A stretch of 41,772 nucleotides of DNA from a virus. Of this stretch, positions 1 through 41,772 are shown one piece after another; within the stretch, counting starts at the first letter, position 1; each line of letters opens with the position of its first letter. The position numbers and the translations under genes are program-made. The stretch is from positions 1 through 41,772 of the IMG/VR virus record IMGVR_UViG_3300046170_000147, one strand, 5' to 3'. A model generated the notes under the pieces. The model was given only the letters and a program-made list of their open reading frames with translations, searched no databases and was not told where the DNA came from.

Positions 1-392
1 GATATGAAACGACCAACCCTTGACGCATTTTGACCTAGTTATCTGTTGATTTGCGAACGATAGGCTAACAATAAGTAAACATGAACTATCCTGCTATAAA
101 CTATTTACTTTCTAAAAAAGAGTAGACATAACCCCCGTTGTATGAGTAATAAATAAATCTTAAACTACTGGTAATCAGTGACTTAAGTTTGCTATTAGCA
201 GGGATTACTTATCTATTAATATAAACTTATCAAAATGTACCCCGCTGTAGTAAAAATGCTAGGGTACCCAAGGGGTAAACAACGACCGCGTATATAGCGT
301 AAGCCGTTCAGATTTTTCTACCAAATTTGAGTCCTTGCGTACTCATCGACAACGCTTCGCTAACGTCTCTTCTTAACCGACTCTGTTGCAGT
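1..392. other. Non-coding terminal DNA (left copy)
   Basis: No plausible gene was found. It holds an imperfect inverted repeat at 159-187, the 11-bp palindrome TGCTATTAGCA at 190-200, and C-rich/G-rich runs near 240-280. It is the diverged counterpart of 39681-40073. The T7 layout would place packaging and early-transcription signals in DNA of this kind, but I cannot identify a specific signal. Confidence 0.6.
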
Positions 393-606
393 TCAGAAAC
401 TAGGACTGATATAGTCCTCTAAGTCGTCGTCTTCGTCTAAATCTTCCGGGCTAAAAATGATCTCAGCGTCTGTTAAAACGGTCAGTTTGGCAAATTCTAA
501 CACGCCCGACGATTGTCTGATCGTTGAGGTCGTACTCTTGTTGATACCGTCGTATGAGGTTATCTAAATCAAACATAAGAGCGTCAGTCTGGTCGTTGTT
601 CGTCAT
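393..606 (-). pseudogene. Small acidic protein gene, frameshifted copy
   Basis: This is the counterpart of the intact 70-codon gene at 40074-40286. Here the run at 505-507 is CCC where the other copy has CC, so the frame breaks about halfway through. Start codon, the purine-rich ribosome-binding site just upstream (GGGAGGAAG on the minus strand), and stop are all kept. The intact version encodes a protein with an acidic C-terminal third. Because the other copy is open, a sequencing insertion is more likely than real inactivation. Confidence 0.7.
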
Positions 607-1195
607 CGCTTCGCTCTTCCTCCCAGCGTATTATAAATACTGTTGTTCGTCATAGTACTTTACACTATATAACAAATACGTTAGGTAGTAAAGACTGTTG
701 CTTTAATTTAGGTGTGACATTTTGACACGCTTTTTTATTCACTGATATACAACGACTTATAACTCTAGTCTTGACACTCAACCTGTAATGGTTACTAAAT
801 GGTATAATGCCTAGCGGAGCGTTAGTCGTACTAACTGTACGCTTTAACAGAACAGTTAAGCTCTTCATCAAAACAACTAACAACGAATGACGTTATAAGT
901 GTCGTCGTTATAATCAGTTAGAGCGGACTCGCTTCGCTCATCCTGAAAAAGCTCATACTTCGTTCTTTCGCTTTTAACTTTAACGTAACAGCTATAGTAG
1001 TCGTCTTCTTTCTAACGGATTTAAGGATAGGTGTGTTTACACGTAAACCTTGTATATTTAAAGTCTAACTTTAGAATTACCATATATAACGATAACGATA
1101 GTAGAGTACATATTAATGTATTTAAACTAACTACTTCATCACAGTTATAACAGAAGTTAACTAGTAGGTAAGAGTTTGTTATCTAAGTAACAACG
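607..1195. other. Non-coding DNA downstream of terminase (left copy)
   Basis: About 590 bases separate the small acidic gene from the end of terminase. A 72-codon reading frame exists here but is not kept in the other copy. The region has a conserved plus-strand TGGTATAAT box, a short stem around 813-838, and a GTTTAC/GTAAAC inverted pair near 1036-1050. The physical genome end is likely in or near this region by analogy with T7, where the right end follows gene 19. Confidence 0.5.
800..808 (+). promoter_or_regulatory. Possible extended -10 promoter on the plus strand
   Basis: TGGTATAAT matches the TGn-TATAAT extended -10 box of bacterial sigma70 promoters. It is kept in the right copy at 40480-40488. 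TTGACA lies upstream at 771-776, but the 26-base spacer is too long for a classical promoter. It points against every gene in the window, so any transcript would be antisense to terminase. Chance occurrence is quite possible in AT-rich DNA. Confidence 0.25.
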
Positions 1196-2881
1196 TTACG
1201 TCCAAAGGATCGCTTTATCACGTTTACGTTTATAGAAGCTATCAGTAAACTTTGTTAACTCTTCTTGTAGTAGTTCTTGTTTTCTATCGTACATATTCTT
1301 GTTAACATCAGCAGCCATTTGTTCTACCCAATAAGCAACAGCAATAGCTAACGCATCCAGACGGTCATCATGAGCCAAGCTACCACGTTCTCTTGTTATC
1401 CGTGATAGTTGATAGAACAACATATACCTAGCTTGAGACTCTATAGGATACGTTAACGCAGACTGGTAGTCGTTAGAGATAACTTTAGGATCAACAATAA
1501 GACGATGACTATTAAGTACAGGTTCAAGTGTATCAACAATCCTTAGTTCTTTTTGTTTACTACTACGTACTTCTTCTATCGTCACAGGATATTCATTACG
1601 AAACAACGGTTTAATCAGTTCCATAAACATACCGTCACCAAAGTTAGACTCTATAACGATCTTGTTAACTTTGTTATGTTTAGCAATGGAGACGAGACGT
1701 TTTAATGTTACCTCGTCGTACCCTCCTTTAATACCACCAGCATCAGGAACAAACAACTGACTGTTAAGCATCTTGACTACAGCGTAAGCCGTTTCGTCTT
1801 TACCACGACCAGAAGGATCAATAGACATCACAGAACCACTGTACGGTATTAGTTCTCCTACAAGACTACTAGGACGCTTGTAACGGTCTCCTGCCAGTCC
1901 TACATTAGGTAGTGTTCTATCTGCTTTCTCAGGGTCACTTGACCACATGATCTTTTCAGGGGCAGTATCAACGTCAACGTCGTGAATGATAAGGTCGTTA
2001 ATCTTTAGTGGGTAACGGTCACGATCGCTTAGTTTAGGGTTTAACATGAACTGCAACGCAAACCCGGTACGACCGTACGACAGCTGACGTTCTTCTAAGT
2101 CCATATCACTGAAGCGTAAGGGTTCTGTAGAAGTACCAGTACTCTCAGGAGTTATGTTATCCCGTATAAAGGGTGCAAGGGCATTGCCATAGTTGTTGTC
2201 AGCTTCTTCCTCCTTTGGGTACTGTGCAGGCCATACACGCTGCTCGTAGCCCCTCTCTGCCAGTTTAGTGTACAGACTGTCTTCGCATTGGGGTGTACCG
2301 AGAAATACAATCCTAGAGCTTTCTAGGGGCTTTATAATAGAATCAAACTCTTTTACTGCTTCGTCCAGTTTATCCCGTAGTCCTTGTGTTTGTGAGTTAG
2401 ACGGTACTTCTACGTCGTCAGCTACGATTATATCAGCACGGGAACCAGTCAGCTGGGATGTTACACCTAACGACTTAACGGAGGGTGCATGAGAAGCAGG
2501 AGCACCGCTAACATCAAAAGCTATCTTACTGAATCGTTGGTTCTCTGATGGTTGTAGATGTTGTAGTGCAGGTATGTCCTGTATCAGACGTAACGTAAAG
2601 GTAGAGAAGTCATCCGATCTATTCTTACTGGCAGATACAACAAGTATGTTTTTTGTTTGGTCTAGTAGTAACTGATGAACGACAAATGCTGAGGTTATCC
2701 AGCTCTTACCACAACCACGAAATGCTTGAATAACGGAACGACGAGGTCCATTTTGCAAGTATAAAGCCATGTCGTACTGTAACGGAGTAGGATCAGGCAG
2801 GTTAAGGTGTCGCCAAACAAGACACAGAAAGTTTCTAAAGTCTCGTAGTTGTGATGGTATCTCTTGGTGTTTCTTCTTCAT
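1196..2881 (-). CDS. terL: Terminase large subunit (T7 gp19-like)
   Basis: ATP-driven DNA packaging motor and nuclease, 561 residues (T7 gp19 is 586). The Walker A motif AFRGCGKSWIT lies near residues 53-63. The Walker B region ADIIVADDVEVPSNSQ follows the T7 pattern closely. The C-terminal nuclease has acidic clusters in IDPSGRGKDETAYAV, VIESNFGDG and HDDRLDALAIAVAYW. The gene follows the small terminase, with a terminator hairpin between them, and is the last large gene of the late region. Its 3' part is repeated at 40885-41772 with changes such as DVDVDT versus DVDVDQ and EKIMW versus EKIVW. Confidence 0.97.
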   Translation of the reverse strand: MKKKHQEIPSQLRDFRNFLCLVWRHLNLPDPTPLQYDMALYLQNGPRRSVIQAFRGCGKSWITSAFVVHQLLLDQTKNILVVSASKNRSDDFSTFTLRLIQDIPALQHLQPSENQRFSKIAFDVSGAPASHAPSVKSLGVTSQLTGSRADIIVADDVEVPSNSQTQGLRDKLDEAVKEFDSIIKPLESSRIVFLGTPQCEDSLYTKLAERGYEQRVWPAQYPKEEEADNNYGNALAPFIRDNITPESTGTSTEPLRFSDMDLEERQLSYGRTGFALQFMLNPKLSDRDRYPLKINDLIIHDVDVDTAPEKIMWSSDPEKADRTLPNVGLAGDRYKRPSSLVGELIPYSGSVMSIDPSGRGKDETAYAVVKMLNSQLFVPDAGGIKGGYDEVTLKRLVSIAKHNKVNKIVIESNFGDGMFMELIKPLFRNEYPVTIEEVRSSKQKELRIVDTLEPVLNSHRLIVDPKVISNDYQSALTYPIESQARYMLFYQLSRITRERGSLAHDDRLDALAIAVAYWVEQMAADVNKNMYDRKQELLQEELTKFTDSFYKRKRDKAILWT

Positions 2882-2887
2882 CGTATC

Positions 2888-2925
2888 AAATAAAAAGGAG
2901 CCGACGTTATATTGCCGACTCCTTT
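2888..2925 (-). terminator. Rho-independent terminator between terS and terL
   Basis: Read on the minus strand, the arms at 925-914 and 905-894 of this kilobase (2925-2914 and 2905-2894) form a 12-bp stem with an 8-base loop. Two of its pairs are G-U wobbles. A T-rich tract (TTTTTATTT, written as DNA) follows. It lies just upstream of the terminase start, so it should reduce rather than abolish terminase expression, or act with a nearby unseen promoter. Confidence 0.75.
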
Positions 2926-2951
2926 AGAGTATATGGGAATGTAGGGAAGAG

Positions 2952-3203
2952 TTAAAGTTGTTTCTCTGCGGGTATATCGTCTTGTTGTTCAGGGAACGGT
3001 AACGCTTTGAACTCATTAGCTAATTCATTAACATTACTACCACTACGATTATCCACTGTGATGTTGTTATCTTTTAACCACTTGCCTATAGCGTTCATCA
3101 AAGCCGGGTTGTATTCCTCCATAGCTTTCATGTACCCAACTGCATTCTTACACAGTTCAGTATAACCGTCAGCAAGTTTAGCTCCTTCTACGTGATCCTT
3201 CAT
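2952..3203 (-). CDS. terS: Terminase small subunit (T7 gp18-like)
   Basis: An 83-residue protein immediately before the large terminase. In T7 phages this subunit forms the DNA-recognition ring of the packaging machine. The middle part, reading YNPALMNAIGKWLKDNNIT, resembles the conserved 'NPA...LKDNNI' core of small terminase subunits of T7-like phages, and length and position also fit T7 gp18 (89 residues). The ribosome-binding site is not obvious. The call rests on motif memory plus position. Confidence 0.75.
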   Translation of the reverse strand: MKDHVEGAKLADGYTELCKNAVGYMKAMEEYNPALMNAIGKWLKDNNITVDNRSGSNVNELANEFKALPFPEQQDDIPAEKQL

Positions 3204-3209
3204 AAAGTA

Positions 3210-3407
3210 TTATTTGTTGTCTCTCGGCATCTCAGAGTGGTCACCACGTCCGTTCATATTGTTCAGGATTCGTGTTACCCACATCTGTAAAAGAGCGGAG
3301 GAGCTGAGACCGAGCGTATTAGCGATCCCAGCTACCTCCTTCTTTTGTGAGCTTGTGAGACGAAAAGTTAGAGATGATGTATCTCTTTTTTTACCTTTCG
3401 CACTCAT
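3210..3407 (-). CDS. Small putative ribbon-helix-helix protein
   Basis: A 65-residue basic protein. After a lysine-rich start comes a TFRLTSSQKKEV strand-plus-helix pattern, then a second helix with GLSSSALLQMWV. This is the layout of ribbon-helix-helix DNA-binding proteins such as Arc or CopG. It sits 6 bases before the small terminase gene and is followed in order by terS and terL. It could regulate late genes or help packaging. The fold is inferred from pattern only, and I do not recognise a named family. Confidence 0.55.
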   Translation of the reverse strand: MSAKGKKRDTSSLTFRLTSSQKKEVAGIANTLGLSSSALLQMWVTRILNNMNGRGDHSEMPRDNK

Positions 3408-3421
3408 TCAGCGATATAAAC

Positions 3422-4603
3422 TTAAGCCATTGCAGCAGTAAAGTCTGCCAATGAACCAAGATTGTTACCGTCTCCAAGAACAACGTCGTTAGCTTTAACG
3501 TCGATCAACTCAGCACTTCCGTCGTCTCCACTGATGTCAGTAGAAGCAGAAGTAGCGGATGTTTTATAGAACGCAAACTTGTCGATACCTTCGTCGTATA
3601 CAGCAGCGATGTTTCCACCGTCACCAGTACCACGTTCAATGATAAGACCAGCGTCGTTCGAGTTGTTAGTTGAACCAGCAGCACCGTCGTTGATCAAAAG
3701 AATAGAGTCTTTGATTTCGGAGTTAGTGGTTTGTACGGAAGTAGTTGTACCGTTAACAGTTAAATTACCGCTAAGTACAAGGTTAGTTCCGCTTACGTCA
3801 CCAGTGAAGGCAGCACCAGCAAGATTAGCTTTGGCAACGTCAAGAGCAGATTCAGCAGCACGAGCAGTTGAAGCTTCGGAATCGATGTTCGATTGAAGAG
3901 TCGTGTCAGCAGATGCTCTAGCAGTAGCTTCACCACTAACAGCAGCGATGCGAGCAGTTTCTTCAGCGTCGATATTGGACTGTAAAGTCGTATCAGCAGA
4001 AGCTCTGGCAGTTGCCTCGTCATTGATGTTTGTTTGAAGGGTCGAGTCAGCGGATTGACGGGCAGTCTCTTCAGCATCAATGTTGCTTTGGAGAGTTGAG
4101 TCAGCACTGGCACGAGAAGAAGCTTCACTATCAATGTTAGACTGAAGGGTACTGTCGGCAGATGCACGAGTACTTGCTTCAGAAGAGATAGCGTCAGCGT
4201 TAGTTTTGATCTGTGCATCGAGAGCTTCGTCAGCTCCAACCAATGTACTTACAGAAGTAATGTAGTTGGTAGAGGAGTTAGCGGAGTACGATCCACCTGC
4301 ACCAAGACCAGCACCACTTTGAGTAGCGTCTAGTTCGGATTGGATAGCGGAGTCAGCGGATGCTCTGCTTGATGCTTCTGTGTCAATGTTACCTTGTAAG
4401 GTAGAATCAGCAGACGCACGGCTAGAAGCTTCGCTGTCGATGTTAGATTGCAGGGTAGAGTCAGCACTTGCACGACTGGAGGCTTCCGAATCAATGTTCG
4501 TTTGTAATGTAGCCTCAGCAGCTTCTGCACGTGCTTTCTCAACTGCAATAGCACTTTTGGTCGATTGACCGATTTGATAGAATATAGATGATGTATCTGG
4601 CAT
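3422..4603 (-). CDS. Repeat-rich coiled-coil tail fibre protein
   Basis: A 393-residue low-complexity protein. Residues 1-20 carry a YQIGQSTKSAI anchor-like motif shared with two nearby small genes. Residues 32-97 and about 134-252 hold nine or so 18-residue repeats of the type TLQSNIDSEASSRASADS, typical of trimeric fibre shafts. Residues after about 255 resemble beta-rich phage structural domains (GNLTVNGTTTSVQTTNSE). It ends the receptor-binding cassette. I infer a virion fibre or appendage. The receptor is unknown. Confidence 0.75.
   Translation of the reverse strand: MPDTSSIFYQIGQSTKSAIAVEKARAEAAEATLQTNIDSEASSRASADSTLQSNIDSEASSRASADSTLQGNIDTEASSRASADSAIQSELDATQSGAGLGAGGSYSANSSTNYITSVSTLVGADEALDAQIKTNADAISSEASTRASADSTLQSNIDSEASSRASADSTLQSNIDAEETARQSADSTLQTNINDEATARASADTTLQSNIDAEETARIAAVSGEATARASADTTLQSNIDSEASTARAAESALDVAKANLAGAAFTGDVSGTNLVLSGNLTVNGTTTSVQTTNSEIKDSILLINDGAAGSTNNSNDAGLIIERGTGDGGNIAAVYDEGIDKFAFYKTSATSASTDISGDDGSAELIDVKANDVVLGDGNNLGSLADFTAAMA
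3848..4204 (-). repeat. 54-bp coding repeats, second fibre block
   Basis: These bases encode residues 134-252 of the fibre, with 18-residue units based on TLQSNID-x-E-x-x-x-R-x-S-A-D-S. One unit is extended by 11 residues (TARIAAVSGEA). Units are degenerate at the DNA level, which fits an old expansion under selection. Confidence 0.85.
4312..4510 (-). repeat. 54-bp coding repeats, first fibre block
   Basis: These bases encode residues 32-97 of the fibre: three 18-residue units (TLQTNID, TLQSNID, TLQGNID types) and a partial fourth (AIQSELD). A non-repeat insert of about 50 residues, glycine- and serine-rich at its start, separates this block from the second. Confidence 0.85.
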
Positions 4604-4630
4604 ATTAGTATTTATTATTGATGGTTAAAA

Positions 4631-4774
4631 TTAAGCAGTACCGTCGGAAACAATCTCTGTCCATTCAGACCCTGTCCAAACGATAATCTTATTAGTGTCC
4701 GTCTCAAAGTAAGCCTCACCAGCAGCTGGCGAAGCGGGACGGGTGGATGATGTGACTGTGTTTAAAGTAGCCAT
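4631..4774 (-). CDS. Tiny tail-module protein (47 aa)
   Basis: A 47-residue reading frame with ATG at 4774, ending in TAA at 4631, in the gap between the fibre and the next gene. It reads ...RPASPAAGEAYFETDTNKI then IVWTGSEWTEI. This is the common phage-fibre pattern in which a 'DTDTNKL.V..GS.W' hairpin is presented. Two neighbouring proteins and one portal-proximal protein carry related modules. It probably is a small virion component or a domain that is a separate gene here. Confidence 0.65.
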   Translation of the reverse strand: MATLNTVTSSTRPASPAAGEAYFETDTNKIIVWTGSEWTEIVSDGTA

Positions 4775-4777
4775 GTC

Positions 4778-5014
4778 TTATTCTTCCTCCTCTGGTTGTG
4801 TCCAAGCTTCCCCAGCCAACACGGTCAACATTGCCGAGTGACTAAGGGTATCTTTTCCGTATAGGCATCGTGGTTTAGCTCCTTCGTATTTAACAAAGGT
4901 TTCATCACCTGCCACGTTATATCTTAGTGTATCAACTGATGTTTCAAGTACTTCGTCAAAGTTAACGGTACTTACTTCATCAGCGTTTAGAATTACATAT
5001 TGTCTAGTGCTCAT
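4778..5014 (-). CDS. Hypothetical protein in tail cassette (78 aa)
   Basis: A 78-residue acidic protein starting MSTRQYVILNADEVSTVNF and ending PEEEE. It lies between the 47-residue module gene (4-base gap) and the LamG-like gene (6-base gap), so it is probably co-transcribed. The central part (ETFVKYEGAKPRCLYG) looks beta-rich. I do not recognise the family. Position suggests a structural or chaperone role in the tail appendage. Confidence 0.65.
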   Translation of the reverse strand: MSTRQYVILNADEVSTVNFDEVLETSVDTLRYNVAGDETFVKYEGAKPRCLYGKDTLSHSAMLTVLAGEAWTQPEEEE

Positions 5015-5019
5015 AATTA

Positions 5020-5844
5020 TTAAGAGGGTACGTCAGTTGAGAAGGTAGGACCGTTAACAAGCGTACCGTCGTTTCCTCCGCTGCCTTGGTCAGTGATTGT
5101 CGTGCCTGTTCCTGAGTCGTTGTCTCCCATGCGATACCACCCAACAGGCGAGTAAGAGGATATGTCAGCAGGTACTCCACTGTTGTAGATAGATGATATA
5201 TCGGAAGAAGATAAAGCAGTATTGAACACTGCACACTCATCCATTACACCTTCCGCATTTTGGGCGGCATTACCCTTTCCTATCCAAGTATTACTTCCAT
5301 TGTAACTTAGTGCGTTGCTTTGAGCTACAGAGTTAGCTTCAACGCCATCCACGTAAAGTCTCAAATAACTTTGATCATAAGTCATCGCTACATGATGCCA
5401 GTCAGTCAATGTGTATGTTGAACTACTCTCTATGTTCGAGTAGCCCCACGGTCCACTTATCATACACTCGAATTTATTAGTACTTCTATATGTTAAACGA
5501 AAGGCTCCGAACATAGTATTGGACTGATACATTAAAAAGTTGTAACCTCCAAGTGTGCCACTCACTTTAAACCAACACATAAGCGTTATATTTGCAGGTG
5601 CTAAATCTGAAGAGGTTCCTAAATCGATATAGTCGTCCGTACCGTCAAATTCTACGCTATACTGGTTACTAAAACTAGGACTAGCTTCATTAGCAAACGT
5701 TCTCCAAGACCCGCTGTCGTATACAACAATAGCACCTGCATCGGTACTACCCGCAGCTTTCAAATATAACTCACCATTCTTGGCAAGTCCGTTAGTTACC
5801 AGCGATGATTGCTCGCTGTCGTTAATTACTGTAATATCGCTCAT
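5020..5844 (-). CDS. LamG/concanavalin-like carbohydrate-binding tail protein
   Basis: About 274 residues from ATG at 5844, which follows the previous stop by four bases. An upstream in-frame ATG at 5886 would overlap the preceding gene. The N-terminal part holds a GELYLKAAG...IVVYDSGSWRTF module. Then SVEFDGTDDYIDLG, WFKVSGT, DWHHVAMTYD, LRLYVDGVE, DECAVFNTALSSSDI and YNSG follow in the order expected of LamG-like jelly-roll domains. The family binds glycans, so I infer a receptor-binding or capsule-binding virion protein. Confidence 0.85.
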   Translation of the reverse strand: MSDITVINDSEQSSLVTNGLAKNGELYLKAAGSTDAGAIVVYDSGSWRTFANEASPSFSNQYSVEFDGTDDYIDLGTSSDLAPANITLMCWFKVSGTLGGYNFLMYQSNTMFGAFRLTYRSTNKFECMISGPWGYSNIESSSTYTLTDWHHVAMTYDQSYLRLYVDGVEANSVAQSNALSYNGSNTWIGKGNAAQNAEGVMDECAVFNTALSSSDISSIYNSGVPADISSYSPVGWYRMGDNDSGTGTTITDQGSGGNDGTLVNGPTFSTDVPS

Positions 5845-5848
5845 GTGT

Positions 5849-6106
5849 TTAGCTGTTGTTATAGACCTGCCAGTTACTACCGTCAAATACGTAAAGCTTA
5901 TAAGTATCGCTTCCGTACATGATAGTACCTGTGCTGTCGCTGGTTCTTGCTGTTATGTTTGCTGCCGTGTCTACGCTGGGTGCAACGGTATCTTCAGGGA
6001 AGCCGAGAATAGACTTTAAGAAGTCCGTCACAGCGTCCGTTTTATCTACCTTGTCATCCAACTTCGTCTTAACGGTCTGTCCGATTTGTTGAAGTATGTT
6101 AGCCAT
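5849..6106 (-). CDS. Small tail-module protein with YQxGQ-type anchor (85 aa)
   Basis: An 85-residue protein. The start, MANILQQIGQTVKTKL, matches the start of the 393-residue fibre and of the next small gene. The second half reads ANITARTSDSTGTIMYGSD then TYKLYVFDGSNWQVY, a beta-hairpin display module repeated in other proteins of this phage. It lies 4 bases upstream of the LamG-like gene. I infer a virion protein made of an anchor plus a displayed hairpin. The exact place in the tail is unknown. Confidence 0.75.
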   Translation of the reverse strand: MANILQQIGQTVKTKLDDKVDKTDAVTDFLKSILGFPEDTVAPSVDTAANITARTSDSTGTIMYGSDTYKLYVFDGSNWQVYNNS

Positions 6107-6148
6107 TAGTGATTATATTTTTATGTTAGTGATTATTGATTGTCAAAA

Positions 6149-6343
6149 CTATTGAGCAGCTTGCCATCCTGAGTCTGTAAATACATACAATTTATTAGTG
6201 TCCGTGGCATACGCCATCGTTCCTAAGTCGTCGTCAGTCCTTGCTTGAATGTTGCTCTCGGTGTCTAATATAGCCTTGCTGGTGCTAGTAAGAGATATTA
6301 ATAAGTTCCTGACGCTCTGTCCCATTTGATACCATACGCTCAT
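6149..6343 (-). CDS. Small tail-module protein, paralogue (64 aa)
   Basis: A 64-residue protein starting MSVWYQMGQSVRNLL. Its second half, SNIQARTDDDLGTMAYATD then TNKLYVFTDSGWQ, aligns along its length with the 85-residue neighbour, minus about 20 residues in the linker. The two look like a tandem duplication that diverged. Both probably occupy equivalent or competing sites on the tail. Confidence 0.72.
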   Translation of the reverse strand: MSVWYQMGQSVRNLLISLTSTSKAILDTESNIQARTDDDLGTMAYATDTNKLYVFTDSGWQAAQ

Positions 6344-6387
6344 ATTTTATTTTCATTAATTGGTTAAATCCGACACTTGTTAGTGAA

Positions 6388-6624
6388 TTACGGATCACCT
6401 GTCAAGCCTTCAAGAAATTCTGCGTGGTCACCCACTTCTTCTTCACGTGCATCTAGGAAGTAAGGTAGTTCGTTCCAAGCAGTCGTTCCGTCTCCTATCT
6501 TAATACGATTACGGTCAGTATCTAACTCGATAGCAACTTCACCTTCCAGCAGTACTGGGTTCTCTTCCCGCCACTCGGCATAAGTACCACGTCTTAATTG
6601 TATACGTTTTGTAAAACTAGGCAT
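6388..6624 (-). CDS. Mtd_N-like (major tropism determinant N-terminal) domain protein
   Basis: A 78-residue protein. It reads KRIQLRRGTYAEWREENP, then LLEGEVAIELDTDRNRIKIG, then DGTTAWNELPYF. This matches the N-terminal domain seen in major tropism determinants and many phage fibres (RRGT.AEW...NP.L..GE...DT...KIGDG.TAW). Here it is almost the whole protein. Its end overlaps the start of the next ORF by a few bases. It is probably a fibre-base or trimerising element. Confidence 0.85.
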   Translation of the reverse strand: MPSFTKRIQLRRGTYAEWREENPVLLEGEVAIELDTDRNRIKIGDGTTAWNELPYFLDAREEEVGDHAEFLEGLTGDP

Positions 6625-6838
6625 CTACTTGTCCTCCGTCGAATATATCAGTGTCGTCCAATACAGGACCACCCCCGTCAATAGTAACAAAAAATGGATC
6701 ACTCTCCAGCGATGTAACTTTTGTTTGCAGTTCGTCAGCTTTCTGTTTGTTCTCCTTCACCTTTGCAGAAGATACAGCTGCTAGTGTCCGTTGTTGAGCA
6801 GACAGAGGGTGAGGACGAGCTATTGGACGACGAGGCAT
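6617..6838 (-). CDS. Hypothetical proline/lysine-rich small protein (73 aa)
   Basis: From ATG at 6838 it encodes 73 residues: a basic, proline-rich start (MPRRPIARPHPLSAQQ), a central helix rich in Lys and Gln, and an acidic C-terminus (GPVLDDTDIFDGGQVDA). A TTG 15 bases upstream is possible but less likely. It overlaps the start of the Mtd_N-like gene by 8 bases, so translation may be coupled. The family is not recognised. Confidence 0.6.
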   Translation of the reverse strand: MPRRPIARPHPLSAQQRTLAAVSSAKVKENKQKADELQTKVTSLESDPFFVTIDGGGPVLDDTDIFDGGQVDA

Positions 6839-6840
6839 AC

Positions 6841-7102
6841 TCAGCACTTCCAACGACGCAACGCTAAAGCTTTACGGGTAGGTCTGCCTTTACTGTCTTT
6901 CATTGGTCCCTTTAACACCACTCATACGAGCACAGAAGGAACGCTTACGAGGACCACCACCGGGTTGAGGAGCCTTTAGATTAGACCCTGTAGCACGATT
7001 GTATTTACGTCTTCCCTTTGCAGTGAGACCACCTTTACGGCTTTTCTCACCTCTGCCTATGGATAACGATACACCCACCTTACTTCTTCTTCGGGAACCC
7101 AC
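6841..7102 (-). CDS. DUF6321-like basic protein, frameshifted
   Basis: A very basic protein with KGGLTAKGRRKYNRATGSNL, then PGGGPRKRSFCARMSGVKG, and in the next frame MKDSKGRPTRKALALRRWKC. These are the consecutive conserved parts of a small phage protein family I know as DUF6321. The frame breaks at the CCC run at 6908-6910. Removing one base joins SGVKG to PMKDSKG. The start is a GTG at 7102 inside the end of the preceding gene. The function is unknown. It may bind nucleic acid, given its charge. Confidence 0.75.
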
Positions 7103-7208
7103 GCTTCATGTTACTGTAAGCTTTAGGGCTAATCGTTGACTTCTTCTTACTACGGCTAATACCGAGTTTCTTTCTTCTGTTTATGTTTGCGTATAATCCT
7201 TTTGGCAT
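7080..7208 (-). CDS. Very small basic phage protein, 'MPKGLYANI' type (42 aa)
   Basis: ATG at 7208 opens a 42-residue frame starting MPKGLYANINRRKKLG and ending MKRGFPKKK. Many T7-like phages carry a short protein with this start, of unknown role. It begins just after the stop of the membrane protein at 7211 and overlaps the next gene by 23 bases. The lysine and arginine content suggests nucleic-acid contact, but that is a guess. Confidence 0.7.
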   Translation of the reverse strand: MPKGLYANINRRKKLGISRSKKKSTISPKAYSNMKRGFPKKK

Positions 7209-7210
7209 AT

Positions 7211-7462
7211 CTATCTTTTCATTAGCAGCTCCATCATACGATCAAGCTTAGTGTTTATCTCTTTAATATTTGTTTCAAGTCCTCCCATACGGTTCTCAAC
7301 AGCAGTATCTCTTTCACGTTGTGCTGCCAACTCAACCTCGATCTTTGTCAGGCGTTTCTCATCCGTATCAAGACGGTCAGAGAACTTTTTAATCGCCCAC
7401 CCAATGACGCCTATAACGACGGCAAGGGCGGTGTCGAGGAAGTGAGAGAGGGTCTCGGTCAT
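7211..7462 (-). CDS. Membrane protein with coiled coil, holin-like candidate (83 aa)
   Basis: An 83-residue protein with one N-terminal membrane segment (DTALAVVIGVIGWAIKKF, about residues 10-27) and a long charged coiled coil (KIEVELAAQRERDTAVENRM). It ends LLMKR. In T7 the holin (17.5) follows the tail-fibre gene and precedes the terminase genes. This gene sits in the comparable place after the tailspike. A holin or spanin-like role is plausible but unproved. Confidence 0.6.
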   Translation of the reverse strand: MTETLSHFLDTALAVVIGVIGWAIKKFSDRLDTDEKRLTKIEVELAAQRERDTAVENRMGGLETNIKEINTKLDRMMELLMKR

Positions 7463-7496
7463 TATTCAAAAGTTAAAGCGTGGATCATCTAGTTTG

Positions 7497-9241
7497 TTAA
7501 GCGTTATCTACTTCCGGTGAAACTTGACTTATCTGTATAGCTTTAGTCCCGTCAAATCTGAATAATATTGAGACTTGGTGACCATCTGACGGTGTAGTTA
7601 TCGTTGATGATTGAACCTCAAAATTACCACTAAAAAATGTAGGGTTCGCACTTACAGCTCCACCGCTTGTATTTTTAATAGTTAAATAAAACAACTGACC
7701 AGCTTCCCAATTCTGAGGTCTACTCTTATCTAAATTAAAACCGTAAGCCGTGTCACTTGTTACCTCACATATAAAGTTACCTGATGTATTAGGACTTAAA
7801 TAAGCACCGTCTAATTCAGCATAGAGAGCTTGCGTGAGGTCTATATACCAATTAGTAGCATTTAACAGTATGCCTTGTACGCTCGACCAATCGCTGTAAT
7901 TTATACCTATTCCGTTTATCTTAGAATTTGAATCGTTATCAAACACATATTGCAAACCTTCAAGCCAGTTGGATTCAAACCTAGAAACATTGGAATTAAT
8001 TAAAGAACATAATGCTGTATCAGTTACAGTAGTAACACCTGTAATAATATTGTTGGAGAAGCTTACATTATGGCAGTTCTCTAACTTGAACATCCTTTGC
8101 GATGATAAGCTAGTAGTAAATTCATCAAATTCGCAATTTTCAACACGCAGACTTCTAATAGCATCAGTAATAACAGAATTAGCTGTGCCTGTTCCTGAAC
8201 CTACACCTGTAGCCACAAACTCTGTACCTATATTATTGTCAGCTGCACCTATTGAAGTGAAATCAGTAGTTCCAACGGTTACTATTTTATAAGTTTTATC
8301 AATAACAAAATCACCAGCGGTTAGTAAAGGTTTGTCAGTAGTATCTACAACAAGTAAACCATCACGACTGATAAATGTACATCTTTCAAAACTTACCGCT
8401 TCTATTCTTTCATCTTTGATGTGTAATACAGTCCACGGATTTGTTCCTGTACTGCCTGAAGAATTGCTACCTATGAACGTACAACGAGTAAACTCAATAG
8501 GTGTTATTCCACCCGATGAGCCTTGTCCGTCAATATCTATAAATTTATCCGCAGTCCTACTACTACAATGTACTTCATTAAAACTGCTATAACCTAACCT
8601 GTTACCGTTTGAACGAATAACGGATCGGGTAAACAAACCAGCACCACTGAAAAACACATTATTCATTACGAGGTCGATGTGACCTGAATTAAGCTCTAAA
8701 AAGTCAGTAGCGCTACCGTTAGTTTCAACACCTACATACGCAAAAGTGTGCTGTGCGGTCGACTACCCTAAACATAGGATCAGCACCACCCGTCCACACT
8801 AGAGTAGAAGCAAGCCTTGTTGAACCTGTTCTTCTACCTTTAAGCTGGCTACCCATTATTCCAACACCCGTTCTAGTAAGCTCTAAAGTCGTATTAAACG
8901 CAAAAGCACCCTTACCAAGTTCTCCTACATTTTTAGCATCAGCATTTAAGTAGGCAATCCACGCCTGTAGTGCAGCTGGTGTCGTCAGTTGTTCCATTGC
9001 CAACCGCTCCAAAATCATACGGAGTAAGTACTTGACCAAACCGATCAGCAAGACTCCTAGCTGTCGTTGAACCTGTAGCTGTTACCTCTGCATTAGACAT
9101 ACCAACACCACCAGCAGTAGCCCCATCGTGCAACACTAATGCGTTCTTATCGGTGTCTACTGTCAGTTCACCTTGTGCTCCTGTAAAGCTGCCATGTTGA
9201 GCTGTTGTTCCTCTTCGTAATTGTACTTGTATGTTACTCAT
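7497..9241 (-). CDS. Tailspike with pectate-lyase-like fold, frameshifted
   Basis: About 580 residues after two corrections. The N-terminal QVQLRRGTTAQHGSF...GELTVDTDKN is a fibre-base domain like Mtd_N. Then comes YDFGAVGNGTTDDTAALQAW, the classic start of pectate-lyase-type beta-helix tailspikes. The frame breaks at GG 8978-8979 (DDT to AALQAW) and at AAAA 8742-8745 (TAHF to AYVGVE). The remainder (8666-7497) is a beta-rich helix with many Asn and Ser turns and a jelly-roll-like tail. It probably degrades or binds surface polysaccharide. Catalytic residues cannot be assigned. Confidence 0.85.
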
Positions 9242-9253
9242 AGTTATTAAGTT

Positions 9254-10225
9254 TTATAGTATTGCTCCGTAATCGACGTAGTCGTCTGCTCCTGCTACAG
9301 CTACAGAGCCATAGTCTAAAGTGTTAGATACATGTAGGAATAAGCGTATCTGTATCCTCTCTCAATAATAACAATAGAAGCACTAGCTGCTGGAGCTGAG
9401 TCAAAGCGTAGTACGTTCTGTGCACCTACTATCGTGTAGTCATCAGGTGATTGTACTGCTCCGTTTACTGTTACCAAGTAAGATTGAGAGTCGCTGTGGT
9501 TAGGTGTGAAAGTTAATTCAAAGTCCTGTATCAGACCCTGTTTGTGTAAAACTAGAAAAGCCCGGAGGAGCACCAGTACCTAGTGTTAACTGATCAGCTA
9601 CTCCAGTGACGTATTGTTTATTAACAACATCCCGTACACCTAATGGGTCTGCCATTTCGGTAATACGATTGCCATTCATATCAACATTAGATGACAAGTT
9701 ACTACCGTCAAAGTGGTCGAGTCCTAAACCGTCGATATAAGCACGGTCTGCAAAGTCTTGAGAGTCTACATAGTTCTTTGTAGCAGCGTCTTGTGCGTCC
9801 GTTGGATCACCTAGGTCTGTTATCTTAGCACCGTCAGCGTCGTAATGATCCGTACCTTTCTTACTAAGTTGTTCACCAGCTGCACCTTCCGCAGCTTCTT
9901 GTGATAGATAATAGTTGTGAAGATACGAACGATCTAACTCCGATTCTGTCAGTACTGAACCATTAACAAAGTCTACCAGTGGATCAACGGTGGAACTGTT
10001 ACGAACAATCCGTACTGCGTTACCTACGGCTACACTGCCTGATGCTATTACAATTTTGTTAGGTGATGTAGAGATCGTGTAAGCAGAAGTAGCTAACAGA
10101 GAACCTTGTACATATACGTCTATTAGAGCCACTCCTTCGTTGTCCGATAGATATGGAAAGGAGAAAGAAAAGCCGTTAGCAACTTGATCGGATGTCGCTG
10201 TGTAGTCTTGGTAGGTGTTAGCCAT
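9254..10225 (-). CDS. Tail fibre, T7 gp17 N-terminal-like, frameshifted
   Basis: About 323 residues after corrections. The start (MANTYQDYTATSDQVANGFS, later VRIVRNSSTVDPLVDFVNGS) matches the T7 gp17 N-terminal domain that binds the tail hub. The middle holds fibre repeats (ITDLGDPTDAQDAATKNYVD; ITEMADPLGVRDVVNKQYV). The frame breaks at CCC 9536-9538. A second break at the CTCTCTC run 9356-9362 would give an end reading NTLDYGSVAVAGADDY. It is much shorter than T7 gp17 (553), so it is probably an adaptor onto which the following spike proteins attach. Confidence 0.85.
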
Positions 10226-10264
10226 GATATTATATTATTACTTATTGAGTGAGGAGTTCAAGCA

Positions 10265-13200
10265 CTATTGCTTAAATCGAAATGTTTCGAACGGCCCCTC
10301 CACTTTACGTTGTTTACGTCTTCTTCGAGTAGGTTCTTCTTTTCTAACAAAGTTAAGCCAAGACTCCCCATCCTCGTTTACAAAGTTTTTATATTTTTTA
10401 TCCTCTTTCATTACCCCCCAAAAGTGTGACCTATACTCGCTAATCTTTTCTTTTATAAGTTTGGGACGAGATAGTTCCCCTTCCATAGGTTCTCCATACT
10501 CAATAGCTTCTTTGTATTCTTTAGATTTTATTAACACACTCAAAGCTTTTCTTAAAGTTAAAGGAGCCGTATCCCTGCCGTCTATAACCGTAGTTTTCTT
10601 TTTACTAGACACTAAATCCGCAAAAGCTTGGAACAAGGGATAATCGTTTGATTTATTTCTGAATACCCGTGTATCAATTCCTCCTCTTGTAAAAAATGTT
10701 TGATAATCAAACTTATCGTGGAAGTTGGCAATAGTAGCCATAACATTATCTTTTTCCAAAGTAGACACATATATAGGACTGACTAAACCGTACAAACCTT
10801 TATTTGTATATTTGCGTTCAACTTTCTCTCCCAGCATATTACGCTCGATACGTTGCGTATCTAGTCCGGCTTTCATCATTAATTTTTCTTTAAACCCTAT
10901 GGCGTATTTTTGATACTCCTCGTTTATTGTTGCTAGTTCTCTAACAGGCCGAGGAAAGAAAGAACCAACTACGTTTGCAAAGAAAGTCTGTAACCTGCCT
11001 GTTGGGTTCCTTTCATCAAACAAATCGAACATCTCTTTCAACCCTCTAAGGAAATATTTATCTTTAAAGTTAGTTATAAAAGAAGAGAAAACAGCATTAA
11101 ACATACCCTGCTGCTCTTCAGTTATATCTCCTCCCGTGGTCATTGTGTAATGTATACCATCAGCGTAGGCAGATATAATAGTAGAGAATGGCTCAAACTT
11201 ACTATAATCAATTTTCTTTCCAAAAGCGTATATAGTGTTGGGTTGCCACTGCTTACTTCCAATTAAACGTCGTTTTTGATCTGGCGTTAAATGTGCCCCA
11301 GAGCCTGTGATCTGTCCGTTTATTATCGGTAGAGTAACACCTGCTGTCATGGTTAAACCTAACATCGTATTTGCAGTTGATTCAGCTTTCATCTCTACAG
11401 TCTTTAACACTAAATCTTCTTTTTGCTGCAACAGCGACGCTCTGTCTGCAATTAGTTTTTCTTTTATTTCTTTACTTATAGGTTGAGCAGATAAACCATT
11501 TGTTAGTTCCTCTATGTGTTTATCTATTTTATTTATTCTAAAGTCGTATTTAGTGTTACCTAGTCTAGTCACAGCCCAATATGGAACAGACGTAACTGGA
11601 AACGTGTCAACAGTCCACTGAGCTATAGCAGTAGGTGTCTTAATAAAAGCAGTCATAAACCTAGTAAATATTTTAGCAGGGTTTATGTAAGGGTCATCAA
11701 ATACTGTATTCATGAATCCGCTTCCACCACCTCCAGTTCGGCTCCATTTCGCAAAAGTTTTAGCTAGTTGTGACACTACTTTATCTGCGTAATCTTGTTG
11801 AAAAGTTATTGATAGTGCCATCTCTTTTATATCTTCAAACTCTTCGTTATTAGCCCAAGTAAGCATATCACCGTCTTTGTCCAAAGCTTTATCAGCTTCT
11901 TCTTTTACGAACTTTTCTAGAGCATCACCTGTTAATCCTTGCTTCATTCCTTTCTTCATACTTTCAGCACGAAGATTACGCATGGCTCCTAAGAATAAAA
12001 ACGGTTGATCGGCTGTGCCCATTGCTCTAAAACTTAAAGAAAAGAAAGGGTCCAACAGTTTTTCAGCATTACTCTCAGGTTGTCCTATTGTCATATTCTC
12101 GAAAAACCTTCTTATTCTATTAGCATTCTGCGGAGTGTTTACACCGTAAGCTTTATACAATTTCTGTAACTCTTCTTTATTTTTAAAGTTTATCTTTGGA
12201 GCGTTGTCTAGCATAGATGTTAAATCATCCCCTGCACCTACTAAATCTTCTTCATGTCTTTTTAAGTTATTAGACATAAAAGCTCCTTCACCTCGCTGTT
12301 TAAAAGTCTGCTTTAGTACTCGAAGTGCATCGCCAAACTGCGTCCAATATAAAGACATAGCTTTTATATCTTCTAACGCCACATTAAGTGCATTAATCTC
12401 ACGGCTCATTTTGCCTAGCTTCTGTTGCTGTTTAATAGACGACCACTCCCTTAAAGCTTTTTGCAAAGGTTGTACGACATTCATTATAACAGCAGAAGGA
12501 ACACCGACCATCCAAGTTTTTACACTCATCAACAGCCCTGTGTTCATCCTGAATTTTTCTAACGATCTTAGAGCTAGTTCAAAGTTATTTACATCAGCTG
12601 CACCTAGTCTATTCATCTCATAGTAAGACTCTAAAAATCTTTTAGTAAACTCGTTTTTAGCAGCTATCTCTTCGTTTTTTAATTTATCTGTTAAAACTTT
12701 ACGCGACTCCCTAGCCTGTCTCTTTAACAGTTTAATGCCTTCAGGATCGCTTTGTATATTACGACTCTCTACTTTTAAGTATTCTTTTATCTCCTCGATG
12801 CTTTTATCAGACATCTCATCAAGGTCTTTAATCTTCTGACGCAGTGTGTATTGTTGATATATTTCTTTAGACGCAAACCTACCCAGTACATCATCCCTTA
12901 CTGTTCCTATTGTATTTGCTAACTCTACTCTAATTGTATTAAGCAATACCTTACGTTCCGTAGGGCTTAAATCTTTTACCCTTTTGCTTATATCTTTAAG
13001 AACACTATCGACGAGTTCCTTTTCTCGCCCAAACTTAACAGCTTCTCTTATCTTCTTACCTATATTATCAACTTCTTCTTTAAGTATTTTTTGTACAATC
13101 TTACTTCTGTTAGGCAAGCTATCTATAAATCTTCTACTGTTAACACCGTCTTTTAAATCTTCTAGTATAGCCAGTGCCTTAGATGCTGCTTCAGGTTCTA

Positions 13201-15031
13201 AGTTTTTAGCTTTGTTGATGTCGTTAATAATATTATCTATCGACTGCTTATATTTCTCAGGGTTCTTTATTATATCTTGAACATCATCAAGTGCCGTTTT
13301 TACTTTTTTAGTAATAGTTTTATTAGCTTTTATGGCATCTGTTAAAGTGGATGAAACCCTATTGGAAAACAATTCTAACGCTGCTTTATTCTTGGGACCC
13401 GATACACGTAATGTTTTTAATACTTGATCGCTTATTCTTTTTTTATAACGACCCCATATAGTACTCAAACTGTCTTCGACTGTCAGATTAAACGTCTTAT
13501 CTAAAGCTTTAGAAAGATCACCAGTTTGATTTACTTCTTCAATAAATTCGATTTCTTTTTTAAAGTTATCCAGCGTACTGATGTTACCCGCCTTACCTGT
13601 CTTCATATCGTCGATTAAAGACAACAACGAATCTATGCTGTTTAATTGGTTTCTAATCGCAGGTTTATATTCAAACGGCTTAGTTAAGTCTACTTTTTCC
13701 TTCTTGAAGCCTGCTAAAAGTCTACCAGCTACATTAGCCACCTTAGCACGGACATCAATCATTTTACGATTCCGTCTTAGGTCGTCCTCTATATCAAGTA
13801 TGTTATTTTTAATATTAGAAAACTCTTTTCCTACATTTACCTCTGAACCTTTTTGGATCGCGTCGTCTAGATCAGTCATAGACTTAACCAATTTATTAAT
13901 CCTTGGTGTCATCTTATTACTCAACTTTCTGGTCTCCCTAACCATCGCCTGTACTTGCTGTGGAAAATTCTCCTTACCCTGAATAGCCTCTTCTATCTCA
14001 TCTTCAGGGTTTAGTTTAGGTTTCGCCACATCTACGACAGGTTCCTCGACCTCTGCTTCTACTTTAGGTTTGGGTTCGATTTAGGTTCGTCTACTAACCC
14101 TAGTTCTTTATCTTGAGGGTTTACTTCTGCTTCTAATTCTTTTCTAAATTTGTTCTCTTCTTTTATTGCGTTGTCTAATTCTTCAACAGCTTGCTTAGGG
14201 CTCGGCTTTACCTTTACTAGCTTTCTGTACTTTTTTAAGAGCACGTATTTTATCCATATTTATTTTAACAATACGACTGACTCCTGCTGTTGTGAAATTT
14301 AAAAGTGAACCGTAAACTCCACCCTCGTATGTTTCATATAATCTTTTAGCGATCGCTTCTTCTGCTTCTAGATCATCAACGTCCGTTCGTATGTAATCAG
14401 CAACAGCTCCTTTAAGAAAACCTTCAGCAGCTATCTTAGTTCCTTTTAAAGCTTTACGACCTAACTCTCCACCCTCTATAAACTTTTCAACAGCTTTACC
14501 CGTCCTTTGCTACCTTGGGTACTGTCGTTAGGACTTTAACCCCTTGTCGCTAATAAGCCAGCCCGGCACTGCAAAAGAGGTTAACCAAGATAGTATGTTA
14601 GAAGATACATCCTCCACGACGCTCTCAGGTTTGCCTAGGTAGGCTTGTTCCCAATGCACTTCAGTGCCTAACGGTATTACTTCGTTGACTGCGTTATATA
14701 AATCTTCAGCTGTTTTGACAGTTGTTCGTTTTAATATTCTATCTGCTGGTCTAATTCTAGAATAAGAGTTTATACCTAGACCTACAGCTTGTCTTACAAA
14801 TGGATGCCAGAACGGTTCGTCTTCGTTACTACCTACAGTTTCTTCGTCTTCTTCAATAGCAATAGGCTTATCAGCATCTTCCGCTATTCCTACTTCAGGC
14901 CAATCGGTTGTCTCGGTAATCTCAGGTGTAGTAGGAGGTGTTGCTGTTACGAGAGGTTTACCTGTTTTATCTGTATCCTCTTTCTTTACTCCTATTTTTA
15001 AATCAGGCCAACCCTCTTCGTCTACCTTCAT
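10265..15031 (-). CDS. Large internal virion protein (T7 gp16-like), frameshifted
   Basis: About 1588 residues once four shifts are bridged. T7 gp16 is 1318. Breaks lie at CCCC 14540-14543, CCC 14499-14501, around 14210-14236, and around 14080-14085. Bridged reading joins ISDKG to VKVLTTVPKVAKDG, then KAVEKFIEGGEL, then ...KPSPKQAVEEL and EPKPKVEAEVEEP. The C-terminal 1254 residues form one open frame, largely helical and lysine-rich. Order after the gp15-like gene fits the ejected core protein that forms the trans-envelope channel. I see no transglycosylase motif like that at the T7 gp16 N-terminus. Confidence 0.75.
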
Positions 15032-17439
15032 ATTTTATTCATGTTATTAAACACTTCAACTTGTGCTTGCCATACATTAATAATATCTTCTTTAGTTAGC
15101 ACCCCAAAAGCTTGGTTCCAACTTTTAAACGTAGGAAAGTTATTTAAATCACGCTCTGCTTTAGGTGTGTTAGTGTACTCATCAAACTCTACTTTTATCT
15201 TTTGCCACTCTTCCTCAGCTACCCTCGGTCCTGCAAAGTATGGAGTCTCTCTGTAATCTAAATCCAACACAGATTCTTTACGAGCTGCTGCTAACTCTAT
15301 AGCTTCCTGCGGGTTCCTGAATCCCCATTTCCTGCGAATAAGAAGTTCAGCCTCTTCTAACGCTGTTAAATCAGCATCTGCGTCGGCATTCTCAATAGTG
15401 TTTCTTACTAAATCAGCCTTGCTCCAAGCTTTAACTCTGCTTTGTAGGTCGCTAGTTCCTAACGCATCTAAATCAACATCATAGACAGTCCGTTGTATTC
15501 GCTCCTCTTCAGTAACTACTGGTGCTCCAAAATCAAACACACCGTATGTCATGTCTCTAAAGCTACCCCACCACTTGCCTATCTTCTTTTCTAATACACC
15601 TTGAGCTTCTTCTGTGGTTCCTAAATCCTCTAAATCAAGCAGTGCTGCTCCAGCTTCTTTAACTCTCTTACGGATTCCTTCTTGGTAGTTCTTTTCAGCT
15701 TGCTTAATACTTTGCCAGTTTCCTATGACTTGCTTTTTAATCTCTTCAAATTCCTGTAGTATCTTTGTATCCCTGCCGTTCGTATTCTTTAATCGTTTTT
15801 GAGCATCCTTAATTAATCGGTTGTACTTTTCTTTAAAGGGGGCTGCTTCTCTTTCGATAATATTTGATATATCTCCAGCTTTTTTACTAGGATAAAGTTC
15901 CTCAATAACTTGCTCAAATGATGACTCAAACTCTTGCTCTCTAGCTGGGTATGCCTCTGATTTTTCAAACCATAAATTAGCTTCTAGTTCTATTTCTTTC
16001 TGCCTAGCATAAGCCTCGACTTCTTTTGCTATTATAGGTACATCACTGACACCTGCACCTGAATCTAAAAAATCTAAGACATCGTCGTTACCAGCAGCTA
16101 CATACTCATCAATATTCTTTTTTATAGTTTCAGTATCAGCCTTAGATAAGATAGCTGTTGATCTAGTTTTAATCTTAGTTGCTAACTCTTCTAATGGTAG
16201 AGTCGCTCTGCCGTATGCTTTACGTTTAGCATCGTTGTTGTTATAAAAAGACATTAAGTCTATTAACTTAGCAGCGTCTTGTGTCCGTATTAAAGATTCC
16301 GCAGTGCCTTCATCAAAACTAGCACCCGTGTCGTCTAGTAGTCGTTGTACTGTAGCAACTCTAATGTTATCTAACTCAGTATTTCCTGTCAGACCTCCTA
16401 TCACAGACTTTATAGCTGGTCCCGCTAAGTTTGTTATATCCCTGTAGTTTTCCTCTTGGTCGTCTTCTATCTTATTACGAGCTGACTCAACACGACCACG
16501 CAACTCAACAGCTTTAGAACGAATATATGCTCCCTCTCTGTTTATATTGCCTAGCTTACCGCCATCACCTGTCAGATCAATATCCAACATAGAGTCTAAC
16601 ATCTTCTCCGCTTTATCAGGTTGCGGGTCATCTCCTACTAAAAGATTGTTAACATTCGGTACAGCAAATCCATTCCAAAACAACTCAACAACACGAGACC
16701 TCGGTATCTTACCTTCTTCTGCAATAGCGTCCATACGACTCTTCATTGCAAGTTGTAGTTGAGCTACGTCTTCAGGAGTACTTTCAGCAGCTGTTAACAT
16801 CTCACCGAAGTCCTGATTAAAGTCTTCAACAATCATGCTCTCGTTGTAGTCTTGTACTGCTCGGTCCCGCTTTTTAGTAGCGTTGTTATAGAAACTGTTT
16901 TCTACACTATCCGAAAAGTCAGCAAAACCCTGCATAGCTAACGGAGACTGTCCTAGTTGTTGTAATGCTTTATCACGTTCTTCTGCTATAATACTACTTA
17001 CTATATCAGCATCGCTCTCTAGGTTTTGCGTTACTTCCTGTATCCTGTCGTTTAAAGATTTAACATACAACGTCTTAGCTTGTCTTTGTCCTATACGTCT
17101 TTTGTAAGCTCGTTGATAACCCACTAACTGAGAACGAGGCATCAACCCTTGCTCCACTAACTTCTCACCAGTAGCGTCTAATCCTTCAATAGCTTGATCT
17201 AGGTCAGCAGTAGCCGCTTCCATCTCACCACGTTCTGCACCCTTCTCGAACTGTATCTTCTGTACTTGTCCGTACTGCTGTAACATCGGATTAACTTGTC
17301 CTAACGCATCCGCTAGGTCCATCAACTTGTTACGTCCTGCTTGTTGAACCTGTACAGCGTACTGTCCTCCCCGTTGAATGGTAGGTGATATACCGGGTAC
17401 TTGCCCGCCTAATCCTTGTACTTGTACTCGTTCTGCCAT
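15028..17439 (-). CDS. Internal virion protein (T7 gp15-like)
   Basis: 803 residues, largely helical and Gln/Glu-rich. T7 gp15 is 747. It begins MAERVQVQGLGGQVPGISPT, a start seen in gp15-type core proteins, and contains YGQVQKIQFEKGAERGEMEA. It lies between the gp14-like and gp16-like genes and overlaps the start of the latter by 4 bases (ATGA type). In T7 this protein forms part of the core stack and is ejected into the cell. The match is by order, size and composition. I see no catalytic motif. Confidence 0.8.
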   Translation of the reverse strand: MAERVQVQGLGGQVPGISPTIQRGGQYAVQVQQAGRNKLMDLADALGQVNPMLQQYGQVQKIQFEKGAERGEMEAATADLDQAIEGLDATGEKLVEQGLMPRSQLVGYQRAYKRRIGQRQAKTLYVKSLNDRIQEVTQNLESDADIVSSIIAEERDKALQQLGQSPLAMQGFADFSDSVENSFYNNATKKRDRAVQDYNESMIVEDFNQDFGEMLTAAESTPEDVAQLQLAMKSRMDAIAEEGKIPRSRVVELFWNGFAVPNVNNLLVGDDPQPDKAEKMLDSMLDIDLTGDGGKLGNINREGAYIRSKAVELRGRVESARNKIEDDQEENYRDITNLAGPAIKSVIGGLTGNTELDNIRVATVQRLLDDTGASFDEGTAESLIRTQDAAKLIDLMSFYNNNDAKRKAYGRATLPLEELATKIKTRSTAILSKADTETIKKNIDEYVAAGNDDVLDFLDSGAGVSDVPIIAKEVEAYARQKEIELEANLWFEKSEAYPAREQEFESSFEQVIEELYPSKKAGDISNIIEREAAPFKEKYNRLIKDAQKRLKNTNGRDTKILQEFEEIKKQVIGNWQSIKQAEKNYQEGIRKRVKEAGAALLDLEDLGTTEEAQGVLEKKIGKWWGSFRDMTYGVFDFGAPVVTEEERIQRTVYDVDLDALGTSDLQSRVKAWSKADLVRNTIENADADADLTALEEAELLIRRKWGFRNPQEAIELAAARKESVLDLDYRETPYFAGPRVAEEEWQKIKVEFDEYTNTPKAERDLNNFPTFKSWNQAFGVLTKEDIINVWQAQVEVFNNMNKI

Positions 17440-17445
17440 AATAAA

Positions 17446-18159
17446 TTAGTTAGGGGAAACACTATACATATATCTTGAACCCGCTAGTCCCGGCATAGGA
17501 GCGTCTCCTGTTTGGATAACATTAAAAGGACTACTACCTCCTGCTCCTACTCCCGGCATTCTTCCCGCTATAGTAAGACCCGTAGCTGCTCCACTCAGAC
17601 CCGCACCTAAAGCTCCTAATCCTGCCGTTAATAAACTAGGTCTATCAATTGGTCTATTAATTCCGATCTGACGTTGTTGTGTTGCGAACCCTGCTTGTTC
17701 AAGACCAAGTCCTGTACCCACTGCTCCTAATTCTTGCTGTCTAGCTAAAGCTGCACGATACCCTGCTTCTTGTCGTGTGTAGTCATCCATCAACGCTTGT
17801 ACACTAGCTCCTGCAACACCTGCTTCTCCAGCTGATACCCTAGCTCTAGCTAATGCTTCCTGTGACTTACGACTGACTTGTTCTAACTCACGACCCACAG
17901 CTTCCTGCTCTTGTGCTTGACGCATACGAAGAGAGGTTTGTTCTTGCGTGAAACGTTGACGTTCTGCTGCTGCTGCTTGTGCTTGATATGCTGCTTGTTG
18001 TTTAGCCATGCGACGCTGTCCTGCATAGCTCGCAACTGAAGAACCTATACCAGCAACCGTACTTGCACCTATCATACCTAACTGGACAGCAGTCATACCA
18101 GCAGCTGCGGTTTTGCCTACTAATGCTGTTCCTATCGTTGCTGATATTGGGTCACACAT
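17446..18159 (-). CDS. Internal virion protein (T7 gp14-like)
   Basis: 237 residues from ATG at 18159, preceded by GAGAGGAAGTAAGT with a good ribosome-binding site. A start at 18207 would overlap the previous gene. MCDPISATIGTALVGK begins an Ala/Gly-rich membrane-prone stretch. A long Gln/Ala/Arg helix (AKQQAAYQAQAAAAERQRF) follows, then another Gly/Ala region. T7 gp14 (196) is ejected into the outer membrane. Composition and position agree. Confidence 0.85.
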   Translation of the reverse strand: MCDPISATIGTALVGKTAAAGMTAVQLGMIGASTVAGIGSSVASYAGQRRMAKQQAAYQAQAAAAERQRFTQEQTSLRMRQAQEQEAVGRELEQVSRKSQEALARARVSAGEAGVAGASVQALMDDYTRQEAGYRAALARQQELGAVGTGLGLEQAGFATQQRQIGINRPIDRPSLLTAGLGALGAGLSGAATGLTIAGRMPGVGAGGSSPFNVIQTGDAPMPGLAGSRYMYSVSPN

Positions 18160-18161
18160 AC

Positions 18162-18599
18162 TTACTTCCTCTCTAATATAAATGACATATACCCGTCGTA
18201 CTGGCAATCGCTAAACTCAGCACCCAACCACTTCAACCACCTGTAACTCAACGTATTAGTCTTCATTACTACGTTCGTCAGAAAGTCAAAGCCGTGCATC
18301 ATCTCGTCGATCCATTGTTGTGAATGCTGTACAAAATACTTCTTAGCGTTAGCTAAACGACGTGTGCCTAATAGCCATACAACTCCTACGTTATCGTTAG
18401 GCACTACTCCAAAGCTACAGTATAAACCGTCGTTGCCTCTTAGTGAATAACACTTGATGCTGTTTTGAAACGATATGTTAACTGCGTCCTTTGGGTGATG
18501 CATAAGACCGATACACTCCATCATGTCCTCTTCCCTCATGTCGTCGTACAACTCAAAGGCATCCATATCAGGTTGTGCTTGTTCCACTCTAAGACCCAT
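18162..18599 (-). CDS. T7 gp13-like protein, acetyltransferase-fold (DUF2833 type)
   Basis: 145 residues from ATG at 18599. T7 gp13 is 138. The frame extends upstream but would overlap the tail tube B end. It has GNAT-like elements: GLYCSFGVVPNDNVGVVWLLG, then WIDEMMHGFDFLTNVVM, and an ending WLKWLGAEFSDCQYDGYMSF, which is the 'NRPYVRWLKWLGF' style of GNAT end motifs. T7 gp13 is required for assembly, but whether this fold is catalytic is not known. Confidence 0.8.
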   Translation of the reverse strand: MGLRVEQAQPDMDAFELYDDMREEDMMECIGLMHHPKDAVNISFQNSIKCYSLRGNDGLYCSFGVVPNDNVGVVWLLGTRRLANAKKYFVQHSQQWIDEMMHGFDFLTNVVMKTNTLSYRWLKWLGAEFSDCQYDGYMSFILERK

Positions 18600-21218
18600 A
18601 TCTTCTACTCCTCGGTATAAACATAGATTCAAACTCTGCAGCTAACAGCTTTACTGGCAAGGCAGAACTGCTCTTTACTTCAATTGTTGTATCTTCTGGT
18701 TGTCCTTGTACTGCAAACTTAAAGTGTCCGTCTTGTGGTGTGAAACTGTTAAGTGTTAAGTTAGACCCAAGGATGTCAGGATTAAATGCATACGTGTATG
18801 TATCTCTAAACTTAGGTGTTACTTCTACGATAAAGTGTCCAGTGTCTGCATAGTTAAGACTACCACTACGGATTGTTTGGTATGTGTAATCAGATGCAGA
18901 TCGTCCTCCCCGTTCCGTTGGTTGTTTCAATGTCTGATCGGAGAACCTGTACAACATATCGTACGGGAATCCTGCGTAGAAGTCTACACCTGTAAGGTTA
19001 CCCCGTTTACTGTTCCTTGTGTAGCAGATGTACGAGTAAATGTATACTTATGCCCTGTCTTACTGTATACTTCCGCACCTGCTGGGTCATAAGGAAAACC
19101 ACTGATAGTAGTAGCGTTGGCGACAGCGTCATAGCTGATTGATACTACTGTGTTGTCTATCCTGCTGTCCAACAACAACGTATATCCGTTATCGTCTTGT
19201 AAGTCATTCTCCATCGGTAATACTTCTAAGTAGGTAGAGGTCGTATCGTTTGTCAGGATGTATAAATCTGATTCGATAAAGTCCAAACCAACAACGTCAC
19301 GATTAAGTGTGAACTTCTGCCAAGCACTTTGTATCTTCTCTTTGTTCTGCCAGAAGTACTTATATATAAATATCTCTTTACGGTTCTGATTGTTTACTAC
19401 TGCTAATACATTCTCCACAGCAGTACCTGCCATAGCGATAACATCAGACTTAACGTACGTTGGTACTTGTGATGTTATTTCAGCAGCGTCAAAGATAGCA
19501 GTGTCGTTGTCTATGTAGTATTCAGTCAGCCCGGTGTATGTGTTACGCTTGAATGGGAAGTATACGTAGTTGTTAAGAACAATCGGCTTGATACGTCCTG
19601 ACGCATCGTACTCGGTAGCTGGAGTAATACTCACTGTCTTAGCTGTTAACAACTCCTGACCACGAAGAACGAACTGTGTGCCTTCTGAAAAGATTAACAA
19701 CTTCTCTTGGAACGGTACTGCGTGTTTTAGTATAGCTACTTTTGTGTGACTGACGCCTACATCTATAGGAGCACTATCTAACAACGATAAGACGGTAGTC
19801 CTCCAAAAGTTAAAGTATTCATCTGCTTCACTAAATACGATACTGTTATCTGTTAGTAGTCCCAGTCTGTTCTTGAAGAAGAAGATGTCGTTTATCTTAC
19901 TACCAACAAATGTAGGAGCTGGGTTCGTGTCGTCATCACCTGCTGTTCTGTTACCCCAAGTAGTCGTATCTAACGTCCAATCTTCAAACGTATCATCGTC
20001 AGGCTTTAACTGTAACGGCATGGTTGTAGCGTTGAATGTAGTCTTTACACCGTATCCTACATCCTCTATCCACGTGCCTTCACCGTAGTGCCACAGAACT
20101 TCTTTGTCTTCTTTAGTCTCAAACTTTACATAGTAATCGTCTTGTACAAGCTCGGTGTCTCCCTTTACTTTAACACGAAAACCATTGAAAGCTTTAGCAG
20201 GTAGGTCAGTAATACTAGATACTTCTTTATAAACAACACCTAGTCCTTGGTCAGCTAAACCATCCTTAACAGATATATCAAAGTCAGAAGTGCCTGTGAT
20301 AAGTATGGCAGCATTCTGTTGTTCCATCGTTTGTGATATACCTGATGTAGCAATCTGAGCTGTTGCAGCTGCACCACTACCACCACCACCACTAAACGAT
20401 ATAGTAGGAGCAACTGAGTAACCACTACCTTGATCTGATATAACAATCTCTGTTACTACTCCACCTGATACAATAGCGTACCCTTCAGCATCACTAGCAG
20501 AACCTGTGTTAAATTGTACATCTGGAGGACTTGTGTAACCACTACCACCGTTTGTAATCGTAGTGCCTGTAACAACACCTCCTGTACCTAAAGTCAAAGC
20601 TATCTGTGTGGCTATGTATTCAGTATCAGCATCCTTACCTGAACCCTCTGAGTTACCTGTTGAGTCGTCACCACCGTTCTGACCGTCACCACTACGATAC
20701 GTTCTTTTGTGTCCATCTATATCAACAGTGTATTCTTTACTGTAGTCACCCAACTTAACGAACACGATAGCTCTGTAATCTAATGCTGTACTTGTTGTAC
20801 TACCTAACGATACCGTTTGTTCTTTGTTAGCTATAAATGTATAATCAGCAACGGTTAACGCTTTGACGTCTTCTCGTGGGTTGTTGATGTTATCAAGGTA
20901 AGTCTGTGCGTCTGCTGTAATAGTTACCGTCTTTTCACTTCCGTCATTCAGATCAAACACAGACAGATCGTTGTTGTCTATTACGGATACAAACCTGTTC
21001 GTCTCGTCTCTGTCTATTATCTGTACGTGTGCGTTATCCTGATTACTGCTGGTAAACAACTTACCAATGTGACGGGTGTTCGGTCGTTTAACAAGTCCTT
21101 CAACAACAGTAGCCCAAGCATTTACCTGCTCGTCACACTGACCGGGATACCTAAGATTGTCTGGTTGTTGTGATACGCCCTGAGCTAGGTTAGGTACGCT
21201 GTTAACTAATAACGGCAT
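18589..21218 (-). CDS. Tail tubular protein B (T7 gp12-like), frameshifted
   Basis: About 876 residues once joined. T7 gp12 is 794. It begins MPLLVNSVPNLAQGVSQQPD, the hallmark start of this nozzle protein. The open frame stops at 18984. Adding one base at CCCC 19001-19004 continues into DFYAGFPYDMLYRFSDQTLK and the C-terminal 122 residues ending SRRYGS. Glycine-rich repeats near residues 220-290 (TNGGSGYTSPPDVQF, SDQGSGYSVAPTISF) are a variable insertion. It starts at the stop of tail tube A (TAATG). Confidence 0.93.
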
Positions 21219-21796
21219 TATCTATCTAGCACTCGTAACACGCTGTAGTCGTCAAATATCGTCCTGTCTGCGTTCTCGGAGTCGCTGTCTATTGCTCTAG
21301 CTTTTGCTTCTATCTCGTCCCGTAATGCAAAGCCTTCTATCTCACGGCTACCAAGGAAACGATTAGCAAACACACGTGCAGCTTTAACGGTGATGTAGTG
21401 TCGGAACTGCTCAGGTATTTCCGTGAAGTCCAACTCAAAAGTAATGGAGGCTTTAACCTCCTTAGTCCATACATCCGTGTGATTCTTCCTATCGTATAAG
21501 GTTAGTCCACGCTGTACTGGATCACTATCTGTATAAATTTGTGGGTCTAAGTCTACACGTAACGTATTGTTAGGTAGTGTTATCTTAGACGTTGATGCGT
21601 CAGGGGTAAGGGTGTATTCGTGCTCGGTGTTAAAATGCCAACCCTCTGACTGAATGGCTCTGCTCATCTCGTCCAATGTGGACTCAGCTTGAACAACAGT
21701 AACTGGTACAGCTGTCCCTCCTAGTGTGTTGACGGGTGCTTCTCCGATGACGCTAATCATCGTGTTTACTGCGTTAAGTTTTGTTGTCAGAGCCAT
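21218..21796 (-). CDS. Tail tubular protein A (T7 gp11-like)
   Basis: 192 residues. T7 gp11 is 196. It opens MALTTKLNAVNTMISVIGEAP and ends with the acidic C-terminus seen in this family (DYSVLRVLDR). FNTEHEYTLTPD and KAARVFANRFLGS are typical internal segments. It forms the gatekeeper ring joining portal to tail nozzle. It lies downstream of the capsid terminator and overlaps the tail tube B start by 1 base. Confidence 0.95.
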   Translation of the reverse strand: MALTTKLNAVNTMISVIGEAPVNTLGGTAVPVTVVQAESTLDEMSRAIQSEGWHFNTEHEYTLTPDASTSKITLPNNTLRVDLDPQIYTDSDPVQRGLTLYDRKNHTDVWTKEVKASITFELDFTEIPEQFRHYITVKAARVFANRFLGSREIEGFALRDEIEAKARAIDSDSENADRTIFDDYSVLRVLDR

Positions 21797-21801
21797 AATA
21801 T

Positions 21802-21854
21802 AAAAATACTCGGTAGAAGGGAGCGGAACGAATCACAGACCTCCCAACACCGAG
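21802..21854 (-). terminator. Rho-independent terminator after the major capsid gene
   Basis: On the minus strand CTCGGT (21854-21849) pairs with ACCGAG (21814-21809), with an inner GGGAG/CTCCC stem. TATTTTTATATT follows at once. It lies between capsid and tail tube A, the same position as the T7 late terminator T-phi. It would let capsid be transcribed more strongly than the downstream tail genes. Confidence 0.8.
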
Positions 21855-21861
21855 AGAGTGG

Positions 21862-22923
21862 TTACTTCTGAAGTTCGATAGCACACTCAGGACGGAGAAC
21901 TCCGTGACCCATAGCGTACTTCGCAACGAAAAGTGTACCTTGACGTTCGATTTGGTACTCAGATTCAGTAGCCAAGTCGAGCAGTTTAACAGTTCCAACA
22001 GCAGCAGAATGAGAAACAACACCAAGCGTGTTAGTAAAGTTTCCGTTATATCCTACTCCGCTTCCACCGAACACGTCGTTAGCAGCTTCTCCGTCACCAG
22101 TAGAAACAGCAGACAAGTCAGTCGATGGGATGTGGTTGGATTTGTAGATTGTGATACCTGCGATTTGAGGGATCGACCCAGCAGCGATGCTTCCTACACC
22201 TCCGACGTCTTTGTTGACAGCAGAAGTAGAGATAGCAAGCTGTCCAGCACCACCAGTGATTAACTTGTAGTACTCTTGTGGACGAAGAACGCAGAAACGA
22301 CCGTCGCTAGGAACGTCATTTTCGTCGAGCTTCTGAGCAGCAGTGAAAAGAGCAGCTGTTAATTCTGCACCAGTTGGATCAGTGTTATCAGTGTCGTCTT
22401 CTGAGTCACTTACGTCACCCATTGCATTAGCAGAAACGTCAAGGATACCACCAGTCTTACCACCAGTTACGGCAGCAGCAGAACGAGCAGCAGCGATGAA
22501 TACTTTAGCAAGAGCAGTATCGAAACGAACAGCAAGAGCTTTACCCAACTCGTTAGCGTAGACGCTGCGGATGTCGTAGTGGTTCTTTACGTCGTCGATG
22601 TTGCTTAAGAAAGTAGAAGCCAAAAGCATCTTGTCGATAGTGATGACTTTCTCAGCTTTCTTGATGTCGCTAAGGTAGCTGTTTCCAGCGTCAGCGATGT
22701 TTTCACCGGGTGTATGGTAAGCAGCAGAAGCGATTCCTGTTACAGGGAACTGAGCTGATTTACCGTTTTCGATTGTGCGAACAGTATGTAGTGCTTTAAA
22801 GATGTTTGACTCTTCGAAGGTTTGCAGAATTTCTCCGCTAAACTTTTTAAGAAACAACGCATCTGTATCACCAGCACTATTAATTTGTCCAACACGTGAG
22901 GGGGATGTATCTCCATTAGCCAT
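21862..22923 (-). CDS. Major capsid protein (T7 gp10-like)
   Basis: 353 residues. T7 gp10A is 345. Characteristic stretches are FLKKFSGEILQTFEESNIF near residues 25-43, RTIENGKSAQFPVTG near 49-63, and KAEKVITIDKMLLASTF. They match the N-arm, E-loop and spine of the HK97-fold T7 capsids. A good ribosome-binding site (AAAGGAAA) precedes the ATG. A terminator follows. I saw no internal slippage site making a 10B-like extension. Confidence 0.96.
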   Translation of the reverse strand: MANGDTSPSRVGQINSAGDTDALFLKKFSGEILQTFEESNIFKALHTVRTIENGKSAQFPVTGIASAAYHTPGENIADAGNSYLSDIKKAEKVITIDKMLLASTFLSNIDDVKNHYDIRSVYANELGKALAVRFDTALAKVFIAAARSAAAVTGGKTGGILDVSANAMGDVSDSEDDTDNTDPTGAELTAALFTAAQKLDENDVPSDGRFCVLRPQEYYKLITGGAGQLAISTSAVNKDVGGVGSIAAGSIPQIAGITIYKSNHIPSTDLSAVSTGDGEAANDVFGGSGVGYNGNFTNTLGVVSHSAAVGTVKLLDLATESEYQIERQGTLFVAKYAMGHGVLRPECAIELQK

Positions 22924-23042
22924 GATATATTTTCCTTTATGTTGTAGTTATTATAGTTGTAGTTATTGGTTGGTTGACTCTCACTTCGTTCGTTCACAGG
23001 ATTGTCTACCGCAGTAGGTCGAGGACTAATTGTCGTAATTGT

Positions 23043-23165
23043 CTATATAAATATGTTACCGATTACAATAACAGCAATAAATACACCAATTGTCAACACT
23101 AGTGCTTTCTCTAGTTTTGTTAACTCACGGTATAGCCGTCGTAATCTTTTTAGTTGGAACTCCAT
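23043..23165 (-). CDS. Tiny single-pass membrane protein (40 aa)
   Basis: ATG at 23165 opens a 40-residue frame. A basic amphipathic stretch (MEFQLKRLRRLYRELTKLEK) is followed by one hydrophobic segment (ALVLTIGVFIAVIVIGNIFI) ending at the stop. It overlaps the end of the small gene at 23150. The Arg/Lys-rich side would stay in the cytoplasm. It lies between holin-like genes and the capsid gene. It could be a lysis helper, but I do not recognise it. Confidence 0.6.
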   Translation of the reverse strand: MEFQLKRLRRLYRELTKLEKALVLTIGVFIAVIVIGNIFI

Positions 23166-23263
23166 TCTTTGCTTTCTTGTAAACGTGCTTCGTATGTATG
23201 AACGATATGACATTCCACAATACTACTACGATCAGACTTAGCTTTAGCAAGCGGGAAATTCAT
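23150..23263 (-). CDS. Tiny hypothetical protein (37 aa)
   Basis: ATG at 23263 overlaps the stop of the holin-like gene (TGATG), so translation is probably coupled. The 37-residue product starts MNFPLAKAKSDRSSIVECH and is soluble in character (VHTYEARLQESKEW). It is too short to assign. Its start-stop coupling on both sides is the main evidence that it is real. Confidence 0.5.
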   Translation of the reverse strand: MNFPLAKAKSDRSSIVECHIVHTYEARLQESKEWSSN

Positions 23264-23730
23264 CATCCTCTCCTACCAGATGGACCAAAATAAAAGCCTA
23301 GTATACAAGGCAGAATTACTGTGCATCCCATAAGGCTGATGTGTCCAGAAGAAATAGTGATCGGCTTTTGAGCTGCTTGCCATTTGAAGAGTCCGAAGAG
23401 GATTTCATTGTATCCTTCTCCGTCTGCGTTTGTGACTGTAAGGATTTCTGCGTTGGGATAAAGGGTACATAAGATGATACACGTGCAGAGCGTAGACACC
23501 CCGATAACAGCAAGACAACGACGAGTATAAGAAACAAATTCAGAAGTACCTGTTTTAGCAAGTTCAGCTTGGAGTCTAAGAAAATTATCATTTGCACGAG
23601 CTTCTCTCGCCATTTCAATATCGTGCTTTTGTTGGCGAGCTTCAAATATGTACCCAAACACACCCTTGAGAATAGCACCCATAGCCGTGCTACCCCCACC
23701 CGTAATGAACAACATAAGCAGTTCTCCCAT
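23263..23730 (-). CDS. Multi-pass membrane protein, holin candidate
   Basis: 155 residues with three hydrophobic segments: LLMLFITGGGSTAMGAIL near the start, CLAVIGVSTLCTCIILCTLY near residues 72-91, and LMGCTVILPCILGFYFGPSG near the end. A charged helix (QQKHDIEMAREARANDNFLR) lies between the first and second. The three-segment layout and the FYFGPSGR end resemble phage 3TM holins of the gene-transfer-agent type. It starts just before the end of the coiled-coil membrane gene. It would set the timing of lysis if so. Confidence 0.65.
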   Translation of the reverse strand: MGELLMLFITGGGSTAMGAILKGVFGYIFEARQQKHDIEMAREARANDNFLRLQAELAKTGTSEFVSYTRRCLAVIGVSTLCTCIILCTLYPNAEILTVTNADGEGYNEILFGLFKWQAAQKPITISSGHISLMGCTVILPCILGFYFGPSGRRG

Positions 23731-23731
23731 T

Positions 23732-24088
23732 TCACTTCTCTACTTTATCACGTAGTCTGTCCAACTCTTTCTCCAAGTATTTTAATCTCTCAAACTGTTG
23801 ATGGTCAGAGGTTATCGGAGCGTCTTGCATCTCCAACAGATGATTAAGGTCTGCTTTGGATTGTTCAGCAAACTTCTCAAGATGCATCATCCGTGCGGAC
23901 AAATCACCCAATAGCGTACCTTCGTGTTGTACCCGGTCTAAGCTGCTATCTAATACCATCAGCTTATTCCAAACAACACTGTATCCCCAGACACACGTCC
24001 CAACAATAGCTATGACTTTCGCCATGAATGCTAGGTTAGCTTTGACCTGTACGTTTTCTCCTATCTCTGCTGCCATATTCTTAATCAT
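23732..24088 (-). CDS. Membrane-anchored coiled-coil protein (118 aa)
   Basis: From ATG at 24088 (a TTG three codons upstream is the only longer choice). One membrane segment (LAFMAKVIAIVGTCVWGYSV) follows an amphipathic start. The rest is a long charged coiled coil (LEKFAEQSKADLNHLLEMQD, ERLKYLEKELDRLRDKVEK). This is the usual pattern of phage spanin-like or holin-partner proteins. It sits between a strong hairpin terminator and the holin candidate. The function is inferred only from layout. Confidence 0.6.
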   Translation of the reverse strand: MIKNMAAEIGENVQVKANLAFMAKVIAIVGTCVWGYSVVWNKLMVLDSSLDRVQHEGTLLGDLSARMMHLEKFAEQSKADLNHLLEMQDAPITSDHQQFERLKYLEKELDRLRDKVEK

Positions 24089-24118
24089 AGTAACCAACGA
24101 CTACCTAAGCAAAGAAAA

Positions 24119-24198
24119 AAGATGCCTTGAGGCACTCCTTAAAAACTCCCTGAAACCGATAAAAGGGAGAAAAGCCATAGGAATGCCCAAGGCATCTT
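24119..24198 (-). terminator. Long branched hairpin terminator (or RNase III site) after the scaffold gene
   Basis: On the minus strand AAGATGCCTT (24198-24189) pairs perfectly with AAGGCATCTT (24128-24119). A second helix GCATTCC/GGAGTGC extends the stem with a G-U wobble, and CTCCC/GGGAG forms the inner stem. TTTTTTCTTT follows. The wobble pairs only in minus-strand RNA, which sets the direction. The length is also that of T7 RNase III processing sites. Confidence 0.85.
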
Positions 24199-24221
24199 TA
24201 CACACACATTAATTATGAAAG

Positions 24222-25013
24222 TTAAATATTACTCACAGCAAGTCGTCTGTCAATCTCTTGATGATAAGCTTTGTCACCACTACGATAACGTGGGTCAGAC
24301 TGTGCTCGTGCTAGTTCCTGCATACTCTTAAAAGGCATAGTGGAAGAACCGCTAACTGCTCCCTGTACCAGCTTAGGTTGTGTTGCACCTGTAGCATTCT
24401 GATACCTAGCGTACAATCCTTGCACTGCTAACTTCGCTTGGCTGACCGTGCCTCCTGTAACAGCTTCGTCAAATGCGTCGATCTCTTCCTGCGGTAAATG
24501 TTCGTTGGCCCATTCAGCCATTGCATCGTAGCTATCACCTGCGACTCCTTTGATCTCTGCTTCTTCTCCTTGCATGAGAGCTTGTTGACCAGCTGCGTAA
24601 CTATCGACGAGATCACGAGGTAATCCTACTTCTTCAAGCTTCTTATAAGTATCTTCAGACAGTTGACCGTCGTTAGCAAAGAACTCCTTACTAGCTTCCA
24701 CAACAGCTTCATTATAATCACCAGCTTCTTCTTTGTTGTCATCATCTTGTTGTTCTTCTTGTTGTGGTTCTTCGGGTTGTTCAGTTTCTTCAACTTCTTT
24801 TGCCCCTTGTCCCATTCTTTTCTCAAGCTCCGCATATGCCTGTGCCATGTCCTCCGCTGATTTAAACTTTTCAGGAAGCCACTCAGGACGTTCTTGCGTT
24901 TCCTCAGCTTGTGGTTCCGCTTGTTGCTCTTCAGGAGTTTCAACCGCTTCGTCAACGGGTTCGATCTCATTCGGTGCTTTTTCATTTATCTCTACTCGGT
25001 GTAATTCAGCCAT
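24222..25013 (-). CDS. Capsid scaffolding protein (T7 gp9-like)
   Basis: 263 residues, highly acidic and Gln/Glu-rich (EEQQAEPQAEETQERPEWLP, EEPQQEEQQDDDNKEEAG). T7 gp9 is 307. PEWLPEKFKSAEDMAQAYAELEKRMG is the typical scaffold segment, here cited at its start only. A basic C-terminus ends HQEIDRRLAVSNI, as expected for capsid contact. It lies between portal and capsid genes, as in T7. It guides procapsid assembly and leaves on maturation. Confidence 0.93.
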   Translation of the reverse strand: MAELHRVEINEKAPNEIEPVDEAVETPEEQQAEPQAEETQERPEWLPEKFKSAEDMAQAYAELEKRMGQGAKEVEETEQPEEPQQEEQQDDDNKEEAGDYNEAVVEASKEFFANDGQLSEDTYKKLEEVGLPRDLVDSYAAGQQALMQGEEAEIKGVAGDSYDAMAEWANEHLPQEEIDAFDEAVTGGTVSQAKLAVQGLYARYQNATGATQPKLVQGAVSGSSTMPFKSMQELARAQSDPRYRSGDKAYHQEIDRRLAVSNI

Positions 25014-25019
25014 GATAGT

Positions 25020-26579
25020 TTACTCTTCAGGTGGTGGTTCTTGTTGTGCCATGTACTGCTCCTGTGCAGCATTGATAGCAGGTGCTACGGCAGGACTACC
25101 CAACTTCATCATCATCTCTTGTTGTTGTGCCTGTTGCATAGCTTGTTGAATTTCTTCTTCCGTCTTGATCAGTCCCTCAGTTTCTATACCAAGAGCAGTA
25201 GCACGACGTTTAAAGTAATCACTAACATTCAGATACTGTGTCACTGCTTGTGGTCCTACTACCTGATTAGCTCCTGCCAAGAATAAGTCTAGACGTTGTA
25301 AATCATTACCACGACCAAGTGCTTCAACACCAGTAACGATAGTAGGTTTAACAATATCTTTAGGTAGCTTAGGCAGACGCTTGTCCTTGGACATACGATC
25401 CATCAGACGACTGACGATTGGTAGTTGTAGTTCCTGTGATAAGAGAGAGTAGAGACCGCCAAGGGCAGCTTCCAGTTCTTGACTGAGCATTCTTATCTCC
25501 TCAGCGGTCACTCTCTCGGCATCTCTAACAACCCCTGATGTCAGTAGAAAGGCTTGTGATAGACGATCCGTAATCCCTTGCATTGTAGCTTGAGCAGTAC
25601 GGAAGTCATTAAATTTATTAAGTTGTAATACAGATACATCTCCTTCAGACCCTTGTACGATTGCCCCGTTAGGAGCTTCAGCCAGTGTACGTGAACGTGT
25701 TGTACCGTTAGGATTAACCATGAACAATACTTTAGCTGCTGCTGCACTACCCTCTACGATAGCTTTAGTCAGTGCTTCCAACGACTTGATGTCACCGATG
25801 TATTCCTCAACGAACCCACGTCCGTAGTCTTCTCCGTCTATCTGTGTGTAACGTAGTGGTAACCAAGGAGACTTATCTACCGGATACGATCCAATGCTCT
25901 CTTCAATGACTATACCTTTGACGTCTTGTTGTACATTAAACTTGTCTCCCTCTCTAACGATAGATGTATACAGGTCGCAGGTGTTTTCTTTTTCCTGACG
26001 ATACACTTCTTCACGAACACTCTCAGGTAACATCATAGGTGCTACCGTTTCTTTGACGGCTATGTGTGTAACGTTACCCATTGGATCACGCTTAACAACG
26101 TAACGATCCAAACGAAACACTCTCATGCCTCCTTCATCAGGTAAGTACAACAGACTGTTACCACTGATAAGAAGATTCTTGAGTGCTTGGAAGATACCGT
26201 TCCTGAAGTTCTGTACTTCTACTTCCTGTGATACACTACGCTCAACATCAGCCAGTGCTTTCTCTAAATCTGTCCGTAACTGCTCCGCTCCCTCTGGTCC
26301 TAGTTCAGCTTTTGCTTTATCTAATTCGTAGCGATCTATGACCAACCGAAAGAACGGAGCGTTAGGTGGTAGTAGGGCAAGTAAAAGTTTAGACGATAGA
26401 TTAAGAACACCACGTGCTCCGATGCCTTGATAGGGTGTGTAATACTTAGTAGCAAAACTGTGACCGTCAGGTGGTAGGACATACGGTAGTGTTAACTCAG
26501 ATGATGTACGACCACGATCTAAGAACGACCAACGTTGATTCTCTAAGCTGTGATATAAACCCTGTGCTGTCTCGTTCAT
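25020..26579 (-). CDS. Portal / head-tail connector (T7 gp8-like)
   Basis: 519 residues. T7 gp8 is 536. LENQRWSFLDRGRTSSELTL and PPDGHSFATKYYTPYQGIGA near residues 12-55 are the conserved start of T7-type portals. FRNGIFQALKNLLISGNSLL and TPVVRDAERVTAEEIRML-like segments follow. A Gln/Met-rich C-terminus (IQQAMQQAQQQEMMMK) ends the protein. It forms the dodecameric ring at the packaging vertex. The next gene, scaffold, starts 6 bases later. Confidence 0.96.
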   Translation of the reverse strand: MNETAQGLYHSLENQRWSFLDRGRTSSELTLPYVLPPDGHSFATKYYTPYQGIGARGVLNLSSKLLLALLPPNAPFFRLVIDRYELDKAKAELGPEGAEQLRTDLEKALADVERSVSQEVEVQNFRNGIFQALKNLLISGNSLLYLPDEGGMRVFRLDRYVVKRDPMGNVTHIAVKETVAPMMLPESVREEVYRQEKENTCDLYTSIVREGDKFNVQQDVKGIVIEESIGSYPVDKSPWLPLRYTQIDGEDYGRGFVEEYIGDIKSLEALTKAIVEGSAAAAKVLFMVNPNGTTRSRTLAEAPNGAIVQGSEGDVSVLQLNKFNDFRTAQATMQGITDRLSQAFLLTSGVVRDAERVTAEEIRMLSQELEAALGGLYSLLSQELQLPIVSRLMDRMSKDKRLPKLPKDIVKPTIVTGVEALGRGNDLQRLDLFLAGANQVVGPQAVTQYLNVSDYFKRRATALGIETEGLIKTEEEIQQAMQQAQQQEMMMKLGSPAVAPAINAAQEQYMAQQEPPPEE

Positions 26580-26582
26580 CTA

Positions 26583-26831
26583 TTAAGTTCCTGTGTAGTA
26601 TTGCCAATCAGTTCCGTCGTATACATACAATCGTACAACATCAGATGCCATATAAATTGTACCGACTGGATCGCCTGACCTAGCTTCTATGTTTGCTTGT
26701 GTGTCGTAGTAAGCTTGGAATGTAGCGTCAAACAAATCCAGCGGAAAGCTTGTACCAAACTGCGGAGCCAAGAACTCACTGCTAGTTTGTACCTCAGAAG
26801 GAGGTGGTATGTTTACCGCAACAAGAGACAT
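26583..26831 (-). CDS. Small protein with tail-type hairpin module (82 aa)
   Basis: 82 residues. The N-terminal half is unrelated to the tail genes, but the second half reads ANIEARSGDPVGTIYMASD then VVRLYVYDGTDWQYY. This aligns with the small tail proteins at 5849-6106 and 6149-6343. It sits 3 bases upstream of the portal gene, far from the tail cassette. It may be a head- or neck-attached decoration. The assignment is inferred from module sharing. Confidence 0.65.
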   Translation of the reverse strand: MSLVAVNIPPPSEVQTSSEFLAPQFGTSFPLDLFDATFQAYYDTQANIEARSGDPVGTIYMASDVVRLYVYDGTDWQYYTGT

Positions 26832-27148
26832 TAAAGAGAAGAGGTAGTGCCTGTAGCGTAGACGCTGTAAGTTCCGTCAGTACGACTTGACACTGAAGCT
26901 CTGATCTTTTCGTAGTGTCCGTACTCATCTCTTATCATAATATTACCAGAGGATGTTACAGCTCTGCTATCAACTGTTCTCCAAGCTCCACCGATATATG
27001 CTTCAACAGCAACGGTAGCACCTGTGCTTACTGATTCAGACTCAATAACAAATGTCCATCCTTTAGAACGCTCGGCTCCAACAGCACTGCCAGCACCGTT
27101 AGCAACCACACCGTCTAATAACGTAAGTTTATCTAATCCTATAATCAT
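26831..27148 (-). CDS. Beta-rich hypothetical structural protein (105 aa)
   Basis: 105 residues, rich in Ser, Thr, Val and Gly (ESVSTGATVAVEAYIGGAWR, DEYGHYEKIRASVSSRTDGT). It ends YATGTTSSL. The composition suggests an immunoglobulin-like or jelly-roll beta sandwich. It overlaps its neighbours by a start-stop contact (ATGA at 27148) and by one base. Position before the portal suggests a virion or capsid-decoration role. Confidence 0.6.
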   Translation of the reverse strand: MIIGLDKLTLLDGVVANGAGSAVGAERSKGWTFVIESESVSTGATVAVEAYIGGAWRTVDSRAVTSSGNIMIRDEYGHYEKIRASVSSRTDGTYSVYATGTTSSL

Positions 27149-27358
27149 GATGTTAATTGTACTCCTGTTTGTCCGGGTTGCATACCAAGGGAAGGACGAC
27201 GACTTACTGTTAACGTTCTTGTTCCACGCTTACGCTGTTGTCCACGTGCTGCTCTTGCCTTTCGTAGGTTCTACTCTACTGAGCTGTTGCTGTCGGGAGG
27301 AGGGAGGTGGTGGAGGTGGTGGGGCTTGAGGTGTTGGTTGTGATCCGCCGAAACACAT
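27145..27358 (-). CDS. Proline-stretch head-region protein, frameshifted
   Basis: Starts MCFGGSQPTPQAPPPPPPP and, after a shift at GG 27267-27268, ends RPSLGMQPGQTGVQLTS. The join reads VELRKARAARGQQRKRGTRT. Many podoviruses carry a small protein of this kind near the portal: a Cys/Gly start, a proline run and a Leu-Arg-rich end. About 70 residues when joined. It shares ATGA with the next gene. The role is unknown. Confidence 0.7.
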
Positions 27359-27360
27359 AA

Positions 27361-27561
27361 TTAGTCCTTGGTTATAATATTATCTTGAAGTTGTTCGTCG
27401 TATATTTGTTGTAAGTAATTAATTACACTACGTTGTCCTACTTTAAACCATACCATTCTATCGTCGTCTGTCAACAGCGGACATTTATCTGGGTATAGCT
27501 TGTCAAGCTTATCTATCAAATCTTTCGACAGTGCGGGTAATACTAATTCTTCATTCATCAT
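27361..27561 (-). CDS. Conserved small phage protein (66 aa)
   Basis: 66 residues reading ALSKDLIDKLDKLYPDKCP then MVWFKVGQRSVINYLQQIY. Small proteins with this 'YP.KCP...GQRSV..YL' pattern recur just before the portal in T7-like phages. The function is unknown. A second ATG follows the first directly, so the start could be one codon later. It overlaps the DUF5664 gene by 11 bases. Confidence 0.65.
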   Translation of the reverse strand: MMNEELVLPALSKDLIDKLDKLYPDKCPLLTDDDRMVWFKVGQRSVINYLQQIYDEQLQDNIITKD

Positions 27562-27913
27562 TCTCTATATCATCCAGTTCTATTGGTAAATTACCACGTT
27601 TTATTTGATCCTTTGTCCACAACCACGCTGACGCATTCCACAAGATTGCACCCGCATGATCCTCCGATGTATCCCCATCAGCCAACGCTAACAGATGTCT
27701 GAACATACTGTCGTACAGTCTTGTTAACGGGAATCCTTTTCTCCAGTTGTTGTCTCCGTAAAGTTTACCGCCATCTTCAAATCTTTTGGCGAGCGAGCGT
27801 AAGGCGATTGGAGGAATAAGCGAGGGTCGTCCCCGTCCAATGTCCCCGTCACGTTTAGCGCCTGTGGTGAAATCTCTAGTATATCCTTGGTTTGGTAGTT
27901 TCTCGGTGTCCAT
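27551..27913 (-). CDS. DUF5664 / dATP-dGTP diphosphohydrolase-like protein
   Basis: 120 residues from ATG at 27913. GAKRDGDIGRGRPSLIPPIA, LAKRFEDGGKLYGDNNWRKG, DSMFRHLLALADGDTSEDHA and ILWNASAWLW match, in order, the phage family DUF5664. That family is described as N-terminal to dATP/dGTP diphosphohydrolase domains and has metal-binding-like His and Asp. The start lies inside the end of the exonuclease gene, giving a 190-base two-frame overlap. Enzyme activity is inferred from the family. Confidence 0.7.
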   Translation of the reverse strand: MDTEKLPNQGYTRDFTTGAKRDGDIGRGRPSLIPPIALRSLAKRFEDGGKLYGDNNWRKGFPLTRLYDSMFRHLLALADGDTSEDHAGAILWNASAWLWTKDQIKRGNLPIELDDIENDE

Positions 27914-28647
27914 AGTTTCTTTATTGTGTTTGTTCTGAATGAATAGTTCTCTGCTCGTAGCAGTCGTGCCATCCATGCGTTCATTAATGCGTCTTGTTCA
28001 GTGAGTCCAGCTTTCTCGTAACAAGCAGTAACTGTTTCCCATGTGTATCCGTTTTGATCTAACAGTTTCTTTGCTCCCACTGGACCTACTCTGGGTACTC
28101 CGCTGTATCCATCTGTTGCATCACCCATTATTGTTTGTATCAAGTGATAGTTGTCTGCTTCTTCTTCTGTTGGATGATGATACTCACCACGGTTGTAGTC
28201 GTAGAAGATACCCGGTACAGTCTTGAAGTCTTTATCAATACTAACGATGATTGTTTCTTCATCCATCTCTTTGTCAGTAGCTAGTATAGATATAACATCA
28301 TCTGCTTCTAAGTTGGGGTACATCTGTCCGTCGTACTCTTCCATTATCCATTGTTTTATCTGTCGCAGTATAATAGGTAGACGTGACTTCGATCTGTTTG
28401 CTTTGTAGTCGGGATTAAGAATACGACGGAAGTTAGCACGATCAGTCAGACACATCGTTACACTGTCCGTCTTCATCATGTCCTTGAACTCTTCGACACG
28501 ATTAACAACACGAGCTTTAGCTAGTGCCATGTCTGCGTGTACTGTCCACATCTCATCCTTCCATTCAATTGATTCCTCGGCTACCACTGCTGCTTCAAAC
28601 GCCAACACGTCAGCGTCTATCAGTAGGGTTGTTTTCTTATTACTCAT
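27724..28647 (-). CDS. 5'-3' exonuclease (T7 gp6-like)
   Basis: 307 residues. T7 gp6 is about 300. Flap-nuclease signatures occur in order: LLIDADVLAFEAA at the N-terminus, NYK-type DYKANRSK, PNLEADDVISILA, VSIDKDFKTVPG and MGDATDGYSGVPRVGPVGAK. It removes RNA primers and degrades host DNA. The region up to KKLWTP (codon at about 27915) is convincing. The last 63 residues overlap the DUF5664 frame and are not recognisable, so the true C-terminus may be shorter. Confidence 0.92.
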   Translation of the reverse strand: MSNKKTTLLIDADVLAFEAAVVAEESIEWKDEMWTVHADMALAKARVVNRVEEFKDMMKTDSVTMCLTDRANFRRILNPDYKANRSKSRLPIILRQIKQWIMEEYDGQMYPNLEADDVISILATDKEMDEETIIVSIDKDFKTVPGIFYDYNRGEYHHPTEEEADNYHLIQTIMGDATDGYSGVPRVGPVGAKKLLDQNGYTWETVTACYEKAGLTEQDALMNAWMARLLRAENYSFRTNTIKKLWTPRNYQTKDILEISPQALNVTGTLDGDDPRLFLQSPYARSPKDLKMAVNFTETTTGEKDSR

Positions 28648-29152
28648 AGTATACGCTCCAGTTCTCTTGGTATTTCTTGTACTTGTTTCTACTTGATGGT
28701 AACGGGTTTAACTTCGCTGTCTTACCTGTCAACTCACTACGTGGTATCATCCACCACATCTTCTCAGGTGCTATATAACAAGCTACTATATCCACATCGT
28801 GTGACATTGCTTCCTTGCCTGTGCATCCACTTGACGTCACGACGGTATAGCTCTGTCCTTGTCTAGTGCTAGATGATTTGACTTGTACCTTTAACATACC
28901 TGCCGGACACGTGACGATAAAGTCCCACGGCATAGGTGTTGCTGGCATATGTGGTTCAAAGTCTCTCTCTAAACATTCCGTTTGGAACTTCGACTCGGCT
29001 ATTGCTCCGATACGTTGAGCGTTGGATGATGGCATATAATGTTGTACGTGTTGTTTTCTCCAGTCCCACGGAACTTCTAAGTCGATGGTATCGTACAACT
29101 TAGCAAGACTCAAGTGCCAATCGTATTCAATCTCTAGTGTGTCTGTGCCCAT
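28640..29152 (-). CDS. PD-(D/E)XK nuclease-fold protein
   Basis: 170 residues. AQRIGAIAESKFQTECLERD, then MPWDFIV, then LKVQVKSSSTR fits the E...D...(E/Q)xK order of PD-(D/E)XK enzymes, with Gln in the third position. This resembles Holliday-resolvase-like and intron-associated members. It overlaps DNA polymerase by 19 bases and the exonuclease by 8. A role in recombination, resolution or DNA degradation is likely. T7 itself has no such protein here. Confidence 0.7.
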   Translation of the reverse strand: MGTDTLEIEYDWHLSLAKLYDTIDLEVPWDWRKQHVQHYMPSSNAQRIGAIAESKFQTECLERDFEPHMPATPMPWDFIVTCPAGMLKVQVKSSSTRQGQSYTVVTSSGCTGKEAMSHDVDIVACYIAPEKMWWMIPRSELTGKTAKLNPLPSSRNKYKKYQENWSVYYE

Positions 29153-30984
29153 GTCTCACCTACCTTTGCTTCACCGTCTAACATGACGTTTAGTTTTAAC
29201 TCTCTTCCTGCCATGCGTATTGATTCAACTGCCAGATCACTGAACACTCCTACTTTATCAGGTTGTACTTCTGCTTGGAACTCGTCGTGTACATTAGCAA
29301 CAAAGCTGTACTCTCTACCGTGTTGCCACTTCAGTTTATTCATACGATGGAACAGTTGGATCAACGCTACCTTCATACACACAGCACCCGCACTCTGTAA
29401 TAACATATTCAATGCAGCGTGTGGTGAACGAACAGGAAGTATACGACCGTCTAGTCCAGTCAGCTTGTTACTTCGTTGTGCCTTTTGTTGTACATCTGCC
29501 TGTAATCTTTTCAGCGCTGGCAGGTTGCTCAGGAACTTACGCTTTAACATCTGTCCTTCTTTAGCACTGCCACCCACGATCTCTCCAATCTTAGCGTCAC
29601 CAGCTCCGTAAAGGAATGCGTAGATAAACGTCTTAGCTTGGTCTCGTGTCTCCAGTCCTGCTGCTTTCTGATTCAGTGTGTGTATGTCTCCTTCGATAAC
29701 AGTCTTAGCGTACTCCCCTCCGTCGTAGAAAGCTAGGTAGTGGGCAAGCATTCGTAGTTCCAGTCCTGCTGCATCACACCCTACTAACTTGTATCCGTCT
29801 CCCGCTTTAAACAAGTCACGACATTCCTCACCGTATTCAGCACGACACGCAGGTACTTGTGCTACATTAGGATTCTGATGAGTACAACGACCAGTGACTG
29901 CACCGTTTGTGTTGACTCTTCCGTGTATCCGTCCGTTCTTTTGTAGCTTTAACCACGCCTGATTGCCCTCTGCTAGTTGTCCTAACCTCTTAGTAACCAA
30001 CAAGTAATCACACAACACCTCAGCAAAAGGATGGTCTATACTACGCAGTACTCCTTCGTCTACCTTGGGTGTGGTTGCATCTGATTCTTTCGGCAGGTCA
30101 AACCCTAAGTCAAGGAATCGTTCTGCTATCTGCTTACGACTACCGGGATTAAACATTATCGTCTTAGTCTTTGGTGCTAACTGAACTGCATCCTTGACCA
30201 ACGTCTGTTTCAATCCGGCATCTTTAAGTATCAACTTTAACTTTGCCTTCGTGGGTGCTGTGTATCCTTCGACTTCCCAACCACTCGGTGTCTTCATCTC
30301 TTCCGTTTTAGATGGGAACTCTTTCTGTAGTCTGTCTAATAACTCAGCACGTTTACTGGCAAGCTTCAGCTCTAACTTCTCTGCTTTCTCTATATCAAAC
30401 GCAAAGCCTTTCTTCTCTTGTAGTCTCATCAGGAACGCAAACCAATGTTCAATCGCTAACATCTCACCGCTTGGATTACCCATCATTAGATAGTCAAACA
30501 GGATTTGTGTTACAATTGTGTCACGTTCACAGTACTTCCTCATCTCCTCGTTGTAACTATCGAACGCTCCGTCTTCCTCACCGTATGTCAGCTTGGTCAG
30601 GTTGTTCAGCCTCAGTCCCCACGCTTTCAACGAGTGACTACCCACTAAACTTTTATCGAAGTTCTTTCGTAAGAAGTCGTCGTTACGGACATCAGATACT
30701 ATACACTTAGCCATGACCATCGTGTCCAATACTTTAACAAGCGGTGGATGGAAGTTGTACATCTTGGAGAGAGCAGGTAGATCAAAGCCGATGACGTTGT
30801 GTCCGACTATTCGTTCTGCTTTAGCTAACTCCATTAGTCCGTTCTTAATACCAGCACCGTGATACGTTATCATCTTAGGTGTGGTAGGATCGTAGATAGA
30901 TAGACAGTGAACAGTCTTCAAGTCAGACAAGTTCGACCAATCCTCTATCGCATTTGTTTCTATATCAAAGAATAGTGTTTTCAT
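29134..30984 (-). CDS. DNA polymerase (T7 gp5 / family A)
   Basis: 616 residues. T7 gp5 is 704. The 3'-5' exonuclease has FFDIETNAIEDW (Asp7, Glu9) and HNVIGFDLPAL. Polymerase motif A is CDAAGLELRML with Asp near 404. Motif B is RDQAKTFIYAFLYGAG with Lys near 451 and Tyr near 455. Motif C is NVHDEF near 564-569. The thioredoxin-binding loop is not evident. The Tyr corresponds to T7 Tyr526 (E. coli Phe762). Confidence 0.97.
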   Translation of the reverse strand: MKTLFFDIETNAIEDWSNLSDLKTVHCLSIYDPTTPKMITYHGAGIKNGLMELAKAERIVGHNVIGFDLPALSKMYNFHPPLVKVLDTMVMAKCIVSDVRNDDFLRKNFDKSLVGSHSLKAWGLRLNNLTKLTYGEEDGAFDSYNEEMRKYCERDTIVTQILFDYLMMGNPSGEMLAIEHWFAFLMRLQEKKGFAFDIEKAEKLELKLASKRAELLDRLQKEFPSKTEEMKTPSGWEVEGYTAPTKAKLKLILKDAGLKQTLVKDAVQLAPKTKTIMFNPGSRKQIAERFLDLGFDLPKESDATTPKVDEGVLRSIDHPFAEVLCDYLLVTKRLGQLAEGNQAWLKLQKNGRIHGRVNTNGAVTGRCTHQNPNVAQVPACRAEYGEECRDLFKAGDGYKLVGCDAAGLELRMLAHYLAFYDGGEYAKTVIEGDIHTLNQKAAGLETRDQAKTFIYAFLYGAGDAKIGEIVGGSAKEGQMLKRKFLSNLPALKRLQADVQQKAQRSNKLTGLDGRILPVRSPHAALNMLLQSAGAVCMKVALIQLFHRMNKLKWQHGREYSFVANVHDEFQAEVQPDKVGVFSDLAVESIRMAGRELKLNVMLDGEAKVGETWAQTH

Positions 30985-30987
30985 TTA

Positions 30988-32564
30988 TTAGAATGGGTTG
31001 TTAGTTGTTGTATCTTCGAAGACGTTCTTATCTTCTGTGTATCGTCCGGTTTCTGTGTCGTAGTTAAGGGTGGTACAATGTCCTGTCTGTCCGCTGAATC
31101 TATTCTTTAACACACGAACACGTGTCTCATTAGATGTAGTCTCAGCTTGTTGGTTACGTTCCAATCCGAGTACCATGTCCGATAGCTGTGCTATAGCTTG
31201 ACTGCCTCGCAGATGGTGCAGACTTACTCGCCCTCCTTCTTCGTGACCACTATCCACTCGCTTCAAGTGACTGACCAACACCATGCCACACCCTGTCTCT
31301 TCAACAAGACTACGTAGCTTGGTCATCGTGTTATCAATCAATCGTCGTTCGTCATCTCCTGCTATACCACTGACAACAATCGATAGGTGATCTAGGAATA
31401 TCCATTTACAATCGAATCCTTTTATCAAATATCGTATCTTACCCAGCAAGTTGTCACTGTCCATACTTCCGAAGTGATCGTAGGTGTAGAACTTTCCATT
31501 ACCTACTGTCTCTTCAAACGCAGGACGTAACGCTTCCGTGTCTAGCTGTTCGTCTTCAAGGTGTAATGGTTTGTTCAGATGGATACCCATGATACCAAGA
31601 GCTGTACGCCTGACTGATTCCTCCAGTGCTATATAACCTACCGTCTCGCCAAGACTTAGCAGGTGATGAGCAACCTCACGACAGAACAGAGACTTTCCTA
31701 TTCCACTACCCGCGCATACCTGTAACTAATTCTCCTAGTCTCATGCCGTGGGTTAACTCATTTAAACTATAGTACGGATACGGCACTGCTTTATGTTCGT
31801 CAGTATTACTTACCAACTCCCACAAGTCCTTACCGTTTACGATTCCGTCAGGTCTGTACTCGACTGCTTCATACAAGCACGACACCAACTCCTTCGACTT
31901 GTACGCTGTGATCATATCAGACGGGTCCTTTAGTGGTAGCTCTGCGATGTGTGCTTTACCCGGTGTTAACAATGCTGCACACTCACTCGCTCCCTTACGA
32001 CCCACGTCGTCCATGTCGAAACAGAAGATCACCTTGTCGAAAGACTCTAACCAATCAATAGCTTGTGCCACGTGTTTCTTTGCAGCACTTGCTCCGTTCG
32101 GTACACTCACGACTGGGTATCTGTTGTCCATTGCCTGACTAACTGACATTGCGTCTATCTCTCCTTCAGTCACAACAACACGACGTCCCTTCTCTTTCCA
32201 TAGGTGCTGACCGTACAGACCAACCAACTCACCACGAACACTGAAGCTTTTGTTAGCGTACCTGACCTTCTGTGCCACAGGCTTACCGTCTCGTGTCTTA
32301 TAGTTAGCTATCTGTACTGCTTCTCCTCCTATCTGTCCGACCCAGTATCCCCACTTACGACACGTATCTTCTGTCAGGTTGCGTCTTGGTATAGCTTTAG
32401 GGTTCGCCAGTAAGAAACTCTCTCGGTGTTGGTTTGCTCACTCCTCCTCCTTGTCCACTATAATTTTGACACACGAAACAATAGGTGCTTCCGTCATCGT
32501 TGACTGCTGCTCCGTCACTTGACCCACACTTGTCACAGGGTTGATGTGTTTGTGTGAAAGCCAT
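30988..32564 (-). CDS. Primase-helicase (T7 gp4-like), frameshifted
   Basis: About 524 residues after two corrections. T7 gp4 is 566. The zinc ribbon has Cys10, Cys13, Cys29 and Cys32 (CDKC...CFVC). A shift at GGG 32400-32402 joins TGEP to KAIPRRNLTED. The TOPRIM core has VTEGEIDAMS and FDMDDVGRK. A second shift at CCC 31709-31711 splits the P-loop, restored as MRGSGIGKS. Later come FLDHLSIVV, LVSHLKRV and GSQAIAQLSD. The start overlaps the endonuclease end by 127 bases. It unwinds DNA and makes primers. Confidence 0.93.
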
Positions 32565-32947
32565 GACTTTGGTATGATTTTATCTGCATATGTTATTCCT
32601 TTCTTTTCGCACCAACGAGCGTAAGTGGTGTCGCTTCCCTTCCGTATCTTGTTCGCAGCGTTCATAAACACCATTCGTATATCTAGGTGTGGATGTTGCT
32701 CACGTACTAACAGATGTTTAGTCCTGTCCTCGACCGTCCAAACTCCCTTTGCCTCGATGATAATACCATTAGGCAAGATGAAGTCTGGTGTGTAGGTTGA
32801 TACTTTACGGTACTCTATCTTGAGTGTCTCGTATTCAAAGTCGACACCACTACGCTGTAATTGGTTAGCTAATTTAGATTCGAAACCTGAACGATAACGG
32901 TTATTAGAAGTTCGCTGTGACTTCTGTCTCGCTCGTCTCTTCCGCAT
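32438..32947 (-). CDS. Endonuclease I (T7 gp3-like Holliday resolvase)
   Basis: 169 residues. T7 gp3 is 149. YRSGFESKLANQL, FEYETLKIEY, TYTPDFILPNGIIIEAKGVW and REQHPHLDIRMVF follow the T7 enzyme step for step. They include the catalytic Glu, Asp, Glu-x-Lys set. The last 40 or so residues lie in DNA that also encodes the primase zinc ribbon in another frame. It resolves branched DNA and helps degrade host DNA. The start overlaps the ssDNA-binding protein end by 44 bases. Confidence 0.95.
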   Translation of the reverse strand: MRKRRARQKSQRTSNNRYRSGFESKLANQLQRSGVDFEYETLKIEYRKVSTYTPDFILPNGIIIEAKGVWTVEDRTKHLLVREQHPHLDIRMVFMNAANKIRKGSDTTYARWCEKKGITYADKIIPKSWLSHKHINPVTSVGQVTEQQSTMTEAPIVSCVKIIVDKEEE

Positions 32948-33538
32948 CGAATACTTGGTCTAGGGTTTCTCCTCCATTGGCTACGAATCCTTCTTCACTT
33001 GTGAATCCGAATGCATCAGCTGCCATCGCACTGACTCCACCGTTTCTGTAGTTCTATTACTTGAACAGCTTGCAGATCAAACGACACACCAAACCCTGCC
33101 ATCGCTGTGTACCAAAACCTCGGACGAATAGCCATGTTTACTTTACTACCACCCCATACTTTAACATCTTCCGGTAACGGTTTGCCTTGGCTATCGAACA
33201 ACGCAATGGATAGACTGTACACGCTTCCGTCTTTGCGTCTGCCTCCGGCTTTCAACTTAGACTTAACAAGCGTACCCTCATCTGTCTCAGTGATAGGTAA
33301 TCCTTTCTGCTCGATCTTCTTACCAGCGTGTTGTTCCTGTACTTGCTTTAACTCCTCTTCGTACAACGGACGTATCGTGTTTTGTAACATCTCAGCTTCC
33401 TCTTTACTGACAATCAAATCACAGCTGTACGTACCGAACTCAGGATCAAACCGTTTGTTCGGCTCATTCAAGGTGACAGTACTTAGCTGTTCCTTTTACT
33501 TTGATAACTGCGTGTTTCTTTCTACTTTGTATACTCAT
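32904..33538 (-). CDS. Single-stranded DNA-binding protein (T7 gp2.5-like), frameshifted
   Basis: About 210 residues from ATG at 33538 with two corrections (TT 33467-33468 and TTT 33043-33045). T7 gp2.5 is 232. Joined, it runs MSIQSRKKHAVIKVKGTAKY through KVWGGSKVNMAIRPRFWYTA and AVQVIELQ, then an acidic tail ending in ETSETEVTANF. A C-terminal acidic tail ending in Phe is the family hallmark and contacts polymerase and helicase. Uncorrected, the tail is lost after QKRWSQCDGS. It covers the replication fork. Confidence 0.85.
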
Positions 33539-33564
33539 ATTTCTCTTAGTGTTTTTATGTGTTA

Positions 33565-35878
33565 TTAAGACAGCAGGTACATTGCTCGATCTATTTGCGA
33601 AACGTCAAGCGTCCCAAGTTCAGGCAGGTCAGGCAACTTTGCTGTCGGGTATTGATTCAATAACTCACATCTGAACTCGGCTAGTAAGTCAATTGAAAAG
33701 AAAGTCTTGTATGTTTTTCGTACATCTTGGTGTACTTTTCTTGCGTTGGATGCGTGGCTTATGAAACAGTCGTGAACAAACCCCATGTCGTACGGCATTG
33801 CGTACGCTAATCGGTGAACAACAGCTGCATCTATGCCGTGTATAAAGTTAGCAGTGATTCCTTTGCGTTGTTCCTTCGGGTCGATCTCATCTGTGTCGTC
33901 CTCCAAGTCAACCTTGGTTGCTATGTTACCGACAATTGTACGACAACATATACGTTTTGTTTTAGTCAGTCCTTGTACTACTTTAAATCCACTCGGTGTC
34001 GTCCATCTGATTATCTGATTTCCAATAGCATTGGCACAACCACGCAGGAACTTCTGTATACGGACAACACTCTCCAACTCCTCCCGTGCTACCGTGTTAA
34101 ACTGTTCGGCTAGGTAGTTGATAGCGTCTACATTCTCCCCCTCTTGAAACGGATGGTCGTCCCCAATGATATTTAAAAAGTTACCAAGCACGTAATAGTA
34201 CGACTGACCGTACGGTTTATTCATCACCGCAGCCTTTGCCATAGCTCTTGTTACTCCGTGTTGGAACCATCGACTCGGCTATATAACTCTCACTTGACTG
34301 CTCCTTCAACCGTTCGTACACAAGGTCAGCAATGTGTTGATACATATCTCCTACTGGTTGGTCAGCTATCAGGTTGCAGTGCTTGGCGTGACGTGTGTCC
34401 CGTAATAACAAATGTAATATCTGCATACCGTTGTTACTACAATCCATACGTACAGGAAAATGAGAAACGTAACCATATCCTTCTTTTGTGTACGTCTCAT
34501 ACTCATAACAAAATGCTAGGAATCCGAACGGTTCACTCGCTTCCATCCACCAGTCATTAGTCATCGGATCTTCTGCTGTTTCAAGGAACCACTTCTGATG
34601 TTTACCTACCCAGTGCAACCGTTCTTCAATGCTACCCTTTACACCCCATGCATTAGCTCCGTGGATCAACAGTCGTTCAAGGTCGTCTTCATCCATAACC
34701 TGTTGACCATCACCGAATAACAACAAACCACGTGCTAAGTCGTTACCTTGTGGGTGCAGATAAGCTGGCATATAATATACCCTGCCTCTGTAATCAACAC
34801 GTGCCGGAAAGTAAACGTCGTCCCACTCGCTGTACTTCTTAGCCAAGTGCATGACCTTGGCGTGTTGTAATCTTTTACTACGGTTGGACTCGTTCATGCG
34901 ACGAATCTTGTCTTGTTTAAACTTCCATTGTCTCAGCTCTTCGGGTCGTTCGTCTCCGTTCTCAAGGTACGGTTGCAATGGTACTTCATGAAAGTCAAAC
35001 ACTCGTTCCAACTCCCAACACTTCTGAGCTATGTCAAGTATCTTCTTGTTGATCTTCCAAGGTACTCGTTGGACGTTGTTACAAGCAGTGTATATAGTAT
35101 TGATACTAAAGAAAGTATAGTTCGCTTTGCTTGGTCGGTTCATTACAAACGGATCGTCGAACGACTCGTATCCTCCGCTGTAATAATCTACCCAGTCTTT
35201 CGGTTTATGTGGTAACGCCATACGCATTGGATCAAGCATCTCTTTCCACGTGTCAAACCGTCGTACCCAATCAGTAAACTCACCTGATAACACCACGTCT
35301 TTGCGTTGCTTCTTACCGAATCGTTCCATCCGAAATTCTATTAGTCCTGTGTGTCTTTCAATCTCTCCCAACAACCACGCCCCTAACGATACCTTCAGCC
35401 TTGTCTCCCAACACGTAAACCGTCGGTTATTCTTTTCAACCGTGTAAAATCGTTGCATCTTTGACCGTTTACTCTTTGGTTTTTGAACGCTGAACATCTT
35501 ATTCTTAGGCACGGTGTGTTCAGCTACTCTTTGTCGTGCAATCTCTTCAAATGCTTTACCTACTTCCGAGGCTAACCGAGAAAAGTGCCGGGTCTCTGCG
35601 TACATCTTATCAAGCACCGTCTTTAATGCTATCTGTGCTACCATTTGAGGGTGGAAGTCGGCTATGTAACACAACCAAATCGGCATGGACGGACTATCGT
35701 CACTGGCAAATCGGTTAAAGAAGTCCTCTATCGGTTGTGCTAGTTGTGGTGCAAGCTTACTTAACACACGCTTACTGCTGTCCATCTCACTACCACGCTC
35801 ACTCTCCTTGTAGATTTGTTGGAACTGGCGATAGGTAGCTCGTCCCCATCTCTTCATCTCGGCTTCGATTGCGTTCAC
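33565..35878 (-). CDS. Single-subunit RNA polymerase (T7-like), frameshifted
   Basis: About 770 residues joined. T7 is 883. It starts at GTG 35878, sharing GTGA with the previous stop. The first metal Asp is near 479 (VRMDCSNNGMQ). The frame breaks at CC 34255-34256. The correction gives TRVTRAMAKAAVMNKPYGQS, holding the Lys and Tyr of the O helix (T7 631 and 639). The second Asp is in FVHDCFISH (T7 Asp812). YFPARVDYRGRVYYMPAYLH and HPQGNDLARGLLLF are further landmarks. The N-terminal and specificity-loop regions are shorter than in T7. It transcribes the middle and late genes. Confidence 0.96.
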
Positions 35879-36087
35879 TTGGTCAACCGTTCTCGTTCAT
35901 CTTCATTCATGTGGCAAAACCAAGTCCGAGGACGAACACGAGGTCGGTCACTGCGTACAACCTTCAACTCACTATCGTAACACAACTCATTATTACTCCA
36001 AAACAAGTCGTACCCTTTCGTGACCAGTGCAGATATGGACTCGTCTAAATGTTCCAATACCTCCTCGTGTTCGTCCGTTTCTTCCAT
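35875..36087 (-). CDS. Small acidic early protein (70 aa)
   Basis: 70 residues, Glu/Asp-rich in the first half (MEETDEHEEVLEHLDESISA) and with a basic C-terminal half (RSDRPRVRPRTWFCHMNEDE). It overlaps the RNA polymerase start by GTGA, so the two are probably translationally coupled. I do not recognise it. Small acidic early proteins often inhibit host enzymes, but no evidence here supports that. Confidence 0.6.
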   Translation of the reverse strand: MEETDEHEEVLEHLDESISALVTKGYDLFWSNNELCYDSELKVVRSDRPRVRPRTWFCHMNEDERERLTK

Positions 36088-36093
36088 CTCAGT

Positions 36094-36231
36094 CTATTGT
36101 TTGTTTGTTTCGTACTGATCTATTACCCAAGCTTCGTACAAATCTTTAAGTTCTTCTCGTTCTTCGTCGGTTAATCCGTCGTCATCCTCGTAGTCAAGGA
36201 ACTCGGTTAGACAGCTATCGTAGTCTCTCAT
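36094..36231 (-). CDS. Tiny acidic early protein (45 aa)
   Basis: ATG at 36231, 1 base after the preceding stop, opens 45 residues: MRDYDSCLTEFLDYEDDDG then LTDEERELKDLYEAWVIDQY-like helix. It is very acidic. It fills the gap between the DGQHR gene and the 70-residue gene with 6 bases to spare. The family is unknown. Confidence 0.55.
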   Translation of the reverse strand: MRDYDSCLTEFLDYEDDDGLTDEEREELKDLYEAWVIDQYETNKQ

Positions 36232-36232
36232 G

Positions 36233-37099
36233 TTAAGGCAGTAAGATTTTAGGTGCGACGGTAACATCAGGTATCCGTATTAGTTTAGTGCTTTTATTTT
36301 TTACCCACTTATTCCAAGTAACAATACCACCCATGAATAATGTATGATGCGTAATAGCTTGAGCACCCGGTGCACATAATCTTTTAAGGTTTAACAAATG
36401 CTTCCTAAAAGTAAATACAGGATCGTCTTCTTTAAGTTCTAAACCTTTGAATAATTTATCAACGATAAACACATCAGCTAAATGCTTGTCGTCTTTCTTC
36501 AACGCTCTACGAATAACATAATGTAAAGAAGCGGTAGAAGCAGGTGGTAGCTTAAAAAACTTCTGGTTGTTGTGCACTTGTGCCACGGAATACTCTACAT
36601 CAGGATACTTAGCAAGCACTTCCATAATCTCGTAAGCTTGGACAATTATTCGTGTGTTTCCTCCAATACCTTTCGGTAAACCAGTCTTTGAGTTAATCTT
36701 TTCCATCAATTGAAGACAAGCACTCAAGCTGTTAGCGTATTTCTTTCCGTTAATACTTAAAACATCAGCGTTTGTTCGTTTCTTACCACTATCAAACACG
36801 GAAAAAGTATCTGGATCGTCATGATAGTACGCCATTCCTTCAAAGGGTTGACCTGATAGAATAGAAGCCATCATGCGGTGCTGTCCGTCATCTAACTTTC
36901 CGTTGCAAAAGCTTATTTGTGAAGACGGTTTCCATTTACCCTCACTCATCGCTTTTGCGTATGTTTTAGCAGTACCTAAATGTAACGGACGATTAACGCA
37001 ACGCTCATTGAATATCTTTTCAGCAGTGCTAGGTGGTATTACGACAATATGATTGCCGTTACGGTTTTCTGTTTTGATTTTGTAGTTTATAGTTGTCAT
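36233..37099 (-). CDS. ParB/DGQHR-fold early protein
   Basis: About 288 residues from ATG at 37099. A start at 37138 would add 13 residues but overlap the previous gene. GKLDDGQHRMMASILSGQPF holds the DGQHR motif shared by ParB-like and DndB-like nuclease or regulator families. VVIPPSTAEKIFNERCVNRP and TAKTYAKAMSEGKWKPSSQI precede it as in that fold. The second half (ADVFIVDKLFKGLELKEDDP) is helical. Related proteins bind or cut DNA or hydrolyse CTP, and the role here is unknown. It is the largest early gene. Confidence 0.7.
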   Translation of the reverse strand: MTTINYKIKTENRNGNHIVVIPPSTAEKIFNERCVNRPLHLGTAKTYAKAMSEGKWKPSSQISFCNGKLDDGQHRMMASILSGQPFEGMAYYHDDPDTFSVFDSGKKRTNADVLSINGKKYANSLSACLQLMEKINSKTGLPKGIGGNTRIIVQAYEIMEVLAKYPDVEYSVAQVHNNQKFFKLPPASTASLHYVIRRALKKDDKHLADVFIVDKLFKGLELKEDDPVFTFRKHLLNLKRLCAPGAQAITHHTLFMGGIVTWNKWVKNKSTKLIRIPDVTVAPKILLP

Positions 37100-37121
37100 C
37101 TCGGTTTTCTTTTTTGGGTTG

Positions 37122-37325
37122 TTATTTAGTTTCATCATTTTTCACGGACACGTACAAGTCATGTCGTTCGTTGTTCAGCTTGTCAAGAAGCTTCTGTAGT
37201 TCTAAGTACAAGGGAAAAAACCTATTCGACGGATCAATGCAATCCCCTCCCATCTCATTCTGGTGAATGTAAAACATTAATTCCTCAATCATTACGCTTG
37301 GTTCTAAAGTTATCTCTCGGCTCAT
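37122..37325 (-). CDS. Hypothetical early protein (67 aa)
   Basis: 67 residues starting MSREITLEPSVMIEELMFYI. Mostly helical, with a hydrophilic end (NNERHDLYVSVKNDETK). It overlaps its upstream neighbour by 4 bases. I do not recognise it. Confidence 0.55.
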   Translation of the reverse strand: MSREITLEPSVMIEELMFYIHQNEMGGDCIDPSNRFFPLYLELQKLLDKLNNERHDLYVSVKNDETK

Positions 37326-37579
37326 TGCAAAGCTATCCTTTTAAAAGTTGAAGTGTCAGTGTGTACGCATCCATCGTCGGTTGAGCAATAGGTATCGTAA
37401 CAAGTGACAACCCACTCGCCACCTTTGTAGTCGTCATCTTGCCATATATTAAAGTCAACGAATCCGTCGGGTGTTTCTATTGAGTCCCAGTGGTCGGTTG
37501 ATGGATCGGTTGAATTGATGTGCTGTTTTGCACGGACACGTATGTTTTCTTTTGTTTCGTCGGTTAGGTTTAATTTCAT
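37322..37579 (-). CDS. Hypothetical early protein (85 aa)
   Basis: From ATG at 37579, after the A-rich leader ACAACCAATAAAAAAACCG. The longer frame to 37657 adds 26 hydrophobic residues but lacks a leader. The product begins MKLNLTDETKENIRVRAKQH and has an acidic middle (STDHWDSIETPDGFVDFNIW) and a Cys/Thr-rich end (CYDTYCSTDDGCVHTDTSTF). No family is recognised. Confidence 0.6.
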   Translation of the reverse strand: MKLNLTDETKENIRVRAKQHINSTDPSTDHWDSIETPDGFVDFNIWQDDDYKGGEWVVTCYDTYCSTDDGCVHTDTSTFKRIALQ

Positions 37580-37667
37580 CGGTTTTTTTATTGGTTGTCG
37601 GTTAACTAATCGGAATACAACATTGAAATAAATAGAATAAATATAAATACAATGCATAAGAGTGTGA

Positions 37668-37865
37668 TCATTGACATTGGTCGGTTTCCTCCTGTTCGTT
37701 GTCGGTTAGTGGTATGTCTTGTGACTGGCGTATCATTCCTTCAATCGTTGAATAGTTATTACTGGGTGGAAAGCATAGATCGGCAAGGCAGTCTACGCAT
37801 ATGTCCTCACCTTCTCTTTCCATTCCTTGAAGCGTTAAGCCACAGTGTTTGCAGATGTTAGTCAT
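37668..37865 (-). CDS. Zinc-ribbon early protein (65 aa)
   Basis: 65 residues. The first third has two Cys pairs (CKHCGLTL...ICVDCLADLC), spaced like a small zinc ribbon. The rest is polar and Gln-rich, ending EQEETDQCQ. It overlaps the next zinc protein by a TAAATG contact. It may bind nucleic acid or protein. The target is unknown. Confidence 0.65.
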   Translation of the reverse strand: MTNICKHCGLTLQGMEREGEDICVDCLADLCFPPSNNYSTIEGMIRQSQDIPLTDNEQEETDQCQ

Positions 37866-38053
37866 TTAAGAGTTACATCCTCGCTTTTTCTGCAACTAGG
37901 CATCGTACATTTCTCAACATCAACAAAGCCTGCTCCGTTACCATTTATTACAAAGACAACTGGTTGTCCATTTCGTCGGGTTTGATAAGCTTTTTTGCAT
38001 CGTGGGCAATGTACAAATTTAGGAATGATTTCTTGTGATGGTAGTATATTCAT
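37862..38053 (-). CDS. Second zinc-ribbon early protein (63 aa)
   Basis: 63 residues with FVHCPRCKKAYQTRRNGQPV then VEKCTMPSCRKSEDVTLK. Two CxxC-type knuckles suggest one zinc ribbon. Its leader (ACCAACCAATAGAAAACCG) resembles that of two other early genes. It lies next to the other zinc protein. Confidence 0.65.
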   Translation of the reverse strand: MNILPSQEIIPKFVHCPRCKKAYQTRRNGQPVVFVINGNGAGFVDVEKCTMPSCRKSEDVTLK

Positions 38054-38078
38054 TTTATCGGTTTTCTATTGGTTGGTT

Positions 38079-38232
38079 TTATTGGTTAGTTCCACAAAAA
38101 GGACAAGGGCTTCCGTCAATCGGACAAGCTAAAGCCTTCATCACTCGGACAAGTGTCGGTTGGATGGTCAGTTAGCTTGTAATGGTTGCAACTGGTAAAG
38201 AGTAGTAATGTGAGTAGTAATAGTGGTTTCAT
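38079..38232 (-). CDS. Predicted small lipoprotein, Cys-rich, frameshifted
   Basis: The first frame gives MKPLLLLTLLLFTSCNHYK, a signal peptide ending in a lipobox-like LFTSC, so Cys15 could be lipidated. It stops at 38116. Removing one base at TT 38137-38138 continues through CPSDEALACPIDGSPCPFCG to a stop at 38079, about 50 residues in all. The start overlaps the stop of the next gene upstream (TAATG). Phage lipoproteins commonly block superinfection or alter receptors. That role is inferred, not shown. Confidence 0.55.
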
Positions 38233-38525
38233 TATGGTCTAAAGATTATATATCCGGTTTCCTGACCTATCGCTTGGTAAAGGTCGGTTAAATATTGCTT
38301 GGTACTATCGGCAACTGTGTAAACTCTTGGAAAGGTCTCAAAATCAGATTCAATCCAGACATTTAACAAGTGAAGACTAACAAGTATTTCGTCGTCTTGT
38401 CTTTGAACATCGTCTAAGTTGGCAAGTACCTTTAGGTCATCTAGTACATCGTTGTTATATATATCAGCAAGGTAACAAGCTTGGTACTTACTGAAAACAA
38501 AAGGTTTTGATAGTGTTCTTGTCAT
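38232..38525 (-). CDS. Hypothetical early protein (97 aa)
   Basis: 97 residues. It reads MTRTLSKPFVFSKYQACYLA then DDLKVLANLDDVQRQDDEIL and ends YQAIGQETGYIIFRP. It looks like a mixed alpha/beta soluble protein. The TAATG contact with the lipoprotein gene suggests coupled translation. Not recognised. Confidence 0.6.
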   Translation of the reverse strand: MTRTLSKPFVFSKYQACYLADIYNNDVLDDLKVLANLDDVQRQDDEILVSLHLLNVWIESDFETFPRVYTVADSTKQYLTDLYQAIGQETGYIIFRP

Positions 38526-38540
38526 GGTTATTTCTTTCTA

Positions 38541-38759
38541 TTAATCGGATGCAATTGCAAAGTAGATAAGTAATACCCAGCTGAATAAAGCCAGTAAGGG
38601 CGAACATATAGCCAGAATAAACATAGTCTTTTTACTTGTCTTTGGTAGATGTCGATCTAATGAATCATCTATGTTCGCTACGCTCTCAACGCCATTAAAT
38701 GGCTTTTGTGCTAATGCATAGGTTTTTAATCGTTCGTCCATTGTCTTTTCTGTTTTCAT
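38541..38759 (-). CDS. Early membrane protein (72 aa)
   Basis: From ATG at 38759, behind a strong AGGAGG ribosome-binding site at the end of the preceding gene. Residues 1-44 are soluble (MKTEKTMDERLKTYALAQKP). Residues about 46-70 form one membrane segment (MFILAICSPLLALFSWVLLI). The Lys/Arg pair before the segment puts the N-terminus in the cytoplasm. Function unknown. Confidence 0.65.
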   Translation of the reverse strand: MKTEKTMDERLKTYALAQKPFNGVESVANIDDSLDRHLPKTSKKTMFILAICSPLLALFSWVLLIYFAIASD

Positions 38760-38760
38760 G

Positions 38761-39012
38761 TTATGCAACCTCCTGATCGTCTTGTTGATAGTGTTCAGCT
38801 ATTTCTTGCCAGTCTACATTTTGAAGGAAAGCCATTGCATAATCTCTGCCGATACCTTCATCTGTGGATTCTTCAATCAATAGCTCTGCAAATTCACGCA
38901 TCCCATCAGAGCTTCCATGACGCCATGCTTCATCGTCACCATTGAATAGCTCTAGATTGACTCGCCATGTTTCGTAATTTGTCCATCCGTTGTAAGTATT
39001 GTCGTTTTTCAT
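38761..39012 (-). CDS. DUF7249-like early protein (83 aa)
   Basis: 83 residues. NTYNGWTNYETWRVNLELFN matches the small family with 'GW.NYETW...L', seen in many phages and plasmids. The rest is acidic and helical, ending EHYQQDDQEVA. It starts behind an A-rich leader without a clear ribosome-binding site. Function unknown. Confidence 0.7.
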   Translation of the reverse strand: MKNDNTYNGWTNYETWRVNLELFNGDDEAWRHGSSDGMREFAELLIEESTDEGIGRDYAMAFLQNVDWQEIAEHYQQDDQEVA

Positions 39013-39044
39013 AATGTGTGTTTTTTATGTGAGTTGTGATTAAA

Positions 39045-39422
39045 TTAGGAAAGTAATTCGCTTGTGTGATCGCAATAGATATCTTCATCGGTATCATTCA
39101 CACAACCAAGTGCAACGATTGACCAGCCGTCCTTCATGTTGTTACGCATCGAATAATAAATCTCTTGCAAGTTATCTAGTACAGCAGAAAAGCTTAAACA
39201 AGAGCCGTCTTCAGTAATAAAGAATAAACGATACATCCCTAATGAAGTATACTCTCCAGCTCTTAAACAAGATTTTAATTTATTGATTGAGTCAATCGTT
39301 CTATAATGTCTTGCAACATCTTTTCTTACTAATTGCAAGTTATCGTTTCTGTAAACATCACCCTCGAATGTATAAAACTTTTGTGTTTTGTCTGATGGTC
39401 TGAATGATTTTAAGATATTCAT
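39045..39422 (-). CDS. First early gene, hypothetical (125 aa)
   Basis: 125 residues, the first gene after the terminal non-coding DNA, so it is probably expressed immediately after entry by host RNA polymerase. It reads MNILKSFRPSDKTQKFYTFE, then a mixed alpha/beta body with SMRNNMKDGWSIVALGCVND. No ribosome-binding site is obvious. Not recognised. T7-like phages place host-takeover proteins here. Confidence 0.65.
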   Translation of the reverse strand: MNILKSFRPSDKTQKFYTFEGDVYRNDNLQLVRKDVARHYRTIDSINKLKSCLRAGEYTSLGMYRLFFITEDGSCLSFSAVLDNLQEIYYSMRNNMKDGWSIVALGCVNDTDEDIYCDHTSELLS

Positions 39423-39580
39423 AATAGTAATAATGTATTTTTGAGTTAATAATGTGATATCAGCACGAAAAGACTATTTATAGAGATACCACAACAACAA
39501 AATATTAACTTTTATCACTTTGCTGTGTTTCTAATGGTAACTATTAGCAAGTCTTATCAGCTAGCAGGATGAGAGCCAAT

Positions 39581-39620
39581 GATCGTTTATGATTGTTTAT
39601 GATCGATATTGATCGTTTTG
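39581..39620 (+). repeat. Four tandem 10-bp iterons
   Basis: Consecutive decamers GATCGTTTAT, GATTGTTTAT, GATCGATATT and GATCGTTTTG. Related AAACGAT pieces lie close by (39676-39695) next to A/T-rich DNA. The 10-base period puts each on the same face of the helix. A binding site for a replication or regulatory protein is possible. Confidence 0.55.
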
Positions 39621-39838
39621 ATGACGGGTCGAAGCGAATAAAAAATACAAAAATAACGCATCAACTTATCATGATAAAACGATATGAAACGATCAATCCT
39701 TGACGCAATTTGACCTAGTGATCTTGCGATTTGCGAACGATAGGCTAACAATATGTAAACATAAACTATCCTGCTACAAACTATTTACTTTCTAAAAAAG
39801 AGTAGACATAACCCCCGTTGTATGAGTAATAAATAAAT

Positions 39839-39867
39839 CTTAAACTACTGGTAATCAGTGGTTTAAG
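39839..39867. repeat. 12-bp inverted repeat
   Basis: CTTAAACTACTG and CAGTGGTTTAAG form a 12-bp stem with one G-U pair on plus-strand RNA and a 5-base loop. In the left copy (159-187) three arm positions differ and the stem is broken in its middle. TGCTATTAGCA, a perfect 11-bp palindrome, follows at 39870-39880. No run of T follows on either side, so it does not look like a terminator. Confidence 0.5.
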
Positions 39868-40073
39868 TTTGCTATTAGCAGGGATTACTTATCTATTAAT
39901 ATAAACTTATCAAAATGTACCCCGCTGTAGTAAAAATCTAGGGGTACCCAAGGGGTAAACAACGACCGCGTATATAGCGTAAGCCGTTCAGATTTTTTTA
40001 CCAAATTTGAGTCCTTGCGTACTCATCGACAACGCTTCGCTAACGTCTCTTCTTAAACCGACTCTGTTGCAGT

Positions 40074-40286
40074 TCAGAAACTAGGACTGATATAGTCCTC
40101 TAAGTCGTCGTCTTCGTCTAAATCTTCCGGGCTAAAAATGATCTCAGCGTCTGTTAAAACGGTCAGTTTGGCAAATTCTAACACGCCGACTATTGTCTGA
40201 TCGTTGAGGTCGTACTCTTGTTGATACCGTCGTATGAGGTTATCTAAATCAAACATAAGAGCGTCAGTCTGGTCGTTGTTCGTCAT
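40074..40286 (-). CDS. Small acidic terminal-region protein (70 aa)
   Basis: 70 residues starting MTNNDQTDALMFDLDNLIRR and ending in an acidic run (SPEDLDEDDDLEDYISPSF). GGGAGGAAG provides a good ribosome-binding site. It is the only gene between the terminase and the early region. The left copy is broken by one extra C. Function unknown; acidic DNA-mimic or host-factor inhibitors of this size are known in phages. Confidence 0.65.
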   Translation of the reverse strand: MTNNDQTDALMFDLDNLIRRYQQEYDLNDQTIVGVLEFAKLTVLTDAEIIFSPEDLDEDDDLEDYISPSF

Positions 40287-40884
40287 CGCTTCGCTCTTCC
40301 TCCCAGCGTATTAAAAATACTATTGTTCGTCATCGTACTTTACACTATATAACAAATACGTTAGGTAGTAAAGACTGTTGCTTTAATTTAGGTGTGACAT
40401 TTTGACACGTATTTTTATTCATTGATATACAACGACTTATAACTCTAGTCTTGACACTCAACCTGTAATGGTTACTAAATGGTATAATGCCTAGCGGAGC
40501 GATAGTCGTACTAACTGTACGCTTTAACAGAACAGTTTAACTGCAGTACTTCTTCATCAAAACAACTAACAACGAATGACGTTATAAGTGTCGTCGTTAT
40601 AATCAGTTAGAGCGGACTCGCTTCGCTCATCCTGAAAAAGCTCATACTTCGTTCTTTCGCTTTTTACTCTTAACGTTTCGTTATAATAGTCGTCTTCTTT
40701 CTAACGGATTTAAGGATAGGTGTGTTTACACGTAAACCTTGTATATTTAAAGTCTAACTTTAGAATTACCATATATAACGATAACGATAGTAGAGTACAT
40801 ATTAATGTATTTAAACTAACTACTTCATCACAGTTATAACAGAAGTTAACTAGTAGGTAAGAGTTTGTTATCTAAGTAACAACG
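40287..40884. other. Non-coding DNA downstream of terminase (right copy)
   Basis: Counterpart of 607-1195. It keeps the plus-strand TGGTATAAT box at 40480-40488 and has nine extra bases near 40542 (CTGCAGTAC). The hairpin GTATT-AATAC just upstream of the small gene keeps its stem and changes only its loop (TTT versus TAT). No gene is supported. Confidence 0.5.
40480..40488 (+). promoter_or_regulatory. Possible extended -10 box, right copy
   Basis: TGGTATAAT, identical to 800-808. Same limits: poor -35 spacing and a direction against all genes. Confidence 0.25.
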
Positions 40885-41772
40885 TTACGTCCAAAGGATC
40901 GCTTTATCACGTTTACGTTTATAGAAGCTATCAGTAAACTTTGTTAACTCTTCTTGTAGTAGTTCTTGTTTTCTATCGTACATATTCTTGTTAACATCAG
41001 CAGCCATTTGTTCTACCCAATAAGCAACAGCAATAGCTAACGCATCCAGACGGTCATCATGAGCCAAGCTACCACGTTCTCTTGTTATCCGTGATAGTTG
41101 ATAGAACAACATATACCTAGCTTGAGACTCTATAGGATACGTTAACGCAGACTGGTAGTCGTTAGAGATAACTTTAGGATCAACAATAAGACGATGACTA
41201 TTAAGTACAGGTTCAAGTGTATCAACAATCCTTAGTTCTTTTTGTTTACTACTACGTACTTCTTCTATCGTCACAGGATATTCATTACGAAACAACGGTT
41301 TAATCAGTTCCATAAACATACCGTCACCAAAGTTAGACTCTATAACGATCTTGTTAACTTTGTTATGTTTAGCAATGGAGACGAGACGTTTTAATGTTAC
41401 CTCGTCGTACCCTCCTTTAATACCACCCGCATCAGGAACAAACAACTGACTGTTAAGCATCTTGACTACAGCGTAAGCCGTTTCGTCTTTACCACGACCA
41501 GAAGGATCAATAGACATCACAGAACCACTGTACGGTATTAGTTCTCCTACAAGACTACTAGGACGCTTGTAACGGTCTCCTGCCAGTCCTACATTAGGTA
41601 GTGTTCTATCTGCTTTCTCAGGGTCTGACGACCACACGATCTTTTCAGGAGCTTGATCAACGTCAACGTCGTGAATGATAAGGTCGTTAATCTTTAATGG
41701 ATAACGGTCACGATCACTCAGCTTAGGGTTTAACATGAACTGCAACGCAAACCCGGTACGACCGTACGACAG
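40885..41772 (-). CDS. terL: Terminase large subunit, 3' part only (cut by window end)
   Basis: The frame is open to the window edge at 41772. The first full codons read LSYGRTGFALQFMLNPKLSD. It covers about the last 295 residues, with the nuclease domain (IDPSGRGKDETAYAV, HDDRLDALAIAV). It differs from the full gene by a few residues (DVDVDQ, EKIVW) and by several silent changes in its first 160 bases. The ATPase part is missing only because the window stops. Confidence 0.93.
   Translation of the reverse strand: MSYGRTGFALQFMLNPKLSDRDRYPLKINDLIIHDVDVDQAPEKIVWSSDPEKADRTLPNVGLAGDRYKRPSSLVGELIPYSGSVMSIDPSGRGKDETAYAVVKMLNSQLFVPDAGGIKGGYDEVTLKRLVSIAKHNKVNKIVIESNFGDGMFMELIKPLFRNEYPVTIEEVRSSKQKELRIVDTLEPVLNSHRLIVDPKVISNDYQSALTYPIESQARYMLFYQLSRITRERGSLAHDDRLDALAIAVAYWVEQMAADVNKNMYDRKQELLQEELTKFTDSFYKRKRDKAILWT

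Follow-up and report, generated by a model that had tools for sequence, protein, structure and literature searches.

A few cultured phages are known to have short N-terminal attachment peptides. In K1-5 and SP6, the receptor-binding proteins (RBPs) are attached through the N-terminal peptides MAKLTKP and MIQRLGSSLVK (PMC6872550), and the N-terminal peptide MALxxLV of the KP34 phages was proposed to serve the same purpose (PMC6872550). Conserved-peptide, or "anchor-branched", RBP systems include those of K1-5/K1E/SP6, G7C, KP32 and the KP34 phages (Latka et al. 2019, PMC6872550); the peptides are carried by tailspikes, are modelled as what fixes these to another tail protein, and dock to an adapter or to a gp10-like domain. 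A different kind of sharing was described in the Alteromonas phages A5, V22 and P24, marine phages that have tail modules in common although their other virion genes are unrelated (PMC10579305).

The locus described here was found in an uncultured marine virus record of 41,772 bases (the whole of this stretch is called the window) and has features of both. As in the anchor-branched systems, a short conserved stretch lies at the extreme N-terminus of tail proteins with different bodies, and a T7-tail-type base (PF03906) is present in the window's own group of phages (clade A). Unlike those systems, three co-conserved parts bear one block, two of these parts are only 64-85 aa long and lack an adhesin body, and the T7-tail adapter was not found in a second group (clades B/C). 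By analogy of position and of the differing bodies, the block may work like the K1-5, SP6 and KP34 peptides; membership by sequence is not claimed. As with the A5/V22/P24 modules, a syntenic set of tail genes occurs in phages whose other virion genes are unrelated, but the genes there are a fibre and a DUF4376 chaperone, and a shared N-terminal block was not the subject of that work. Here a single block marks three parts that exist side by side, two of which are tiny, and the set so marked occurs in two virion types, raising the question of how one appendage can attach to different phages. With modest confidence, we favor the reading that the block is a docking helix shared by three parts of one portable tail appendage.

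Layout of the locus

The window encodes a terminase closest to those of marine Autographiviridae (54-64% identity; MedDCM-OCT-S45-C18, Roseobacter CRP-361) and a T7-like portal (Head-tail_con, PF12236), capsid (Gp10A-like, PF21703), tube (PF17212) and nozzle (PF25675). The genes that concern us are the following.

6149-6343, minus strand: 64-aa protein (S); block, residues 2-15, at 6299-6340; C-terminal beta-module, residues 24-62, at 6158-6274
5849-6106, minus strand: 85-aa protein (M); block, residues 3-16, at 6059-6100; beta-module, residues 44-84, at 5855-5977
5020-5844, minus strand: laminin-G adhesin, 274 aa from the ATG at 5844 (PF13385, E 1.6e-26)
4778-5014, minus strand: 78-aa partner of the laminin-G adhesin, recognized by comparison with relatives
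4631-4774, minus strand: 47-aa protein, the adhesin N-terminal module on its own
3422-4603, minus strand: 393-aa fibre (F); block, residues 6-19, at 4547-4588; predicted helical rod, residues 7-263; the C-terminal domain carries a TVNGTTTSVQTTNSEI block
9254-10225, minus strand: T7-type fibre base (PF03906, E 3.8e-24), frame-broken into ORFs 9518-10225 and 9316-9573; intact in relatives at 321-322 aa
26583-26831, minus strand: 82-aa protein adjoining the portal, with a C-terminal beta-module as in S and M and without the N-terminal block

The ORFs of S, M and F each open with the earliest start codon available to them downstream of a stop, and their N-termini are therefore firm. Gene context suggests that all three are present in the virion.

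The shared N-terminal block

As the sequence-only reading had noticed, S, M and F lie on the minus strand and begin with one common block. This block is 14 residues long and reads SVWYQMGQSVRNLL in S, NILQQIGQTVKTKL in M and SIFYQIGQSTKSAI in the fibre. The five-residue motif YQxGQ that had been proposed for all three starts describes two of them (YQ[IM]GQ); M has QQIGQ. As a literal motif it is also too narrow, because the Y and both Q residues vary in relatives (YKIGQ, QQIGT, AEIGT, EALGT). The core of the block is better written hydrophobic-x-x-x-[ILM]-G-x-x-[VLT], and its fuller form [SN]-[ILV]-hydrophobic-x-x-[ILM]-G-x-[ASTV]-[VLT]-[KR]; the central Gly is kept across all families.

Among the 45 window proteins, the N-termini of S, M and F form a mutual triangle of 12-residue matches with BLOSUM62 scores of 39, 31 and 25. 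None of 40 shuffles gave a triangle as good, and a single-pair score of 40 was reached by one shuffle. In 1.09 Mb of clade A loci the pattern [YQFHW]Q[IMLVFA]GQ[STAN] has 203 occurrences, of which 202 lie close to a protein start, and the distinct starts listed for these matches all belong to the S, M or F families. Such contig counts are not independent, owing to descent within families, and the meaningful test is the one between families. In a leave-one-family-out test, a profile was built from the remaining families and the left-out members were scored against a null of 1,121 other N-termini of these loci. Every tested left-out member outscored the whole null except the 68-aa S form of clade B, above which a single null N-terminus scored. 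Profile-profile comparison of the block on its own gives weak E-values (0.002 and 0.028). By the between-family comparison the block is shared beyond chance, and its presence on S, M and F is confirmed as a real observation.

The block is also constrained at the protein level. In the S gene, pN/pS is 0.004 in the first 16 codons versus 0.164 elsewhere; in the M gene the corresponding values are 0.143 and 0.229, and the clade A fibre gives 0.111. The 171-aa M homologues of clades B/C show no added N-terminal constraint (0.455 versus 0.352). On these ratios the block is under purifying selection as protein while its synonymous sites are free, and a conserved DNA signal is therefore not its cause. 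When the DNA ahead of the three starts was searched for a common element, just a loose A/C-rich leader was found, with two exact hits. Within-genome covariation of the block was not seen: Q/S at one position does not track, and NILQQIG and NILSQIG are mixed between M and F.

The cassette in the window's group

S, M, the fibre, the laminin-G adhesin, the 78-aa partner and the 47-aa gene make up a six-gene cassette. Scans of IMG/VR recovered many contigs with the same locus as the window (clade A). In all 44 distinct complete clade A cassettes, S, M and F are present together, in one order and on one strand. The literal motif varies within the clade, being FYKIGQ in the fibre of one sub-clade and QQIGT in many M proteins.

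Beyond these contigs, no match to S and no meaningful match to M was found in 50,697 phage records, and bacterial genomes yielded no relative of the 64-aa family. CRP-361, HTVC109P and MedDCM-S42-C7, which are near by terminase, have tail genes without the motif.

The cassette in a second phage group

A DNA pattern for the N-terminal NI-x-QQIG, together with an alignment scan, led to clades B/C. In the tested phages of these clades the portal is of the SU10 type (PF23899, E 7e-33) and the capsid belongs to Phage_capsid_3 (E 4.5e-10), so that they represent another virion type. A search of cultured phages left the 171-aa protein, portal and capsid of clade B unmatched. The check that the sequence-only reading had suggested, a search for the motif at protein starts in related phages, is borne out in clade A and in this second group, whose virion differs.

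All 12 complete clade B/C cassettes contain homologues of S, M and F, the start of S being disturbed in one (L158). The fibre starts MSNIL[SQ][QS]IG[AST][AS]VK[GT]K. The M homologue is 171 aa long and starts MANIL[QS]QIG, MANILSSLG or MPSILEALG. The S homologue (64-68 aa) lies on the opposite strand just before the fibre and starts MSL[AVT]A[END]IGTAVR or MS[ND]LASLIGSSV. In L309, which has the SU10-type portal, the 64-aa S homologue has a start (NILEQIGTDVKNKI) like that of the fibre in its own genome; the two read MNILEQIGTDVKNKI in S and MANILSQIGTAVATKV in the fibre, and their likeness ties the block of S directly to the blocks of M and F.

When the window and three further clade A loci (L009, L111, L062) were compared by BLASTP with eight clade B/C loci, the gene-level homologues were the six cassette genes alone. 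What else matched consisted of ORFs that were antisense or out of frame, the 82-aa module protein, and a single weak match at an N-terminus; at the sensitivity of BLASTP, no other virion protein common to both groups was found. It follows that the cassette recurs apart from its virion, and its syntenic tail genes, common to phages with otherwise unrelated virion genes, have the mark of a portable module.

Protein bodies and predicted structure

That the bodies behind the block would be unrelated or partly related was correctly seen at the outset. S and M are related through their C-terminal beta-module (hhalign 97.9%, E 5e-13, 54% identity over 39 columns), and in profile-profile comparison the fibre has nothing but the block in common with them.

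AlphaFold2 models, all of them monomers with pTM 0.32-0.47, place helices at residues 4-19 and 25-34 of M, followed by the beta-module (mean pLDDT 75). In the fibre (pLDDT 77, pTM 0.32) helices extend over residues 7-95 and 108-263, and the tip is poorly modelled. The block is thus predicted to open a helix in both M and the fibre. Over 44 residues, the beta-module of M can be aligned at 1.6-1.8 A with the Mtd N-terminal domain and with the trimerization domain of collagen XV, with Z scores of 5.0-5.6 that lie below the level the tool calls clear, and with Foldseek E-values above 0.3. The predicted fold resembles that of the Mtd and collagen XV/XVIII domains (1yu4, 3n3f; Z about 5.5), although identity to Mtd and collagen XV is just 11-20% and the module here sits C-terminally and ends the protein. 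The models are suggestive of a trimerization-like fold of the M module. Foldseek against BFVD found similar beta-modules in many phage proteins, none with an E-value below 0.001, and sequence searches of the PDB returned repeated-ubiquitin artefacts alone for one query and no match for another.

The docking reading and its alternatives

In the reading that we favor, three different parts of a single tail appendage would share the 14-residue N-terminal helix as their docking (assembly) element. S and M would be minimal units, each composed of the docking helix and a C-terminal beta-module with a predicted fold like that of trimerization domains; in the fibre, the same helix would run straight into the long helical rod, which is followed by the tip domain. 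The three would be made together and occupy equivalent or adjacent sites, where S and M would probably flank the fibre as short plugs or collars. All would be trimeric parts of one portable six-gene appendage, found in two types of phage whose portals and capsids are unrelated. The block would then probably serve as a common plug that fits several tail parts to one site; we infer the binding of the peptide, its binding site and the virion positions of S, M and F. A testable rule also follows, by which a shared N-terminus would point to tail parts among the unannotated small genes of uncultured marine phages.

The earlier idea of a common docking peptide remains the best reading as far as docking or assembly is concerned. 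It had further pictured alternative appendages attached to one tail site and had named the T7-type fibre base (9254-10225) as a binding partner to test; that such appendages compete for a site on this base we now consider improbable. The dock of K1-5 and SP6 is indeed a T7-tail-type adapter (PMC6872550), and several clade A relatives have an adapter-like base of 263-386 aa ending in a possible docking domain. However, one profile search matched the T7-tail domain in 6/6 clade A records, and neither this search nor a second one, which matched in no genome at all, found it in 15 clade B/C records of up to 68.9 kb, which may be incomplete. Clade A bases themselves come in three forms, a short adapter-like one with the possible docking domain and long fibres with or without it. 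A VxVDGxxxxPxxDYT domain is seen in several of them and not in others, and hmmsearch with K1-5/SP6 docking-domain seeds gave weak hits alone. Relatives whose base has no visible gp10-like docking domain still keep S, M and F. Because the form of the base varies while the motif genes stay, and because the T7-tail domain was not found in clades B/C, the base is unlikely to be the general partner of the block. No other partner common to both groups was found. Nor are S, M and F ever alternatives: their co-occurrence in 44/44 clade A and 12/12 clade B/C cassettes marks them as co-existing parts. A tentative and rather unlikely extension of the docking reading is that the cassette carries its own attachment standard, the helices of S, M and F binding a cassette-made site such as a mixed bundle of their own helices. 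If true, the appendage could move between unrelated portals and capsids without a conserved dock on the recipient virion.

The main rival, which is possible though not probable, takes the block as the beginning of a trimeric helical bundle or as a relic of common descent that binds nothing else. The continuous helices that AlphaFold2 starts with the block, its heptad-like hydrophobic spacing, and the paralogy of S and M over the C-terminal module, by which part of the likeness may be descent, are all consistent with this. Yet S and M already have a trimerization-like module and would have no need of a second trimerizer, and the Gly kept at the center of the block in all families is unusual in a coiled-coil core. 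The block is, moreover, far more constrained than the rest of the 64-aa gene and is kept between fibres whose rods have diverged. A membrane-active amphipathic helix used at infection is highly improbable. The peptide is short, N-terminal and moderately amphipathic (hydrophobic moment above 0.3 in five of eight forms), but its amphipathicity seldom exceeds that of shuffles (P 0.04-0.76), it carries a net charge of -1 to +1, and in the fibre it leads straight into the helical rod. A chance likeness of short N-termini, for which the shortness of the shared string and the weak profile-profile values might speak, is scarcely credible: the leave-one-family-out test contradicts it, as do the conservation of the block in both phage groups and the form in L309 that bridges S and the fibre. 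A likeness of the block to the K1-5 undecapeptide MIQRLGSSLVK, apparent by eye, was rejected on its PSSM score of -1.2, reached by 220 of 1,096 null N-termini.

Laminin-G adhesins and the 78-aa partner

The laminin-G adhesins encoded between the S, M and F genes have a conserved N-terminus of ~54 aa without the block, and a variable body. The clade B/C tail locus also has laminin-G proteins and the 78-aa family, and the laminin-G adhesin is homologous in clade C. In 4/44 clade A cassettes a second laminin-G body is joined to the 47-aa gene, and each of the three such loci that were read throughout (L009, L062, L069) has another 78-aa gene after the fusion. The 78-aa gene, which has no Pfam match, comes after the adhesin gene and was duplicated along with it in some relatives. 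Its family extends to the cyanophage S-SKS1, where a homologue directly follows a triple laminin-G protein.

Spacing and orientation of the motif genes

In the window, an A/C-rich gap of 27-44 nt lies ahead of each of the three genes sharing the N-terminal motif (3/3), and the genes lying between those for the 85-aa protein and the fibre are spaced by 3-5 nt. The gaps are as follows:

6344-6387, minus strand, A/C-rich, ahead of the 64-aa gene
6107-6148, minus strand, A/C-rich, ahead of the 85-aa gene
4604-4630, minus strand, A/C-rich, ahead of the 393-aa fibre gene

The 64-68 aa gene is found immediately ahead of the fibre in clades B and C, the second phage group, where it is on the minus strand and oriented opposite to its neighbours (related loci L241, L250, L254 and L257). 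In clade A, the window's own group, it is located several genes ahead, its strand unchanged relative to the neighbours.

Tail and portal-side modules

Two tail genes are interrupted in the window:

7497-9241, minus strand, beta-helix tailspike, frameshifted
9254-10225, minus strand, fibre base, frameshifted

These frameshifts are probably sequencing indels, since relatives hold unbroken counterparts of the fibre base and tailspike (L033, 2819-4747, 642 aa; the base in L132, 322 aa).

A second N-terminus held in common within the tail locus is QLRRGT (Mtd_N, PF18454), which opens both a 78-aa protein (6388-6624) and the tailspike (8939-9241) on the minus strand; sharing of N-terminal modules thus recurs in this locus. 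The laminin-G adhesins (5020-5844 in the window; L009, L062 and L069) have a conserved N-terminus and a variable body, with a 78-aa gene coming next. At 4631-4774, the 47-aa gene represents a lone adhesin start, which in some relatives bears a second laminin-G body accompanied by a second 78-aa gene.

Adjoining the portal is an 82-aa gene (26583-26831, minus strand) with the same beta-module, the C-terminal module of the 64- and 85-aa proteins, and a different N-terminus; a 200-350 aa gene near the portal in clades B and C ends in a similar module. A 105-108 aa protein is portal-side in the window (26831-27148), and a look-alike is fibre-side in L033 (9183-9509).

Terminase and record ends

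A stretch of 286 codons that encodes the C-terminal part of the terminase is present twice on the minus strand, at 1196-2056 and, at the record end, 40885-41745, with two amino-acid differences between the copies. The duplicate is either a near-identical long terminal repeat or the end overlap of a variant.
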